Below are positions 1 through 64,000 of a stretch of DNA of 64,000 nt, one piece after another (positions within the stretch are counted from its first letter, which is position 1; the number at the start of each line of letters is the position of its first letter). A program made the translations under genes and the position numbers. Source of the DNA: Microvirga rosea (GTDB taxonomy: Bacteria > Pseudomonadota > Alphaproteobacteria > Rhizobiales > Beijerinckiaceae). A model generated the notes under the pieces. It was not told the DNA's origin, ran no database searches, and saw nothing but the letters and a program-made list of their open reading frames with translations. Where the stretch lies: the NCBI RefSeq assembly GCF_020595095.1, contig NZ_JAJDOP010000001.1, positions 434,001-498,000 of the forward strand, read 5' to 3'.

Positions 1-1367
1 ATCAGGTTGTCCCGCATGGATCCGGGGATCAGCACCGTATCTCCCGCCAGGGCGATCCGGTGGGCACGGGATACGGGATCCGCGGTGTTCAGATCGACGC
101 CCCCATAGGTCAGCTGTCCGGTGGACGGCGCCAGCTGGCCGCCGATCAGGGCCGCGAGAACCCGGGGTCCCGCATCTCCATCGCCGACCAGGGCCACATG
201 GGACGGGAAGGTGAGGTGGAGGTCGACGCCCGTGACCCGAGCGCCGCTGGCCGGATCGTAGGCCGAAATCCCCTGTGCCACGAGAGCCCCGTTCTGCGGC
301 AGCGGCGTGGCGGCGGGCAGCCGGTCCCGCGGTTGCAGGGACGACAGGCTCTGCACCAGTTCGGACAGCAGCAGGCGGGTCCGGTCCACGATCTGCTGCC
401 ATTGCACAAGCTCACGGATCCCGAAGGCCGCCAGCGAGGCCGCCAGGGCCGAGGCCGCCAGGGCGCCTGCGGTCAGCGGTTGCGCCGGCAACAGCCATGT
501 GCCGACCGAGAGAACCGCGAGAGGCGCCAGGAGAAGCGCGGCGGCCGCGAAGGAATCGGCGAGGGCGAGACGGCGCTCCCGGGAAACCACGGGGCGGTGG
601 CGCTGCTTGAGAACCTTGCCGATCCGTTCCCGCTCGAAGGTGGCCGTGCCGTGGGCCCGCAGGGCGGGCAGGCGGTGAACGAGGTCGGACCAGGCGGTTT
701 CGATCCTCTCCCCTTCGCGGCGCCGGACATTGGCGGTCTCGGCCCTTTGAACCATCCGGCGGGCGTTGAGAACGCCGCCGAGGCCGAGCATCACGGCCAG
801 GGTGAGGCCCAGCCGCCAGTCCACCACGAGCACGTACGCGAAGCACAGGCCGATCATGCCGCCCTGGCGGACGGAGGAGATGAGGGCCGAGCCGAGGATT
901 CCGCTTTCCCGCGACAGGGTTTCGCTCGCCAGCTGGGTCGCTGCCGCGATGTCGGCGCCGGCGGCCGGGGATGCCTTGAGGACGATGTCCAGCATCCGCG
1001 ACAGGATCCGCTCCAGGGTCTGCGACCGGATGCCCACCGTGATCCAGTTGAGAAGCGTCAGGCTGATGGCGATCAAGACCGGAACCAGAACCGCGGCCCC
1101 GATGGCGGCCCGGATATGGGCGTCCGGGCTCAAGGCGAAGCCTGAAAAGACCACGACGGATTCCCGTCCGACCATGGCCGGGAGGTTGAAGACGATCGGC
1201 AGAAACGGGGCGGACGGATTTGTCGCACCGACCGCCAGGTCGACGACGGTACGGATCAGATGAAAGCCCAAGACGAGCAGAATCCCGGTGATCGCCAGCA
1301 CCAGGAAACCCAGCAGGTGGCGGGCGGGATTGGTCTTCCAGGCAAGGCGCAGCGGATCGCGCTCCAT
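1..1367 (-). CDS. ABC transporter permease/ATP-binding protein, 3' part cut by window edge
   Basis: An open frame starts at ATG 1367 and runs off the left edge without a stop, about 455 codons. Membrane segments lie near residues 20-40 and 95-120, with further hydrophobic stretches near 195-215 and 300-325, as in a type I exporter transmembrane domain. A nucleotide-binding domain follows from about residue 365. Its Walker A position (about 394-401) reads GDGDAGPR after VALV, so the P-loop lysine and following Ser/Thr are missing and this site should not bind ATP normally. Exporters with a degenerate site usually pair it with a second, intact domain, which may lie outside the window; this is inference. 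The substrate cannot be told. The fold call is confident. Confidence 0.8.
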   Translation of the reverse strand, partial: MERDPLRLAWKTNPARHLLGFLVLAITGILLVLGFHLIRTVVDLAVGATNPSAPFLPIVFNLPAMVGRESVVVFSGFALSPDAHIRAAIGAAVLVPVLIAISLTLLNWITVGIRSQTLERILSRMLDIVLKASPAAGADIAAATQLASETLSRESGILGSALISSVRQGGMIGLCFAYVLVVDWRLGLTLAVMLGLGGVLNARRMVQRAETANVRRREGERIETAWSDLVHRLPALRAHGTATFERERIGKVLKQRHRPVVSRERRLALADSFAAAALLLAPLAVLSVGTWLLPAQPLTAGALAASALAASLAAFGIRELVQWQQIVDRTRLLLSELVQSLSSLQPRDRLPAATPLPQNGALVAQGISAYDPASGARVTGVDLHLTFPSHVALVGDGDAGPRVLAALIGGQLAPSTGQLTYGGVDLNTADPVSRAHRIALAGDTVLIPGSMRDNL

Positions 1368-1542
1368 GACAGCTCCAGGACGTCGTCGTCTGGTGCGACG
1401 TTAGCCAAGCCGTGCGGCGAGGACCAGAGGGGTCGGGCCAGGATCTGGATAAAGTTCGTCGCAAACCCCTCGCCGCTTTCGGCGACCTCCCTATGTGTCA
1501 CACCACGCCGGATTTCGCGGCCGGAGATCGTCGACAGCCGCC

Positions 1543-2109
1543 ATGACATTGCCCACAACCTCTTCCATGTCCCTCGATCACGTCTTCGGACTTGTTCTCG
1601 AGCTGCCGTCCCGCAGGCCCGCGCCCGGGGTCCCGGCCCGGCTCGAGCGTCTGTTTTGCGAATTGTCCCAATCCGAAGGCGTTCGGCCGCCGGAAGATGT
1701 CGAGGACATGATCTGGGCGATCTGGGCCTCTCATGAGGACGAAGCCGCCGAAGAGGCCATGGGAGCGGCGATCGAGGCCTTGGCCTCCGGCGCCTTGAAA
1801 AAAGCCCGTCCGCTGCTCGACGACCTCATCGCGCGCCATCCCGACTGGCCCGAAGCCTGGAACAAGCGCGCGACCTTGAGCTTCATCGAGAAGCGGGACA
1901 CGGACAGTCTCAACGATATCGCCCAGACCCTGGAGCTCGAACCTCGCCATTTCGGCGCGATCTCCGGGTTCGGCCAGATCTGCCTCCGCCATGGCCGCCT
2001 CAACGAGGCGCGCGCGGCTTTCCAGATCGCCCTGTCCATCAACCCGCATCTCACCGATCTGCGGGAGATCCTGGACGACCTCGCGCCGCAGAACCTGATG
2101 CTGCACTGA
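1543..2109 (+). CDS. tetratricopeptide repeat protein
   Basis: A cytoplasmic protein of about 188 residues with no signal peptide. The C-terminal half carries at least two TPR helical pairs: one around ARPLLDDLIARHPDWPEAWN, then the segment with LELEPRHFGAISGFGQICL and a final copy ending in ALSINPHL. TPRs mediate protein-protein contacts, and nothing here identifies a partner. An in-frame GTG at 1495 would extend it. I chose ATG 1543 because a GGAGA lies upstream and the extra residues look like non-coding sequence; ATG 1567 is also possible. It stands alone, divergent from the ABC gene and 68 nt before mmcB. Confidence 0.75.
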   Translation: MTLPTTSSMSLDHVFGLVLELPSRRPAPGVPARLERLFCELSQSEGVRPPEDVEDMIWAIWASHEDEAAEEAMGAAIEALASGALKKARPLLDDLIARHPDWPEAWNKRATLSFIEKRDTDSLNDIAQTLELEPRHFGAISGFGQICLRHGRLNEARAAFQIALSINPHLTDLREILDDLAPQNLMLH

Positions 2110-2177
2110 AGGTCCGGGTTTCGGCGCCGCGACAACGGCACCGTTGCGGACGGCGCGCGGGCCGCTAGGCTTGAAGC

Positions 2178-2675
2178 ATGTCCGATTCGCTCGCCCGCTC
2201 CTCATCCCAACCCGTTCTGCCGCCGGACGGCCGCCAATCCCTGGTGGCGGCCGGCGTCCAGCGAGGCGTCCGCCGTCTTTTCGCGCAGCTCGGCCATGTG
2301 ACGATTCCTGAGTTCTCTCTGGCGAACGGACGACGGGCCGACATCATGGCCCTGGCGCCCGACGGCGCGCTCACCATCATCGAGATCAAGTCGAGCGTGG
2401 CCGATTTTCGGGCCGACCGGAAATGGCCGGATTACGAGGATTTCTGCGACCGGTTTTACTTCGCGGTGCCGGAAACGGTGCCGTTCGACATTCTGCCGGA
2501 GGACCGGGGCCTCATCGTCGCCGACAGCTTCGGCGCCGCCATCCTGCGGGACGCCCGGCGCCATGCCCTCGCGGGCGCCCGCCGAAAAGCCGTCACACTC
2601 CGCTTCGCGCAAGCCGCCGCCCTCGCCCTCCATACCCTGGCGGATCCGGACGTGATCTACGACGGACGGCTTTGA
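2178..2675 (+). CDS. mmcB: MmcB family DNA repair protein
   Basis: A 165-residue protein of the MmcB family (PF06319), which in Caulobacter belongs to the SOS regulon and contributes to mitomycin C resistance. The core has the nuclease-like pattern of a PD-(D/E)XK fold: RRADIMAL with the Asp near residue 55, then IIEIKSS with Glu and Lys near 70-72, followed by WPDYEDFCDRFYFAVP. Length matches the family. It starts with ATG and ends 20 nt before the convergent actR gene. I did not find a clear LexA box in the short upstream gap. Confidence 0.88.
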   Translation: MSDSLARSSSQPVLPPDGRQSLVAAGVQRGVRRLFAQLGHVTIPEFSLANGRRADIMALAPDGALTIIEIKSSVADFRADRKWPDYEDFCDRFYFAVPETVPFDILPEDRGLIVADSFGAAILRDARRHALAGARRKAVTLRFAQAAALALHTLADPDVIYDGRL

Positions 2676-2695
2676 GGCCGCGGAACGGTGCTGGT

Positions 2696-3253
2696 TCAGC
2701 GGGGCGCGCGCTTGGCGAGGATCCGCTGCAATGTCCGGCGGTGCATGTTGAGGCGGCGGGCGGTTTCCGAGACGTTTCGGCCGCACAATTCGTAGACCCG
2801 CTGGATATGCTCCCAGCGGACCCGGTCCGCCGACATGGGGTTTTCCGGCGGCATCGCCCGTTCGCCCGGGCTCGCCATGAGGGCGGCATGAATTTCGTCC
2901 GCGTCGGCGGGTTTCGCCAGATAGTCGAAAGCACCCATCTTCACGGCCGTCACGGCGGTCGCGATGTTGCCGTAGCCGGTGAGGATCACCCCCCGGGCAT
3001 CGGGGCGGCGGGTCTTCAGCCGTTCGATTACGTCGAGGCCGTTGCCGTCGCCGAGGCGCATGTCGATCACCGCGAAGGCGGGGGCGTCGTTCTCGATGGC
3101 CGCCAGGCCTTCAGCCACGCTTTCGGCCACACGCACCTGATAGCCGCGGCTTTCCATAGCGCGGGCGAGACGAGTCGAGAAAGGACGGTCGTCGTCCACG
3201 ATCAAGAGGCTCTTGTCGGCTCGATCTTCAAACGCCATGGGCGCGTCGGCCAT
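2696..3253 (-). CDS. actR: redox response regulator ActR/RegA family
   Basis: The response regulator of the RegB/RegA (ActS/ActR, PrrB/PrrA) global redox system, 185 residues as is typical. The receiver domain has acidic residues D20-D22, phosphoacceptor D64 in VIDMRLGDGNG, the Thr of ILTGYG and K114 in LAKP. The C-terminal Fis-type helix-turn-helix (about 145-182, NVSETARRLNMHRRTLQRIL) is the conserved DNA-binding segment of this family. The start at ATG 3253 is preceded by AAGGAG at a good distance; upstream in-frame starts are ignored. It lies 62 nt downstream of the sensor kinase and is probably co-transcribed. Known RegA homologues control respiration, carbon and nitrogen fixation, and redox balance. 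Confidence 0.93.
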   Translation of the reverse strand: MADAPMAFEDRADKSLLIVDDDRPFSTRLARAMESRGYQVRVAESVAEGLAAIENDAPAFAVIDMRLGDGNGLDVIERLKTRRPDARGVILTGYGNIATAVTAVKMGAFDYLAKPADADEIHAALMASPGERAMPPENPMSADRVRWEHIQRVYELCGRNVSETARRLNMHRRTLQRILAKRAPR

Positions 3254-3315
3254 CAGAACATCTCCTTGCATCCGAGAAGGCTCCTTGGGAAAAACGAGCC
3301 CGCTGCGGCTCGCCT

Positions 3316-4695
3316 TCATATATGGGAATTGTTCCCCTGTTTCGTGAGGTTCTCTCCCTTCCCCGGCTGCGGCAATATTGCCGCACCCTGATCAAACGCA
3401 TGACGGGGCCAAACGATCCGCGCGATGGCGCCGTGCCCAGGGGAAACGGCGTTCGTGAGGGTCAGCTGCGCTCCCGAGCGCTCGATCAGGGTCTTGGCGA
3501 TGAACAGGCCGAGCCCGAGGCCCGACCCGCCCTCCTCGTCGCCGTTTTCCACCCGCTTGACGGCGCTTCGCGTGGTCACATAGGGCTCGCCGACCCGAAG
3601 GAGAATATCCGGCGCATAGCCGGGGCCGTCGTCTCGGATCTCGATCGAAACGTCCTGGGTCGTCCAGCTCGCTTCCACCGTCACGGCGCTTTCCGCGAAA
3701 TCCGCCGCGTTGTCGAGGATGTTCGACAGGCCGTAAACCACACCCGGATTGCGGCGCACCACGGGCTCCGGCCCTTCGCCATGGCAATGGACGTCGATCC
3801 TGAGATCGAGCGCCCGCTGCGGCTCGACGAGCTCCTGCACCAGGTGCTTCAGGGAAATGGTCTCGAGAAAATCGCCTTCCTCCTGCCCCATGGAGGTGAG
3901 TTTGGTCAGAATGGTCCGGCAGCGCTCCACCTGGTCGCGCAGAAGCTTCAGATCCTCGGCGATGGGGCTTTCGGGCGGAGTGGCGTGGTCGAGTTCCTTG
4001 GCCACGAGGGCGATGGTGGCGAGCGGCGTGCCCAGCTCGTGAGCGGCGGCGGCCGCGAGACCGTCGAGCTGGGACAGGTGCTGTTCGCGGGCAAGAACCA
4101 GCTCCGTCGCCGCCAGCGCCTGGCCGAGCTGGCGCGCTTCCTCGGCGACCCGCCAGGCATAGATGCCGATGAATACTGTTCCCAGCAGGATCGCCGTCCA
4201 GATGCCGGTGACATAAAGGAAAGGCAGGGCGAAGGGCTGCCCCGGAAACCACGGCAACGGCCTGTGGGCAAGGGTCAGCAATGTGGCGAGCCCGACGGCC
4301 AGAAGGCCGAGGCACAACGTCCGCTCCGGCGTGAGGGCCGTGGCCGAGATCAGCACCGGCGCCAGGAACAGGATCGCAAAGGGATTCTCCAGCCCGCCCG
4401 TCAGATAGAGCAGGGCGGCCAGCTGCAGGGTGTCGAACGCCAGCAGGATCGTCGCGGCGTTGTCCCCGAGCCGGTGGCTCGCCGGATACTCGATGCGGAG
4501 GATCAGGTTGACGATGACCGAGGCGGCGATCACCCCGAAGCAGAGGCCGAACGGCAGGTTGAAACCGAGGCCGAATCGGACCACCGCAACCGCCGTCGCC
4601 TGTCCGGCGATCGCAAGCCAGCGCAGGCGCACCAAGGTGTCGAGACGCAACTGCCGGGCGCTCAGGTTCACAGAAAGAGGTTTGATATCCATCAT
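3316..4695 (-). CDS. actS: redox-sensing histidine kinase ActS/RegB family
   Basis: A membrane sensor kinase of about 459 residues. The N-terminal half has about six membrane helices and includes GGLENPF (about 100-106), the quinone-binding motif of RegB. H219 in AAHELGTPLATI is the phosphorylated His. Exactly 40 residues later, C259 in VERCRTIL matches the redox-active cysteine of RegB (H225/C265 in Rhodobacter capsulatus). The ATPase domain shows NILDNAADFA, DDGPGYA and GLGLGLFIAK. The track frame begins at a TTG (4731), but the first ATG pair is at 4695/4692 and I prefer that start. Partner is actR downstream. All signature residues are intact, so it should be active. Confidence 0.92.
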   Translation of the reverse strand: MMDIKPLSVNLSARQLRLDTLVRLRWLAIAGQATAVAVVRFGLGFNLPFGLCFGVIAASVIVNLILRIEYPASHRLGDNAATILLAFDTLQLAALLYLTGGLENPFAILFLAPVLISATALTPERTLCLGLLAVGLATLLTLAHRPLPWFPGQPFALPFLYVTGIWTAILLGTVFIGIYAWRVAEEARQLGQALAATELVLAREQHLSQLDGLAAAAAHELGTPLATIALVAKELDHATPPESPIAEDLKLLRDQVERCRTILTKLTSMGQEEGDFLETISLKHLVQELVEPQRALDLRIDVHCHGEGPEPVVRRNPGVVYGLSNILDNAADFAESAVTVEASWTTQDVSIEIRDDGPGYAPDILLRVGEPYVTTRSAVKRVENGDEEGGSGLGLGLFIAKTLIERSGAQLTLTNAVSPGHGAIARIVWPRHAFDQGAAILPQPGKGENLTKQGNNSHI

Positions 4696-4930
4696 CAACC
4701 AACAGGATAGGGCCGCCGCGGCATTCGCCAAGAAATGGCCTTTGCGTAAACTTTCCTGTTTTTCCGTGACTTAGGATCACGGTATCGGGTTAAATTCCCA
4801 AGAAGTTCCATAAGACTTATGGAGCCTTGCTTTTAGCCACAGGAACTTTCATCTTAATGCCATGGTTGAGGATAAGTCCGGCTCAGGTTTTCGAGGAGAA
4901 CAGGACACCCGGCCATGTGGGGATTTTTAG

Positions 4931-6193
4931 ATGAATTTTTCCTATTATTGGTACGAGACCGCCCATTGGCTGCTCGGTCCTGCTCGTGCTGCGTCTGACG
5001 TTACGAAGTGTATCTTTGAGAACCCGGACAATCCTTTGACGAACACGGCCTATGGCCGCACCGTCACCGCCGCGTGCGAAATGTTCGAGCGCACCACGCG
5101 GCGCTACGAGAAACCCTCCTTCGGCCTCCACACCACCCGGATCGACGGCAAGGACGTGGCCATCACCGAGCGGATCGTGTGGGAGAGGCCTTTCTGCGAC
5201 GTCATTTCGTTCGAGCGGAATTTCGCCGGCTCCAAGGCCCAGCCGCGCCTGTTGATCGTCGCTCCCATGTCGGGGCATTACGCAACGCTGCTGCGCGGCA
5301 CGGTGGAAACCTTCCTGCCGACCCATCAGGTCATGATCACCGACTGGGTCGACGCCCGCATGGTGCCTCTGGCCGAGGGCAGCTTCGATCTCGACGACTA
5401 TATCGACTACGTGATCGCCATGTTCCGGTCCTTCGGGCCCGACCTGCACGTGATGGCGGTTTGCCAGCCGGCGGTGCCGGTGATGGCCGCCATCGCCCGC
5501 ATGGAGGCCGAGAAGGATCCTTGCACGCCGCGCTCCATGATTCTCATGGGTGGCCCCATCGATACCCGCCGCTCGCCGACTGCCGTCAACCAGCTGGCGG
5601 AAGAGCGGGGCATCGAGTGGTTCAAGCGGCATTGCATTACCACGGTGCCGCCGTCCCATCCGGGCTTCTGGCGCAGCGTTTATCCGGGTTTCCTGCAGCT
5701 CTCCGGCTTCATGGCGATGAATTTCGACCGTCACATGAGCGCCCATTGGGACATGTTCGACCATCTGGTGGAAGGTGACGGGGATTCGGCCGAGAAGCAC
5801 CGGGAATTCTACGACGAGTACCTTGCGGTCATGGATCTGACGGCGGAGTTCTACCTCCAGACCGTCGACAAGGTCTTCGTCCGGCACGAGCTGCCGAAGG
5901 GCGAAATGCTGCACCGGGGCAAGCCGGTGGACCTCATGTCGATCCGCCGCTGCGCCATCATGGCGATCGAGGGCGAGCGGGACGATATTTCCGGCATCGG
6001 CCAGACCAAGGCGGCCCTCGAACTCACGCCCAATCTGCCGGCGGACAAGAAGCTCTACCACCTGCAGAAGGGGGTCGGCCATTATGGCGTCTTCAACGGC
6101 TCTCGGTTCCGGGCTGAAATCGCTCCTCGAATCGTTGAATTCATTCAGAATCACGCTGGAGGAACAGCGCGACCGGAGCCGTCAACCCCCTAA
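4931..6193 (+). CDS. phaZ: intracellular polyhydroxyalkanoate depolymerase
   Basis: A 420-residue poly(3-hydroxybutyrate) depolymerase of the intracellular PhaZ family (COG4553), which mobilises carbon from PHA granules. The alpha/beta-hydrolase nucleophile site reads AVCQPAVP with C178 in place of Ser, as in the Cys-nucleophile depolymerases of Ralstonia. GVGHYGVF near the C terminus carries the catalytic His. There is no signal peptide, consistent with a cytoplasmic granule enzyme. A short frame of 22 sense codons (4862-4930) ends immediately before the start codon. The gene is followed by the M48-type peptidase gene on the same strand. Confidence 0.93.
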   Translation: MNFSYYWYETAHWLLGPARAASDVTKCIFENPDNPLTNTAYGRTVTAACEMFERTTRRYEKPSFGLHTTRIDGKDVAITERIVWERPFCDVISFERNFAGSKAQPRLLIVAPMSGHYATLLRGTVETFLPTHQVMITDWVDARMVPLAEGSFDLDDYIDYVIAMFRSFGPDLHVMAVCQPAVPVMAAIARMEAEKDPCTPRSMILMGGPIDTRRSPTAVNQLAEERGIEWFKRHCITTVPPSHPGFWRSVYPGFLQLSGFMAMNFDRHMSAHWDMFDHLVEGDGDSAEKHREFYDEYLAVMDLTAEFYLQTVDKVFVRHELPKGEMLHRGKPVDLMSIRRCAIMAIEGERDDISGIGQTKAALELTPNLPADKKLYHLQKGVGHYGVFNGSRFRAEIAPRIVEFIQNHAGGTARPEPSTP

Positions 6194-6269
6194 TTCCGTT
6201 CTGGATCGGTTCTCGGCAGCGGCAAACGGCTGCGCTGACAAAAACACCCCGGCGGGGCAGATTGCGGAC

Positions 6270-7013
6270 ATGAGATTCGCCCTGTTCCGCCGCGTTCCAG
6301 CGGACCCACTCCATCTCAAAGTTTCCCATGAGGGCCAAGCCTTTAAGGTGGCCCTGAAGCGCCGTCCCACGGCCAAGCGGATCACCCTGCGCGTGTCCAA
6401 TGCGACCGGCGAAGTGGTGATGACGATTCCGGAGCGGACCGACCTGGGAATCGCCCAGCGCTTCGCCGACAGCCACGGCGGCTGGATCGCCGCGCGCCTG
6501 GCCAAGGTGCCCATGCGGGTCCCGTTCGAGCCCGGCTCCCTGGTGCCCCTGCGCGGGGTCCCGCACAGGATTGTTCATTGGTCGAACATTAGGGGAACAA
6601 CGCAGGCCACGCGGGCCAGCGACGGCGCCCCGATCCTGGCCGTTTCCGGCGAGCTGCCGCATGTGGCGCGCCGGGTGCAGGACTTTCTGGAGGCCGAGGC
6701 CAAGCGCGATTTCGCGGAAGCCGTGAAGCGCCACACGGCCGCGCTCGGGGTCAAGGCCAAGCGCATCACCGTCCGGGATACGAAAAGCCGCTGGGGATCG
6801 TGCTCTGCGACCGGGGCCCTGAACTTCTCCTGGCGGCTGATCATGGCGCCGCCTTTCGTGCTCGATTATCTCGCCGCCCATGAGGTGGCGCATCTGCGCG
6901 AGCTGAACCATTCCCACCGGTTCTGGAAGCTCACGCACGATCTGTGCCCGCGTACGGAAGAAGCGGAGGCCTGGCTGAAAACCTACGGCAGCGCCCTGCA
7001 CCGGTTCGGTTAG
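6270..7013 (+). CDS. M48/YgjP-like zinc metallopeptidase
   Basis: A 247-residue member of the YgjP/WLM-like metalloprotease family (DUF45, COG1451). The zinc site HEVAHL starts at about residue 204, followed by NHSHRFW, whose His completes the family motif HExxH...NHS..FW. The upstream segment RDTKSRWGSCSATGALNFSWRL is also family-specific (positions about 171-192). The frame is open from 6084, overlapping phaZ, but ATG 6270 is chosen because the protein then starts at the recognisable domain. It has no signal peptide and its substrate is unknown. The stop overlaps by 4 nt the stop of the convergent gene. Confidence 0.85.
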   Translation: MRFALFRRVPADPLHLKVSHEGQAFKVALKRRPTAKRITLRVSNATGEVVMTIPERTDLGIAQRFADSHGGWIAARLAKVPMRVPFEPGSLVPLRGVPHRIVHWSNIRGTTQATRASDGAPILAVSGELPHVARRVQDFLEAEAKRDFAEAVKRHTAALGVKAKRITVRDTKSRWGSCSATGALNFSWRLIMAPPFVLDYLAAHEVAHLRELNHSHRFWKLTHDLCPRTEEAEAWLKTYGSALHRFG

Positions 7014-9499
7014 GAATGGGCCGGTGAGGCCTCTTCGAGGGGGCGCGTCAGGGCCGTCATGCCCGTTTCCCTAAGCAGCAGCAGGGCCGGTCCGGCCAGC
7101 AGCCCATAGCACAGCGCTCCAACCCGGAGCGTGGTGTCGATCCCGAACTCGATGCTCACCAGAACCGCGACGCTCGCGGCGAGGACGCCCGCCGCGCCGT
7201 TGATCCCCCAGAACCACGGCGTCGGCCTGTCGTCCACCTGCGAGACGAGCCGCATGCCGGTGGGGAACCCGAAGCCCATGAGAAAGCCCGCCGGGGCCAG
7301 AACCAGGACGGCCAATCCGGCCCGGAGCAGCAGGCCGGAGCTTTCGAGCCGCACCAGAATGTCGGGGAGCCAGAAGGGCAGGGCGGCCAGGTACAGGCCC
7401 GTCAGAAGGGGCCAGAGCACGAGCTTGAGGCGGGTGTCGAGGGGCACCCTCTCGGAGACCAGGCTACCGATCCCGGTCGACAGGATCAGGCTGAAGAGAA
7501 CGACGCTGAGCGAGTAAACCGGGTGACCGAGGAAAACGCTCATGCGCTGGAGCAGCGCGATCTCGGCCATCATGAAGCCGATCCCGATCAGCGCGAAATA
7601 GGCCGTTCCGGCCACCGTCAGCGACGCGGAAGCGGTCGTGACCGTGGAGCGTAGGGGGATCACGATGGTGGCCACGACCAGGGCGGCCGAAATGAGGATC
7701 AGGATGGCGAGCGTCAGGGTGGCGCTCAGGTTGCCCCCATAGACGCCGGGCCGCGAGGCCAGCGATAGGAGATCCTGATCCGGCAGGCGGTCCAGGCGCA
7801 GCTGGTTGAAGAAGAACGGCCGCGCATCGGTCGGCGCGCTGAGATCCAGGTAGGAATCGGCGGTGGCTTGCTGCAGGGCGGCGCGGTCGGGCGCGGTCAC
7901 GATGCGTTCGAGCAGGGGGGACGCGGCCGGTCTTCCCGGGTCCAGCAGCACGGGAAACGCAAGGGTCGACGCGGCCTGCCTCAAGGCCTCCAGGGCTCCG
8001 TCCGAGAGGGGGGCGCGCGACATCACGAGGGTCGCGATGCTGCCGGAAGCTCCCATGAACAGATGCCGCTTCGGGTCGGCGACGCCGAGATCCTGAAGGG
8101 TCGCCACGGCGAGGCTGACCATGCGGCCGGTCTCGTTGACCTCTCCGGGAGCGTACCAGCGGCTGACCGTGAACACGCCCTCGGGGGTCAGCCGGTCGAG
8201 AAAGATCCGCCAGGCCTCGACCGTGTAGAGCCCGTTCTCCGAGAGCGTGAAGGCTCCGGCTCCCGTGGCGGCCCAGGTGTCGATCAGGCTCATCTGGATC
8301 ACGTCGAAGGATCGGTCCGTCCGGGCGAACCAGCTTCTGGCTTCGTCGACCTGAAAGGAGATGCCCGGCAGGCGGCCGATGGCGGTCTCATCGGCGAGGC
8401 GGCGGGTCAGAAGATCCACGAAAATCGGGTTGATCTCGACGCCGATCACATTCGGAACGCCGAACACGCGGGCGGACAAGAGGTCCCGGCCGCCGCCGAC
8501 GCCGATCACGGCTCCCGTTTTGTGTCCGGGGATCGCATGCGCCAGATTCGTCACGTCGTAGCGGAGAAATCCCATCTCCTCGAGATTCCCGGAAAAGCGG
8601 TAGACGGCCGTGGCCGCGCCGCCGTCGATATGCATCCATCGCTCCTCGATCAGCGGGGGCACGAAACGCGGCGACGGGCCCCAGAGCACGGGCTGGGTCA
8701 TGCGGCTCTGCCCGATGGTGATGCGCGAGAACGAATTCCACTTCTCGTAGGCGATCGAGCCCGGCTGCTCGATATTGTCCTTCACGATGGTGGGGCGGAC
8801 GCCTTCCCGCACGCTGTTCGCGGCGGCGAGGGCGATCAGGACGGCCAGGATGGGGGTCCGGTAGCGAAAAAGTCCGGCGCCGATCGGCGGGCGGGAAGGC
8901 GCCTCCGCCGGTTTTCCTTGCGCAAAGCACAGGGCGCCTGCGGCCACCAGGGCCGCGATCCACAGGACCGCCGAAGGACCGCTGACCAGATTGAGGAGAA
9001 CCAGGGCGCCGAGGCAGCCCAAGGCCGCGCCGAGCAGGTCCGCCCCGTAGACGATGCCGATCGGATAGGGGCTGCGGGTCAGCGCGAAGCTGACCACGAT
9101 CCCCGAGAAAAAGAACGGAAGCGCGAGGGCGATCGCGAACTCGGTCCAGACGACGAGCGACATGACCGAGGCCGGCAGGCTCGTGACGATGGTCAGCTGG
9201 ACGAGGAGGGCGAAGACCGTCGCAAGGGCAAAGCAGAGGGACGCGACGGCGAGATGATAGGAGAAATGCTCCGCCCGATAGGTGTCAGGGCGAAGATAGA
9301 CCCAGACCGCGCCTGCGGTGAGCCCGAACATCGCGATGCTGATGACGAAGAACGCCAGATGATACCAGGAGGTGACGGAGACGATCCGGGTCTCGACGAT
9401 CTGCAGCATCAGCGTGGCTGCGGTCACGAGACCGAGGCCGAGATAGAAGGGTAGCCGGTCCGCAAGCCTGTGCAATCCTCGCCTCCCCTGGCTCGGCAT
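7010..9499 (-). CDS. membrane-embedded spermidine synthase-like protein
   Basis: About 829 residues. The N-terminal quarter has multiple membrane helices. A soluble Rossmann-type methyltransferase/aminopropyltransferase domain follows, with the SAM-type site VIGVGGGRD and, about 18 residues on, VIGVEINP. A second block of about eight membrane helices ends the protein. This TM-SpeE-TM layout is known in bacterial spermidine-synthase-like membrane proteins, but the substrate is not established. I take ATG 9499, which has GGAAC upstream. Starts at 9559 (ATG) or 9733 add a Cys-rich, unlikely N terminus. Convergent with the peptidase gene and divergent from the efflux pump. Confidence 0.75.
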   Translation of the reverse strand: MPSQGRRGLHRLADRLPFYLGLGLVTAATLMLQIVETRIVSVTSWYHLAFFVISIAMFGLTAGAVWVYLRPDTYRAEHFSYHLAVASLCFALATVFALLVQLTIVTSLPASVMSLVVWTEFAIALALPFFFSGIVVSFALTRSPYPIGIVYGADLLGAALGCLGALVLLNLVSGPSAVLWIAALVAAGALCFAQGKPAEAPSRPPIGAGLFRYRTPILAVLIALAAANSVREGVRPTIVKDNIEQPGSIAYEKWNSFSRITIGQSRMTQPVLWGPSPRFVPPLIEERWMHIDGGAATAVYRFSGNLEEMGFLRYDVTNLAHAIPGHKTGAVIGVGGGRDLLSARVFGVPNVIGVEINPIFVDLLTRRLADETAIGRLPGISFQVDEARSWFARTDRSFDVIQMSLIDTWAATGAGAFTLSENGLYTVEAWRIFLDRLTPEGVFTVSRWYAPGEVNETGRMVSLAVATLQDLGVADPKRHLFMGASGSIATLVMSRAPLSDGALEALRQAASTLAFPVLLDPGRPAASPLLERIVTAPDRAALQQATADSYLDLSAPTDARPFFFNQLRLDRLPDQDLLSLASRPGVYGGNLSATLTLAILILISAALVVATIVIPLRSTVTTASASLTVAGTAYFALIGIGFMMAEIALLQRMSVFLGHPVYSLSVVLFSLILSTGIGSLVSERVPLDTRLKLVLWPLLTGLYLAALPFWLPDILVRLESSGLLLRAGLAVLVLAPAGFLMGFGFPTGMRLVSQVDDRPTPWFWGINGAAGVLAASVAVLVSIEFGIDTTLRVGALCYGLLAGPALLLLRETGMTALTRPLEEASPAHS

Positions 9500-9748
9500 C
9501 GACTGGTTCCGGTGCCGCTCAGCCGGTTTGAGGGTCCGTCGGACCCCTGACGGGCTCATCGGCGCGAGATCCGATGCTGAAGGACATTGCCGGAACACTG
9601 TCCCATAAATCAGCCGCGCTGTCAGCTTGGCGGAAGCGGGCCTCTTGTGTGTTCCCGAATCCGGGCTCTCCCGGCCCTCAGCCAATGCGTGACAGACCGG
9701 CATTTTGCACTTAGGGCAGCATCTCCCGTTCATCTGCGCGGCCCCGCC

Positions 9749-10948
9749 ATGCTCAAGCCCGACACCCTCGCCCTGACCGTTCTCCTTGCGCTGCTGACAT
9801 CGCTCGGACCGCTCTCGACGGACATGTATCTTCCGGCCCTGCCGTCGATCGCTTCCGAATTCGGCGCGAGTACCGGTCAGGCCCAGCTCACCCTGTCAGC
9901 GTTTCTGCTGGGATTCGCGGTCGGCCAGTTCTTCTACGGGCCGATCTCGGACCGGGTCGGGCGCAAGCCCATGCTGCTCTTCGGGCTCGGGCTTTTCACC
10001 CTGGCAAGTCTCGTCTGCGCGATCGCGCCCTCCATCGAAACCCTGATCGCGGCGCGCTTCGTGCAGGCTCTCGGGGCCTCGGGACCGATCGTGCTGGCGC
10101 GCGCCATCGTGCGGGACTTCTACGAAGGCCCCCGGGCCGGACGCGAACTCTCCCGCATGGGAACCATCATGGGGGTCGTTCCCGCCCTGGCCCCGGTCAT
10201 CGGCGGCCTCGTTTCGCAGGCCGGCGGCTGGCGGATGAACTTCATCGTCACCATCCTGGGCGGCGGCGTGCTCGCGGCGGCGGTGGCGTGGCGATTGCCG
10301 GAGCCGATCCGCCGGAAATCGGCGGTTCCGGTGTCGTTTGCGTCCATTCTCCGGGGCTTCCGCAGCCTGCTCGGCCACCCGGGGTACCGGGTTTATGTGG
10401 GCCTCGCGATGCTCACCTACGGGGGCCTTTTCGCCTTTATCTCCGGCTCGTCCTTCGTGCTGCAGGGGATCTACGGCCTCGGCCAGCTCCCTTACGCCTT
10501 CTCGTTCGGCTTCATGGTGATCGGCTATATCGCCGGCACGTTCCTGGCTCAGCGCCTGGTCGGCCCGCGCGGGCTCGACGGCACCATTCGCATCGGCGTC
10601 ACGTGTCTCGCCACAGGGGGGCTCCTCATGCTGCTTCTCGTGGTGACCGGCACCGGGTCGTTCATGGCCATCACCGGCCCCATGGCGATCTACGCTCTGG
10701 GCGTGGGCCTGACCATGCCGCAGGCCATGGCGTCGGCCCTCATGCCTTTTCCCGAACGCGCCGGCGCGGCGTCGTCCCTGCTGGGGATCTGCCAGATGAC
10801 TTTCGCGGCGATCCTAGGCATCGTGCTCGGCCAGAACCTGGGCGCCTCCGCGCTCCCGCTGCCCTTCGCCATCGCCTGCACGGGCACGCTCGCCCTGGCG
10901 CTGTTCTCCCTCACGGCCCGGGCACGCCGGAGTGGCGCGGAGTCCTGA
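9749..10948 (+). CDS. Bcr/CflA family multidrug efflux MFS transporter
   Basis: A 399-residue drug:proton antiporter of the DHA1 Bcr/CflA group with twelve predicted membrane helices. The N terminus shows the family signature SLGPLSTDMYLPALPSI and the MFS loop motif GPISDRVGRKPMLL between helices 2 and 3. Motif C-like GVVPALAPVIGG is in helix 5. ATG 9749 is taken because the hydrophobic first helix begins a few residues later; the upstream extension is not membrane-like. The cupin gene follows 37 nt downstream and may be co-transcribed. Confidence 0.9.
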   Translation: MLKPDTLALTVLLALLTSLGPLSTDMYLPALPSIASEFGASTGQAQLTLSAFLLGFAVGQFFYGPISDRVGRKPMLLFGLGLFTLASLVCAIAPSIETLIAARFVQALGASGPIVLARAIVRDFYEGPRAGRELSRMGTIMGVVPALAPVIGGLVSQAGGWRMNFIVTILGGGVLAAAVAWRLPEPIRRKSAVPVSFASILRGFRSLLGHPGYRVYVGLAMLTYGGLFAFISGSSFVLQGIYGLGQLPYAFSFGFMVIGYIAGTFLAQRLVGPRGLDGTIRIGVTCLATGGLLMLLLVVTGTGSFMAITGPMAIYALGVGLTMPQAMASALMPFPERAGAASSLLGICQMTFAAILGIVLGQNLGASALPLPFAIACTGTLALALFSLTARARRSGAES

Positions 10949-10985
10949 TCTTTCCGTTCGCCAACGGTTTTGGGAAACTCGCACC

Positions 10986-11486
10986 ATGCCGCACACCAAG
11001 CGTCCCGCTTTCATCCGGCATTATCGGGACATCCAGAACGACGATACGGCACGGCTGCGCGGAACGGACGAGCCGCGGAGCATCGGCTCGCCGTTCTCGC
11101 CGGCCTTGGGCCTGACCCGTCTCGGGATCCATCATGAGCTTCTGCCGCCGGGCCGCCGGACATCGTTCCCGCACGCGGAGAGTGCGGAGGAAGAGTTCGT
11201 TTACGTGATCGAAGGAACACCAGACGTCTGGATCGACGGCGAGCTCTTTCGGCTCGCACCGGGCGACGGCGTCGGCTTTCCGGCCGGAACCGGGATCGCC
11301 CACAGCTTCCTCAACAACACGGACCAGCCGGTGCGCCTTCTGGTCGTGGGGGAGGCCAACAAGCCGGAAAACCGGATCGTCTATCCGGTCAATCCCGAGC
11401 TTCGCGCCTTGCGGACGGATTGGTGGGAGGATGCGCCGGCGCGGCCCCTCGGCCCCCACGACGGCAAGGCGCGTCCGCCGGAATAG
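10986..11486 (+). CDS. cupin domain-containing protein
   Basis: A 166-residue single-domain cupin. Cupin motif 1 resembles PGRRTSFPHAESAEEEFVYV and motif 2 is FPAGTGIAHSFLNNTD. The metal-binding His and Glu of motif 1 (PHAES..EEEF) and the His of motif 2 are present. Such proteins act as small sugar or amino-acid modifying enzymes or sensors; the substrate cannot be predicted. An in-frame ATG at 10932 overlaps the efflux gene. ATG 10986 follows the usual domain length. The stop codon sits inside a strong hairpin. Confidence 0.82.
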   Translation: MPHTKRPAFIRHYRDIQNDDTARLRGTDEPRSIGSPFSPALGLTRLGIHHELLPPGRRTSFPHAESAEEEFVYVIEGTPDVWIDGELFRLAPGDGVGFPAGTGIAHSFLNNTDQPVRLLVVGEANKPENRIVYPVNPELRALRTDWWEDAPARPLGPHDGKARPPE

Positions 11487-11499
11487 GCGTTCCGGCGGA
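11474..11499. terminator. bidirectional hairpin terminator
   Basis: A perfect 10-bp stem (TCCGCCGGAA / TTCCGGCGGA) with a 6-nt loop spans the 3' end of the cupin gene and the short gap before the convergent PBP1A gene. The right arm is followed by TTCTCCC. It is well placed to stop transcription from both sides. Confidence 0.75.
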
Positions 11500-11507
11500 T
11501 TCTCCCG

Positions 11508-13541
11508 TCAAAGCCCGAACAGCTTCTCGAAGAAGTTCTTGTCGCGGGAGGTGGTGCGCGCCGGTTGGGGCTGCGGCTGAATCCAGCCGCTCTCCGGCAC
11601 GCCCGCATCCGGAACCTCGCCGGCGCTCGCAACAGGAGTATCGGCCGGGATCTGCCGGAAGTACTCGCTGCCCGGCAGGGGCACGGGCTTCTGATCCTTG
11701 AGCACCACATTCATGAAGTTGTGCCAGACCTCGGTCGGAAGATTGCCGCCGGTCACCCGCTTCGTCAGGGTACCGTCGTCGTTGCCGAGCCAGACGCCCG
11801 CCACGAGCGAGCCGGTGAAACCGACGAACCACGCATCCTTGTAGTCGTTCGTGGTGCCGGTCTTGCCCGCCATGACCCAGCCCGGAACCTGGGCGCGCCG
11901 CGCCGTTCCGATCACGAAGGTGTTGTGCATCATCTCGTTCATCATGGCGAGGGCGCCCGGATCCATGACGCGGCCAAGGCCGCCTCCGGCCGGGCGTTTG
12001 TACACGACCTTGCCGCCCGTCGTCTTGACCTGGGTGATGACGTAAGGAATGACGCCGGTCCCGCCATTGGCGAAGGCCGCATAGGCGCTCACCAGCTCCA
12101 GCGGCGTGACTTCAGACGTGCCGAGGGCCAGGGACGGATTCGCCTGCAGGGGCGAGGTGATCCCGAGCCGCTGCGCCGTCTGAACGACCGCCTTCGGGCC
12201 GACCTCCAGGTTCAGCTTGACGGCAATCGTGTTGAGGGAGAGGGCCAGGGCATCCCGCAGGGTCACGGGCCCGCGGAATTTCCGGTCGTAGTTCTCCGGC
12301 GTCCATCCCTTGTAGTTGACGGGGGAGTCGTCCCGCACGTCGTTGGGCGTCCGTCCCTGCTCCACGGCCGTCAGATAGATGAACGGCTTGAAGGACGAGC
12401 CCGGCTGGCGCCGGGCCGCGGTGGCGCGGTTGAACTGGCTGGCTTCGTAGTCCCGCCCGCCGACGAGGGCCTTCAAGGCCCCATCAGGCTGGAGCGCCAC
12501 GAAGGCGCCCTGGCTGACGTTGAATTTCTGACCTTTGGCGTTGAGCTCATCCACCAGGGCGCGCTCGGCCGCAGCCTGCATGGACGGGTCGATGGTCGTC
12601 GACACGACGATATCCGACTCGATGGTGCCGACGAAATCGTCCAGCACGTCCATGACGTAGTCGGCCGCATAGTTCATCGACCCCGCGCCCTTCGGCCGGA
12701 CCGGCTGCGCCGGCGCTCCGAGGGCCGTCTTGGTCATGCCCGGCGTGATGAAGCCGAGGTCGTTCATGGCGGCGATCACGAGCTCGGCGCGGGCCTGCGC
12801 GGCGGCCGGATTGCGGTTCGGCGCAAGACGGGACGGCGCCTGGACGAGGCCCGCGAGCACGGCGGCCTCCGACAGCGAGACGTTCCGGGCCGACTTGCCG
12901 TAATAGCGCTGGGCCGCCGCCTCGACCCCGTAGGCGCCGGCGCCGAAATAGACCCGGTTGAGGTAGAGCTCCAGAATCTGGTCCTTGGTGTAGTTGCGCT
13001 CCAGCCAGAGGGCCAGGATCGCTTCCTGGATCTTGCGCGACGCGGTGCGTTCCTGGGTCAGGAACAGGTTCTTGGCCAGCTGCTGGGTCAGGGTCGAACC
13101 GCCCTGGGAAACCCCGCCCCGGTGGAGATTGCGAAACACCGCGCGGGCGATGCCCATCGGATCGACGCCGAAGTGATCGTAGAACCGCCTGTCCTCGATC
13201 GCCACGAAAGCTTTCGGCAGATAAGGCGGAAGTTCCTTCAGGGCGACCGTCTGACCGCCGGTTTCGCCGCGATTGGCAATGAGCGAACCGTCGCTGGCCA
13301 TGATGGCGATGTTCGGCGGCCGCTTGGGCACGGTGAGCTGATCGATCGGAGGAAGCTGGGCCGCGTAATAGGCCACGATCGCGCCGACCGCGATAATGCC
13401 CCAGAGGCACAGAACCACGCCGCTATAGACGAGCTTCCTGAGAAAGGAGCCGCCCCGCTTGCGCTTCGCTTTCTTGGGACGCGTCGTGCGGCGCGGTGAC
13501 GGGCTCCCGCCACCTCCCTGAGAAGACCGCTTCTGCGCCAT
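11508..13541 (-). CDS. penicillin-binding protein 1A (bifunctional transglycosylase/transpeptidase)
   Basis: A class A PBP that polymerises and cross-links peptidoglycan in the periplasm. A Lys/Arg-rich cytoplasmic tail and one membrane helix (KLVYSGVVLCLWGIIAVG) lead into the GT51 domain, with IEDRRFYDHFGVD, GGSTLTQQLAKNLFL and KIQEAILALWLE. The transpeptidase domain has the SxxK Ser in RRQPGSSFKPF, SLN in LALSLNTIAV and KTG in MAGKTGTTNDYKDAW. ATG 13541 has an AGGGGG ribosome site. GTG 13646 would add 35 residues and cannot be excluded. It stands alone on its strand. Confidence 0.93.
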   Translation of the reverse strand: MAQKRSSQGGGGSPSPRRTTRPKKAKRKRGGSFLRKLVYSGVVLCLWGIIAVGAIVAYYAAQLPPIDQLTVPKRPPNIAIMASDGSLIANRGETGGQTVALKELPPYLPKAFVAIEDRRFYDHFGVDPMGIARAVFRNLHRGGVSQGGSTLTQQLAKNLFLTQERTASRKIQEAILALWLERNYTKDQILELYLNRVYFGAGAYGVEAAAQRYYGKSARNVSLSEAAVLAGLVQAPSRLAPNRNPAAAQARAELVIAAMNDLGFITPGMTKTALGAPAQPVRPKGAGSMNYAADYVMDVLDDFVGTIESDIVVSTTIDPSMQAAAERALVDELNAKGQKFNVSQGAFVALQPDGALKALVGGRDYEASQFNRATAARRQPGSSFKPFIYLTAVEQGRTPNDVRDDSPVNYKGWTPENYDRKFRGPVTLRDALALSLNTIAVKLNLEVGPKAVVQTAQRLGITSPLQANPSLALGTSEVTPLELVSAYAAFANGGTGVIPYVITQVKTTGGKVVYKRPAGGGLGRVMDPGALAMMNEMMHNTFVIGTARRAQVPGWVMAGKTGTTNDYKDAWFVGFTGSLVAGVWLGNDDGTLTKRVTGGNLPTEVWHNFMNVVLKDQKPVPLPGSEYFRQIPADTPVASAGEVPDAGVPESGWIQPQPQPARTTSRDKNFFEKLFGL

Positions 13542-13845
13542 TCTGCCCCCTGCCCGATCCTCAGGCGAAAGGCGGAAATCCATCGCCCCCGCATCGGTCG
13601 CCGGCGTCTCGAAGGACGGCTCTCGCCGGTCACGTCCGTTCGCCACGTCTTACCCCGTTTTCATGCGGCCGCTTCGTGCGGCCTTATCGCATGCTCTGGA
13701 GCACGGTAATTGTGGCAGTTTAAGGGGCGGTTAAACGTCTGTTGCGGAATTCGGCACGCTTGCGCCGGTTCTGCCACAGGGTTCATGCGCATACCGATAC
13801 GGAAGTTCTACGGAACTGCCGAGCTTGCGTGGCGTTTGCTGCCTT

Positions 13846-15132
13846 ATGGACCCTTATGTTGTTGTCCTGACAGGCTTCGGGGTGGTGGTCCTGCTCACCG
13901 CCTGGCTGCCGATGGTTCTGAAGGAACTGCCGCTGACGCTGCCGATCTTCTGCGTCGGACTTGGTGCGGCGATCTTCGCCATTCCGGACGTGCCCGGCGT
14001 CATGCCTCATCCGGGAGAGCGGATCGCCATTGTCGAGCGTCTGAGCGAACTCGTCGTGGTGATCGCGCTCCTGGGCGCGGGTCTGAAGATCGACCGTCCC
14101 TTCGCGTGGCGGCGGTGGCGGATGACGTGGCGGCTCCTCGGCATCGCCATGCCCCTGACCATCGCGGCCCTGGCGGTCCTGGGGCATCTGCTGCTGGGCC
14201 TTGGCCTGGCCACCGCATTGCTGCTCGCCGCATCGCTGGCTCCAACGGATCCGGTTCTGGCGAGCGACGTCCAAGTCGGGCCGCCGGGGAGCGGCGAGGA
14301 GGATGAAGTCCGTTTCTCCCTGACCTCGGAGGCCGGCCTCAATGACGGGCTGGCCTTTCCGTTCGTGCTGCTCGCAATCCTCTTCGCCCACGAGATCAGT
14401 TCGCAGACTTTTACCGAATGGCTCGTCTATGCGGTGGTTTGGAAGATCGTCGCCGGCGTCGGCATCGGATATCTGGCGGGGCGAACTCTCGGTTGGCTCA
14501 CCTTTCATCTGCCCAATCGCGCCCGTCTGTCCCGCACGGGTGTCGGCTTCGTCTCCCTCGGCATCACCTGCTTGGTCTATGGTCTGTGCGAGATGGCCAA
14601 AGGCTACGGTTTCCTCGGGGTTTTCGTTGCCGCCTTCGCTCTGCGCTCAACCAAGCGCGAGCACGACTACCATCGTCGCCTGCACGATTTCGCCGAGGAG
14701 CTTGAGCGGCTGCTCATGATGATGCTCCTGGTGCTGTTCGGCGGCGCCATCACGGGGGCGGGGCTGTTCGACGCGCTCACCTGGCCGGCCGTCCTGTTTG
14801 CCGTGATGGCGATCTTTCTGGTGCGCCCCCTGACGGGCTGGATCAGCCTGATCGGAATCGACCGGCCGGCGGACGAGAAGATGGCGATCAGCTTCTTCGG
14901 CATCCGGGGAATCGGCTCGGTTTATTATCTCGCCTATGCGCTGCAGGAAGGATCGTTCGAGCAGCCGAACCTTCTCTGGAGCACGGCGGGCCTCATCATC
15001 CTCGTTTCCATTCTCCTGCACGGGATGACGGTGACGCCCGCGATGAAGCGCCTGGATCGCCATCGCCGTGTCCGCACCCGCAAGGAAGAAGTCCCCGCTA
15101 TTCGGCCGCGAGAGGAAGTTCACCCGTCTTGA
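13846..15132 (+). CDS. cation:proton antiporter (CPA1 type)
   Basis: A 428-residue integral membrane protein with about twelve helices, of the Na+(K+)/H+ exchanger family. Helix 5-like segment LLAASLAPTDPVLASDVQ carries the TDP/ASD pattern typical of CPA1 ion-binding sites, and SEAGLNDGLAFPFVLL is the conserved following helix. It likely serves pH or sodium homeostasis. ATG 13846 is used; a TTG at 13825 is in frame. The 3' end overlaps the convergent UdgX gene by 35 nt, so the last 11 or so residues share DNA with that gene's C-terminal codons. Confidence 0.9.
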   Translation: MDPYVVVLTGFGVVVLLTAWLPMVLKELPLTLPIFCVGLGAAIFAIPDVPGVMPHPGERIAIVERLSELVVVIALLGAGLKIDRPFAWRRWRMTWRLLGIAMPLTIAALAVLGHLLLGLGLATALLLAASLAPTDPVLASDVQVGPPGSGEEDEVRFSLTSEAGLNDGLAFPFVLLAILFAHEISSQTFTEWLVYAVVWKIVAGVGIGYLAGRTLGWLTFHLPNRARLSRTGVGFVSLGITCLVYGLCEMAKGYGFLGVFVAAFALRSTKREHDYHRRLHDFAEELERLLMMMLLVLFGGAITGAGLFDALTWPAVLFAVMAIFLVRPLTGWISLIGIDRPADEKMAISFFGIRGIGSVYYLAYALQEGSFEQPNLLWSTAGLIILVSILLHGMTVTPAMKRLDRHRRVRTRKEEVPAIRPREEVHPS

Positions 15133-16540
15133 GATCGGCCTTGGCCAGATCGCGGATGTGAGAGAGATCCGCCACGAAGGCCTCGTAGGCCTGCCGCTTT
15201 GTGTCCTCGTCGGGCAGGCGCAGCAGGTAGGACGGATGGACCGTGATATAGCCGTTCACGTCCCCGAACATCGCCCGTCCCCGGGAGCGGGAGATCGGCG
15301 TCTGCTTGCCGGTCAAAGCCAGCACCGCCGTGGCGCCCAGCGCCACGATGAGCTTCGGCCGGATCAGCGCGAGTTCCTTCATCAGCCAGGGTCGGTAATG
15401 CTTCACCTCGCCCGCTGTCGGCTTGGAATGAATGCGGCGATGCCCCCGCTGCTCGAACTTGAAGTGCTTCACGGCGTTCGTGAGATAGACCTTGTCCCGG
15501 TCGATCCCCGCTTCCTTGAGGGCTTTGGTCAACAGCTTGCCGGCGGGGCCCACGAAGGGACGGCCCTGGAGATCCTCCTGGTCGCCCGGCTGCTCACCGA
15601 CAAAGACGATGTCCGCATGGGCCGGACCCTCGCCGAACACGGCCTGCGTGGCGCCGGGCACCAGGGGGCCCGCTTCGGCAATCACGGCGTTGAGGGCGCT
15701 CAAGGACTTGGGTTCCTGATCCCACATGGCGTCGAGCGCGCGTTCCGGTTTGCGCTTGGTCGGCATGGTGCTCTCCTGCTCAATCATCTGTTCAACGCGC
15801 TGAGGGGCGGTTTGGATCAGGCCGGCGATGGCGGCGGATTCGGGCAGGTTGCGCCAGTATTTTTTCGGCATCTCGGCCCGCATGGCTTTCGGGTTCACCC
15901 GCGCCGGATTGAAGACGCTTTCGTAATAGCCGAGCCAGCCTGCTTCGAAACCGTCCTCGGTCGGCGCATCCTCCCGGCACGCGGATGGTCCCAGAACGAG
16001 GGTTTCCCGGTCCCAGTGCAGGGACCCGAGGGGTGTCAGGATGGACCATTCGATGGAGCGGAACCGGTCGACGAAGAACGGAGCGGCCGCCTCCAGGATG
16101 AAATGCTCCGGTTCGAACCAGGCGACGAACCGTTCGAGATGCTCTCCGCCGACCCGGCGAAAGCGCAGGAAGGCATGCATCTTGTGCAGATCGCGCCGAA
16201 CCGCCCGGGCCATGAGATCCAGGCGGTGCACGAGCGGATCGCTCGGAATGTCGAGGAGCTCGCGTTCCCCGTTCAGAACACGCCAGACGAGCTGATAGAG
16301 CAGGGCGTAACGCTCCGGATTCCGATGGCAGACCACGAGGCCGATCATGTCGCCCAGCGCGCGCGGCAGGGAAACGGGCGGCGCCTCGCCCTCCGATTCG
16401 TGGCCGAACAGGTCCGGCTCGTCGGTGATGGTGAAGATGACATGCTGGGGCGCGAGTTCATCGGCGATCAGGCGCCGCACGGCGCGGCGGAAGCCGTCGA
16501 GATCGGCGCCATCATTGAGAGTGATGCGATGCAGGGTCAT
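15098..16540 (-). CDS. UdgX family uracil-DNA binding/glycosylase protein fused to a DUF4130-type domain
   Basis: A 480-residue, two-part protein. Residues 1 to about 240 match the 'probable DNA metabolism protein' family (TIGR03915/DUF4130), starting MTLHRITLNDGADLDGFR. Residues about 280-480 are a family 4-like uracil-DNA glycosylase of the UdgX type with VGEQPGDQEDLQGRPFVG. The loop RRIH places His371 where UdgX forms a covalent bond to the abasic sugar after uracil removal. The start codon overlaps the upstream radical SAM stop (ATGA), showing translational coupling. These two families are known to co-occur and are thought to act in one repair pathway. Four cysteine ligands for an Fe-S cluster are not obvious in this C-terminal part. 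Confidence 0.9.
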   Translation of the reverse strand: MTLHRITLNDGADLDGFRRAVRRLIADELAPQHVIFTITDEPDLFGHESEGEAPPVSLPRALGDMIGLVVCHRNPERYALLYQLVWRVLNGERELLDIPSDPLVHRLDLMARAVRRDLHKMHAFLRFRRVGGEHLERFVAWFEPEHFILEAAAPFFVDRFRSIEWSILTPLGSLHWDRETLVLGPSACREDAPTEDGFEAGWLGYYESVFNPARVNPKAMRAEMPKKYWRNLPESAAIAGLIQTAPQRVEQMIEQESTMPTKRKPERALDAMWDQEPKSLSALNAVIAEAGPLVPGATQAVFGEGPAHADIVFVGEQPGDQEDLQGRPFVGPAGKLLTKALKEAGIDRDKVYLTNAVKHFKFEQRGHRRIHSKPTAGEVKHYRPWLMKELALIRPKLIVALGATAVLALTGKQTPISRSRGRAMFGDVNGYITVHPSYLLRLPDEDTKRQAYEAFVADLSHIRDLAKADLKTGELPLAAE

Positions 16541-17751
16541 GCGAAAAGCCTCAACTGCTCGGGTTTTTCGATGAGGCGCCGACGCAGGTCCTCGCGGTCG
16601 AGGCGCTTTTGCGGATGGTGGTCGGCCGCAACGAGAAAGGGACGGGCTCGCTTCAGGCCGGAGGTCAGGCGCGCGACGTCGTCCAGGCGCAGGGTCGTAT
16701 GCCGGCGCGCCTGGACGATCCGGTCCACCGCCCGCGCTCCCAGCCCCGGAACCCGCAGCAGCATTTCCCGCTCCGCGCGGTTCACGTCGACGGGAAAGAG
16801 GTGACGGTTCTTGAGGGCCCAGGCGAGCTTCGGGTCCACCTCGAGATCGAGCATGCCGTTTTCACCGCCGGATGCGATCTCTTCCACCTGGAAGCCGTAA
16901 TAGCGCAGCAGCCAATCCGCCTGATACAGCCGGCTTTCCCGCAGCAGGGGCGGGGCCTTGAGAGGCAGGACCGTGCTCGCATCCGGGATCGGACTGAAGG
17001 CGGAGTAATAAACGCGCTTCAGGTCGTAGTCCCGATAAAGCGTCGCGCTGGCGTTCAGCACCTGCGCGTCGGTCGTCGCGTCCGCCCCGACGATCATCTG
17101 GGTCGACTGGCCCGCGGGCGAGAAACGGCGCTTTTCCTCCCGCGCTTCCGCGATGCGGTCATGCATCTGCCCCATGGCGTCCCGGATCGAGGCGGCGTCC
17201 TTTTCGGGCGCGAGCTGTTCCAGGCTCTTCTCGGTCGGCAGTTCGAGATTGATCGACAGCCTGTCGGCCCACAGGCCCGCCTGCTCGATGAGCCAGGGGC
17301 TCGCCTCCGGGATGGTCTTGAGGTGAATGTACCCCCGGAAACCGTGGTCGCGACGAAGCGCCTTCACAACCCGCAGCATCAGTTCCATCGTGTAGTCCGG
17401 GGAGCGGATGATGCCGGAGGACAGGAACAGCCCTTCGATATAGTTGCGCTTGTAGAACTCAAGCGTGAGCGTCACCACCTCGTCGACCGAGAACTTCGCC
17501 CGCCGCACATTCGACGAGCGCCGGTTCACGCAATAGGCGCAGTCGAACAGGCAGTAATTGGTCAGCAGGATCTTGAGCAGGGACACGCAGCGCCCGTCCG
17601 GGGTGTAAGCATGGCAGATCCCCGCACCCGTGGTGGATCCCAGCTCTCCCGGTCCCGCTTTGCGTTTGGGAGCGCCAGACGAGGCGCAGGAGGCATCGTA
17701 TTTTGCCGCATCGGCCAGGATGCGCAGCTTCTTGGCCAGCTTCTCGTCCAT
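16537..17751 (-). CDS. putative DNA modification/repair radical SAM protein
   Basis: A 404-residue radical SAM enzyme of the TIGR03916 type. The 4Fe-4S cysteines are C67, C71 and C74 in CLFDCAYC. A C-terminal helix-hairpin-helix segment (RVPGLGARAVDRIVQAR, about 340-356) suggests DNA binding. It overlaps the downstream UdgX fusion by 4 nt, and this pairing gives the enzyme its predicted link to DNA repair or modification. The chemical reaction is unknown. ATG 17751 is the first start of the frame. It is divergent from the PAP2 gene. Confidence 0.9.
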   Translation of the reverse strand: MDEKLAKKLRILADAAKYDASCASSGAPKRKAGPGELGSTTGAGICHAYTPDGRCVSLLKILLTNYCLFDCAYCVNRRSSNVRRAKFSVDEVVTLTLEFYKRNYIEGLFLSSGIIRSPDYTMELMLRVVKALRRDHGFRGYIHLKTIPEASPWLIEQAGLWADRLSINLELPTEKSLEQLAPEKDAASIRDAMGQMHDRIAEAREEKRRFSPAGQSTQMIVGADATTDAQVLNASATLYRDYDLKRVYYSAFSPIPDASTVLPLKAPPLLRESRLYQADWLLRYYGFQVEEIASGGENGMLDLEVDPKLAWALKNRHLFPVDVNRAEREMLLRVPGLGARAVDRIVQARRHTTLRLDDVARLTSGLKRARPFLVAADHHPQKRLDREDLRRRLIEKPEQLRLFA

Positions 17752-17911
17752 CGCCTTGCTTTCTGTTCTTGATTTGTTCTAGCAAAAGTTCGATTGTCTG
17801 ACGAGAGCGTCGGGAGGGGCGCGACGTCGCATCATGCTCGGATCTCGGGAAACGCATGCTCCATGGTTCGCAGGCCTCGCCAGGCGGCGACAAGGTTCTT
17901 ATCTTGGCGGC

Positions 17912-18649
17912 ATGAACATGTTTCTGACTCCCGCCACGCGCCTCTGGCTGCGCCTGCGTCTCAACGAGATCGGCCCTTTGATCTCGCTGGCCGGCTGCGG
18001 GCTCTTTGCCTGGATCTTCATTGCCCTGACGGACGAGGTTTTCGAGGGCGAGACCCATGCCATCGACAGCACCATTCTTCTGTCCCTGCGCAGCCCGCAG
18101 AATCTTGCCGATCCCATCGGCCCCAGCTGGCTCGAAGAATCCGCGCGGGACATCACGGGGCTCGGCGGCTATGCCATCCTGACCCTCGTGACGATCTCGG
18201 TCGCGGTCTACCTTCTCATGGCCGGAAAGCGCGGCGCAGCAACGCTTCTCGCCGTCGCGGTGGTCGGAGGCGCGCTCCTCTCGACGGGCCTCAAGATGGG
18301 GTTCGAGCGGCCGCGTCCCGATCTCGTGCCGCACGCCACCCAGGTTTACACCGCGAGCTTTCCCAGCGGCCATGCCATGCTGTCCGCCGTGACCTACCTG
18401 ACCCTCGGAGCCTTGCTGGCACGGGTGCAGGAGCGACGGCGGATCAAGGCGTTCGTCCTGGGCCTTGCGGTGGTCACGACCCTTCTTGTGGGCATGAGCC
18501 GGATTTACCTCGGTGTTCACTGGCCGAGCGATGTTCTGGCCGGCTGGGCCGTGGGAGCCGCCTGGGCCTCGTTATGCTGGTTCGTCGCCCTGCAATTGCA
18601 GCGCAAAGGGCAGGTCGAGAAACCCGGCGAGACATCGGCGCCCTCATGA
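17912..18649 (+). CDS. PAP2 family membrane phosphatase
   Basis: An integral membrane phosphatase of about 245 residues, probably acting on lipid phosphates such as undecaprenyl pyrophosphate or phosphatidic acid. The three-part active site is visible: KMGFERPRP, PSGHAML and SRIYLGVHWPSDVLAG, with the catalytic His residues in the second and third. About six membrane helices. I prefer ATG 17912, close to the first helix; an ATG at 17834 would add 26 polar residues. Its stop overlaps the recX start (ATGA), so the two are coupled. Confidence 0.88.
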   Translation: MNMFLTPATRLWLRLRLNEIGPLISLAGCGLFAWIFIALTDEVFEGETHAIDSTILLSLRSPQNLADPIGPSWLEESARDITGLGGYAILTLVTISVAVYLLMAGKRGAATLLAVAVVGGALLSTGLKMGFERPRPDLVPHATQVYTASFPSGHAMLSAVTYLTLGALLARVQERRRIKAFVLGLAVVTTLLVGMSRIYLGVHWPSDVLAGWAVGAAWASLCWFVALQLQRKGQVEKPGETSAPS

Positions 18650-19209
18650 CCGACGACGGTTTGAAAACGGCGCGAAAGCCCCCGCGCAAGGTCACCCCCG
18701 CCTATCTGCAGCGTGCGGCCATGGCGTATCTTGAGCGCTATGCGTCCTCGGCTGAAAATCTGCGCCGGGTGCTCCGCCGGAAAGTCGAGAAACGCTGTCG
18801 TCTGCGGGGCGAGGACCCTTCGGAATTCCATGAGGCGGTGGACGAGGTGGTGGCCAAGAGCCTGCGCACCGGCCTTGTCGACGACACCCGTTATGCGGAG
18901 GCCCGCGTCGCGACCCTGCGCCGACGCGGCGGCTCGGCGAGAGCCATCCGCGCCAAGCTTGCCCTCAAGGGGATCGACCGGGAGACCATCGCGGCGGCGC
19001 TGGACCAGGACCATGACCATGACCAGGTCAGCGAAGACCCGGAGGAACAGGCGGCGCTCGCGCTCGCGCGCCGTCGGCGGCTCGGACCCTTCCGGCCGGG
19101 AGAGCGCGAGCCGTACCGCGACAAGGATCTGGCCGTCCTGGCGCGCGCGGGCTTCTCCTTCGACATCGCCCGCCGCGTCGTCGACGGAGAGCGCGAGGAC
19201 GAGGCTTAG
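18646..19209 (+). CDS. recX: RecX regulatory protein
   Basis: A 187-residue RecX, which caps and destabilises RecA filaments. Its three-helix repeats are visible: RAAMAYLERYASSAENLRRVLRRK, then KSLRTGLVDDTRYAEARVATL with GGSARAIRAKLALKGI. It is not next to recA here but is coupled through an ATGA overlap to the PAP2 phosphatase. The same frame is open upstream to 17794, but that part lies antisense or out of frame to PAP2 and is not real. The stop overlaps by 4 nt the convergent DUF1345 gene. Confidence 0.88.
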   Translation: MTDDGLKTARKPPRKVTPAYLQRAAMAYLERYASSAENLRRVLRRKVEKRCRLRGEDPSEFHEAVDEVVAKSLRTGLVDDTRYAEARVATLRRRGGSARAIRAKLALKGIDRETIAAALDQDHDHDQVSEDPEEQAALALARRRRLGPFRPGEREPYRDKDLAVLARAGFSFDIARRVVDGEREDEA

Positions 19210-19847
19210 ATCAGGCCGGCGCCGACGTTGATCGCGAGCGCCAGAATGGTTGTATTGAAAAGGAAGGACAGGATGGTGTGCGCGAGGGCCAGACGGCGCA
19301 TGCGCTTGGATTCGATGATCACATCCGACGTCTGAGCGGCGGCGCCGAGGTTGAAGGAATAATACATGAAGTCCCAGTAGTCGGGCCGGGGCGTTTCCGG
19401 GAACTTGAGGCCGCCCCGCTCGCCCCGGTCGCCATAATACTCGTGCGCGTAATGGGTCGCGAAGATCATGTGCACGAAAAACCAGGAACACACGATGGTG
19501 ACACCGGCAGCGGCCAGCCGGAAGGCCACGTCCCCCTCGTTGGCGTGAATCCCCTGCAGCTCGACCGCGATGGCGCCGAGGCTGGCAATGGCCGCCGAAA
19601 GGGTCATGATCAGCATCACGATCGCCCCCTCGTCCTCGTTGCGGGCGCGCTGTTGCATCTGGTTGATCGAGGACCGGTAGGCCAGGATGCCTATCATCAC
19701 CAGATAGGCGATGACGCCCACATCCCATCCGATCAGAATTCTCGAGTTCAGCTTGACGCTGCCCGGGAGGACAAAACCGATCGCGATGCCGATGGCCGCG
19801 GCGATGAAGAGGCGTGGATGGCGACGGGCTTGTTGAACACCGATCAT
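19206..19847 (-). CDS. DUF1345 domain-containing membrane protein
   Basis: A 213-residue inner-membrane protein with five or six helices belonging to the DUF1345 family. The conserved centre SWFFVHMIFATHYAHEYY and the DYWDFMYYSFNLG segment are diagnostic. Function is unknown. ATG 19847 is preceded by GAGGA at 11 nt. GTG/ATG starts at 19901/19898 exist but would add a charged extension. No operon partner. Confidence 0.85.
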   Translation of the reverse strand: MIGVQQARRHPRLFIAAAIGIAIGFVLPGSVKLNSRILIGWDVGVIAYLVMIGILAYRSSINQMQQRARNEDEGAIVMLIMTLSAAIASLGAIAVELQGIHANEGDVAFRLAAAGVTIVCSWFFVHMIFATHYAHEYYGDRGERGGLKFPETPRPDYWDFMYYSFNLGAAAQTSDVIIESKRMRRLALAHTILSFLFNTTILALAINVGAGLI

Positions 19848-19986
19848 AACGCGAACATTCCTCGGCGAATCCCATGACGGAAGCGACCGCTTCCGCATCA
19901 CGCCGTTCGGCTCTTAAGGACGCAAGCCGGACTGGAGGCCTCAACAAAGCGTCCTAGATGAAAGCACACAACGCACAAGGGAGATT

Positions 19987-20412
19987 ATGATGAATCGCAA
20001 GGCAAGAGCCGTTTGGCAGGGCACGGGCCGCGACGGCAGCGGGCATCTCACGACGGATTCCGGCATCCTGTCGGACACGCCCTATTCCTTCAAGACCCGT
20101 TTCGAGAACGAGAAGGGCACCAATCCGGAGGAGCTGATCGCCGCGGCTCATGCGGGCTGCTTCACCATGGCGTTGGCGTTTCAGCTGCAAGGGGCGGGCT
20201 TCACGCCGACCGAACTCGCCACGGAGGCGGTCGTTTCCCTCGACAAGGAGGGAGAGGGCTTCAAGATCTCGAAATCGGCGCTGACGCTTCAGGCGAACGT
20301 CCCCGGGATCGACCGCGGCAAATTCGAGGAACTGGCCCGGGCCGCCGAAAAGAACTGCCCGGTTTCGAAGGTTCTCAACGCGGAGATCACGATGACCTTC
20401 ACCCTCGGGTGA
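19987..20412 (+). CDS. OsmC family peroxiredoxin
   Basis: A 141-residue OsmC/Ohr-family thiol peroxidase for organic hydroperoxides. The two reactive cysteines are present: one in AAHAGCFTMAL (near residue 58) and one in KNCPVSKVL (near 124). TNPEELIAAAHAGC is the OsmC signature. The start ATG follows AGGGAGATT. It is monocistronic; the YcaQ-type gene converges on it. Confidence 0.92.
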   Translation: MMNRKARAVWQGTGRDGSGHLTTDSGILSDTPYSFKTRFENEKGTNPEELIAAAHAGCFTMALAFQLQGAGFTPTELATEAVVSLDKEGEGFKISKSALTLQANVPGIDRGKFEELARAAEKNCPVSKVLNAEITMTFTLG

Positions 20413-20433
20413 GGGCCCGGGCGGGAACGTTCC

Positions 20434-21627
20434 TCACAAGCCCAGACGCCGCGTCCAGTTCTTGGGCGCGGCGATATCGCCCAAGCCGAGCCAATCCGCC
20501 ATCAGTCGCAGCTCCGCCGCCAAGGGCTCCGCCAAATCTTCCGGGTGGTGAGCGGCTTCGGGGTGGATGGCATGGACGATCAACCGTCCTGCGGCGCGGT
20601 CAGCCTTCAGATCCAGGCGGGCGACGATGCTCTCTCCGAGGAGGAAGGGCAGGCAGTAATAGCCGAATTCCCGCTTCTCGGCCGGCGTGTAGATCTCGAT
20701 GCGATAGCGGAAATCGAACAGGCGCTCCGTGCGGGTCCGCTCCCAGACGATGGGGTCGAAGGGCGAGACGAGCGCCCGGGCCTGCACCCGGCGGGGCAGG
20801 CGCGCCTCCGGATCGAGATAGACCGGGCCGCTCCAACCATCCACGGTGACGGGGACGAGATCGCCGGCCTCGACAAGTTCGGGGATGCGCCGCTTCGTGT
20901 CCGTGACATCCAGGCGGAAGTAATCTCTCAGGCACCGTTCGCTGGCGATGCCCAGGGCCTTGATCGACAGGCGCAGCAGCTCCCGCTGGGCCTCGTCCTC
21001 GGAAGGCGTGGGGGCATTCAGAACGGAACTCGGAAAGACCCGCTCCGGCAGGTCGTAGAGGCGCTCGAAGCCCCGTCGGGTCGCGGTTGTGACCTCCCCG
21101 GCCCAGAACAGCCATTCCAGGGCCCGTTTGCCGTCGCTCCATCCCCACCACGCGCCCCGGCTCTTGCCGCCGATCGACAATTCGCCCGCGCCGATGGGAC
21201 CCCGGGCGGCGATCTCCCGCCTCACGTCCTCGATGAAGGCGCGCTTCTCCCGCCCGAACCGTGCAAGCCCGCCGTAGACGCCCTCGCCCCGCGCCGCACG
21301 CGCCATGCGCCAGCGGAACAGGGGGTGAAGGTCGAGACGGATCAGGGAGGCCTCGTGGCCCCAATATTCGAAGGTGTTGCGCTTCCGGGGATGATAGGCG
21401 GCCCGCTCCAGGAGTTGCCGGTCATAGGCGCCGAGCCGGGAGAACAGGGGCATGTAATGGGCCCGCACCAGCACGTTGACCGAATCGATCTGGAGCAGGT
21501 TCGAGCGCTGAAGTACCCGGGTCAGGTGGCGGGCCGAGGGCGCATCGGGCCGGCCGTCCGAGAAGCCTTGGGCGGCGAGCGCGATGCGGCGGGCCTGAGG
21601 GAGGGAGATGCGGGTCCGAGAAGCCAT
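20434..21627 (-). CDS. YcaQ-type winged-helix DNA glycosylase
   Basis: About 397 residues of the HTH_42 family (COG3214). Escherichia coli YcaQ removes interstrand crosslink adducts from DNA. The catalytic motif Q-x-D is present as LLQIDSVNV with Q46 and D48, which matches YcaQ rather than the QxQ of Streptomyces AlkZ. The family signature HEASLIRLDLHPLF and KREFGYYCLPFLLG are also visible. ATG 21627 is the first ATG; a TTG at 21636 is in frame. It belongs to a stretch rich in repair genes (UdgX, radical SAM, RecX), though not in one operon. Confidence 0.87.
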   Translation of the reverse strand: MASRTRISLPQARRIALAAQGFSDGRPDAPSARHLTRVLQRSNLLQIDSVNVLVRAHYMPLFSRLGAYDRQLLERAAYHPRKRNTFEYWGHEASLIRLDLHPLFRWRMARAARGEGVYGGLARFGREKRAFIEDVRREIAARGPIGAGELSIGGKSRGAWWGWSDGKRALEWLFWAGEVTTATRRGFERLYDLPERVFPSSVLNAPTPSEDEAQRELLRLSIKALGIASERCLRDYFRLDVTDTKRRIPELVEAGDLVPVTVDGWSGPVYLDPEARLPRRVQARALVSPFDPIVWERTRTERLFDFRYRIEIYTPAEKREFGYYCLPFLLGESIVARLDLKADRAAGRLIVHAIHPEAAHHPEDLAEPLAAELRLMADWLGLGDIAAPKNWTRRLGL

Positions 21628-21852
21628 GGTGAACAATTAGCGAACTTTTGCTCAGCTAGCCCTATCTTGGCGCTTCCCGCAAGGGTGCCGGGCACGTCAT
21701 CCCCGGCCTCTTGTGAATGCCGGGACCGAAAGCTGGAACCCATCCGTGGGTCCGTGCTTAAATCCTCTTTGCCGCCCAGGCGCATGACAGACTTGCGCTC
21801 CGGACTCCGGGACAAACCGGCTTTCCTCCCCTAGAAAGACTGCCGCAACACG

Positions 21853-23364
21853 ATGGATACAATGGATCAGCCGACGTCCCACACCCTGCGCGAGCCGCAA
21901 GTCCCGTCCCTCACCCAGCGCGAGATCCGCACGATCATCGTCGGGATCATGCTGGCCTTGCTTCTTGCGGCCCTCGACCAGACCATCATCGCCACGGCCC
22001 TGCCGACGATCGGCCGGGAGCTCGGCGATCTTGAACACCTGCCATGGGTCGTGACCGTCTATCTTCTGGCCGCCACGGCTGTCACGCCGCTCTACGGCAA
22101 GTTCAGCGACAGTCACGGGCGGCGCGTCACCCTGCTGATCGGGATCGTCGTCTTCATTCTCGGCTCGATCGCCTGCGCGGTGGCGCCCAACATGCTGGTG
22201 CTGATCCTGGCCCGGGGCATCCAGGGCCTGGGCGGCGGCGGCCTCATCGCCCTGTCCCAGACCATCGTGGCGGATCTCGTCCCGCCCAAGGAGCGCGGGC
22301 GCTATCAGGTTTATTTCGCCAGCGTGTTCATGACCTCCAGCCTGCTGGGGCCCGTGCTGGGCGGGTTTTTCGCCGAGCATCTGCACTGGTCCGTGATCTT
22401 CTGGATCAACCTTCCGCTCGGACTGATCGCGCTGCTCATCACCTTTCATACCTTGAAAAAGCTGCCGCGGCACGATCGTCCCCATCAGCTCGACCTTCTC
22501 GGCGCGGTGTTGCTCGTCGCCGCCACGGTGTCCATGCTTCTGGCTCTGAGCTGGGGCGGCCTGCGCTATCCGTGGGGCTCCGGGCAGATTCTCGGTCTCT
22601 TCGCCATGTCGGTCCTGCTGTGGATCGCTTTCGCGTTTCGGATGCGGCTGGCGCCGGAGCCGTTGATTCCCGCCGGGGTCCTGCACAATCCCGTGGTGCG
22701 CACCGGCACCCTCTCGGCCTGCTTCGGCATGGGCACCTATATCGGCCTGACGATCTACCTGCCGGTCTATTTCGAAGCGGTACGTGGCCTCTCCGCCAGC
22801 ATTTCCGGTCTCGCTTTGATCCCGCTGATGGCCGGCACCGTGGTCGGCGCGACCCTGTCCGGACGCTCGATGGCCAAGGTCACCCACTACAAGCGCCTGC
22901 CGATGGTGGGGCTTTCCGTGGCCATCGTGGCGACCGGCGCTTTGACCTTCCTCGGAGAAAGGCTGTCCTTCGTCGCCATCGAGGTCGTGCTGGCGGTGAT
23001 CAGCATCGGTCTTGGCACCGTGCTTCCGGTCTCGACGGTCGCGATTCAGAACGCCGTTCCGGGTCACCAGCTCGGCACTGCAACGGCAACCGCCAACTTC
23101 TTCCGTTCTCTGGGAGGCGCTTTCATCGTCGCGATCTTCGGGGCCATCGTTCTCAGCGGAACGGGCCTGAGCAGCGTGACCAGCCTCGAATCCCTTACCG
23201 AGACGGCAGCCCGCAGCGGCGTCAACCTCGCCGATGTTTTCGCCAATGTCTTCATGGCGGCTATCGTCGGTTTCGGCCTTGCGCTCGCATTCCTCATGGC
23301 CATGGAGGAGCGGCCGCTCCGAAGCGGGGCCGTGAAGGCTGCCGAGGCGGCCGTGGCGGATTGA
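21853..23364 (+). CDS. DHA2 family MFS multidrug transporter (EmrB/QacA-like)
   Basis: A 503-residue efflux pump with about fourteen membrane helices. Signature segments are LDQTIIATALPTI in helix 1, YGKFSDSHGRRVTLL in the loop 2-3 and GLGGGGLIALSQTIVADLVP. The C terminus is short and charged. It likely exports drugs or dyes with proton antiport; substrates cannot be predicted. It is alone on its strand, converging on the ABC efflux operon. Confidence 0.9.
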   Translation: MDTMDQPTSHTLREPQVPSLTQREIRTIIVGIMLALLLAALDQTIIATALPTIGRELGDLEHLPWVVTVYLLAATAVTPLYGKFSDSHGRRVTLLIGIVVFILGSIACAVAPNMLVLILARGIQGLGGGGLIALSQTIVADLVPPKERGRYQVYFASVFMTSSLLGPVLGGFFAEHLHWSVIFWINLPLGLIALLITFHTLKKLPRHDRPHQLDLLGAVLLVAATVSMLLALSWGGLRYPWGSGQILGLFAMSVLLWIAFAFRMRLAPEPLIPAGVLHNPVVRTGTLSACFGMGTYIGLTIYLPVYFEAVRGLSASISGLALIPLMAGTVVGATLSGRSMAKVTHYKRLPMVGLSVAIVATGALTFLGERLSFVAIEVVLAVISIGLGTVLPVSTVAIQNAVPGHQLGTATATANFFRSLGGAFIVAIFGAIVLSGTGLSSVTSLESLTETAARSGVNLADVFANVFMAAIVGFGLALAFLMAMEERPLRSGAVKAAEAAVAD

Positions 23365-23375
23365 CCAAAAGCGCT

Positions 23376-23404
23376 CGGCAGATGCTCTAGTCGAGCGTCT
23401 GCCG
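23376..23404. terminator. hairpin between convergent genes
   Basis: A 7-bp stem (CGGCAGA / TCTGCCG) with a 15-nt loop lies between the DHA2 pump and the convergent ABC permease and reaches into the last codons of the latter. Moderate candidate; no long T run. Confidence 0.4.
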
Positions 23405-24556
23405 AAACCGCGCGACCGCGAGGGTCATGGCCGCGAGGGTGAACAGGCCGAGGGCCAGCACGTCGACCTGCAGATCCACGAAGGTCGCGCCCTTGAGCAT
23501 GATGCCGCGGACGATGCGCAGATAATGGGTCAGAGGCAGGATCTCGCCGATCACTTGCGCCCAATCGGGCATGCCGCGAAACGGAAACATGAATCCCGAC
23601 AGCAGGATGTTCGGCAGAAAGAAGAAGAACGACATCTGCATCGCCTGAAGCTGGCTCTTGGCGATCGTCGAGAAGGTGTATCCCACCGACAGGTTGGCCA
23701 GGATGAAGAGCAAGGTCAGCCCGACGAGAAGCCCCAGACTTCCGACGACCGGGACGCCGAAAAGAAGCTTCGCCGCAACCAGGATAAGCCCGGCCTGCAG
23801 ACCCCCGACCACAAGATAGGGGGCTATCTTGCCCAGCATGATCTCCACGGGCCGGATCGGCATGGCCAGCAGGCTCTCCATGGTGCCTCGCTCGACCTCG
23901 CGCGTCACGGACAGAGCCGTAAAGATCAGCATGGTCAGGGTCAGGATCGTGCCCATGAGACCCGGAACGATGTTAAGGCGCGTCTCGCCGGCAGGATTGT
24001 AGCGGCGGTGGATGCGGACCTCGAACGGCAGCTCCTGCGGCGCGCGCGCGGCCACCGGACCGGTCAGGTCGCGGGAAAACACGGTCGACAGAAGGCCCTG
24101 CAAGGCCGAGACGGCGCCGCCGGCAGCCACGGGATCGCTCGCATCGGCAACCACCAGGATCGCGGGGCGCTCGCCGCGAATGAGGTCACGGCCGAAATGC
24201 GCCGGGATCTGGATGCCGAACTGCACGCGTCCCGACAGGATGAGATGGTCGAGCTCCGCTTCGCTCGCGGCGGCGGTGCCCACGTCGAAATAACTGCTGA
24301 CGCGCAGCGCCGAGACGAAAGACCGTGAAAAGGCGCTGTCGTCCTGAATGAGCAGCGCGGTCGGCAAATGCTTCGGATCTGTATTGATCGCGTAACCGAA
24401 AAGCAGAAGCTGCGTCAGCGGAATGAAGATCATCGTCGCAAAGGTGATCCGATCCCGGCGCAGCTGCAGGAGCTCCTTGACGAACGCCGCATAGACCCTC
24501 GAGAGCGCGGCGCGAAAGCCACGGGTCCGCCGTTCGCCGTCCACCCCGGCGCTCAT
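23387..24556 (-). CDS. ABC-2 type transporter permease
   Basis: A 389-residue permease of the YhhJ/YbhS type. One N-terminal membrane helix (DRITFATMIFIPLTQLLLFGYAI) is followed by a large external domain (about 45-185) and five C-terminal helices, with the characteristic MESLLAMPIRPVEIMLGKI and LPNILLSGFMFPFRGMPDWAQ. It works with the ATPase upstream (4-nt ATGA overlap) and the HlyD protein. Last gene of the TetR-HlyD-ABC-permease operon. Confidence 0.92.
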   Translation of the reverse strand: MSAGVDGERRTRGFRAALSRVYAAFVKELLQLRRDRITFATMIFIPLTQLLLFGYAINTDPKHLPTALLIQDDSAFSRSFVSALRVSSYFDVGTAAASEAELDHLILSGRVQFGIQIPAHFGRDLIRGERPAILVVADASDPVAAGGAVSALQGLLSTVFSRDLTGPVAARAPQELPFEVRIHRRYNPAGETRLNIVPGLMGTILTLTMLIFTALSVTREVERGTMESLLAMPIRPVEIMLGKIAPYLVVGGLQAGLILVAAKLLFGVPVVGSLGLLVGLTLLFILANLSVGYTFSTIAKSQLQAMQMSFFFFLPNILLSGFMFPFRGMPDWAQVIGEILPLTHYLRIVRGIMLKGATFVDLQVDVLALGLFTLAAMTLAVARFRQTLD

Positions 24557-25509
24557 GCGAAATTGTCCTTGGTGCGGCTCATCAAATCGATGAACACGTC
24601 TTCGAGCGTCGCCTCTCCGGCGGACCAGACCTGTGGTCCGTGCTCGCGCAGATCCTTCGTGGCCGCATCGAGCCTGGTCTTGTCCCGTCCGCTCACATGA
24701 AGCGCCGTCCCGAACGGCGCCACCATGTCGACGCCCTCAAGGGTCTTGAGATGCTCCGCCAGATCCGCGAGATCCGGGCCGGTGACGATATAGGTGGCCA
24801 GATGGGCGTCGGCGATCACCTCCTCCACCGATCCATGGGCCAACAATTCGCCATAGGCGATATAGGCGATCTCGTGGCAGCGCTCCGCTTCATCCATGTA
24901 ATGGGTCGAGACGAGGACGGTCATGCCCTGATGGGCAAGAGCATGGATTTCGTCCCAGAAGTCCCGTCGGGCCTTCGGATCGACGCCGGCGGTCGGCTCG
25001 TCCAGCAGCAGAAGCTGCGGCCCGGGAAGGATGCAGGCGCCGAGCGCCAGGCGCTGTTTCCATCCGCCCGACAATTCGCCCGCCAGCTGACCGGCCCGGT
25101 TCTCGAGGCCCAGGCGGCGGATCGCCCCATCGGCCGCGGCCCGAGGATCGTCGAGATTGTACACGCGCGCCACGAATTCGAGATTCTCGCGGATCGACAG
25201 GTCCGCATAAAGCGAGAAGCGCTGGGTCATGTAGCCCACGTGGCGCTTGATTTCGGCGGATTGGGTCAGGATGTCGTAGCCCAGGCAGGTGCCGTGCCCG
25301 CTGTCGGGGGTCAGCAGACCGCAGAGCATGCGCAGGGTCGTGGTCTTGCCGCTGCCGTTCGGGCCGAGAAAGCCGTATATCAGGCCCCGATGCACCTGCA
25401 TCGACAGATTGCGCACCACGGTACGGCCGCCGAAGGATTTGGTCAGGCCCTCCACGTCGATGACGATGGCGGGTTCCGGCGCGCCATGGGCGGGGACTGA
25501 CGTGGTCAT
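24553..25509 (-). CDS. ABC transporter ATP-binding protein
   Basis: A 318-residue ATPase with all motifs intact: Walker A GPNGSGKTTT, Q-loop YMTQRFSLY, signature LSGGWKQRLALG, Walker B LLLLDEPTAGVD and the switch His in VSTHYMDEAERC. It has one nucleotide-binding domain, unlike the double-domain YbhF and RbbA relatives, so it should act as a homodimer with the adjacent permease. It is coupled by ATGA overlaps to both neighbours. Confidence 0.93.
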   Translation of the reverse strand: MTTSVPAHGAPEPAIVIDVEGLTKSFGGRTVVRNLSMQVHRGLIYGFLGPNGSGKTTTLRMLCGLLTPDSGHGTCLGYDILTQSAEIKRHVGYMTQRFSLYADLSIRENLEFVARVYNLDDPRAAADGAIRRLGLENRAGQLAGELSGGWKQRLALGACILPGPQLLLLDEPTAGVDPKARRDFWDEIHALAHQGMTVLVSTHYMDEAERCHEIAYIAYGELLAHGSVEEVIADAHLATYIVTGPDLADLAEHLKTLEGVDMVAPFGTALHVSGRDKTRLDAATKDLREHGPQVWSAGEATLEDVFIDLMSRTKDNFA

Positions 25510-26498
25510 GACGGCGCGCCCGGTTCAGGCAGGCTGACGCCGACCGGCAGGCCGAGCGGAAGGCTCGCGTCTCCAAGGGGCTGCGCCTCCAGGCGGAACA
25601 CGAGCTTGGCGCGCTCCTGCTCGCTGAAAATCACGGGCGGCGTATACTCGGCGGATCCGGACATGAACACGATCTTCGCCGTGAGGCCCTCCGGGCACCC
25701 GTCGCAGGTCACGCCCACGGTTTGGCCGAGCGCGAAAGCCCCGAGCCGCGGCTCGGGCACATAGAACCGGATGCGCCGGTTCCCGGGCGGCAGAAGCGCC
25801 AGAACCGGCTGGCCGGGATTCACCGTTTCTCCGGCGCGAAAGTAAACATCCTGGACCTGGCCATCGGCCGGAGCGCTGACCTGGCGCTTGGCCAGACGGG
25901 TCTCCGCCTGATGGAGAGCGGCTTCCGCGGCCCCCACAGCGGCCTCTGCCGCGCGGATCTCGGCGGCGCGGCCGATGATCTGGCCCGCCAGGATCTGTCG
26001 CTGGACCTCCTGGAGAGCCGCCTTGTCCCGTTCGAAGGCCGTCTTGGCCTGGTCGAACTGCGCCTTGGCGGCAATGCCGCGCGTGTAAAGGGCCTGCTGC
26101 CTCTCAAGCTCGGCCTGGGAGAGGTCAAGCTGTGCCTTGGCCCGCTCTTCCTGGGCCCGGAGCACGGCGATTTCCTCCGGCCGCTGAAGCGCCGCCTGGA
26201 GGTTGGCGAGCTGCGCCTTGGCCTGATGCCAGCGCGCCTCCGCCTCGCTGCGTTGCGCAGCCTGCATCGTGGCATCGAGGCCGAACAGAAGCTGACCGGC
26301 TTTGACCTGGTTTCCGGCTTCGACCGTCAGACGATCGATGCGTCCGCCCTCCTCGGGCCCCAGGAACAGGAGATACCCTTCCACATATCCTTGAAAGCGG
26401 TTCGGATCCTGGCTCTTCCAGCCATAGAGCCAGAACGCCGTCCCCGTTCCCGCAAGGAGAAGGATCGCCCCTAGGGCCAGGAGGCGGGACCGGGTCAT
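25506..26498 (-). CDS. HlyD family periplasmic adaptor subunit
   Basis: A 330-residue membrane fusion protein of the YbhG/EmrA kind. One N-terminal membrane helix (LLALGAILLLAGTGTAFWLYG), a lipoyl half-motif GRIDRLTVEAGNQVKAGQLLF, a long coiled coil rich in Ala/Gln/Glu (about 75-190) and the second lipoyl half SAPADGQVQDVYFRAGETV. It would connect the ABC permease to an outer-membrane channel. No TolC-like gene is in the window. The frame is open further upstream to 27302, but that part is antisense-free noise overlapping tetR in another frame. ATG 26498 overlaps the tetR stop. Confidence 0.91.
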   Translation of the reverse strand: MTRSRLLALGAILLLAGTGTAFWLYGWKSQDPNRFQGYVEGYLLFLGPEEGGRIDRLTVEAGNQVKAGQLLFGLDATMQAAQRSEAEARWHQAKAQLANLQAALQRPEEIAVLRAQEERAKAQLDLSQAELERQQALYTRGIAAKAQFDQAKTAFERDKAALQEVQRQILAGQIIGRAAEIRAAEAAVGAAEAALHQAETRLAKRQVSAPADGQVQDVYFRAGETVNPGQPVLALLPPGNRRIRFYVPEPRLGAFALGQTVGVTCDGCPEGLTAKIVFMSGSAEYTPPVIFSEQERAKLVFRLEAQPLGDASLPLGLPVGVSLPEPGAPS

Positions 26499-27142
26499 GG
26501 GGAGGGACCTTTCAGGGCCTTCATCATCAAGGCGAGGTGTGTTTCCAGCATCGCCTCCATGTCGATGGGATCGATCGTCTGGAAAAAGGAGCTCCACAGG
26601 AGCGCCAGGAGCCCGGGCGCGATGGCGAGCTGCGGGAAGCGGACAAGCGCATCCGTGCCGAATTCGCCCGATGCGACGCCCTGCTCGGCGACGCTTCGGA
26701 GAAGCCGCAAGCCCTTGCTGATGACTTCCCGGTGATAAATCTCGGCAAGCTGCGGAAACCGCCCCGCTTCGCTCAGGATGAGGCGAATGATATCGACCCG
26801 CCGCGTGCCGAGAATTTCCTTTCGCAGGAAAGCAAAGAGGCCGCGAAGCTTGTCTTCGGCGGAGGCATCCAGCGACAGAATGCGGGCCTCGATCTGGCTG
26901 ATCGGCCCGCCGATGGCGGACTGGATCAACGCTTCCAGCAGCGCTTGCTTGGACGGCACGTAGAGGTAGATCGTTCCCTTGGCGACGCCCGCGCGCGCCG
27001 CCACCTCGTCCAGTCGCGCGTCGGTAAAGCCCTTCTCGAGAAAGACGTCGAGGGCGGCATCGAGAATCGCCTGAAGCTTGGCCTGGCGGTCTTCTTCCTT
27101 CCGGGCGGGAGCTCGCCGCCGGTCGCGGGGAGATTGGGTCAC
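26495..27142 (-). CDS. TetR/AcrR family transcriptional regulator
   Basis: About 215 residues. The N-terminal helix-turn-helix reads AILDAALDVFLEKGF, LDEVAARAGVAKGTIYLYV with the family's KGT-YLY recognition helix. The C-terminal part is the ligand-binding domain. It is first in the operon TetR-HlyD-ATPase-permease, so it probably represses its own transcription and the pump's. Start choice is open. TTG 27157 lies directly against the operator dyad with no ribosome site, while GTG 27142 has GGA at a normal distance and is preferred. No ATG is available near the N terminus. Confidence 0.88.
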   Translation of the reverse strand: MTQSPRDRRRAPARKEEDRQAKLQAILDAALDVFLEKGFTDARLDEVAARAGVAKGTIYLYVPSKQALLEALIQSAIGGPISQIEARILSLDASAEDKLRGLFAFLRKEILGTRRVDIIRLILSEAGRFPQLAEIYHREVISKGLRLLRSVAEQGVASGEFGTDALVRFPQLAIAPGLLALLWSSFFQTIDPIDMEAMLETHLALMMKALKGPSP

Positions 27143-27157
27143 GACGGATCCGTTCAA

Positions 27158-27175
27158 TGACTGACTGGTCAGTCA
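27158..27175. promoter_or_regulatory. dyad operator for the adjacent TetR regulator
   Basis: TGACTGACTGGTCAGTCA is a near-perfect inverted repeat (one central mismatch pair). It matches the TGACTGAC-type half-sites seen upstream of many TetR/AcrR efflux operons. It lies 15 nt before the preferred GTG start and immediately before the TTG alternative, an ideal position for autorepression. Confidence 0.8.
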
Positions 27176-27229
27176 ATTTACAGGAAATGCGGATTTCGTC
27201 AAATTTTTCTTGGAAAACAAAGGGTCGCC

Positions 27230-27472
27230 TCAAAGGCGTCCGCGGATCAAGACCCAGATCGCCATCCCGACGATGAGGACGAAAAGGCCTGTTCCGACCC
27301 ACTCGAACGCTCGTTCCGCCCGTGCCGCCGCAGCCGGAGGAAGACCGGATTCGCTCGGAGAATCGTCCAGGATGGACCGGCCTCCGGCAACACGGGTCTC
27401 AAGGCGGTCGTCGCCCCGAGGGGGGCTCATCGCGTCATAGGGAATTCGAAAAAGCGGAGATGCTGCTGACAT
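27230..27472 (-). CDS. small single-span membrane protein, unknown function
   Basis: An 80-residue protein with a polar N terminus and one C-terminal membrane helix (VGTGLFVLIVGMAIWVLI) followed by RGRL, the layout of a tail-anchored protein facing the cytoplasm. ATG 27472 has GGAGGAGCG just before it, a strong ribosome site; the upstream start at 27505 does not. It follows the TetR operator on the same strand but is upstream of tetR, so it may be transcribed from its own promoter. No family recognised. Confidence 0.6.
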   Translation of the reverse strand: MSAASPLFRIPYDAMSPPRGDDRLETRVAGGRSILDDSPSESGLPPAAAARAERAFEWVGTGLFVLIVGMAIWVLIRGRL

Positions 27473-27681
27473 CGCTCCTCCGGCGCGAACTCCAGGGGCG
27501 GTCAATGACGAGACAAGACCGGTAAGGCGGCACGGTTCCGCGAGTCCTGCACGGAGGGTCCTGCGGCCTTGTGACTGGGGATAGGCCTTTCAAGCCTGTG
27601 GAGCATTCCTGCTTTTTTGGCACTTCCCCAGGCTTTGCCGTGTTAGGAGGGCATCGGACAAACCGGGAATGAGGGAGGCGC

Positions 27682-29247
27682 ATGAAGGTCGGCATCGATA
27701 TGGGGCAGGTGTCTTCGGGGCAGGTTTCCGGCGTCGCGCCCGGAGCGTCCGCTCTGCTCGACCTTGAGGAGCTCCTGGCGACCCGGTTGCTGGTTCAGGG
27801 CAATTCCGGCTCCGGCAAGTCCCATCTCCTGCGCCGCCTTCTGGAACAAAGCGCCTCCATGGTGCAGCAGGCCGTGATCGATCCGGAAGGCGATTTCGTG
27901 ACCCTCGCCGACAAGTTCGGCCATGTGGTGGTGGATGCGGCGCGCAGTGAAGGCGACATTCAGCGCATCGCCGCGCGGGTTCGCCAGCACCGGGTTTCGG
28001 TGGTCCTGAGCCTGGAAGGGCTCGATGCCGAGGCGCAGATGCGCTGCGCGGCCGCTTTTCTGGGCGGCTTGTTCGATGCGGACCGGGATTTCTGGTATCC
28101 GATGCTGGTGGTTGTGGACGAAGCCCAGCTCTTTGCGCCGGCGGCCGCGGGCGAGGTGTCGGACGAGGCGCGAAAAGTCTCCCTCGGCGCCATGACGAAC
28201 CTGATGTGTCGCGGACGGAAGCGGGGTCTTGCGGGCATCATCGCCACCCAGCGTCTCGCCAAGCTCGCCAAGAACGTCGCGGCCGAGGCCTCGAACTTCC
28301 TGATGGGACGGACCTTCCTCGACATCGACATGGCCCGCGCGGCCGATCTTCTCGGTATGGAACGCCGGCAGGCCGAGATGTTCCGTGATCTCGAGCGCGG
28401 CCATTTCGTGGCGCTCGGTCCGGCCCTGTCCCGCCGACCGGTGCCGATCCGGATCGGCCATGTGGAAACCGCTGCCCGCAGCGGCAACTTCACGCTCATG
28501 CCCTTGCCGGAGCAACCCAAGGAAGATGCGCGCGATCTCATCTTCAAGGCCGGTGAGGACGAGGTCGCGGCCCGGCCCGTCATGCCCCGCCGCGCCCCGC
28601 CGCCGCCGCCCGCACCCTCCACCAACGATCTTTTGGCCCAGCTCGCCCGCACCCGCGCGGCGGCGACGCCCGAACCGCAAGCGACCGAGGTGACGGAGGA
28701 AACGAAAGCCGAGCGCGAGGCCGCGCTGGATCAGATCCTGCGGGAGATCCTCGACGATCCCGAAGCCGCTTTCCGCTCGGTGGCCGTGCTCTATCAGGAT
28801 TTTCTCGTGCGCTGCCGCATCCGGCGCGTGTCCGGCGAGCCGCTGAACCTCAATGCGTTCCGGCGCCGTCTCGCGGTGGCCCGCGCGGGTGTCGATACCG
28901 CCATGGCGGAAGGCTCCGAGTGGGACCGCGCGGTGGCGTTCGCGAACGCGCTCGAAGAGGACATTCAGGGTGTCTACCTGCTCCTCGCCCGCGCGGCGAT
29001 GGAAGGCTCGCCCTGCCCACCTGATGGCGAGATCGCCCGTGCCTGCGGCAGCCGCTCCCCCGGCCGCGCCCGCCGCCTGGTCGCCTATATGGAAGGCCGC
29101 AATATCGTGGTAACGCGCAACGATCCGCGCGGGCTTCGCGTCATTGCCCTGCCGGATCTGGGATGGGAAACGGGGCCTGGCGATCCGAATGCGTTCGAGG
29201 AGCCGCCTGCGGCGTCGGGCGGGCAGGATCAGCTTTCACTCGTCTAG
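27682..29247 (+). CDS. HerA-like DUF87 ATPase
   Basis: A 521-residue ATPase with Walker A GNSGSGKSH (about 40-48) and Walker B LVVVDEAQLF (about 150-159), then GRKRGLAGIIATQRLAKL. This resembles HerA/VirB4-type helicases (DUF87) and the FtsK-HerA superfamily. A Pro-rich linker (about 295-315) leads to a C-terminal region with helical, winged-helix-like segments. Its partner or DNA target is unknown; no NurA or NERD-type gene is adjacent. The start has GGAGG a few bases upstream. It is monocistronic. Confidence 0.82.
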   Translation: MKVGIDMGQVSSGQVSGVAPGASALLDLEELLATRLLVQGNSGSGKSHLLRRLLEQSASMVQQAVIDPEGDFVTLADKFGHVVVDAARSEGDIQRIAARVRQHRVSVVLSLEGLDAEAQMRCAAAFLGGLFDADRDFWYPMLVVVDEAQLFAPAAAGEVSDEARKVSLGAMTNLMCRGRKRGLAGIIATQRLAKLAKNVAAEASNFLMGRTFLDIDMARAADLLGMERRQAEMFRDLERGHFVALGPALSRRPVPIRIGHVETAARSGNFTLMPLPEQPKEDARDLIFKAGEDEVAARPVMPRRAPPPPPAPSTNDLLAQLARTRAAATPEPQATEVTEETKAEREAALDQILREILDDPEAAFRSVAVLYQDFLVRCRIRRVSGEPLNLNAFRRRLAVARAGVDTAMAEGSEWDRAVAFANALEEDIQGVYLLLARAAMEGSPCPPDGEIARACGSRSPGRARRLVAYMEGRNIVVTRNDPRGLRVIALPDLGWETGPGDPNAFEEPPAASGGQDQLSLV

Positions 29248-29435
29248 AGCCAAGGCTCCTGCGCCATGCAAAAGCGGACGACGATGTCCGCAGGACTTCA
29301 CCGGCTTTTCGGGAATAACAACCGAATATCATACCGGCTGATTTCAGCAAGCGGCCCTCGCGCATGCGGGCTCCGCTTCCGCGACGCTTCTCTTCTCTTC
29401 TCCACGCAACAGATATCAGCCGGAAGGGGAGAAGC

Positions 29436-29780
29436 ATGAAGGACAGTGATCGCCGTAAGCTTGTTCGTATTCTTGGTATGCTGGGCTCGGATCACCCTGG
29501 TGAACGCGCGGCCGCAGCCCTTGCGGCTCACCGGCAGATCCGGGCTTTGCGAACCACCTGGGCCGACCTGCTTCGTGCGCCGAAACCACGTGAGGGCGGC
29601 GTCATCGTCCGGACGGTCTATGAGTACGGCATCGACCACGCGCGCGCCGCAGAAGCGAGGATGCGCCAGCTGCGCGGTGAGATCGCCAGCCTGAAGCAGG
29701 AAAATGTTCGCCTGAGAAACCGCTTGGCCGTGAGAGCTGCTCAGGAGCGGCGGTTTCGCGTCGTGTCCGAAGACCGCTAG
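29436..29780 (+). CDS. small helical protein with C-terminal coiled coil, unknown function
   Basis: A 114-residue soluble protein. Residues 1-45 (MLGSDHPGERAAAALAAH, then ALRTTWADLL) form a motif I have seen in many alphaproteobacterial and phage-related small proteins of unknown role. Residues 75-105 are a coiled coil (RGEIASLKQENVRLRNRLAV). ATG 29436 follows AAGGGGAGAAGC. The upstream in-frame start at 29364 adds an unlikely segment. A structural or adaptor role is possible but unproven. Confidence 0.7.
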   Translation: MKDSDRRKLVRILGMLGSDHPGERAAAALAAHRQIRALRTTWADLLRAPKPREGGVIVRTVYEYGIDHARAAEARMRQLRGEIASLKQENVRLRNRLAVRAAQERRFRVVSEDR

Positions 29781-29862
29781 GTCGAACCTGGGTTTCGCCC
29801 CTCGCGGGGGACCGCTAGGTTAGGGCACCACAAGCTCCTCCACTCGAGAGATGATAGACACC

Positions 29863-31299
29863 ATGAACAACGACCGCCTGAGCCTCGATGAGATTTCCCG
29901 TCGGGTCGACGCAAAGAGCAAAGCCTTCTGCGATTCGAGCGACCGCATCTGGGCCATGCCGGAGCTGGCGTTCGAGGAGCATCGCTCGGTGGCGGAGCAG
30001 ATCGCCCTGCTGGAGGCGGAGGGTTTTCGCGTTCAGCGCGCGGTCGGCGGCATGGCGACGGCCTTTATCGCGGAAGCGGGTTCGGGCGGCCCGGTCGTCG
30101 GGATCCTCGGCGAGTTCGATGCTCTGCCGGATCTGGCGCAGGAATCGGGCGCCACCGCTCACAGGCCGACGCAGGCCGGCAAACCGGGCCATGGCTGCGG
30201 CCATAATCTTTTGGGCTCGGGATCCGCGCTGGCGGCCGTCGCCCTCAAGGATGCGCTGGAAGCGGAGGGGATTGCCGGGACGGTGCGCTATTACGGCTGC
30301 CCGGCGGAAGAAAGCGGCTCCGGAAAAACCTTCATGGCGCGTGCAGGGTTGTTCGACGATCTCGATGCCGCCTTCTGCTGGCATCCCAGCGTCGTCAACG
30401 AGGTGCAGACCACCTCGTCACTCGCCTGCATCCAGGCGTATTTTCGCTTCAAGGGCCGGGCCGCCCACGCGGCAGCGGCGCCGCATGTGGGGCGCAGCGC
30501 CCTCGATGCGGTGGAACTGATGAATGTGGGCGTCAACTACATGCGCGAGCACATGCCGTCCGACGCACGGGTGCATTACGCCATCACGAATACGGGCGGC
30601 GACGCGCCGAACGTGGTGCAGGCCTATGGGGAATCGCTCTATCTCGTCCGTTCGCCTCATCTGCCCGATGCGGAGCGCCTGTTCGAGCGGGTGAAAAAGA
30701 TTGCGGAGGGCGCGGCGCTGATGACCGAGACGACGGTCAGCGTCCAGATTACCGATGCGACGTCGAACGTCGTGCCCAACAAAGCCCTGCAGGAGGCCAT
30801 GTACGAGAACATGCGTCGCTTGGGTCCGCCGGATTTCGACGGGGCGGACTATGCTTTCGCCGAAAAGCTCCGCAAGGCGGCACTCACCGACGAAGACATT
30901 CTTGCAAGCGTGAAACCCCACGATCTTTCGCTCAGGACCAAGATTCTCCATGACGGCGTCTTGTCGATGCCGACCCGGGAGGAGGTCATGATGGGCACGA
31001 CGGACGTGGGCGACGTAAGCTGGATCGTCCCGACCGTCCAGTGTCACACGGCCTGCTTTGCCATCGGCACGCCCTTCCACACGTGGCAACTTGTTGCGCA
31101 GGGCAACTTGCCGGCGGCTCACAAGGGGATGGTGCTCGCCGCCAAGGCCATGGCGGCAACCGCCGCCGATTGCCTGCGCAATCCCGATCTCATCGCCCGC
31201 GCCAAGGCGGAGCTTCGCGAGCGAACGGGAGGCCGCGCCTATGTCTGCCCTATCCCGGACAGTGTGACGCCAGACGATCTGCGCGCCAAGGCCGCATAG
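29863..31299 (+). CDS. M20 family amidohydrolase (AbgB-like)
   Basis: About 478 residues of the M20D metallopeptidase group, most like AbgB, the large subunit that cleaves p-aminobenzoyl-glutamate. Metal and catalytic residues are visible: GEFDALPDL, the H in [11 protein letters not shown] and the Glu pair in [13 protein letters not shown]. The lid domain follows from about residue 190. No abgA-like partner is adjacent, so it may act alone on another amide. ATG 29851 is also in frame, but GAGAG then lies directly against it; 29863 gives better spacing. Confidence 0.85.
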
Positions 31300-31435
31300 G
31301 GCGCAACCGTCTTCTTGCATGGAGGCTTTGTGTTTCCGATCTCCATGCAAGAATGCAAAGTTTGCTTGGCGGTTTCCGGCATCGCGCTTGCGAGGGTGCA
31401 AGCCTATCTTCAGTGCAGACACATTGGAGAGCGCC

Positions 31436-32377
31436 ATGAAACTCACCGGAATCCATCATCTGACGGCCGTCACGGCCGACGCGAAGGGCAATCACGATTT
31501 CTACACGCAGGCTTTGGGCATGCGTCTCGTCAAGAAGACCGTCAACCAGGACGATGTGAGCGCCTATCACTTGTTCTACGGAGACGGAGAGGCCTCGCCC
31601 GGATCCGACATCACCTTCTTCGATTGGCCTGTCGGGCGGGAACGCCGGGGGAACCACAGCATCGTGCACACGGCGCTGCGCGTGACCGGGGAGAAGACCC
31701 TGCAATGGTGGAAGGACCGGTTCGACAGCCACCACATCGCCCATAGCGGCATCATCGAGCGGGACGGGCGCCTGTGGGTGGATTTCGAGGATCCCGAGGG
31801 CCAGCGTCTCGGCCTCGTCGATGACGGCGGCGCGGGAGACGTTTCGCATCCATGGACACGGAGCCCGGTACCCCCGGAGCATCAGATTCGCGGCCTTGGT
31901 CCCATCACGATCAGTGTCCCGGTCATCGAGCGCACCGGTCTCGTGCTGACCGCCGGAATGGACATGCGCGCGGCGCGGGAATACCGGCGTGGCGACAATC
32001 CCGTGCATGTGTTCGAGATGGGCGAGGGCGGTCCTGCGGCAGAACTCCATGTGGCCGTCGAACCCCATCTCCCGCCGGCGCAGCCGGGGGCGGGCGGCGT
32101 GCATCACGTCGCGTTTCGGACACCGGACGATGAAACCTATCAGGATGCTGCACAGCGTCTGCAGGCAATACGCGCGCCGTCCAGCGGTCCTGTCGACCGG
32201 TATTATTTCCGCAGTCTCTATTTCAGGGAGCCGAACGGCATCCTGTTCGAGATCGCGACCGATGGACCGGGCTTCGCGACCGATGAGCCCCTGGAAAGTC
32301 TCGGGGAGCGTCTTGCCCTCCCGCCCTTCCTGGAGCCGCGCCGGGCACAGATCGAAGCGGGCCTGAAGCCGCTTTGA
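31436..32377 (+). CDS. VOC family ring-cleaving dioxygenase
   Basis: A 313-residue two-module VOC (glyoxalase-fold) protein similar to LinE/MhqO-type ring-cleaving dioxygenases that open hydroquinones. The first module starts [20 protein letters not shown] and the second has [12 protein letters not shown] and [16 protein letters not shown]. Metal ligands would be the His residues of GIHH and GVHH and the Glu of LFEIATD. ATG 31436 has TTGGAGAGCG upstream; the frame is open from 31319 without similarity. It is followed by a strong terminator. Confidence 0.85.
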
Positions 32378-32388
32378 TCATAGCGGTC

Positions 32389-32448
32389 GGCTCTCCTCGG
32401 GTGTGGGTTATCGCCATCGCTGGCCGATACCCACCTCAGGAGAGCCGG
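32389..32448. terminator. long bidirectional hairpin terminator
   Basis: A long imperfect stem pairs GGCTCTCCT..GGGT.TGGGTTATCG (32389-32413) with CGATACCCA..AGGAGAGCCGG (32425-32448), loop about 11 nt. It lies between the dioxygenase gene and the convergent oxidoreductase gene. Confidence 0.75.
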
Positions 32449-32461
32449 CTTTGCGGTTGCG

Positions 32462-33364
32462 TCAGGCCGCCAAAATGCCCTCGATGATATCGACGACCGC
32501 AGCGGCTTCCTCGAACGTCGCAAGGCGGCTCGGTCGTCCTGCAAGGAGCTTCCCGAACTCCGCGATCTGATGGGCATCCGCCCGCACGGGCATGATTTCC
32601 TCATTGCCATATTGCAGCCGGTACCATTCGCTCAGGACGGCTTTCCCTTGCGAGCCCTGGACTTCGAAGCGATTGAAATCGTCGATCTCGCCTTCGACGG
32701 CCCCGTCGATCGTCATCCGGCAGGCGTCGAACTGGAGGACCGCGCGAATGCGGGTTTCAGTACCGGCAGACCCTCGCTCCACCTGACGTTCGATCAAACG
32801 GCCTCGTCCGAACAACCTCAACGCCAGGAAGACCACATGCGAGACGACCTCGCGCGTAAACCCGCCCTGCTCCGGACCCGCCAGCCAGCCGACCGCCCCA
32901 TGCTGCCAGCCTCGCGGCCACGTCTTGAAGCGAACCGTCAGCTGAGCCGACAGGGTGTCCCCGAGAGCGCCGCTTGCGACGATTTCCTGAAGGCGGACTG
33001 TCGCCGGAGCTGTCGCAAAAGGAAAATTCACCGCCGCCGGGACTTTGGCGCGGCCGATCAGATCGACGCACTCCTGCGCCGATGGCGGGGAAGCCGCCAG
33101 GGGCTTTTCGCAGAATACCGCCTTGCCGGCCCGGGCGACGGCGCGGACGATGGCCTCATGCGTGGCGGGCGGCGAGGCGATATAGACGGCGGCGATCGCA
33201 GGATTTTCGACAAGCTCCTGCAGGCTGCCGGCTCGTGGAATGTCGCAATCGGTGACGGCCGGGTCATATCCGGCAATGAGGGTGAAATCCGGATTTGCCG
33301 CGAAACTCTCGATGAACCTGCGGCCCATGATGCCGAGGCCCACTACGCCGATGCCATATGTCAT
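32462..33364 (-). CDS. Gfo/Idh/MocA family oxidoreductase
   Basis: A 300-residue NAD(P)-dependent dehydrogenase. The N-terminal Rossmann fold begins GIGVVGLGIMGRRF, and the signature FCEKPLAASPPSAQE (Glu-Lys-Pro) lies near residue 90. The C-terminal half is the substrate domain, which is shorter than in sugar dehydrogenases such as inositol dehydrogenase. The substrate is not predictable. ATG 33364 is preceded by CAGGACA; earlier in-frame starts (33535) would add 57 residues without similarity. Confidence 0.85.
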   Translation of the reverse strand: MTYGIGVVGLGIMGRRFIESFAANPDFTLIAGYDPAVTDCDIPRAGSLQELVENPAIAAVYIASPPATHEAIVRAVARAGKAVFCEKPLAASPPSAQECVDLIGRAKVPAAVNFPFATAPATVRLQEIVASGALGDTLSAQLTVRFKTWPRGWQHGAVGWLAGPEQGGFTREVVSHVVFLALRLFGRGRLIERQVERGSAGTETRIRAVLQFDACRMTIDGAVEGEIDDFNRFEVQGSQGKAVLSEWYRLQYGNEEIMPVRADAHQIAEFGKLLAGRPSRLATFEEAAAVVDIIEGILAA

Positions 33365-33681
33365 GCCATGTCCTGCCTGTGCAGCGTGGCTATAGCGACA
33401 TCCCGTCATCAACGCGAGAGGCCCCGGAACCTTCCGAGCCCTGCGTCGCCCATTCCCGACGTAGCGCTTGGGATGCATCGGGAACGCCCATAATGCCATG
33501 AAAGCAATATTGTTTCCGTGTTTCCCCATGGCCACACGGGGGCGGAAACATCCGCCGATTTCCTTTCAGAAGGGTTGTTCGGTCGCCTGTCCGTTTGCCC
33601 TATGGTAACGCTACTCGTCGACATGGCTTGACCTTCGGCCGCTTCGAGGTCAGGACGGCACCCTTATCGTCAGGAAGCTTC
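33365..33681. other. intergenic region, divergent promoters
   Basis: No gene is seen. It separates the oxidoreductase and mipA genes. A hairpin pairs GTTTCCG (33512-33518) with CGGAAAC (33543-33549), with partly matching C and G runs inside it. It could be a leader structure or an operator, but no family-specific site was recognised. Confidence 0.4.
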
Positions 33682-34500
33682 ATGCATTTCGCCAAGACCT
33701 TTGCCCTCGTTTCCGTTCTCACGGCCGGTTCTGCGACGATGCACGTTCAGGCGGCGGACCTGTTCTCGCCCACGCCGTTCGTGCCGGAGGGCTGGATCGT
33801 CACGCTCAAGGGCAATCTCAAGGTCGGGCCGACCTATCCGGGCGCGGACGACTACAGCGTCGTCGGCTTCCCGTCGGTGAGCTTCCGGCGGGTCGGGACG
33901 CCCGAGCGTTTCAGTGCTCCGGACGATGGGTTGAGCTTCTCGCTTCTCGAGGAATCCGCGATTCGCGTTGGCGTGGTGGGTCGTTTCCAGGGCGGGCGCT
34001 ATCTCAACGACGATCGCCGCCTGTTCGGCCTCGACAAGATCAACTGGGCGGTCGAGCCTGGCGTTTTCGTGGAATACTGGCCCGTCGAGTTTCTCCGGGC
34101 TCGCGCCGAATTGCGGCACGGGATCAACGGGCACCATGGCTTTGTGGCCGATATCGGTCTCGATTTCGTGCAGAGCTTCGGCGCCTTTGGGTTCTCCGTC
34201 GGCCCGCGCCTCTCTTTGGGGGATAACGACTTCACCCGGACCTATTTCGGCGTGACGCCCGTTGAGGCGGCGCTCAACGGACAGGTTACGCCTTATCGGC
34301 CCTCAGGCGGGCTGACCTCGGTCGGCGCGACCGCTGGTGTGACGTACAAGTGGTCCGAGCAGTGGTCGAGCACCGCCAATGTGTCCTACAAGCGTCTGGT
34401 CGGCGATGCGGCGGACAGCCCGATCGTCAAGCGCTTCGGGTCGGAAAACCAGTTCGGCTTCGGGCTGACGGCCTCTTATTCCTTTGTGACGGGCCGCTGA
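33682..34500 (+). CDS. MipA/OmpV family outer-membrane protein
   Basis: A 272-residue outer-membrane beta-barrel. A signal peptide (about residues 1-24, ending MHVQAAD) precedes the family pattern WIVTLKGNLKVGPTYPGAD, which matches MipA/OmpV starts. Alternating hydrophobic strands run to the C-terminal FGFGLTASYSFVTGR. MipA scaffolds murein enzymes in E. coli, but most members have no known role. ATG 33682 has AGGAAGC just upstream; the frame is open from 33595. Confidence 0.87.
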   Translation: MHFAKTFALVSVLTAGSATMHVQAADLFSPTPFVPEGWIVTLKGNLKVGPTYPGADDYSVVGFPSVSFRRVGTPERFSAPDDGLSFSLLEESAIRVGVVGRFQGGRYLNDDRRLFGLDKINWAVEPGVFVEYWPVEFLRARAELRHGINGHHGFVADIGLDFVQSFGAFGFSVGPRLSLGDNDFTRTYFGVTPVEAALNGQVTPYRPSGGLTSVGATAGVTYKWSEQWSSTANVSYKRLVGDAADSPIVKRFGSENQFGFGLTASYSFVTGR

Positions 34501-34559
34501 GCCGACAACAGGTTTCTCGGTCAGACAAATTCAGGCGGGTCGCCCGCCTGATCGCACGG

Positions 34560-35066
34560 TCATGAGCGGGAGTAGATGGCCGAGTTGCCGCTATGCTCCT
34601 TGACCTCGACGCTTTCCAGCCACACGCGTCCGCCGGTCTCCTTGTGCGCGTAGTCAGCGACGTAATCGAAGACATGCTTGGCGGTTGCCTCGCAACCGAC
34701 GGCCGGAAGAACACGCAGATCGATAAGGCCGTCCCGGTGCAAGGTCTCGAACCGGTGCAGCTCCGGATCGTCTTCGGCCACAAGCATGGTATGGTCGAAC
34801 ATGTGCTTGAGCCATTCCTTGACGGGCTTCAGGCCGCCGAAATCGAAGCACCAGTTGCGATCGTCCAGCTCATGGGTCGCGAAAACGAGGCGAAAAGCGA
34901 GAGCGTAGCCGTGGATCAGCCGGCAATGGGAATGGACGGCGCGCCACTGCCGAAAGCAGCAGGACAAGCCTTCATTGTGATCGTAGGTCTTCGTCGACCG
35001 ATAGATTTCCCGCGCGACAGATTTCGTGCTGGATTCGAGGGTCGTCATCGCAATGGGAACGTTCAT
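34560..35066 (-). CDS. 6-pyruvoyl-tetrahydropterin synthase / QueD-like protein
   Basis: About 168 residues of the PTPS/QueD T-fold family, which converts the folE product dihydroneopterin triphosphate. The divergent subgroup signature is visible: LSCCFRQWRAVHSHCRLIHG, then RNWCFDFGGLKPVKEWL, FDHTMLVAEDDPEL and ESVEVKEHSGNSAIY. The Cys in SHCRL is the probable catalytic cysteine. The usual zinc motif HGH reads HGY here, and the upstream His position is a Cys, so metal binding or specificity may differ. It is 37 nt downstream of folE and surely co-transcribed. No queC or queE is nearby, so a queuosine role is less likely than a free pterin product; this is inference. Confidence 0.82.
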   Translation of the reverse strand: MNVPIAMTTLESSTKSVAREIYRSTKTYDHNEGLSCCFRQWRAVHSHCRLIHGYALAFRLVFATHELDDRNWCFDFGGLKPVKEWLKHMFDHTMLVAEDDPELHRFETLHRDGLIDLRVLPAVGCEATAKHVFDYVADYAHKETGGRVWLESVEVKEHSGNSAIYSRS

Positions 35067-35103
35067 AGACTCTTGTCTCGCGATATCGTCGCTGGGTGAA
35101 AGG

Positions 35104-35778
35104 CTAGTCCGCATATCCGCGGTCGAGGGCGGTGCATTCGTCGATGAACTCTCTCTTGAGGTCCGAATGCGTGGACAGATCGCCCCAATAATAGGTGTTC
35201 ACCATCCGGCTGCGCCTTGTGGCACGCACGCCCCGTTGTGTCTTGCACATATGGACGGCGCTGATGCGTACGGCCAAGCCGCGCGGCTTGGTCATGTCGA
35301 GGATATACTGACCGATCTGCTTCACCATTTCCTCTTGGATCTGCAGCCGTGACGCGAAGTGCTCGACGATCCGGTCGTATTTCGACAGGCCGATGATCTT
35401 TCCGTCGGCAGCCGGGAGGATTCCGATGTAAGCGTGACCGTAAATGGGCATGAGATGATGCGCGCACATGGAGCGCACCTCGATCGGGCCCGTTACGATC
35501 AGCTGGTCATAGGACTGAACGTTATCGAATTCCGTGATCCGAGGCGGAGCCGTATAACGACCTTCAAGTATTTCCTCGACAAACATCTTGGCGACCCGCA
35601 TGGGCGTTTCGCGTGTGTTGTGGTCATTCCGATGGTCAATGCGAAGCACGTCGAACAGCTCTTCAAGCTTCTGTGCGGCCGCAGAAATCATGGCGGTCCG
35701 CTCTGCATCATCAAGAGGCTGGGAGAGGGTCTCGTTGCAAAGACGTGCCGGGTTTACCTCTCGTAGGTGAAAGTTCAT
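35104..35778 (-). CDS. folE: GTP cyclohydrolase I
   Basis: A 224-residue type I GTP cyclohydrolase, first step of pterin and folate synthesis: GTP to dihydroneopterin triphosphate plus formate. The zinc ligands are in SMCAHHLMP (Cys, His) and in HMCKTQRGV (Cys). GLSKYDRIVEHFASRLQIQE and TRETPMRVAKMF are further signature segments. It starts with ATG 35778, faces pruR-dcpA across an AT-rich gap and is followed by the PTPS-like gene. It may be a second folE devoted to signalling pterins rather than the housekeeping copy, which cannot be judged from this window. Confidence 0.95.
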   Translation of the reverse strand: MNFHLREVNPARLCNETLSQPLDDAERTAMISAAAQKLEELFDVLRIDHRNDHNTRETPMRVAKMFVEEILEGRYTAPPRITEFDNVQSYDQLIVTGPIEVRSMCAHHLMPIYGHAYIGILPAADGKIIGLSKYDRIVEHFASRLQIQEEMVKQIGQYILDMTKPRGLAVRISAVHMCKTQRGVRATRRSRMVNTYYWGDLSTHSDLKREFIDECTALDRGYAD

Positions 35779-35979
35779 GATTTACCTATAAAACCAAATC
35801 TTTAAGCAGTGTCCTAATCTCGTAACGTAGCACGAAATAATACGTAAGTGATATATGGGGCTAGGAGCTAGCTATAACCTCTTTTTGTTGCTATCAAATT
35901 TAGTATCGAAGCTTTATTGCAGAATTATGCCGATTAATAGAGCTGCGTATCTGGTAGGGGACCAGGGGTGGAGAAGAAG
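35779..35979. promoter_or_regulatory. divergent promoter region between folE and pruR
   Basis: About 200 nt that are clearly AT-richer than the surrounding coding DNA, as expected for two back-to-back promoters. An inverted repeat ACGTA-N11-TACGT spans 35825-35845 and is a candidate operator. GGTGGAG before pruR is its ribosome site. The shared region allows co-regulation of pterin synthesis and the pterin sensor. No regulator was identified. Confidence 0.5.
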
Positions 35980-36504
35980 ATGTCGGCCGCAAAATCGAAA
36001 CAAAGTATCATTTTAGCGTTCTTGAGCCTCCTGACTCTCGCGTTCTCCGGCATCGCGATGGCTGACCCGCTCGCGGCTCCTACCGAGAAACCGATCCTGA
36101 CGATCGGAGGGAATATCAGCGTCACGAACAAGGCCGGAGAAGCCCAGTTCGACAGGCCGATGCTCGAGGCTCTCGGCCTCGTGACGATCGAAACGACTAC
36201 CCCTTGGTATACGGGACCCGTGAAGTTCGAAGGCGTTCCCCTGGACAAGCTCATGAAGCTTGTGGGCGCCTCGGGCGAGAGAGCCGCTGTCGTTGCTCTC
36301 AACGACTACAGCAGCGAAATTCCGATTGCGGATTTCGCAAAGTACAATGTTATTCTCGCGCTCAAGCGCAACGGTGAATACATGCCGGTCAAAGACAAGG
36401 GCCCGCTCTTCGTCATTTATCCGTTCGACAGCCTTCCCGAATTGAAGAGCCAGACTTATTATGGCCGCGCTGTCTGGCAAGTCGCAAAGATTATCATCAA
36501 GTAA
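35980..36504 (+). CDS. pruR: PruR-like periplasmic pterin-binding protein (SUOX fold)
   Basis: A 174-residue exported protein. A signal peptide (about 1-28, AFSGIAMA-DP) is followed by an oxidoreductase molybdopterin-binding-like domain: FDRPMLEALGLVTIETTTPW, VKFEGVPLDKLMKLVGA, then FVIYPFDSLPELKSQTYYGR. In Agrobacterium, PruR of this type binds reduced pterins in the periplasm and controls the DcpA enzyme encoded next to it. Here it precedes a DcpA-like gene by 21 nt, the same order. ATG 35980 is chosen over GTG 35968 because GGTGGAG is correctly spaced. It lacks the heme, cofactor and dimerisation domains of sulfite oxidase, so a catalytic role is unlikely. Confidence 0.85.
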   Translation: MSAAKSKQSIILAFLSLLTLAFSGIAMADPLAAPTEKPILTIGGNISVTNKAGEAQFDRPMLEALGLVTIETTTPWYTGPVKFEGVPLDKLMKLVGASGERAAVVALNDYSSEIPIADFAKYNVILALKRNGEYMPVKDKGPLFVIYPFDSLPELKSQTYYGRAVWQVAKIIIK

Positions 36505-36525
36505 TCGCGGAGGCTGGCATACTCC

Positions 36526-38967
36526 ATGAGCTTCGACGGACCGTCGTTGTCGTTGCGAATACTCAAGGCCGCCCTTGCCATCGTCATCGGCTGCTTTCTG
36601 CTCTCTGCAGCCTATATTTCCAGCTTGGTGGTAGAGCGTCAGGAAGCGCTGAAACAGGTTTCCCGCTACAACACGTCCTGGCTCGCCAGCCAGGCCGTAT
36701 CCGAGTTCACCCGTCTCGAACAGCGTCTCAGCGAGTTCAATACGCCCGACAGCAATGTGGACAGCAGCGAAGTGGAGCTGCGCTTCGACATTCTGGTCAG
36801 CCGCGCCAAACTCCTCACCGATGGCGAATTCGAGGATTTCGTCGCGCGGGATCCCGAGCGGCAAGAAACGGTTCGTCTTCTCCGAGAGACGTTGGCGGGC
36901 GCGCAGCCGCTCATCCAGCGCCTGAACGATCCGGGAAACGCCCGTAAAGCGCTCGATCTTCTGCGACCCCTCGAAACAAAGGTCACGGCGCTGGCATCCG
37001 CAGCCAATCATTACGGGGCCCAGAGAGTCACGGAAGACCAGCATGAACTGATCCGCCTGCACTGGCTGTTCTCCAGCTTGGCGGCAGGTCTCATCGTCTG
37101 CGGGTTCATTCTTCTGGGGTTGCTGGGATGGCACAATCGGCTTCTGACTCGGGCGCATCATGACCTGCGCTTTCTCGCGGACAACCTGCAGCGGACATCC
37201 GAGGAGCTGAAGAAAGCCAACAAGGCTTTGGGCAACGCCTACGCGGAGCTTCAGCATCAGAACGGGGTCCTGCAGATCCAGGAGATCGAGCTCCGGACGC
37301 AGAACGAGCGCTTCAATGCGGCGCTCAACAACATGTCACACGGCCTGTGCATGGTGGACGGCACGGGCCATATCATCGTGTTCAATGCCCGGTTCGCAGA
37401 TCTGTTCGAGCTGGAGAGCTCGGTTCAACCCGGCGCGACCCTCAACGAGCTGATCGCCTATGCGGACGCTCGCGGACGCGAGGGAGCGGCGGCTCTGCGG
37501 CAGATCTGCGCCGAGCAGCACGAGCTCATTCAGAACCGACGCAGCGCGACCTTTATCCAAGGGCAGCCCGGCGGACGAACGATCGCCGTCTCCCATCAGC
37601 CGATGAATGACGGCGGCTGGGTGGCCACGTACGAAGACATCACGGAGCGTCGGCAGGCGGAAACGCAGATCGCCTATATGGCCCATCACGATGCCCTGAC
37701 GGACCTCGCCAACCGGGTCCTCTTCCGCGAACAGATGGAGCGGGCGCTTGCCCACTCGCACCGTCACGACACTCACGTGGCCGTCCTCTGTCTCGATCTC
37801 GACCGCTTCAAGGACGTGAACGATACGCTCGGGCACGAGACCGGAGATGCCCTGCTCAAGCTCGTGGCGCGGCGCCTTCAGGCCTGCGTTCGCGAGGAGG
37901 ATGTGGTGGCCCGTCTCGGGGGCGATGAATTCGCCATCCTGCAACTCTCCATTCATGAGCCGCACGAAAGCGCCGTCCTGGCGGCGCGGATCGTCGAGTC
38001 CCTTGGAGAGCCTTACGATATCGCCGGCCAGGAAATCGTGATCGGCACCAGCGTCGGAATCGCGCTGTCCGAAGGCGATCCCACACCGGATCAGCTTCTC
38101 AAACATGCCGACCTTGCGCTCTACCGGGCGAAGTCGGGCGGCCGCGGAACGTTTCGCTTCTTCGAGCCTGAGATGGATGCGCAGCTCCAGGCTCGGCGCG
38201 CGCTGGAGGTCGATCTCCGAAAGGCCTTGGCCAACAGCGAATTCGAGCTCTTTTATCAGCCACAGGTCGATATCCGCAAAAAGGAGATCACCGGCTACGA
38301 GGCCCTGCTGCGCTGGCGCCACCCGGAGCGCGGGATTGTTTCGCCCGCGGAGTTCATTCCCGTTGCCGAGGATATCGGACTGATTTCGCCGCTTGGGGAG
38401 TGGGTGATCCACGAGGCAAGCCGCGAGGCCGTCAATTGGCCCGCCAGCGTCAAGGTGGCCGTCAACCTGTCGCCCGTCCAGTTCCGCAACAAGAACCTCG
38501 TTCAATGCGTGAAAAACGCCCTGGCTGAATCGACCCTTTGTCCGAGCCGTCTCGAGCTGGAGATCACCGAGTCTGTCCTGCTTCAGGATAACGACACGAC
38601 CCTTGCGACCCTGCATCAGTTGCGCAAGCTCGGCGTCCGAATCGCCATGGACGATTTCGGTACCGGCTATTCATCCCTCAGCTATCTCCGCAGTTTTCCG
38701 TTCGACAAGATCAAGATCGACCAATCCTTCGTCCAAGGGCTATCGTCGCGTGCCGATTGTCTGGCCATTGTCCAATCGATCGCGGGCCTCGGGGCCAATC
38801 TCGGCATGAGCACCGTGGCAGAGGGCGTAGAGACGGAGGATCAGCTCGTGCAACTGCGCGCTGCGGGTTGCACGGAGGTCCAGGGCTACTACTTCGGACG
38901 CCCCAAGCCGGCCCATGAACTCGTTCATACGCTTGAGGTGTTTCAGCCGACCCGGGCATTCGGCTGA
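36526..38967 (+). CDS. dcpA: DcpA-like dual diguanylate cyclase/phosphodiesterase
   Basis: An 813-residue inner-membrane c-di-GMP enzyme. Domain order: membrane helix (about 12-32), periplasmic sensor region (33-180), second helix (183-205), coiled coil (about 210-255), PAS (about 262-375), GGDEF with intact LGGDEF (about 464-469) and EAL with EALLRW (about 591) and DDFGTGYSS. Both catalytic motifs are complete, so both activities are possible. In Agrobacterium, periplasmic PruR with bound pterin pushes the homologue towards c-di-GMP breakdown. The periplasmic loop here is the expected contact site for PruR encoded just upstream. A strong terminator follows the gene. Confidence 0.9.
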   Translation: MSFDGPSLSLRILKAALAIVIGCFLLSAAYISSLVVERQEALKQVSRYNTSWLASQAVSEFTRLEQRLSEFNTPDSNVDSSEVELRFDILVSRAKLLTDGEFEDFVARDPERQETVRLLRETLAGAQPLIQRLNDPGNARKALDLLRPLETKVTALASAANHYGAQRVTEDQHELIRLHWLFSSLAAGLIVCGFILLGLLGWHNRLLTRAHHDLRFLADNLQRTSEELKKANKALGNAYAELQHQNGVLQIQEIELRTQNERFNAALNNMSHGLCMVDGTGHIIVFNARFADLFELESSVQPGATLNELIAYADARGREGAAALRQICAEQHELIQNRRSATFIQGQPGGRTIAVSHQPMNDGGWVATYEDITERRQAETQIAYMAHHDALTDLANRVLFREQMERALAHSHRHDTHVAVLCLDLDRFKDVNDTLGHETGDALLKLVARRLQACVREEDVVARLGGDEFAILQLSIHEPHESAVLAARIVESLGEPYDIAGQEIVIGTSVGIALSEGDPTPDQLLKHADLALYRAKSGGRGTFRFFEPEMDAQLQARRALEVDLRKALANSEFELFYQPQVDIRKKEITGYEALLRWRHPERGIVSPAEFIPVAEDIGLISPLGEWVIHEASREAVNWPASVKVAVNLSPVQFRNKNLVQCVKNALAESTLCPSRLELEITESVLLQDNDTTLATLHQLRKLGVRIAMDDFGTGYSSLSYLRSFPFDKIKIDQSFVQGLSSRADCLAIVQSIAGLGANLGMSTVAEGVETEDQLVQLRAAGCTEVQGYYFGRPKPAHELVHTLEVFQPTRAFG

Positions 38968-38980
38968 GCCTGCGCCGGCA

Positions 38981-39018
38981 ATAGCGCGGAGCACCGATTC
39001 CCCATCGCTCCGCGCTAT
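38981..39018. terminator. bidirectional hairpin terminator
   Basis: A perfect 12-bp stem (ATAGCGCGGAGC / GCTCCGCGCTAT) with a 14-nt loop lies between dcpA and the convergent catalase gene. Confidence 0.8.
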
Positions 39019-39033
39019 CGATGAATTGCGCTT

Positions 39034-40761
39034 CTATTCGGCGGCTTGTCCGATCGCGCCGTTGGCCGGAACATTCTTCATGCCGTTGAGAACCTCTTCG
39101 GCCGTCGCTTTGTGATTCTTCACGGAGCTCGTCCACTGGCCCCACACGGACGGGTCAATCTTGTCCCCATTGCGTCCAAGGTGTTGAAGGCGACGTTCGT
39201 CTTCTGCCGTCAGAACCTGCTTGGGCAACGGCTTCAGGTGGCGAACATCTGCCGCCGTCAGGCCGATCATGGTCCCCACGCGACTGCCGTAATCGTCATG
39301 AATCAGGAACAGGTGCCAGAGCATGCGCTCTTGAACGTCGCGCTCACACTGTCCCAGCAGCGTTCCCATATTGTGAACGAGATCGTCGCGCTCCCAGTCC
39401 ATCATCGTGCAGTAGCGGCCGCGGGCCTGGACATAGTCATTCCGCCGATCGATGACGCTGCGCGTCAGGCGCCCGTGGACTTCCGGCGGGTTGTTCGGCT
39501 CCTCGCGTGGGGATTCATGAAGTCCTTGATGAACCGAAGGCTCGTAATTCACATGCGGGTTCTGTCCAGCCGCCAGGTCACGCCGGAACGACATCTGGCC
39601 ACCGTTCAGGTTCGTCGCCACTTGGGCGTTTTTGGCTTGATTGACCGGGAGCTGAAGGTAGTTCGTACCGACCCGGTAACGCTGAGTATCGGAATAGGAG
39701 AAAGTCCGGCCGACCAGCATCTTGTCGTCGGAGAAATCAAGGCCGTCGACGAGGACGCCGGTTCCCATGGCGATCTGCTCGTTTTCGTTGAAGTGATCGT
39801 CGACATTCCGGTTCAGGGTCATGACACCCACGTGCCGAAGCGGAAAGTCCTTCTCGGGCCAGATCTTCGTGTCGTCGAGGGGATCCCACTCGAGTTCGGG
39901 ATGATCGTGATCTTCCATGATCTGGACATAGACGTCCCACTGCGGGTACTCGCCGCGCTCGATCGCTTCGTAAAGATCCTTGGAGGCGGATCCCAGGTCT
40001 TGGCCTTGCACCTTCGCTGCTTCCTCCGCCGTCAGGCTGGCAATGCCGCAGCGAGGATGGAAATGATACTTCACGAGTACCGTTTCACCTTGGGCGTTGA
40101 CCATCTTGTAGGTGTTGACCCCAAACCCTTCCATATGCCGGTAGCTTGCCGGAATGCCCCGCGGGCTGAACAGGTGCGTCAGCATATGCATGGATTCGGG
40201 CGTCTGACTCATGAAGTCGAAGATCCGGTTCGGCTCCTGGCGGAATGTGACCGGGTCCGGCTTGAGGGAGTGGATCACGTCCGGAAACTTGATGGCATCC
40301 CGGATGAAGAAGATCGCCAGATTGTTGCCGACGAGATCCCAGTTTCCATCCTCAGTGTAGAACTTTACCGCAAAGCCCCTTGGATCGCGGGCGACTTCGG
40401 ACGAATCCCGACCGCCGATCACGGTTGAAAAGCGAATGGCCAGGGGAGTCTTCTTGCCCGCCTCCTGGAACAGCTTGGCGCGTGTATATTTCGAGGCCGG
40501 TTCCTCGCCGATCTTGCCGGTCGCTTCCAGTTCGCCATAGCAGACGAAGCCCCGGGCATGGACGACCCGTTCCGGGATGCGTTCCCGATCGAAGTGCGTG
40601 ATCTTTTCCAGAAACTGGTAGTTCTCGAGTGTCGCCGGACCACGGTTGCCCACCGTTCTCTGGGATTGGTTGTTCGTGATCGGATGGCCTTGCCGATTTG
40701 TCAGAACCTGATCCGACGTTACCCCCTTGCGTGGTTCGGAACCGGTCGATTTCTTGTCCAT
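39034..40761 (-). CDS. monofunctional heme catalase
   Basis: A 575-residue catalase that degrades hydrogen peroxide. The distal His lies in [10 protein letters not shown], the Asn in [19 protein letters not shown], and the proximal heme ligand region is [20 protein letters not shown] with Tyr in the expected place. The usual small-residue stretch after the His (GAGA in many catalases) reads GFVCYG here. Length and C terminus fit a typical clade 3-like or slightly extended enzyme without the large KatE flavodoxin-like domain. ATG 40761 has GGGAGAGCG upstream. It is monocistronic. Confidence 0.92.
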
Positions 40762-41150
40762 GGCGCTCTCCCGTGATGCTGCAGCCGATTGGTGCTTTCG
40801 TGCCAACACTCGGGAAACATCATGGTTCGCTTGGCGGCTAAAATGTGATGGAGGAAGGCGCAGCGGGAGATCGGCGTCGTTTGTTATTGAGTTGCTCCCT
40901 CGCCGACCCTGCGCAAGGCGTCCAGGTTCTTCAACAAGGGTGCTTTCAGTAGGTAGATTTTCTCAGAAATCGCGCGTTTCGGTGTGCAATTTGCAGATTA
41001 CTGAAGCAAACACTTGAATATTCACCGCCAAGTTTACTTTGCTGATACTCATGTCTTGAGCCAGACGATGCCCTGTGGGATTGTGGCGGAACTTAGGCAT
41101 TCGCCTTCTGCAAAGCCTCCGTCCCTCCATCCAGATCGTGTTCTTGTTTC
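40762..41150. other. intergenic region, divergent promoters, no gene seen
   Basis: 389 nt between the catalase start and a secreted-protein gene on the other strand. Short frames exist on both strands but none has a ribosome site with a plausible protein. The right half, around 40980-41060, is AT-richer and should hold the promoter for the secreted protein. No regulator site was recognised. Confidence 0.4.
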
Positions 41151-41621
41151 ATGTCGCCTTCGCGTTTCTATGTTCCTGTCTCCCTTCTTGTCGGTCTGTT
41201 CGCCATAGCCGATCCGGCAACGGCTCAGAAACTCGATGGCGTCAAGGTCATGATGCATGCCGCCGGCTCTTGCAGTCAGTTCAGCATCGGGGCCGCCAAA
41301 TTCACCTGTAAGGGGTTCGTGTATTCGAGCCATGCAAACGGCAGGATCGCCTTTACGGTGCCGACCGGACAGGGAGCCATCACGCTCTCCGGGAGCAAGG
41401 ACAGCCAACTCGAACCCACAACCTATACTCTGATGATCGATACCGTCCGGGCCGGTTTTCAAGGCGGGATCAACAACTACGACGCCAAAGGCTCCTGCAC
41501 GATGCGCGTCTCTGTGGACGGGAAATTCGTTCACTCGCTCAAGTGCAGGGCAACAAACGGCATCGATTCCATATCACTCGACTTCAAAGGCAACGGAACG
41601 CCTGTCGAGAAGATGATCTGA
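41151..41621 (+). CDS. secreted protein of unknown function
   Basis: A 156-residue protein with a signal peptide (about 1-25, FAIADPATA-QK). The mature part is rich in beta structure and has four cysteines (GSCSQF, FTCKGF, GSCTMR and LKCRAT) that could form two disulfides in the periplasm or outside the cell. No known family is recognised. There is no clear ribosome site before ATG 41151. It is first of three consecutive genes for exported proteins. Confidence 0.65.
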   Translation: MSPSRFYVPVSLLVGLFAIADPATAQKLDGVKVMMHAAGSCSQFSIGAAKFTCKGFVYSSHANGRIAFTVPTGQGAITLSGSKDSQLEPTTYTLMIDTVRAGFQGGINNYDAKGSCTMRVSVDGKFVHSLKCRATNGIDSISLDFKGNGTPVEKMI

Positions 41622-41709
41622 CGGAATCTGATCCGAGATTTCCCGCTCGCTCTTTCGGCCGCCTCTCGGAGACCGACATCAAGCAGCTTTGACAACAGCC
41701 TGAAGAAAA

Positions 41710-43968
41710 ATGAAAAAAACCATACTGACCAGCATCACGCTCTGCACGCTACTGTCGCTCTCGGCTGCAGCAATGGCGCACGGATTCGAAGAGCAGGATG
41801 TCCTTCCCGACAAGACGCATATTCTTCGCTACTATTATAACTGCAAGGGACGTGTCGCCCCGCTGAACGTCAAAGCAGACCGCGGGTTTGTCCGGACGGA
41901 AAAATCGACCCGTTTCATCTGCGGCAATCCGGATCAGCCCGTAATCCAGATCACCTATCTCAGTCCGGAAGGTTTTCGCGGGGCGGACACGGTTCGATAT
42001 TATCTGCAGGGTCGGCTGGACCAGATCGATCGGGTCAATGTCGGGTCGAAAAGAACGGCTCGCCTGGTCGGATCGGAGGAAACGCTTCAGGTGACTTCGG
42101 ACCAGGAGAGGATCGTCTATCGGATCTTCAATTGTAACGGGAAGATCGCAGATCCATCGGTCACTGTGCAGCGCGGCTTCGTCACGGTCAGGGACGGCAC
42201 GACCGAGGCCTGCGGTCGATACAATCAGCCATCCAGGAACGTCGTCTACCGGAGCGCGAGCAACTTCGTCGGCGCTGATCGTATCGTTATCAAGACGGAC
42301 TTTGCGCCACCCGTCACATTGCCGGTCGAGGTGAGTGGCGGCAGCCCGGCGACATCGGAAGGCAAGGATACGGTCGCGCGCCGAGCGCCGGAGCCCAGCG
42401 CGCCTGTCTCCCAACCCGAGAATGTCCCGGAAGAGCGTTCTCTGCCGGCGACGAGCGGCGACCAGCGCTGGATCGTCTTCGCAAGCCGTCAGAGCTTCGA
42501 GGATGCGAAGAAATTCGCGAAGGGCTTGTCGGCGGACATCAAAGACGTCCGCGTCGTTCGGGCCCAGAACGGATGGTTTGCGATTGTTGCCGGGCCTTTG
42601 GAGCAACAGATCGCGCTCAAGACCCTCAAAAGCCTCAAGGACAACTATACCATCCCTCAGGATTCGAAGCTCACGAAGGGTGAAACCTATACGGGCCTCG
42701 TCTGGAACGGTCCGAACTTCCTGGAAGCATCGCTTGCCTACAGCGGAAATCCAACGAAGCTTGTCTGGCGCGATCTGGAAATCAAGGTGGATTCCGTCCA
42801 GGGCAGCGATGCGGATTCCAAGACGCCCGTTGCTTACGGGTCGATCAACGGGCAGCGCGTCTTCACCATCAAGCTCGACCAGGTCGAGGTCGCTGAACCG
42901 AAAGCCCAGCTCCGGCTTCTTTGGCTCGATCGGACCAGTCCCTATCCGCAGGTCATGTTCACATCCTATTGGGGCGGCGCTCATTGCTGCACAGTGACGG
43001 CTTTCGCCAATGCGCGTGATAAGAAAGACTGGCAGGTCACACATGTCGATCCACTCGACGGCGATGGTTTTGCCGTTGAGGATGCTCTTGATCAGGGGAC
43101 GCCGGTCATCATCGGTTGGGACAACCGGTTTCTCTATCGTTTCGGATCCTATGCGGGATCCATATCTCCCATGCAGATCCAGGAGTTTCGAGGTGGCAAG
43201 CTTCAGGATGTGACGCGGGATCCCCGATACGCGTTCCTCCTGCGGCGCCAACTTGGCGACATTGAGAAGGATCTCGACTGGTCGGACCCTGACTTTGAGC
43301 GCAACAGCTATCTGGCCGGATGGGTCGCCGTGAAGGCGCTCCTTGGAGAGGAGGACGTCGCATGGGCGGAAATGCTCAAACGTTACGACCGAAGCTCTAC
43401 CAACGGCCTTGAGGGTTGCAGGATCGAACTGCGAAACGGTGCCTCGTGTCCGCCCGATAAGGTCTTGAAGCAAACCTATCCTGACGCTTTGAGAGACTTC
43501 CTCTCGAAGGCCGGTTATCTCACGAAGGTCGATGCTTCTCCTGCGCGCGTTCCGTCGGATGAGCGCACCTGGGAATACCTCAAGGAAGGTCAGACTGTCG
43601 TCTTCGGCGTTCCGGAAAGCGACAGCGTCACGGCCCGGTTGACTTGCGTCGACAAGGGGCAGGCTCAGATCGAAATGGAATATTCGACAGAGGCGAAGGA
43701 AAAATATCGGGACGGCCAGCCCCTGAAGTTGAAAGTCGACAAGGCCGGGTCGATCCTCGAGATTGAAGGGCAGCTGAAGAAACACACCTTTGGCGACGAA
43801 TTCATGGGCTGGAACTTCGATGCGAAAATTCCAGCCAGTCATTCGCTCTTCGAATTCATGAAGGTCGGCGGAACCTTGAAGATCGGAGCAGAGCCACCCT
43901 ATGAGCTGCCGCTCGCCGGAGCGGGGAGGGCGGTGGAGGAATGGCAGTTCGCATGCCAGCGCAAGTAA
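41710..43968 (+). CDS. large secreted protein with duplicated N-terminal modules and a SPOR-like segment
   Basis: 752 residues with a signal peptide (about 1-23, SAAAMA-HG). Two similar modules follow (about 37-100 and 130-200); each has a YYNC or FNC start, then a GFV strand and a Cys in the middle. A Ser/Pro-rich linker (205-250) leads to a segment resembling a SPOR domain (about 253-335, RWIVFASRQSFEDAKKFAKG), often a denuded-peptidoglycan binder. The remaining 400 residues show no family I recognise, apart from a Cys-Cys pair in GGAHCCTVTA. It should work in the periplasm or cell envelope; the role is open. Confidence 0.68.
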   Translation: MKKTILTSITLCTLLSLSAAAMAHGFEEQDVLPDKTHILRYYYNCKGRVAPLNVKADRGFVRTEKSTRFICGNPDQPVIQITYLSPEGFRGADTVRYYLQGRLDQIDRVNVGSKRTARLVGSEETLQVTSDQERIVYRIFNCNGKIADPSVTVQRGFVTVRDGTTEACGRYNQPSRNVVYRSASNFVGADRIVIKTDFAPPVTLPVEVSGGSPATSEGKDTVARRAPEPSAPVSQPENVPEERSLPATSGDQRWIVFASRQSFEDAKKFAKGLSADIKDVRVVRAQNGWFAIVAGPLEQQIALKTLKSLKDNYTIPQDSKLTKGETYTGLVWNGPNFLEASLAYSGNPTKLVWRDLEIKVDSVQGSDADSKTPVAYGSINGQRVFTIKLDQVEVAEPKAQLRLLWLDRTSPYPQVMFTSYWGGAHCCTVTAFANARDKKDWQVTHVDPLDGDGFAVEDALDQGTPVIIGWDNRFLYRFGSYAGSISPMQIQEFRGGKLQDVTRDPRYAFLLRRQLGDIEKDLDWSDPDFERNSYLAGWVAVKALLGEEDVAWAEMLKRYDRSSTNGLEGCRIELRNGASCPPDKVLKQTYPDALRDFLSKAGYLTKVDASPARVPSDERTWEYLKEGQTVVFGVPESDSVTARLTCVDKGQAQIEMEYSTEAKEKYRDGQPLKLKVDKAGSILEIEGQLKKHTFGDEFMGWNFDAKIPASHSLFEFMKVGGTLKIGAEPPYELPLAGAGRAVEEWQFACQRK

Positions 43969-44014
43969 GGTTGAACCTCACTCGCTTCGTGAGCATCACA
44001 TCCAGGTCGATTTC

Positions 44015-44434
44015 ATGAAATCCAGCCCAATGAAATTCGCAGGTGCGGCCAGTGTCCTCTTCCTGTGCGCCTCGGTCGCGCAGGCGCAGAATCTCGGACG
44101 GATCGACGTACCCATCGTCATAGGAGGCAATGACGAGTTCGACGCATGCTATGGCACCGGCGTCATTGTCGGGCTCGATCCCAAAGGAGACGGATTCCTG
44201 TCCGTGAGAAGTGGCCCAGGAGGTAAGCCCTATCGGGAGATTGATCGGCGCTACAATGGCCAGCAGGTCCAATTGTGCACCGATCATGGGCCCTGGATCG
44301 CAATCGTCTATGATCCGTCTGGACGCCTGGAAGCCTGCGGCGTTCGCTCCCCTTGGCCGGTGAAGCAGTCTTACACGGGACCTTGCCGGTACGGCTGGGT
44401 TCACTCCCGCTATGTCAAGCTCACTTCCGGCTAG
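44015..44434 (+). CDS. small exported SH3-like protein
   Basis: A 139-residue exported protein. The signal peptide (about 1-25, SVAQA-QN) precedes a domain with GFLSVRSGPGGKPYREID and CRYGWVHSRYVKL, a pattern typical of bacterial SH3 domains that bind peptidoglycan or peptides. Four cysteines are present. It follows the 752-residue protein by 46 nt and may be its operon partner. ATG 44015 is chosen because the hydrophobic signal starts soon after it; the open frame from 43901 overlaps the previous gene. Confidence 0.7.
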   Translation: MKSSPMKFAGAASVLFLCASVAQAQNLGRIDVPIVIGGNDEFDACYGTGVIVGLDPKGDGFLSVRSGPGGKPYREIDRRYNGQQVQLCTDHGPWIAIVYDPSGRLEACGVRSPWPVKQSYTGPCRYGWVHSRYVKLTSG

Positions 44435-44456
44435 GCGCATCTTGCGCGGAGCATGA

Positions 44457-44488
44457 GCCTCACCGACAATTTTCCCTGCCGGTGAGGC
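44457..44488. terminator. bidirectional hairpin terminator
   Basis: A 9-bp stem (GCCTCACCG / CGGTGAGGC) with a 14-nt loop holding TTTTC lies between the SH3-like gene and the convergent autotransporter gene. Confidence 0.75.
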
Positions 44489-44549
44489 CGTATCATGAAT
44501 CGCCTAGAACGGCCCGATCAGGTTCAAAAGAGAGACTGGCGCCACCAGA

Positions 44550-47500
44550 TCAGCGTGTCTCGAACTTCCACACGAAGTTGCCTTTGATCGCATGCTCCTG
44601 GGCTTTGCTCCCAATCTGGCCGCTGTAGGAAACACCCAGCATGATCGCATCGGACGGCTGCCATTCCAGGCCAGCTTCCGCAACCAAGGCATTCCGGTCC
44701 AGGGGAGTGCCCGAGACGGTAAACGCGGATGCTCCGTCTCGGAATGCGAGGAGCGCTTCCGGCTCGATATCGCCGAAGGCGTGGCGCCATCCAAGCAATC
44801 CCCGGACGGTCAGGGGAATGTCCCGGCTCAATCGCGCCTCTGCGCGCAAGCCCAGCGTCGTGCTGCCGAGATCGTGGCTCCGTGCATAGCCCGCTAATGC
44901 GGCCGCACCGCCACTTTCCACAAAACCGTCGGTACGGAGCCGGAGGATGGAAGCGCCCAGGAAAGGCTCGATTTCAGCTCCGGCAAAAGCGAACCGATAG
45001 CCGACCTCCCCAAAAGCCTGGAGGGTTGATCCGTTGTAGGATGCACCGGTTGCATCGGCAAAGCCCGGGAAAGTGATGGTGCGGTTGGTGTCGATGTCAT
45101 GTCCCGCATAGGCGGCGCCGAGACGCAGCGTGATGGCCCCCCAGTTAGCGGAGCCGTAAAGCGCTCCGAAGACGCTTTCATTGGACCCTGAGGACAGGAG
45201 AGAATCGACATCGAACGATGTATGGGTGTAGCCACCGGCAAGGCCGAGGCGAATGCCATCCGAAACACGCGCATCGGCGCCGAGAATGAAGCCTCCGGTC
45301 GAAGAGTCGAGGCCGGCCGTATAGGCGCTCGACCGAATTTTCCCCCAGGATCCGAATCCTTCACCCCACAACGCGAAACGGCGCGGATCGAGAGACGGAT
45401 AAGGAACATTGGCGATGGCCATGGCACGGCCTGGCCGGTCTGCCGCATAGGCCGCAGGGACCTGGGTCGTCCCGGAGAGGAGCGGCGCCCGCATGCGGCC
45501 GAGCAGAGCATCCTGGACGATACGCGCATCCCCATAGGCCGCGGAGACGGCAGAGGCGTGTGCTTCGCCGGACAGAAGATCGAAGGCCCGGTCCGCGGAC
45601 GCGGCATCAAGCTGGAGAATAGCCTCGTCCAGCCGGCTGTTCGTTCCGAGAGCTTCGATGGCGTTCGCCACGTCTTTCTCTCCGGGCGTTGATTCCGCAT
45701 CGGCAAAGGATGTCTGGTTCCGCTCAAAGCTCACGGTCACGCTGTTGCCCGAATAGCGGAGCCGCGGATCCAGGAAGGCCGACACGCTGTTTGAGCGCAC
45801 CGTTCCGAAGAGCCCGGTCGTTCCTCCTGCCGAACTCACGATCTCCATTTGAGTGCCGACGGGGGCTATTCCATTGACAAGAACCAGATCGACGGCACCT
45901 CCAGACATTGTGGTTACACCGCCGACGACGAGACGGTCATGCTGGCCCTGAGCGTTGGCGTCGACCCGGTAGGTCGATGTCGGCAGAAGCGTTGCGTTGC
46001 CCGCAACGGTCATCGTTCCGAATGTCCCGCCTGCCGCTCCACCGGGTTCCAACGTTCCTGCGAGCGTAAGCGGGGCCTGGATCACCCCGGTCCCCCGCAA
46101 GGTCGCCGATGGTCCGATGGCCATTGCCGAGGCAACGGAGCCATTGAGTGTCAGAACGCCGCCAAGAATGTTCGTCCCGCCCGCATAGGTGTTCTGGCCC
46201 GTGAGAACCAAGTTGCCGTCACCGCGCTTCACGAGACCGCCCGTGCCGACGATGTCGTTGGACCATACGGAATCGTAGCCTTTCGTGTTCACGTCGAACG
46301 TCTGGGCAAAACCCTCAGCGCCGAACTCTCGAGGTCCCTTTACGGCTCGCCCAAGATTGAGCAGGCCACGGCCGTAAATTTCCTTTGGGCCGATGTTGTC
46401 CGTTGTGGTCAGCATCACCTCGATGATCTGGCGAGCGCTCATGTAGGGGAACGCTTCGCGCAGCACCGCCGCCGCACCTGCGACGACGGGGGCGGCCATC
46501 GAGGTTCCGACCATCGTTTGATAGGTGCTGAACGGATAGGTGGAGAGGATTTCGTAATAATCCTTGCTTTGACCGGAGCGAGCGTGATCGCCGCCGGGAG
46601 CTGCAAGGCACCAGAGGAAAGTCACGCCGCAGCGATTGCTGTAGCTTGCGATCTGATTATTGCGATCCGTCGAAACAACGGCGATCAAGGCTCCCTGCAG
46701 ATCGGAAAAGTCGAGATTCGCGTATGCCGGATCGTTGGGGTCGGCATAGATGTATGTGGCAGGGTTGGTCGGGTCCGTACCCCCGGTGACGAAGGTGTAG
46801 GCGCCGGCCCTCGTGTTTTCCGGGCGGATATAAGGAAAGAAGCCGATGCCATCCGGGCTGCCTGAGGCAATGGGCTGTTCCTGAAAGGCATTTCCCGCCG
46901 CAAAGACAAGAACAATGTCCGCATCCGCTGCCGTCTTCACGGCATCGTATTCAGCCCGAAGCGTCGGCCCCACGATCAGCTTGTCGGCCGTCACCACATA
47001 ATGGGGATTTTGATAATAGTTGCCGGATGCGTCCTTGAGCCAGCGGGGTGGCAGGGGATTAGGGCCATAGCTGCCGTTGACCACCTTCGCGCCAGCCGTA
47101 GCCGCATAGTGAAGCGCGCTGATGGTCGGGTCCTCGCTGTCATCGTTTGTTGCAACTTCGATGGCCCGCAAGGGCAGGATCGTTGCGTTGTATGCGACAC
47201 CCTGAGTTCCAACGCCGTTTCGTCCGGCGCCGATGATACCGGCCACATGCGTCCCGTGGCCCGCAATCGCTCCGTCCTCTTCCAGATCCGACATGAAACC
47301 CGGAGGTTCGCCCGCCGCGAACGAGCGCAGAAGCGGAGAAATCCTTCCGGCAAATTCCGGATGCGCGACATCAAGGCCGGTATCGATCACGCCAACGACG
47401 ACGCCTTTGCCCGTGAAGCCCATGGCGTAAGCGTCCGCCGCATTGATCTTCCCGAGATACCAGGACCGGTTGTATTCATCCGTCTGGAAGGACGCTGCTA

Positions 47501-47783
47501 CCGTGGCGTTGATTCCTGGCGCAAAGGCTTCCGTGGGAGAGCCATTCCGTATTGCGGGAGCCGGCTTGTATCCATGGCCCGAGGCCGCGGAGAGAACACC
47601 GAACTGCTCTTCGACAAAGCTTGGCAGACGTAAGCCTGCGACATCAGCTGCCGACGCAAGGGAGAGACTCGTCAACAGGCCCAGCGATGCGGTGCTGGCC
47701 ATCAGGCTCGCAGTAAGCAACCGCGGCCGCGTGAATCGGATAGGATTAACGGCGAAGAAACGCCGAAAGGAAAAAACTGTCAT
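44550..47783 (-). CDS. subtilisin-like (S8) serine protease autotransporter
   Basis: A 1077-residue type Va autotransporter. An extended signal peptide (1-46, ending LASAAD) is followed by a subtilase domain with the triad D134 (VVIDTGLD context), H176 (GHGTHVAGI) and S428 (GTSMAAP). One autotransporter-associated beta-strand repeat (LVKRGDGNLVLTGQNTYAGG, about 505-525) and a beta-helical stretch follow. The C-terminal barrel covers about 800-1077 and ends in FETR after WK. It should insert its own barrel in the outer membrane and expose the protease at the surface. Monocistronic, with convergent neighbour downstream. Confidence 0.92.
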   Translation of the reverse strand: MTVFSFRRFFAVNPIRFTRPRLLTASLMASTASLGLLTSLSLASAADVAGLRLPSFVEEQFGVLSAASGHGYKPAPAIRNGSPTEAFAPGINATVAASFQTDEYNRSWYLGKINAADAYAMGFTGKGVVVGVIDTGLDVAHPEFAGRISPLLRSFAAGEPPGFMSDLEEDGAIAGHGTHVAGIIGAGRNGVGTQGVAYNATILPLRAIEVATNDDSEDPTISALHYAATAGAKVVNGSYGPNPLPPRWLKDASGNYYQNPHYVVTADKLIVGPTLRAEYDAVKTAADADIVLVFAAGNAFQEQPIASGSPDGIGFFPYIRPENTRAGAYTFVTGGTDPTNPATYIYADPNDPAYANLDFSDLQGALIAVVSTDRNNQIASYSNRCGVTFLWCLAAPGGDHARSGQSKDYYEILSTYPFSTYQTMVGTSMAAPVVAGAAAVLREAFPYMSARQIIEVMLTTTDNIGPKEIYGRGLLNLGRAVKGPREFGAEGFAQTFDVNTKGYDSVWSNDIVGTGGLVKRGDGNLVLTGQNTYAGGTNILGGVLTLNGSVASAMAIGPSATLRGTGVIQAPLTLAGTLEPGGAAGGTFGTMTVAGNATLLPTSTYRVDANAQGQHDRLVVGGVTTMSGGAVDLVLVNGIAPVGTQMEIVSSAGGTTGLFGTVRSNSVSAFLDPRLRYSGNSVTVSFERNQTSFADAESTPGEKDVANAIEALGTNSRLDEAILQLDAASADRAFDLLSGEAHASAVSAAYGDARIVQDALLGRMRAPLLSGTTQVPAAYAADRPGRAMAIANVPYPSLDPRRFALWGEGFGSWGKIRSSAYTAGLDSSTGGFILGADARVSDGIRLGLAGGYTHTSFDVDSLLSSGSNESVFGALYGSANWGAITLRLGAAYAGHDIDTNRTITFPGFADATGASYNGSTLQAFGEVGYRFAFAGAEIEPFLGASILRLRTDGFVESGGAAALAGYARSHDLGSTTLGLRAEARLSRDIPLTVRGLLGWRHAFGDIEPEALLAFRDGASAFTVSGTPLDRNALVAEAGLEWQPSDAIMLGVSYSGQIGSKAQEHAIKGNFVWKFETR

Positions 47784-47935
47784 GATGCCCCAAGTCTGAC
47801 GCGTCTTGTTCGACGTCGTATTGAGGGGCAGACTAAGAATTCAACTTTCGGCGTCTAGCGCTTTGCTTGAGCAAACTCGTCGTTTTTACGGCCTGTTACC
47901 TTAAGGCAACTGCGAATAATATGACAGGCGATACT

Positions 47936-48256
47936 CTATCCAAGGGGCCGAAAGCTACGGCTATCCTTTCGGGCCACGGGAACTTGCCTCTTGTGCACGA
48001 CTGCCCGGGAGGCGGATGAACGTTTGACGGCCACCTTCCTGTAGGCTCGCGTATTCCGCACACGCGGACGCTCGGCTGACGCTCCGACGACACCGCCGAT
48101 CACTCCACCCACGGCAGCCCCGATCGGCCCGCCGACGACGGCTCCGGCAAGGGCCCCGGTTCCTGCACCGGCTGCGGTAGCCGCTTGCGCCATGGCTGGA
48201 GCGGGATGCAAGGCAAAAGCCGACAGGATAATGAACGGCAAGGCTAGGAGACGCAT
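47936..48256 (-). CDS. small exported glycine-zipper protein
   Basis: A 106-residue protein with a signal peptide (about 1-24, APAMA-QA) and a Gly/Ala zipper (GTGALAGAVVGGPIGAAVGG) that can form paired membrane helices, as in outer-membrane lipoproteins and glycine-zipper proteins. The C terminus is strongly basic. ATG 48256 has a GGAGGA at correct spacing; ATG 48262 is too close to it, and the open frame to 48361 is ignored. Unknown function; encoded downstream of the dehydrogenase gene, so possibly in one transcript. Confidence 0.65.
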   Translation of the reverse strand: MRLLALPFIILSAFALHPAPAMAQAATAAGAGTGALAGAVVGGPIGAAVGGVIGGVVGASAERPRVRNTRAYRKVAVKRSSASRAVVHKRQVPVARKDSRSFRPLG

Positions 48257-48344
48257 CAACATTCCTCCGAGAACATCCCGGCGGGAACGCCCCTGAAACG
48301 GATGGGTTCCGGAAACCGTCCCAGAAACCATGACGGCGAAGGCG

Positions 48345-49763
48345 TTACGGGAAAACCGCAACGCTCTTGATGTTCACGAACTCATGGATCCCGAAATCCG
48401 AGCATTCACGCCCGTAGCCGCTGTCCTTGACACCCCCAAAGGGCATGCGGGGGTCGGAGCGGACATTGCCGTTCACGAAGCTCATCCCGGCTTCCAGGAA
48501 CTCGGCGGCTATGCGCTCGCCACGGGCAAGATCGCTCGTCAGAACGCCGGATCCAAGGCCGAAGCGCGCGCCATTCGCAATACGGATGGCCTCGCTCTCG
48601 TCCCTGGCCTCTATGACGGCCGCGACAGGGCCGAAGACTTCGTCGTCATAGGCCGGCATTCCAGGGCGCACGTCGGTCAGGACTGTCGGCGGGTACCAGG
48701 CTCCAGGACGCTCAGGAACTTCGCCGCCCGTCAGCAAGCGAGCGCCACGTTCGATGCTGCGGCGGACCTGATCATGAATCTGATCCCGAGCCTTGACGCT
48801 TTCCATCGGCCCGAGCTTGCTGTCGGCGCTGCGAGGATCGCCCATCGTGTAGCGCTCCATCTCGGTCACGAGCGCGCGCTCGAAGGCTTCCCGCACGAGC
48901 TGCACGACAATAAACCGCTTGCCGGCAATGCAACTCTGGCCGCCATTCACCATTCGGGCTGTGGCGCAGACCTGCGCGGCCTTTGCGATATCGGCATCTT
49001 CCAACACCAGGTAGGCGTCGGATCCTCCGAGTTCGAGAACGCTTTTCTTGAGTGCGGCGCCTGCCGCGGCGGCGACGCGCCGTCCGGCCTCGACGCTCCC
49101 CGTCAACGTGACGGCCGCGATGGCCTGATCATCGATAAGGGGCTGAACGCTCCCACTCGGTATCAGAAGGGCGCGGAACACATTCTCCGGAAATCCAGCC
49201 TCGCGAAAGACACTCTCGATGGCCAGGGCGCATCCCGGAACATTGCTGGCATGTTTCAAGACGGCCGTGTTGCCGGCCATCAGAGTTGGCGCCGCAAACC
49301 GAAAAACTTGCCAGAACGGGAAGTTCCACGGCATGACGGCGAGAACGGTGCCGATCGGGTTGAACGTCACGAAGGCCTTATGCCCGTCAAGGTCGACAGG
49401 GCGACGAGCCAGGAAAGTCTCGGCATGGTCGGCAAAATAATCGCAGTTGAACGCACATTTCTCGATTTCGCTGCGCCCATCCGCGGTGAGCTTGCCCATT
49501 TCCGCTGTCATCAACTCCGCGAACTCGTCCTTTCGGCGCCGCAGAACCCGAGCCGCCTCCTTCATCAACCGGGCGCGCTCCGTGAAGGAGACGCTGCGCC
49601 AATTGTCGAACGCCGCACGAGCCTGCCGGGCAATCTCGAGAGCTTCATCGACATTGTGGCCCTCGTAGCGGCGGCCTGACTGTCCCGTGGCGGGATCCAC
49701 GGTTTCAAAGCGCGGCTTGTCCACGGATTTGACCGGGCGATCGGACACGGAGCTCTGAGCCAT
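48345..49763 (-). CDS. NAD(P)-dependent succinate-semialdehyde-type dehydrogenase
   Basis: A 472-residue aldehyde dehydrogenase, closest to the GabD/Sad group. The catalytic Cys lies in NGGQSCIAGKRF and the general base Glu in VLELGGSDAYLV. The coenzyme site is TLTGSVEAGRRV and MPWNFPFWQVFR carries the Asn of the oxyanion hole. It probably oxidises succinate semialdehyde or a similar short aldehyde to the acid. AAAGGAT precedes ATG 49763. The universal stress gene is upstream on the same strand, 123 nt away. Confidence 0.88.
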   Translation of the reverse strand: MAQSSVSDRPVKSVDKPRFETVDPATGQSGRRYEGHNVDEALEIARQARAAFDNWRSVSFTERARLMKEAARVLRRRKDEFAELMTAEMGKLTADGRSEIEKCAFNCDYFADHAETFLARRPVDLDGHKAFVTFNPIGTVLAVMPWNFPFWQVFRFAAPTLMAGNTAVLKHASNVPGCALAIESVFREAGFPENVFRALLIPSGSVQPLIDDQAIAAVTLTGSVEAGRRVAAAAGAALKKSVLELGGSDAYLVLEDADIAKAAQVCATARMVNGGQSCIAGKRFIVVQLVREAFERALVTEMERYTMGDPRSADSKLGPMESVKARDQIHDQVRRSIERGARLLTGGEVPERPGAWYPPTVLTDVRPGMPAYDDEVFGPVAAVIEARDESEAIRIANGARFGLGSGVLTSDLARGERIAAEFLEAGMSFVNGNVRSDPRMPFGGVKDSGYGRECSDFGIHEFVNIKSVAVFP

Positions 49764-49886
49764 GGGAGGATCCTTTCAAAAGGGGCTCCCCACACCAGGG
49801 GAGCCACAGCGCGCGTGACTTCATAAGTCTCGGCATGAAAGCCGGTTCCTCCCCTGCCGCCGGTGGAACGTCTCTGTCTGCGCTCT

Positions 49887-50729
49887 TTAATGGGCCATCA
49901 GAACCGGCAGGTCCGACCTCTCCAGCATATCCCGGCTGGTGCCACCGAGGATCCATTCGCGGACCCGCGAATGGCCATAGCCGCCCATGACGATCAGGTC
50001 GGCGGACATGCGGTGAGCGTGGTCGAGGATAATGTCGGAAACAGCGCGTCCGTTGCTTGTGACGAAGTCGACCTCGACCTGGCTGCCGTAGCGGTTGAGA
50101 TGCCGGGCGATGTCAATGTCCAGGGATGACTTGCCGTCTGGCGTTTTCGGAGGGTCGACCAGAAGAACGCTTGTCCGGGTTGCTTTCTCGATGAAGGGCG
50201 CCGCCTCGGCGACCGCGCGGGTCGTCTCCCGGGTGTCACGCCAGGCGACCAGGATCCGTCTGATGGTATCGGGAGGTTGTCGGCCCGGCGGAACGACATA
50301 GATGCCGCGCCCGCCTCCGAAAAGCACGGCTTCGAACAGGTCGTCCCACTGGGCGGAACCGCTGTTCTCGTAAGGCCGCTTCGTCACAAAAAGATCCGCG
50401 CGTCTGGCTTCCGAAACGACCTGGCCGATCAGTTGTCCGGGTGTCCCGTCCAGGCGGCGAAGCTCGCTGGGGACGGAGAGGCGGGAGAATCGCTCGGACA
50501 GGCGCTGCTGCGTGCGGTCACCGGCTCGTCTTGCCTCGTCGTCGAGCTCCGCAACGACACCGGCAGCGGCTGCGCCATCCATCGGGGTCAAAGAGGCCAG
50601 ATCCGGAAGAACGTTGGTGAAGAGCCCTGTTACGTGAGCCTGGCTCGCGGCGGCGATTGCCTCGCCGTGGGCCAGACGAATCTCATCGTCCGAACTGCCG
50701 TCCAGATGAACCAGAACGTCCTTGATCAT
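49887..50729 (-). CDS. universal stress protein, two UspA domains
   Basis: About 280 residues with two Usp folds in tandem. The C-terminal domain keeps the ATP-binding signature GGYGHSRVREWILGG followed by TSRDML, while the N-terminal one (about 1-145) has a degenerate loop. Two-domain Usps are common in alphaproteobacteria and respond to starvation and oxidative stress. I take ATG 50729 because GGAG lies just before it; ATG 50741 has no ribosome site. The nearby dehydrogenase and catalase fit a stress context. Confidence 0.88.
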   Translation of the reverse strand: MIKDVLVHLDGSSDDEIRLAHGEAIAAASQAHVTGLFTNVLPDLASLTPMDGAAAAGVVAELDDEARRAGDRTQQRLSERFSRLSVPSELRRLDGTPGQLIGQVVSEARRADLFVTKRPYENSGSAQWDDLFEAVLFGGGRGIYVVPPGRQPPDTIRRILVAWRDTRETTRAVAEAAPFIEKATRTSVLLVDPPKTPDGKSSLDIDIARHLNRYGSQVEVDFVTSNGRAVSDIILDHAHRMSADLIVMGGYGHSRVREWILGGTSRDMLERSDLPVLMAH

Positions 50730-50868
50730 CTTGTTCTCCATGCGGTTAAGGCGAGGGTCGATCTCATGCCGATCACGCCTGCGTCGGGAGCATTCAATAC
50801 CAGCTTGGCCGTTCTGTCCTTGATCCTACGCAAGACCTGATCTGATCGTGGCGCATGCCGGATGGCGG

Positions 50869-52086
50869 CTACCGATCAAGGGCGCTCTCAAGGGTGAAAA
50901 GTTCCTGCGAGCGCTTGACCCCGCGCAAGGCGTACCGCCCGACCGAGACGAGCTGATCACGGTCGCTGTCTTCAGCCGCCGCCGCAAATGCCGATGAGAC
51001 CAGAACATTTCTCTCGACGGAATGGCACAGGGCGGCGATCCGGCTCACCTCGTTGACGGCCGGACCCACAACCGTAAAGTCGAGCCGGTCCCGGCTGCCG
51101 ATATTGCCATAGAAAACCTCGCCGACGTGCAAACCGAGATAGGCGCTTGTGATGGGCAGCCCCTGCGCCGACCGATGGCGGTTGAGCTCCTCGATCTTCA
51201 GCCGCATTGCGCTTTCGGCCATGAGGGCGCGCTGACAGGCAAGGCCCGGGTCCTTGGTCTTGAAGATCGCCAAGGTTCCATCCCCTATGAGCTTCAGCAC
51301 ATCCCCTCCCGCATCGTGAATGGAGGAAATGATCGCCTCGGAATAATCGTTCAGGAACGGGATGATCTGCTCCGGCGCGGAGCTTTCGGCGATCCGCGTG
51401 AAGCCATGCAGGTCGCTGAACCAGAGAACGGCTGAAATTCGATCCGTTACGCCCCTGGCGATACGCCCGCTGAGCACCCGCCGCCCGGCATCGCGGCCGA
51501 GATAGGTCTCGACGAGAGTCTCGGCGATCCGCGCAAGGGAGCTGCACTTCATGGCAAGCGCCAAGGATGGGACAAGCCGGCGCAGCGCTCCCAGCTCCTG
51601 TTCGGAGAAGCCGCCTGGCGCATCGGTGGTCCAGGAGGAAAAGATGCAGTCCATCTCACCGATCACGCCCTGCGCGGCAAAGCGCTGCATGAGCGCGACG
51701 TAATCCGTCTGTCCCTGACCATGAAGATCTTGAAGGATGGGAAAATCGCCAGAATGGTCGGGGCCGACTCTGCGGCGAAGCATCTCCTCCCCATTCTGAT
51801 AGAGGTGGAAATAGGGACTGCGCCGCCACAGCGCCTCAGCTTCGGTGCCTTCGCTGAGACGCCCGTATTCCGACACGGGTTCGAATTCCGCCTGATGAAC
51901 CCAGCGGAAGACACGTCCTTCAAAAACCGGATGAAGGGTGTCGATGCCCATGTTCGCGCGCCTGATCGGCAAACCGGCTTCCACAAGGCGGCTGCAGAAC
52001 CCAGGCAGCAGATCCGTTTCGGACATGCCTGAAAGGCCTGCTGCCGTTACCCATTCGACAATGCGGGTCGCCTCTGCAGCATCCAT
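50869..52086 (-). CDS. class III adenylate/guanylate cyclase
   Basis: A 405-residue soluble protein. Residues 1-200 are an N-terminal sensor-like region without a recognised family. The cyclase homology domain (about 210-395) shows LWFSDLHGFTRIAESS with the metal-binding Asp, LKLIGDGTLAIF with the second Asp, and GLHVGEVFYGNIGSRDRLDFTVVG. The latter carries the transition-state region. ATP or GTP specificity cannot be decided by eye. GGGAGG lies before ATG 52086. It stands alone. Confidence 0.88.
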   Translation of the reverse strand: MDAAEATRIVEWVTAAGLSGMSETDLLPGFCSRLVEAGLPIRRANMGIDTLHPVFEGRVFRWVHQAEFEPVSEYGRLSEGTEAEALWRRSPYFHLYQNGEEMLRRRVGPDHSGDFPILQDLHGQGQTDYVALMQRFAAQGVIGEMDCIFSSWTTDAPGGFSEQELGALRRLVPSLALAMKCSSLARIAETLVETYLGRDAGRRVLSGRIARGVTDRISAVLWFSDLHGFTRIAESSAPEQIIPFLNDYSEAIISSIHDAGGDVLKLIGDGTLAIFKTKDPGLACQRALMAESAMRLKIEELNRHRSAQGLPITSAYLGLHVGEVFYGNIGSRDRLDFTVVGPAVNEVSRIAALCHSVERNVLVSSAFAAAAEDSDRDQLVSVGRYALRGVKRSQELFTLESALDR

Positions 52087-52325
52087 GAAAAGCCTCCCAG
52101 GATCATGACGGGATCAGTCGGAGCTGAACGCATCTTGGCCGAGCACTGACGCATATCACAAGAGCGGCGGCCTTATGTGAGCGCGAGATGAAAAAACCAG
52201 CTGCTCCCGTGGCACCCCCTTGAAACCTGAAGGATCGACAAGGCTCTCCAAGGGACCGACACGGGATTTTCTGAAACGTTCGATCTCGATTCTATCAAAG
52301 ACGACCGTGATCGGTCTGCCAAGCC

Positions 52326-53030
52326 TCAGCCGCCAGGGATCTCCGCCTTGGGAGGCAGCGGAAACAGGGACACGAACCTCTTTGCGAGGGTGCGGTCTCC
52401 GTCGATTTGCAGAACACCTTCCGATTCGAGCGCCGAAAGTTCCTGACCCGCATAGATGGCGCGTGCAATGGCCGGGGCGGTGCCCGAAAAGACGAGATCG
52501 ACATTGTCCAGAGCGGCCCGTTCAATCGCGATTTGTCCCTCGCTGACACGGCCCGCATAGGTTTCTTCCCCAATTCGAAAGCCGACGCGGATATCGCGTC
52601 CTCGAGCGCGAGCGGGGTCGATCATTGTCCTCAGGGACAGCATGAGAGACACAGCGCTGAATGGAAGGCTCGGATCGTGGGTGGGCGAGCGAGCAGCCCA
52701 GCGCCCCAGCGACTGAAAGATCGGCTCGCTCTGATAGCCCCATTCGGTCAATTCGTAGACCTGAGCTGCCGCCGGCGGGGGAAGCTTGCGCCGAATGACG
52801 ATGCCGGCCGCCTCCAGGCCTTCGAGACGCTGTGTCAGGACGTTCGCGCTGATGCCGGGGAGATTGGTCCGAAGGTCGCTGAAACGTCTCGGGCCCAACA
52901 TGAGCTCGCGAATGACCAAGAGGGCCCAGCGCTCGCCGACCAGGTCAAGCGCGTGCGCGGTCGCGCAAGCGTCATCGTAGTGACGTCTGGCATTGTTCTT
53001 CGCTTCTTTAGTTATTTTTTCTAACTTCAT
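52326..53030 (-). CDS. HxlR family regulator fused to a SCP2-like domain
   Basis: 234 residues. The N-terminal winged helix (about 20-115, ALDLVGERWALLVIRELMLG then FSDLRTNLPGISANVLTQRL) is of the HxlR type. The C-terminal half (about 130-225) resembles a sterol-carrier-like SCP2 fold, probably the ligand sensor. It is divergent from the VOC and SRPBCC genes, so it probably controls them and itself. An inverted repeat overlaps its start codon. There is no clear ribosome site before ATG 53030, so translation may be leaderless or weak. Confidence 0.83.
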   Translation of the reverse strand: MKLEKITKEAKNNARRHYDDACATAHALDLVGERWALLVIRELMLGPRRFSDLRTNLPGISANVLTQRLEGLEAAGIVIRRKLPPPAAAQVYELTEWGYQSEPIFQSLGRWAARSPTHDPSLPFSAVSLMLSLRTMIDPARARGRDIRVGFRIGEETYAGRVSEGQIAIERAALDNVDLVFSGTAPAIARAIYAGQELSALESEGVLQIDGDRTLAKRFVSLFPLPPKAEIPGG

Positions 53031-53050
53031 AGTTGCTATTTATAACTAAA
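53007..53050. promoter_or_regulatory. inverted repeat at the HxlR/VOC divergent promoter
   Basis: TTTAGTTA (53007-53014) and TAACTAAA (53043-53050) form an 8-bp inverted repeat, with a further TAGTT near 53030 and AACTA next to it. The repeat covers the start codon of the HxlR gene and lies before the VOC gene. This is a good candidate operator for the HxlR protein. Confidence 0.55.
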
Positions 53051-53087
53051 TCGGACATAGGTGTCAAACCAACCAGGAGGAACCCCA

Positions 53088-53519
53088 ATGACCAAGATGA
53101 TTTTCCTGAACCTTCCCGTCAGCGACCTCGCCCGCGCGACGGCCTTCTATCAGGCGGTCGGAGCAACGAAAAATGAACAGTTCTCCGACGACACCGCATC
53201 CGGCATGGCTTTCTCCGAAACCATCCACGTGATGCTCCTGACACACGAGAAGTTTCGTCAGTTCACCCCAAAGGACATCGCCGATGCGAAGCGCACCAGC
53301 GAAGTGCTGATCTGCCTGTCCGCCGAGAGCCGCGAAGCTGTCGACGATTTGGTGGCCAAAGCAGCGGGAGCAGGGGGCTTGGCCGATCCCGGCCCGAAGC
53401 AGGACTACGGCTTCATGTATGGCCGCAGCTTCGAGGATCTCGACGGACATATCTGGGAAGTGATGTGGATGGATCTCGAGGCCTGCAAGCAGGCTCAAGC
53501 CGACATGGCGACCGCCTAG
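53088..53519 (+). CDS. VOC family protein (glyoxalase-like)
   Basis: A 143-residue single-module VOC protein similar to the lactoylglutathione lyase relatives found with SRPBCC partners. It starts MTKMIFLNLPVSDLARATAFY. The C-terminal metal ligand site is DLDGHIWEVMWMD. AGGAGG lies 8 nt before ATG 53088; the GTG at 53061 is not needed. It is followed 27 nt later by the SRPBCC gene and is divergent from the HxlR regulator. Confidence 0.85.
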   Translation: MTKMIFLNLPVSDLARATAFYQAVGATKNEQFSDDTASGMAFSETIHVMLLTHEKFRQFTPKDIADAKRTSEVLICLSAESREAVDDLVAKAAGAGGLADPGPKQDYGFMYGRSFEDLDGHIWEVMWMDLEACKQAQADMATA

Positions 53520-53546
53520 CCCTCACGCGAACGGGAGAAACGTCCT

Positions 53547-54023
53547 ATGAGCCATCCTTCAACGACGCACGAGCTTTCGATTACTCGTTTCATTAATGCA
53601 CCGCCCGAAACGGTCTATCACGTCTGGACGGAGCGCCTTGGTGAATGGTGGGCCCCTCGCCCCTATACGACGCCCGTCGTCGAGCTCGACCTGCGGCCCG
53701 GTGGTCGCGGTCTCATGGAAATGGAAGCTCCCGACGGCACGCGTATTCCGAACGAAGGCGTCTTTTTGGAAGTCGATCCCAATCGTAAGATCGTTTTCAC
53801 CAATGCGTTCACAACGGGCTGGCTTCCGCAGGATCCGTTCATGGTTGCGATCGTCACCTTCGATCCCGAGGGAGACGGCACCCGTTATACCGCGAGGGTC
53901 CGTCACTGGAGCGAAGAAGCGCTCAAGCGCCATGAAAGCATGGGCTTCCATGAAGGATGGGGCATTGTCGCGGGCCAGCTCGCGGAGCTTGCGGAAGCTG
54001 CGCGCATGACGGCAATCGCATAG
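53547..54023 (+). CDS. SRPBCC/AHSA1-type protein
   Basis: A 158-residue SRPBCC-fold protein of the AHSA1 group, with ITRFINAPPETVYHVWTERL at the start and ARVRHWSEEALKRHESMGFHEGW near the end, the typical C-terminal helix region. Such proteins bind hydrophobic ligands in a cavity. It forms a pair with the VOC gene. A GGAG ribosome site is visible. Confidence 0.85.
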   Translation: MSHPSTTHELSITRFINAPPETVYHVWTERLGEWWAPRPYTTPVVELDLRPGGRGLMEMEAPDGTRIPNEGVFLEVDPNRKIVFTNAFTTGWLPQDPFMVAIVTFDPEGDGTRYTARVRHWSEEALKRHESMGFHEGWGIVAGQLAELAEAARMTAIA

Positions 54024-54039
54024 GATTTCCGTATGGGAA

Positions 54040-54094
54040 ACCGGCAGGGGAGCGGTCGTCCCAATGATTGAGGAACGGTCCAGCCCCTGTCGGT
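54040..54094. terminator. possible hairpin terminator
   Basis: ACCGGCAGGGG (54040-54050) pairs with CCCCTGTCGGT (54084-54094), with one G-T pair and a loop of about 33 nt. It lies between the SRPBCC gene and the convergent chemoreceptor gene. Weak because of the long loop. Confidence 0.35.
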
Positions 54095-54114
54095 ATCTCC
54101 TTATGAAGCAGCCT

Positions 54115-55380
54115 CTACGCTGCCTTGACCTCGTTGAGGAAGGAATCGACTTCATTCCCGAGTCTGGCGGAATGTCGAGCGAGATCCTGGGCAGCGTTCA
54201 GGACTTGAGCCGCCGCCTTGCCGGTATCGCCAGCGCCGCGATGAACTTCGCCGATATTGCCCGTAACGGCTTCAGTGCCTCGGGCTGCCTGCTGAACGTT
54301 GCGGGCGATCTCGGACGTGGCCGCACCCTGCTGTTCCATCGCGGCTGCGATCGAGACCGAGATCTGCGACATGTCGCCGATAGTCAGGGCAATTTGTTGA
54401 ATGTCGGCAACCGCCTGTTCTGTCGCCTGCTGTACAGAACTGATCTGTGTCGAGATCTCCTCGGTTGCCCGGGAGGTCTGGTTCGCGAGCTCCTTGATTT
54501 CTGCCGCCACGACCGCAAAGCCTTTGCCTGCTTCACCGGCGCGGGCCGCCTCGATGGTGGCGTTGAGAGCCAGCAGGTTCGTCTGCGCCGCAATGCTGTC
54601 GATGAGCGCGATGACGTTTCCAAACTTTTCCGCCGAGACCGCCAGAGTCTGCACGGTGTCGTTGGTTCGGCGGGCATCGGCCACGGCCTGATCGGAAATC
54701 TGGGACGAACGCGTCACCTGCGCGGCGATCTCTCGAATCGGGATCGACAATTCCTCCGGTGCCGCAGCGACCGTCTGTACATTGGCAAGCGTTTGCTGGG
54801 CGGCGGATGAAACGGACACGGATTGTCCTGCGGTCTGATCCGCAACCTGGGTCATCGTCTGGGCGGTTGCCTCCATCTCCGTTGCCGAAGACGTCAGACC
54901 TTGGGTCAGAACGGAGACATTGCGCTCTCCATTGGAAATCATGAGCGCGGCGTCGTCCTGGAATTTCAGCGCAAAGCCAATGCCCTTGTCGCTCAGTGCA
55001 AAGTAGCTCTGGACGAGGTCCTTCATCGCGGCAATCGCCGCTTTATCATTGTCGGTACCGGCAAGTTGCGCAAGCGCGTCGAGATCTGCGTTCGCCTGCT
55101 TCTTGAAGGCTTCATGCTTGCCCTGTGCCGCCTTGAGCATGTCAGGATCCTGATTCACCAGGATGAATTTTTCCTGGCTCGAGACCTCATTGACCTCCGC
55201 GTTGATCGCAAGCGCCGTGCTCAGCCGTGTGGCATCCACATCTACGAGGTGCTGCGTGTTCAGCGCCATGGTCTCGACCCCGGTCTTGGCCATGACGACG
55301 AGGCCAATCGTGATCAGCGTGAAGATCGTGACGGGGATCGCCAGCTTCGTGAGGAGGCGCAGGTTATCGAGAAAATACAA
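54115..55380 (-). CDS. methyl-accepting chemotaxis protein lacking TM2 and HAMP
   Basis: 421 residues, starting at TTG 55380, which is supported by the immediately following membrane helix (about 11-31). A helical sensor region runs from about 32 to 150. The signalling domain (about 155-421) has the hairpin tip [37 protein letters not shown] full receptor should have a second membrane helix and HAMP domain between sensor and signalling parts. Here the sensor ends at about residue 150 and signalling sequence begins almost at once. With one membrane helix and N terminus inside, the signalling part would face the wrong side. It may be an in-frame deletion product and non-functional. The coding frame is otherwise intact. 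Confidence 0.8.
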
Positions 55381-55737
55381 GGCACGTCCCAGGAGGAGCG
55401 GATTCCCCTAGGGAAATAGACCCATCACGTCTCTAATACATTAAGAAGAATACGGTTTCTCGCGGTTCTGGTTTTGAGCAAATGGAGGAGGGTCCGGCTT
55501 CCTAGGGGCCCAAACATAATCCTATCGAGATATGGGCTGCTATGGAAACAATCCTAAATTGCCGCGGGGCTCGAAGAGATGCACGAAAGAGCGATTCCGC
55601 GTGGAGCTGCCTCGGTTCCTACCCGTAAGGAGTGATCTACCATTGCTCGCCTGATCAGGACGCCAAGTCCGAATACCTTGAGCGTGAGGAAAAGTGCCTA
55701 AGCCGGGCTTCCTCTCGAACGCGCCCAGGGGACTACG
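55381..55737. other. intergenic region, no gene seen
   Basis: 357 nt between the chemoreceptor and the large repeat protein, which are divergent. A near-palindrome ATTCCCCTAGGGAAAT (about 55402-55417) lies 20 nt upstream of the chemoreceptor start. AGGGGA before 55738 is the ribosome site of the next gene. Short reverse-strand frames here continue into the large gene and are shadows. Confidence 0.4.
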
Positions 55738-58700
55738 ATGCTCATCTCGGACGACCAGCTGATCCACAACATGCTGAAGCGCCTGCGGTTTCTTCGGTCC
55801 GGCATCGATGACGACATGGGCCCAGCCTCGGAGGAAAAGAAAGATCCCGATGGAGCGGCCGCCGTCGCGATGAAGGGATCGGCAAGTGTTGGATTGCTTT
55901 CCGGAGCCGCCAGCGCTTCTTCCTCGCACGGCGATGATGGTCCCTCCCATGACACGACAGGATATGCCGGTCATGGCCTTACCCCTGAACGGCCTCTCGG
56001 TCATCTCGATCCTCTGACGGCTCCGGCTCCGGCGGCGGTGGATGGGTTCAGGATCGAACCGGCTTCTGTCGCGCCGGCCACAACGGCTGCCGTTTCCGCG
56101 ATGGCGTTCGGCGTGCCCTCGGCAAAGATACCCGTCGCGTTCGACACGCTCTCCACTTCCACCACAGCCACCCTGTCTCCCCTTTCCGCCTCTTCCGGAT
56201 CCGTGACCAACGGGTCGGAAGGCGGGTCTGCCTCTCGGGCGCTTGGGACGAGTCAAACCGTGCAGGAAGGCAGTGAGACAGGAGGAACAGCCGCATCGAG
56301 CACCACGATGGCCTCTGCTTTGGGTTTAACGGCAGCTCCCAAGACACCCAATGCCATTGTGCTGGAGAACCAGCTAGATGGGAATTCGGAAGCCGAGTGG
56401 GGCCTCCGGAATGGGGTTGGGGACAACAATATCCAAGGGTTCGCCACGAATATCAGCGTCAATCACGGCGAAACGATCGACTTCAAGATCGCAACGGATT
56501 CCACTCACTATCGTCTCGATATCTACCGTCTCGGCTACTACGGCGGTGATGGCGCCCGCAAGATCACATCGATCGACAAGACGCTGGACGCAGCGCAAAT
56601 ACAGCCGCATCCGATCGTGGATTATTCACTCGGCCTCATCGATTGCGGAAACTGGTCGGTTTCCGCAAGTTGGGAAGTTCCGGATGACGCGGTCTCGGGC
56701 GTCTACTTCGCGAAGCTGGTGCGTGAGGATGGGACGGCGGGTGAAAATCTGATCCCCTTCATCGTTCGAAACGATGAGGACAAGAGCGATATCACCTTTC
56801 AGACCTCCGACACGACCTGGGAAGCCTATAATGCCTGGGGTGGCGCAAGCCTTTATTACGGACAGGTCCCTCTCAATCCGGAGGACATGATCTCGTACCT
56901 GCCTCCGAATTGCAGCTGCGGGCTTACGTCCATCGGCCGAGCCTATGCGGTCAGCTACAACCGCCCCTACATCACGACCACGAGTCCCGCCGGAGGACCC
57001 TGGGATTTCATTTTCGGCGCCGAGTATCCGGCCATTCGTTGGCTCGAACAGAACGGGTATGACGTCAACTACATCTCTGGCGTCGATTCCTCGCGTGACG
57101 GCGCTCAGCTTCTCAACAGCAAGATCTTCTTGTCCGTCGGCCACGACGAGTATTGGTCGGGCGAGCAGCGGGCAAATGTCGAGGCGGCTAGGGATGCAGG
57201 CGTCAATTTGGCCTTCTGGAGCGGAAACGAAGCCTATTGGAAGATCCGGTGGGAAACCAGCATCGACGGCTCCGACACGCCCTATCGCACCCTTGTCACA
57301 TATAAAGAGACGTTGGCGCATTCCGGCATAGACCCATCGAATACGGCGACGGGAACCTGGCGGGACCCACGGTTCGCCGATGCAGGGCAGGAGCCTGAGA
57401 ATTCGCTTACCGGCACGATGTTCACGGTCGACTCCTACCGGTCGGATACGATCACGATCCCATATGACATGTCGCAGTTCCGCTTTTGGCGGGACACCTC
57501 GATCGCGGATCTCGAGGAGGGACAAACCGGCTCGCTCGTCAAGAACCTGCTGGGCTATGAGTGGGACTCCGACGTCGACAACGGCTTCAGGCCGGACGGG
57601 TTGATCAACCTGTCTCTTTCGACGGTCAGCGTGAACACCATGCTGCAGGACTATGGGACAACCGTAGGCCCAGGAACGGCAAACCACAGCCTCACGCTTT
57701 ACCGGGCAGCCAGCGGTGCGCTCGTGTTCGGCGCCGGTACGGTCTACTGGTCTTGGGGTCTTGATTCCCACAACTCCGTTCAGCCGACCCAGACCGATCC
57801 CAATGTCCAGCAGGCGATGGTCAATCTCTTCGCCGACATGGGCGTTCAGCCGGAGACCCTTCAGGCCAGCCTCGTCCTCGCAACGACCACAACCGACCAT
57901 ACGGCCCCGACCGCGACCCTGACATTCCCGAACGGCACTGCCAACATCTATGAAGGTCAGCGGATCACGATTAGCGGTACTGCCGCCGACGTCGGCGGCA
58001 TCGTCGCGGGTGTGGAAGTCTCCACCGACGGAGGAGCGACCTGGCACAAGGCGACAGGGCGCAACAATTGGACCTATACGTGGAATACCCAAGGAAGCGG
58101 CACTTATCAGGTGCTGGCCCGTGCAGTCGATGACAGCGTCAATCTCGGTGCCGCAACAACGCCGCTGACCGTCACGGTCAAGCCTGCTCAGACGGACAGC
58201 CTTTTCTCTTTCTCGGATACGCCCGATACCTTGTTTGACGTGGATGGGCGCAGTGTCGAGCTCGGGATGAAATTCACGAGCTCGACATCAGGCTACATCA
58301 CAGGCATTCGATTCTATAAGGCAGCTCAAATCCTTGGGGAACGGGTGGCTCACCTCTGGTCGTCGGACGGGACATTGCTCGCAACCGCGACATTCGACGA
58401 CATGACGTATTCAGGGTGGCAGACTGCAACGCTCTCCACACCGATACAGATCACCGCGGGCGCGACCTATATCGCCTCCTACCATACGAAGTTCTATTCC
58501 TCGAACCAAAACTACTTCACGACACCTAAGACATCCGGACCGCTCACGGCTCCTGTCGGAGCTTCCGTTTATGCTTACGGTGACGGCGCATTGTTCCCGA
58601 CAACCAATGGCAACAATGCCAATTACTGGGTTGACGTCGTATTTGACGGAGGTCCTCAGCAGCCGCCCGTCGCGAATGCCGATAGCGGCTTTAAGACGGT

Positions 58701-60216
58701 GCGCAATAATGTGCTGACGCTCTCGGCTGCATCGCTGCTCGCCAACGACACCGATCCCAATGGAGACACGCTCACGATCACCGGTGTCAGCGGCGCCGAC
58801 CACGGGAGCGTTGTCTACAACGCTCAAACCAAGACGATCACTTTTACTCCGACGGCCGGCTATACGGGAGCGGCCGGCTTCACGTATTCCATTTCCGACG
58901 GAAACGGCGGCACGGCGTCGGCCAATGTGAGTCTATCGGTCGTGGATGAAAGTGCCGTGCCGGTTTCTCTCTTCTCTTCCTCGGCAACGCCGACGGTATT
59001 GTCCAATGCCGATCCGAAGGCCGTTGAGCTCGGGATGAAGTTTCAAACGTCCGTGGCAGGCACGGTCAGCGGCATCAAGTTCTACAAGGGTACCGGGGAT
59101 ACGGGTGTTCACGAAGGTCATCTTTGGACCTCGACCGGGACCCTCCTGGGAACCGTGACCTTCAAGAACGAGACCGCTAGTGGCTGGCAGACCGCCACCT
59201 TCACCAGCCCGATCGACCTGACTCCCGGCACGACGTATGTCGTCTCCTATCATAGTAACGGAGGCTACGCGTCCACCAGCAACTATTTCACATCGACGGT
59301 GACGAACGGGCCGCTCAGCGCGCCAGCCGGGAGCAATGGCGTCTATGCGTATGGAACGTCAGGTCTCTTCCCGACGAACACGTACGGTTCCGCCAACTAT
59401 TATGTCGATGTCCTGTTCAACGCCGCACCTGTCGTCAACCAGCCTCCTGTTGCGAATGCAGACAGCGGGTTAACGACCGTACGCAACAACGCGCTGACGC
59501 TCTCGGCTGCATCGCTCCTGGCCAACGACACCGATCCCAATGGAGATACGCTCACGATCACGGGTGTCAGCGGCGCCAGCCATGGGAGCGTCGTCTATGA
59601 CGCCCAGACAAAGACCGTTACCTTTACGCCAACCACCGATTATACGGGAGCAGCCGGATTTACGTATTCCGTTTCCGACGGGAAAGGCGGCACGGCGTCG
59701 GCCAATGTGAGTCTTTCGGTCCTTAACGAGAGCGCTCCACCGGTCTCCCTGTTCTCGGCATCCGCGACACCGGCGGTTCTTTCAAACGCTGATCCCAATC
59801 CCGTAGAACTTGGAATGAAGTTCCAGACCAATACAGCCGGTACGGTCAGTGGCATCAAGTTCTACAAAGGCAGTGGCGACACCGGTACGCATGAAGGTCA
59901 TCTCTGGACGGCGACCGGGACCCTTCTGGGAACCGTGACTTTCAAGAACGAGACCGCCAGCGGCTGGCAGACGGCCACCTTCACGAGCCCTATCAGCATA
60001 AATCCCAATGAGACCTATGTGGTCTCCTATCATAGCAACGGCGGCTATGCATCGACCAGCAACTCCTTCACGACACCTGTCACGAACGGACCTTTAACGG
60101 CGCCATCCGGCAACAATGGAGTCTATGCCTACGGATCCTCAGGACTCTTTCCAACGAATAGCTATCGTTCGACGAACTATTTTGTTGACGTTTTGTTCAA
60201 TTCCCAGACTGCGTGA
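55738..60216 (+). CDS. large modular surface-type protein: dimethylformamidase-like, Ig-like, DUF4082 and cadherin-like domains
   Basis: 1492 residues. Order: Ser/Ala/Thr-rich N terminus (1 to about 200, no signal peptide), N,N-dimethylformamidase large-subunit-like domain (about 200-690, with SVGHDEYWSGEQRANVEAAR and NLAFWSGNEAYWKIRWE), bacterial Ig-like domain (about 718-810), DUF4082 (about 822-965), cadherin-like Ig (975-1074), DUF4082 (1075-1230), cadherin-like Ig (1235-1332), DUF4082 (1333-1490). The last two units are near copies at DNA level. Proteins of this kind are probably exported glycan-binding or adhesion factors, and type I secretion is possible, though no RTX repeats are seen. 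The chemistry of the amidase-like domain is unknown. The COG0523 gene follows 6 nt later. Confidence 0.85.
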   Translation: MLISDDQLIHNMLKRLRFLRSGIDDDMGPASEEKKDPDGAAAVAMKGSASVGLLSGAASASSSHGDDGPSHDTTGYAGHGLTPERPLGHLDPLTAPAPAAVDGFRIEPASVAPATTAAVSAMAFGVPSAKIPVAFDTLSTSTTATLSPLSASSGSVTNGSEGGSASRALGTSQTVQEGSETGGTAASSTTMASALGLTAAPKTPNAIVLENQLDGNSEAEWGLRNGVGDNNIQGFATNISVNHGETIDFKIATDSTHYRLDIYRLGYYGGDGARKITSIDKTLDAAQIQPHPIVDYSLGLIDCGNWSVSASWEVPDDAVSGVYFAKLVREDGTAGENLIPFIVRNDEDKSDITFQTSDTTWEAYNAWGGASLYYGQVPLNPEDMISYLPPNCSCGLTSIGRAYAVSYNRPYITTTSPAGGPWDFIFGAEYPAIRWLEQNGYDVNYISGVDSSRDGAQLLNSKIFLSVGHDEYWSGEQRANVEAARDAGVNLAFWSGNEAYWKIRWETSIDGSDTPYRTLVTYKETLAHSGIDPSNTATGTWRDPRFADAGQEPENSLTGTMFTVDSYRSDTITIPYDMSQFRFWRDTSIADLEEGQTGSLVKNLLGYEWDSDVDNGFRPDGLINLSLSTVSVNTMLQDYGTTVGPGTANHSLTLYRAASGALVFGAGTVYWSWGLDSHNSVQPTQTDPNVQQAMVNLFADMGVQPETLQASLVLATTTTDHTAPTATLTFPNGTANIYEGQRITISGTAADVGGIVAGVEVSTDGGATWHKATGRNNWTYTWNTQGSGTYQVLARAVDDSVNLGAATTPLTVTVKPAQTDSLFSFSDTPDTLFDVDGRSVELGMKFTSSTSGYITGIRFYKAAQILGERVAHLWSSDGTLLATATFDDMTYSGWQTATLSTPIQITAGATYIASYHTKFYSSNQNYFTTPKTSGPLTAPVGASVYAYGDGALFPTTNGNNANYWVDVVFDGGPQQPPVANADSGFKTVRNNVLTLSAASLLANDTDPNGDTLTITGVSGADHGSVVYNAQTKTITFTPTAGYTGAAGFTYSISDGNGGTASANVSLSVVDESAVPVSLFSSSATPTVLSNADPKAVELGMKFQTSVAGTVSGIKFYKGTGDTGVHEGHLWTSTGTLLGTVTFKNETASGWQTATFTSPIDLTPGTTYVVSYHSNGGYASTSNYFTSTVTNGPLSAPAGSNGVYAYGTSGLFPTNTYGSANYYVDVLFNAAPVVNQPPVANADSGLTTVRNNALTLSAASLLANDTDPNGDTLTITGVSGASHGSVVYDAQTKTVTFTPTTDYTGAAGFTYSVSDGKGGTASANVSLSVLNESAPPVSLFSASATPAVLSNADPNPVELGMKFQTNTAGTVSGIKFYKGSGDTGTHEGHLWTATGTLLGTVTFKNETASGWQTATFTSPISINPNETYVVSYHSNGGYASTSNSFTTPVTNGPLTAPSGNNGVYAYGSSGLFPTNSYRSTNYFVDVLFNSQTA
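58661..60216 (+). repeat. tandem coding repeat, two units of about 780 bp
   Basis: Unit 1 (58661-59440) and unit 2 (59441-60216) each encode a cadherin-like domain plus a DUF4082 domain. Long blocks match with only scattered changes, for example CTGACGCTCTCGGCTGCATC in both and GCCAACGACACCGATCCCAA in both. A third, more diverged DUF4082 precedes them at about 58200-58640. This is recent internal duplication. Confidence 0.85.
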
Positions 60217-60222
60217 GGATTC

Positions 60223-61521
60223 ATGACAGAGGCTTTGACGACTGCGCCTCCCACTCTGCTGCCGGTGACGATTCTGTGCGGGTTCTTAGGCGCAGGAAAA
60301 ACGTCGCTCTTGAACCATGTCTTGAATAACCGCGAGGGCAAGCGTGTTGCCGTCATCGTCAATGACATGAGCGAGGTCAACATTGACGCGGATCTCATCC
60401 GCGACGGAGGCGCCGACCTTTCACATACGACGGAGCAGCTGATCGAACTGACCAATGGCTGCATCTGCTGCACCCTGAGGGACGATCTCCATAAGGAAAT
60501 TGCCAGGCTGGCTCGCGAGCAACGTTTTGACTACTTGCTCATTGAGGCGACAGGAATCGCGGAGCCTTTACCGATCGCGGCAACGTTTTCGTTCCGTGAC
60601 GAGCAAGGATTTTCAGTCGCGGATCTGGCCCGGCTCGACGCTGTCGTCACAGTTGTGGACGCCCTCAGTCTCACAAGAGACTTCAACGGTCGGGATCTTC
60701 TCCGGCAGCGCGGCCAGGCTGCGAGCGAGGACGATGAACGATCCCTTGCCGATCTCCTGGTTGATCAGATCGAGTTCGCCGATCTCATCGTGATCAATAA
60801 GATCTCCTCCGTTACAGAAGCTGAGAAGCATCATGTCCGGCGGATCGTCAAGGTGCTCAATACGGAAGCGGAGATCATCGAAACTGATTTCGGCCAAGTA
60901 TCATCGGATCGGGTTCTGAACACCCGATTGTTCCGCGAAGGAAAGGCCGCGACCCATCCGCTCTGGTACAAGGAACTCTACGGATTCGCGCAACATACGC
61001 CGGAAACGGACGAGTATGGTATCTCCAGTTTTGTTTTTCGTGCCCGGCGACCCTTCAGGTCCGATCTCCTGCGGGCCTTCTTAACCCAAAGCTGGCCCGG
61101 GCTCCTTCGGGCTAAAGGTCATCTGTGGATTGCAACGCGCCCCGACCATGTGGTGCACTATTCGGTAGCCGGTTCTCAAACCCGGGTGAATTTCAAAGGA
61201 CTTTGGTGGTGCGCGGTTCCCCGGGACAAATGGCCCGGCAACCCGGCATTCCGACACTATTTGCAGCAGCGCTGGCAATCCCCGTGGGGGGACCGCCGAC
61301 AGGAGCTGGTTTTCATCGGTCACAACCTGGATGCGGATGCCATCCGGTCGGCACTCGAACAATGCCTCGTCGGATCCGAAACTCACTTCGAGCCTTCCGA
61401 CTTTCAATATCTGGAAGACGACGACCTGGACCTTGGCGATGCCCCGGATCTGCATGGCCATGCCTCATCGCCGGCTCGGGCGGAAAGCTCTCGTGGTGTC
61501 CATGCTCATCATTCGCGATGA
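60223..61521 (+). CDS. COG0523 (CobW/ZigA-like) metallochaperone GTPase
   Basis: A 432-residue G3E-family GTPase. Walker A is [12 protein letters not shown] (G20 to T27), the metal-binding CxCC is GCICC (C80, C82, C83), Walker B-like ATGIAEP and the base-specific VINK are present. The C-terminal domain is followed by an acidic and His-rich tail ([15 protein letters not shown] and HAHHSR) that could bind metal ions. Zinc delivery under limitation is the commonest role of this subgroup. It starts 6 nt after the large repeat protein, so both are surely on one mRNA, which is an unusual pairing. Confidence 0.9.
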
Positions 61522-61580
61522 TGCCGTCACGGATGGATGATCTGGAGAGTCTGAACGGCCCGTGACACTGATAAGCAGGC

Positions 61581-62435
61581 TTAGGGATTTCCAAGGGATT
61601 GAGCGAACAACCATTCCCGCCAGTCCGTTGCCGTGAACATGTTCGCCGGGACACGGTGACCCATTCCTTTATATGAGACAAAGATTGGCTCTCCCCCTGC
61701 TCGTGCGAGGGCTCGCGCCCAGGCTTTGTCTGCGGCAATCGGATTTTGATCGTCTTTGGTGCCGTGGATCAACATTGCAGGGATGTGCGAGACGTCTGAT
61801 GCGAGTTCGCGCTTAGGGGGGACACCCGAGAATGCCACGATCCCGGCGAACCGATCCGGATCAGAGACGAGAGCGTTCAATGCAGCCGAAGCGCCCATGG
61901 AGAACCCCACCACATAAATGCGAGTCGGATCTACCGGCAGGGTTTCGGTAAGGTCTTTTATCAATGCCAGAACACCGGGCAAGGAACTCCCAGGCTGGGA
62001 CGCGAGCAACCCGTCGCCGCTCATTCGATACTCGGCACTTCGGGTCCCAACCTGCGGCACAACCACATATGCCGGGAAGCGTTCAGCAATTTCCGGTTCC
62101 GCCCAAGCCTTTGCAAAAGGGACGAGCTGTCCTGTATTGTCATCCCCGATCGTATTCGAGCCGGGCATGACGAGAACCAGGGGTTTGGTGTTGTCCTCCG
62201 AAAGCGGCGACAAAAGACGATAAGGCAATTTCGAGCCGTCAGGCAAAACAAAGGTCTTTGCCTCGAAGCGGTCGGATGACGTTCCTGAAAGTCGTTCTAC
62301 CGTTGCGACTTGAGCAGGTGTCGGGTCATACATCACCGCGCGTTCGTCGATACTGCCGGCCTCTGCAGCGCCGACCGAGAAAACCAGGGAACTGAGCAGG
62401 GAAACCCGGAGCACGGCTCTAGGAGAGATCGACAT
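61581..62435 (-). CDS. exported alpha/beta hydrolase (esterase/PHB depolymerase-like)
   Basis: A 284-residue hydrolase with a signal peptide (about 1-26, VGAAEA-GS). The nucleophile Ser lies in VVGFSMGASAALN, the Asp/His region in MLIHGTKDDQNP and KGMGHRVP. It is related to COG4099/LpqC-type esterases. A secreted or periplasmic esterase is most likely. It is divergent from an AmpR-like LysR gene, which probably regulates it. AAGGA precedes ATG 62435. Confidence 0.82.
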   Translation of the reverse strand: MSISPRAVLRVSLLSSLVFSVGAAEAGSIDERAVMYDPTPAQVATVERLSGTSSDRFEAKTFVLPDGSKLPYRLLSPLSEDNTKPLVLVMPGSNTIGDDNTGQLVPFAKAWAEPEIAERFPAYVVVPQVGTRSAEYRMSGDGLLASQPGSSLPGVLALIKDLTETLPVDPTRIYVVGFSMGASAALNALVSDPDRFAGIVAFSGVPPKRELASDVSHIPAMLIHGTKDDQNPIAADKAWARALARAGGEPIFVSYKGMGHRVPANMFTATDWREWLFAQSLGNP

Positions 62436-62602
62436 GTTGGTATGTCCTTAAAATCTTTAATGATTCTATGGACCGGCATGGGCGAGGTTGCCTGATGGCC
62501 GCGCCTGATGCTCATTCAGGTCCATGGACATTTCTAGCGATATGGCGAAGCGTCACAATTGATGATAACTCGACCGAGCCATTAGAAAATTTAAGGTCGG
62601 CA
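62436..62602. promoter_or_regulatory. divergent promoter region hydrolase/ampR-like
   Basis: 167 nt between two divergent start codons; the segment around 62540-62600 is AT-rich and ends with AAGGTCGG, the ribosome site of the regulator. LysR regulators usually bind such regions, but I cannot point to a definite T-N11-A box. Confidence 0.4.
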
Positions 62603-63487
62603 ATGGTTCGCCCTCATCTCCCCTTGAATGCCTTGCGGGCTTTCGAAGCCGCGGCACGGCACCTCAGCTTCACGCATGCGGCCATAGAACTCTGTGTCAC
62701 TCAGGCGGCCGTCAGTCATCAGGTCAAACGCCTCGAGGAACGATTGGGCGTCGCACTCTTTCGCCGCCTGCCGCGAGGATTGGGATTGACCGATGAAGGT
62801 CTGGCTCTCCTCCCCACTGTTTCCGCATCCTTCGACAGCATCGGAGACATGCTCGAGCGATTTGACGGCGGGCACGTACGAGAGGTTCTCACCGTCGGGG
62901 TCGTGGGCACCTTCGCTCTCGGATGGCTGATTCCACGGCTGCAGAGTTTCCGTGATTTGTACCCGTTCGTTGACCTTCGGCTCATGACGAACAACAACCG
63001 GGTCGATATTGCCGCTGAGGGTCTCGATTACGCGGTGCGCTTTGGTGACGGCGCATGGCACGGGACAAATGCCATCAAGCTGTTCGAAGCACCTCTGTCG
63101 CCCCTGTGCCACCCCAAGATCGCCGAACGCCTTCGCGATCCCGTTGCCCTTACGGGCGAAACACTCCTGAGATCCTATCGGGCAGACGAATGGCCGAAAT
63201 GGTTCCGAGTCACAGGGGTCGACGTCGATCTGTCGGTCAAGGGCAATGTTTTCGACTCGTCGTTGGCCATGGTCGAAGCGGCGCGGCTAGGGTTGGGTGT
63301 CGCCCTTGCGCCCCCACTCATGTTCGAGCGGGATTTGCAATCCGGCCGTTTGAAGCAGCCCTTCGCCGACAGCGTCTCGACAGGAGCATATTGGCTGACA
63401 CACTTGAAATCAAAGAGCTCAACTCCCGCCATGAAGGCCTTCCAGGAGTGGATCATCTCCTCTGTTGAGAAGCCGGATCATCTATAG
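62603..63487 (+). CDS. LysR family regulator, AmpR/GcvA-like
   Basis: A 294-residue LysR regulator. The N-terminal HTH reads LPLNALRAFEAAARHLSFTH then VTQAAVSHQVKRLEERLG. The effector domain carries VGVVGTFALGWL and NNNRVDIAAEGLDYAVRFGD plus LLRSYRADEWPKWF, all very close in pattern to AmpR, the beta-lactamase activator. No ampC is present; the divergent neighbour is an alpha/beta hydrolase. ATG 62603 has AAGGTCGG upstream; earlier in-frame starts reach to 62468. Confidence 0.88.
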   Translation: MVRPHLPLNALRAFEAAARHLSFTHAAIELCVTQAAVSHQVKRLEERLGVALFRRLPRGLGLTDEGLALLPTVSASFDSIGDMLERFDGGHVREVLTVGVVGTFALGWLIPRLQSFRDLYPFVDLRLMTNNNRVDIAAEGLDYAVRFGDGAWHGTNAIKLFEAPLSPLCHPKIAERLRDPVALTGETLLRSYRADEWPKWFRVTGVDVDLSVKGNVFDSSLAMVEAARLGLGVALAPPLMFERDLQSGRLKQPFADSVSTGAYWLTHLKSKSSTPAMKAFQEWIISSVEKPDHL

Positions 63488-63495
63488 TCACAGAT

Positions 63496-63789
63496 TCACC
63501 GCCTGTCTGGCCGACGAGCTCTCCTCACAAGAAGGAAGATAGCAAACATAATGATGAGGCCGGACACCATCATGCCGAGATAGCCGAAGGCCCCTTCCAT
63601 CCTGTGCGTTCCGGACGGAAGAGGCCGCGTACCTGTGTTGGCGTCGCTTCCCGTTGTTGGCGCACCGGTGCCCTGAACGTTTAGCACAAGCGACCCGTGA
63701 TGCAGTTGATATGCTACCAGCGGCTGGGGCATCAGGTATCCCAAAATTGATTGGCAATAACTAATGCTCAAGGTTGGCTGCGGTTGCAT
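63496..63789 (-). CDS. small membrane protein, unknown function
   Basis: About 97 residues with one C-terminal membrane helix (YLGMMVSGLIIMFAIFLLV) followed by RRARRPDRR, a typical positive-inside end. The rest is polar and has no known motif. The start is unsure: ATG 63789 or ATG 63732 (78 residues); neither has a good ribosome site. It converges on the LysR gene with 8 nt between. Confidence 0.45.
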   Translation of the reverse strand: MQPQPTLSISYCQSILGYLMPQPLVAYQLHHGSLVLNVQGTGAPTTGSDANTGTRPLPSGTHRMEGAFGYLGMMVSGLIIMFAIFLLVRRARRPDRR

Positions 63790-63871
63790 GGACGACCAGG
63801 ATTCTGATCTGCCGCTTTCCGGAAAAGGGTAGGCCAAGAGGCTGGAGCTGAATGGGTCCGAAGGAACCGTG

Positions 63872-64000
63872 TCAGCGCTCTACGCGGGGAATGGCCCAAG
63901 GCCGCCGCGCGGCATCCTCTGCCCTGAAGTGCGCGATAGCGTGTGCCTGATTGAGCGTGAGATCGATATCGTCCCAACCGTTCAGAAGCTTCATCCGCCA
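63872..64000 (-). CDS. leuD: 3-isopropylmalate dehydratase small subunit, C-terminal end only
   Basis: The last 42 codons before a TGA at 63872-63874, continuing off the right edge. RMKLLNGWDDIDLTLNQAHA and the end RRPWAIPRV match the C terminus of LeuD, which with LeuC isomerises 2- and 3-isopropylmalate in leucine synthesis. Only the C-terminal end is present, so catalytic parts cannot be checked. Confidence 0.85.
   Translation of the reverse strand, partial: WRMKLLNGWDDIDLTLNQAHAIAHFRAEDAARRPWAIPRVER

Follow-up and report, generated by a model that had tools for sequence, protein, structure and literature searches.

Pterin synthesis genes beside pruR and dcpA in Microvirga rosea: a possible make-and-read signalling module

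The window analyzed here is a 64,000-nt stretch of the genome of the soil bacterium Microvirga rosea in which a PTPS-like gene and folE face pruR and a dcpA-type gene across a divergent intergenic region (Table 1). A preliminary description, made from sequence alone, had placed the four genes at these coordinates and had them share a 200-nt AT-rich region; both statements held, the gap measuring 201 nt. Its AT content of 60.7%, against 37.6% for the window, is matched by 0.09% of 201-nt segments taken every 10 nt across the whole window, and the divergent gaps of five Microvirga relatives measure 205-342 nt and are 56-61% AT. A conserved operator was considered for this region and rejected: with the six Microvirga gaps aligned, clear similarity was found only to the nearest relative (L044). 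The open reading frame list takes position 35114 as the PTPS start, an ATG that would make the frame overlap folE; with a start at the next in-frame ATG, at 35066, the two genes are 37 nt apart. On the opposite strand, 21 nt separate pruR from dcpA, and mipA flanks the module.

Table 1. Features of the pterin locus in the Microvirga rosea window
Feature	Coordinates	Strand	Evidence
PTPS-like gene (PTPS-w)	34560..35066	-	PF01242, 53.4 bits; motif CxxxHGY
folE, GTP cyclohydrolase I, divergent subfamily	35104..35778	-	PF01227, 148.2 bits; CxHH and VHxC stretches present
Divergent intergenic region, 201 nt	35779..35979		60.7% AT; presumed shared promoter region
pruR, pterin-binding protein	35980..36504	+	Oxidored_molyb PF00174, 30.8 bits; similarity to 7KOS; apparent signal peptide (by eye)
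dcpA-type gene: DcpA-type periplasmic domain, PAS, GGDEF, EAL	36526..38967	+	Pfam; WX7E, GGDEF, EALLR

The identities of all four genes are established. Compared with 7KOS, the Agrobacterium PruR (PMC13259868), the window PruR gives an E-value of 2.3e-59, with 94 of 146 positions identical (64%). Its residues N108, Y110 and W166 are spaced as residues 102, 104 and 160 of the pterin site given in the review (PMC13259868), N108 and W166 being invariant and Y110 present in 16 of the 17 PruRs aligned; the translation contains no cysteine, and hence no molybdenum-ligating cysteine. The dcpA gene lies directly 3' of pruR, and its WX7E (residues 52-60), GGDEF (465) and EALLR (592) motifs are intact. 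In its PruR, its DcpA-type sensor with WX7E and its two-gene operon, the locus resembles the Agrobacterium tumefaciens PruA-PruR-DcpA pathway, where PruR favours tetrahydropterin as ligand (PMC13259868). We infer, without binding data, that the window PruR binds tetrahydropterin in the periplasm and, without c-di-GMP data, that it would bias a dual cyclase/phosphodiesterase activity of DcpA. The difference lies in supply: A. tumefaciens relies on the reductase PruA for its reduced pterin, whereas the window has folE and a PTPS gene next to the receptor.

Because it contains the Pfam domain yet falls below all four NCBIfam FolE cut-offs (for instance 132.4 against 181.6 for TIGR00063), we assign the window FolE to a divergent subfamily. 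It aligns to E. coli FolE and retains the CxHH and VHxC stretches, the Cys-His stretches that hold the zinc and catalytic residues of FolE. A second, housekeeping-type folE, whose existence the preliminary description had left as a question, was found at G000:C38:82591-83124 and passes three of the four NCBIfam cut-offs. The window folE is hence not the only copy, and since a separate copy exists, a role for it in housekeeping folate synthesis is judged unlikely. A hisI-like gene, its identity read from the sequence, adjoins the second folE.

The PTPS-like protein belongs by Pfam and by its AF2 model (pLDDT 87.7) to the PTPS fold of the COG0720 family; its closest solved folds are 3jyg, which is uncharacterised, and E. 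coli QueD (4ntk). Unlike the published members of that family (PMC5041015), which carry CxxxHGH (QueD/PTPS-I), CxxxxxHGH (PTPS-II) or ExxHGH (PTPS-III), it has CxxxHGY, and its QueD score of 29.9 does not meet the cut-off of 89.25. The copies examined of a second type found in related loci, PTPS-Q, carry YxxxHGH or FxxxHGH and likewise miss these signatures; the product of both types is therefore uncertain. The DH and E residues, whose roles in PTPS are known, are invariant across 18 PTPS-w proteins. We considered queuosine as the role of the window gene and judged it unlikely. A profile search finds PTPS-w as the only PF01242 match in the genome, and a QueC search there returned no full-length hit but three partial ones, spanning about 55-60 profile positions each, with a top score of 24.9 bits and two of them above the 22-bit cut-off; given these two observations together, a role in de novo queuosine synthesis is unlikely. 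The same search recovered full-length QueC in six of nine family genomes; the three without it are those tested from the window's genus. In a comparison set of 40 PTPS loci (39 of 46 PTPS places, plus L171), a QueE-like gene is within reach in 14 (L132-L144 and L169), none of which shows PruR. One of these, L139, carries the Y-type PTPS-Q motif, which by itself is thus no marker of a PruR module.

The linkage of synthesis genes to the receptor is conserved. Among 43 loci of the folE subfamily, pruR lies within 6 kb in 26, a DcpA-type sensor without pruR lies within 6 kb in 8 more, and 9 have neither, four of these being truncated by contig ends. The subfamily was collected via folE, using two short peptide patterns in a search that was not exhaustive, and the share with pruR says nothing about the frequency of linkage among PruR systems. 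In 35 of the 113 loci examined, pruR occurs with a cyclohydrolase gene, accompanied by PTPS in 24, by an SDR with TGX3RXG in 9, by both in none and by neither in 2; with the window included (36 modules), PTPS occurs in 25 and a FolM-like reductase in 9, again never both, and neither in 2. These 36 modules show 13 gene-order strings, or 12 layouts when a downstream second folE is disregarded: the window's own, found in 11 modules, and 11 others. The cyclohydrolase slot is filled by a window-type folE, a housekeeping-type folE (L117, L118) or FolE2 (L178), the PTPS slot by PTPS-w or PTPS-Q, and the sensor slot by DcpA or histidine-kinase sensors. In some related loci EamA or PACE exporter-like genes adjoin folE, the PACE loci lacking pruR. 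The preliminary description would have been refuted by a lack of conservation of folE-ptps beside pruR-dcpA in relatives, and this was not the outcome: the same gene set is kept and reshuffled, and the co-location is not chance.

Linkage is nevertheless a minority trait of PruR systems, occurring in 4 of 79 PruR-bearing genomes sampled across the class. These 79 genomes contain 99 GTP cyclohydrolase I matches, fragments included, which fall within 4 kb of pruR in three genomes, the window's among them. In a sample of the order, 6 of 60 PruR loci are linked; the 60 were drawn, mostly as the best-scoring, from 104 PruR places, two of which are the window genome's own, and some are truncated by contig ends. 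In a PruR-led sample of the family, 8 of 9 genomes with a close-kin PruR are linked. In two genomes of the window's genus, pruR-dcpA-PTPS-Q lies beside mipA, and the sequence retrieved there contains no folE. A FolE sharing 41-42% identity with that of the window occurs in two class genomes (G183, G266) whose retrieved sequence showed no PruR; G310 holds its folE-PTPS pair away from its PruR; and the Agrobacterium PruR subclade is unlinked in all four loci examined.

It could be argued that the genes are neighbours without functional connection, held together by shared ancestry or on a transferred piece of chromosome. In favour of this, many of the 43 loci come from close relatives (Microvirga, Azospirillum, Bradyrhizobium), and the counts are not independent. 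Against it stand the 12 layouts, the use of different enzyme families for equivalent slots and the alternation of PTPS with reductase, and we regard it as very unlikely. In a first PruR tree of 63 rows, moreover, the linked label requires 4 changes, compared with a mean of 21.0 after shuffling, a contrast to which near-copies and folE-led collecting contribute. In a later tree of 103 rows, from which some near-copies were also excluded, the clade with the linked rows has a support of just 86/80; rows without a known neighbourhood were left out of both trees.

It is also possible that the pterin acts as an antioxidant or buffers redox state, PruR-DcpA being a gauge of oxidation state or a control on production, with attachment signalling secondary. 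Pterins are discussed as antioxidants and possible redox sensors (PMC13259868), and both the window and L044 have a catalase gene running convergently towards dcpA. Among the 43 loci scanned, however, katE was found in L044 only and is not a conserved neighbour; we consider this reading improbable.

A third alternative is that FolE and PTPS supply tetrahydropterin to an enzyme such as a hydroxylase, or feed 7-deazapurine synthesis, while PruR-DcpA monitors the pool or the pterin of a PruA-like reductase. The genome does contain a match to the biopterin-dependent hydroxylase family (128.1 bits) and a PruA-like SDR (G000:C33:440540-441262) with TGX3RXG (TGGARRIG) and YX3K (YSLTK), which scores 376.9 against a cut-off of 281 for PRK09134, the family to which PruA may belong. 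One related locus (L073) has folE and PTPS-w with an IMP dehydrogenase-like gene and, by eye, a QueE-like gene, and no PruR. Against this, the hydroxylase and the SDR lie on a contig other than the window's, full-length QueC was not found in the genome, and the synthesis genes remain with pruR across many rearrangements; we hold this alternative, too, to be unlikely. Since the SDR and hydroxylase match indicate other sources and uses of tetrahydropterin, the proposal in the preliminary description of a circuit that makes and reads a pterin is supported, but that it is "self-contained" is not shown.

Several known systems share parts of this arrangement. Loci grouped with 7KOS (L039, L174, L179, L180) differ in having an FkbM-type methyltransferase gene after dcpA. 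The Azospirillum-type loci are of the same kind as the PruR-DTB systems, in which PruR lies beside a histidine kinase with a DcpA-type periplasmic domain (PMC13259868), an assignment resting on a Pfam scan for L071 and on similarity for the others; the review sections on these systems, however, mention no folE, reductase, FolK or EamA neighbours. The Photorhabdus pepteridine cluster likewise unites a predicted GTP cyclohydrolase I, PTPS, pteridine reductase and pteridine pyrophosphokinase, the genes for the first two being required for pepteridine A (PMC5384830), but it has NRPS-like and pyruvate-dehydrogenase-like genes, and the relevant passages do not mention PruR or DcpA. A survey of Azospirillum GGDEF/EAL proteins (PMC5845226) mentions DcpA, has pterin only in a reference title and does not contain the term GTP cyclohydrolase. 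The preliminary description had supposed that supply genes beside the receptor were undescribed. We found no description of folE or PTPS beside pruR-dcpA in the literature searched (titles and abstract openings), nor any mention in the relevant sections of the 2026 review (PMC13259868), although an earlier description cannot be excluded.

We propose that the four genes form one pterin make-and-read signalling module, a reading that we favour with a probability of roughly 0.66, its product, export, binding and output being inferred. FolE would convert GTP to dihydroneopterin triphosphate, from which the PTPS-like enzyme, through the internal redox chemistry known for its family, would make a tetrahydropterin without the need for a separate reductase; PTPS would in this way replace the reductase. 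PruR would bind the tetrahydropterin made by these dedicated enzymes, and DcpA would set the c-di-GMP attachment signal. That FolE and PTPS make the PruR ligand remains an inference, with no product, binding or c-di-GMP data behind it; the alternation of PTPS and reductase is itself shown.

A bolder reading, which as a joint claim we hold to be less likely than not, is that these are complete synthase-exporter-receptor pterin modules with a layout like that of quorum systems, in which FolE with PTPS, or with a FolM-like reductase, would make a module-specific tetrahydropterin, EamA or PACE proteins would export this product, and PruR would read it together with DcpA or a histidine kinase. The 2026 review states as open both which pterin controls PruR and how that pterin crosses the membrane, and describes as unclear the source of tetrahydropterin in bacteria without PruA (PMC13259868). 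Clusters that unite synthesis enzymes with a receptor, some with a candidate exporter, make the questions of ligand and transport directly testable, and the alternation of PTPS with reductase hints at how such systems may dispense with PruA. Were the bolder reading true, pterins would serve as dedicated signals, between cells or to the producing cell itself, and not be by-products of folate metabolism.

PruR-DcpA and PruR-DTB operons, the latter encoding a histidine-kinase sensor with a DcpA-type periplasmic domain, are already known (PMC13259868). Synthesis genes beside pruR receive no mention in the abstract and sections 5-9 of that review, and no description of folE or PTPS beside pruR-dcpA was found in the literature searched, which did not extend to the 2024 primary PruR paper. 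The Photorhabdus pterin cluster has enzymes similar to those of the window module but a different product (PMC5384830). The four genes that the preliminary description had placed at 34560-38967 are all present there, with Pfam matches to PTPS, GTP cyclohydrolase I, Oxidored_molyb and PAS-GGDEF-EAL, and the 201-nt gap between folE and pruR is unusual in its AT-richness. PruR is identical to the solved Agrobacterium protein (7KOS) at 94 of 146 positions; across 17 aligned PruRs, Asn108 and Trp166 are invariant and Tyr110 is replaced once, by Phe. DcpA carries the WX7E, GGDEF and EALLR motifs. The window corresponds to G000:C1:434001-498000 of a genome of 5.0 Mb, and Microvirga puerhi is its closest named relative judged by the window folE (89%).

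It had been asked whether a housekeeping folE exists elsewhere in this genome, and a second copy was indeed found. The second copy, next to a hisI-like gene, exceeds three of the four NCBIfam FolE cut-offs and the window copy exceeds none; hence the window folE is probably not the housekeeping one. The PTPS-like gene is the sole PF01242 match in the genome and might in principle be the QueD of de novo queuosine synthesis. In this genome (G000) and in two others of the genus (G032, G099), the QueC search gave short partial matches only and none of full length, so this reading is unlikely. Full-length QueC was recovered in six other genomes (G054, G058, G111, G086, G002 and G037; 217-235 bits).

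Among 18 proteins of the window PTPS type, SHC, H54-G55-Y56, D93, H94 and E159 (counted along the 170-residue searched stretch, 34563-35072) are invariant, giving CxxxHGY; the published PTPS signatures are CxxxHGH, CxxxxxHGH and ExxHGH. An AF2 model (pLDDT 87.7) has 36 PDB matches at E <=0.001, headed by the uncharacterised 3jyg, with the remaining 35 named QueD or PTPS. Sequence alone does not identify the product. This type is rare, occurring in 3 of 387 class genomes (E <=1e-20, window genome counted). We also note a MAG contig (L073) on which it lies with an MFS-like transporter, folE, IMP dehydrogenase-like and QueE-like genes, without PruR, in what is possibly a 7-deazapurine cluster.

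Features and their coordinates (L handles, fetched loci; G000:C, contigs of the window genome)
Feature	Position	Context
PTPS-like gene, start	35066	
Second folE	G000:C38:82591-83124	hisI-like neighbour
Second PruR of window genome	L040:7343-10005 (G000:C23)	beside weak kinase-type sensor match
PTPS, MFS-like, folE, IMP dehydrogenase-like, QueE-like set	L073:2308-6849	MAG contig
FkbM-type methyltransferase	L039:12471-13175	directly after dcpA
FkbM-type methyltransferase	L174:8584-9291	directly after dcpA
FkbM-type methyltransferase	L179:8531-9244	directly after dcpA
FkbM-type methyltransferase	L180:8446-9135	directly after dcpA
FkbM-type methyltransferase	L178:8455-9141	after dcpA, Paracoccus plasmid
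pruR-dcpA beside acyl-homoserine-lactone synthase and autoinducer-binding regulator	L181:4067-6435	Aminobacter plasmid

Conservation depends on the gene through which it is sampled. Searching genome_contigs with an alignment of five FolE proteins gave 43 loci, titled Microvirga, Lichenibacterium, Azospirillum, Bradyrhizobium, Rhizobium, Belnapia and Roseomonas (L066), the rest being Alphaproteobacteria titled less precisely. pruR lies within ~6 kb in 26 of them; in eight, that span encodes a DcpA-type periplasmic domain but no pruR (L047, L050, L051, L052, L059, L061, L067, L082), and nine have neither pruR nor sensor (L046, L048, L049, L053, L055, L057, L060, L073, L086), among which contig ends cut L046, L049, L060 and L073 and the FolE match of L086 is partial.

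Sampling through PruR, matches occurred in 20 of 119 family genomes, nine of them near the window protein (bits >190), and in eight of these nine folE and/or PTPS adjoins (the exception is G037). In the class, 79 of 387 genomes have PruR (E <=1e-15), with GTP cyclohydrolase I within 4 kb in three (G000, G167, G498), PTPS within 1.1 kb in three (G000, G167, G189), and either or both in four. In the order, PruR is found in 88 of 347 genomes (E <=1e-40), and 6 of the 60 places fetched, out of 104, are linked (L211, L212, L213, L214, L216, L229). A first PruR tree had 33 linked rows among the 35 of its starred clade, many of them gathered through folE; in a later tree, 29 of the 30 linked rows fall within one 48-row clade (support 86/80), which also contains 17 unlinked rows and the two solved structures. 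Linkage to synthesis genes is therefore a minority trait across PruR and common in one part of its tree. Counting against a folE-PruR link, the FolE proteins of G183 and G266 share 41-42% identity with the window FolE, and the stretches fetched from these genomes (L121, L122) contain no PruR; G310 has its folE-PTPS pair and PruR on different contigs.

The 36 modules with pruR and a cyclohydrolase (window counted) form 13 gene-order strings, or 12 layouts, two strings differing only by a downstream second folE. Eleven modules share the window layout; pruR is divergent from folE-ptps-dcpA in four, folE-ptps converges with pruR-dcpA in five (Bradyrhizobium), and eight (Azospirillum and L066) run reductase, folK, pruR, kinase, folE, EamA. 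Layouts seen once are those of Belnapia L065, Rhizobium oryziradicis L076, L056, L214, L229, L117, L118 and L178, a Paracoccus plasmid with an annotated FolE2 ahead of pruR. Aminobacter and Paroceanicella plasmids have pruR-dcpA divergent from a PTPS, and six more plasmid stretches with PruR or window-type folE, L178 excluded, have other neighbours or are unannotated. Two genomes of the window genus have pruR-dcpA and a PTPS of the other type (YxxxHGH or FxxxHGH in copies read) by mipA, where the window has folE and its own PTPS. In Bradyrhizobium lablabi CCBAU 23086 (L081), folE and PTPS appear fragmented, through frameshifts or sequencing errors. Separately, a Klebsiella pneumoniae plasmid record (L175) pairs a PruR-like gene with an EAL gene; the 12 kb shown include no gene annotated for pterin synthesis.

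According to a review (PMC13259868), a pterin efflux system has yet to be identified. No PACE- or EamA-type exporter gene lies between the window's four genes. In Microvirga, 12 of the 43 loci (L046-L052, L055, L057, L059, L061, L082), and none outside that genus, have folE followed by a PACE gene, a Pfam BTP match in L047; these are extra copies of the window-type folE, some plasmid-borne, with the other PTPS type in eight, dcpA in seven and pruR in none. Because pruR is absent from all 12, PACE as exporter of the module is possible as a lead only. EamA follows folE in the eight Azospirillum-type loci, Belnapia L065 has a partial EamA match (32%) between folE and pruR, and in L073 the MFS-like gene, identified by eye, precedes folE.

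Four loci in which PruR clusters with the Agrobacterium protein (Agrobacterium's own locus is not among them) have an FkbM-type methyltransferase gene directly after dcpA, as does the Paracoccus plasmid with folE2-pruR-dcpA. Since the PruA-dependent pterin of Agrobacterium is proposed to be 2'-O-methylmonapterin (PMC13259868), these are candidate pterin methyltransferases.

It remains possible that PruR reads a pterin pool shared with other uses or sources. This rival is kept alive by a PruA-like SDR elsewhere in the window genome, a biopterin-dependent hydroxylase match, and a second PruR, with no folE or PTPS in its fetched stretch. The reading of a dedicated supply rests mainly on enzyme content. 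Among 113 loci examined, 35 have pruR and a cyclohydrolase; 24 of these encode a PTPS, nine an SDR with the pteridine-reductase motif TGX3RXG, none both, and two neither (L118, L178). The counts are not independent, the nine reductase loci being the eight Azospirillum-type ones and L229. Two of the nine SDRs were scanned and scored best as dihydromonapterin reductase, just below cut-off (221.5 and 236.4 against 249). PTPS enzymes yield tetrahydropterins through internal redox transfer, and Agrobacterium PruR prefers tetrahydropterin (PMC13259868). We infer that PTPS or reductase, either one sufficing, would supply the form that Agrobacterium PruR favours.
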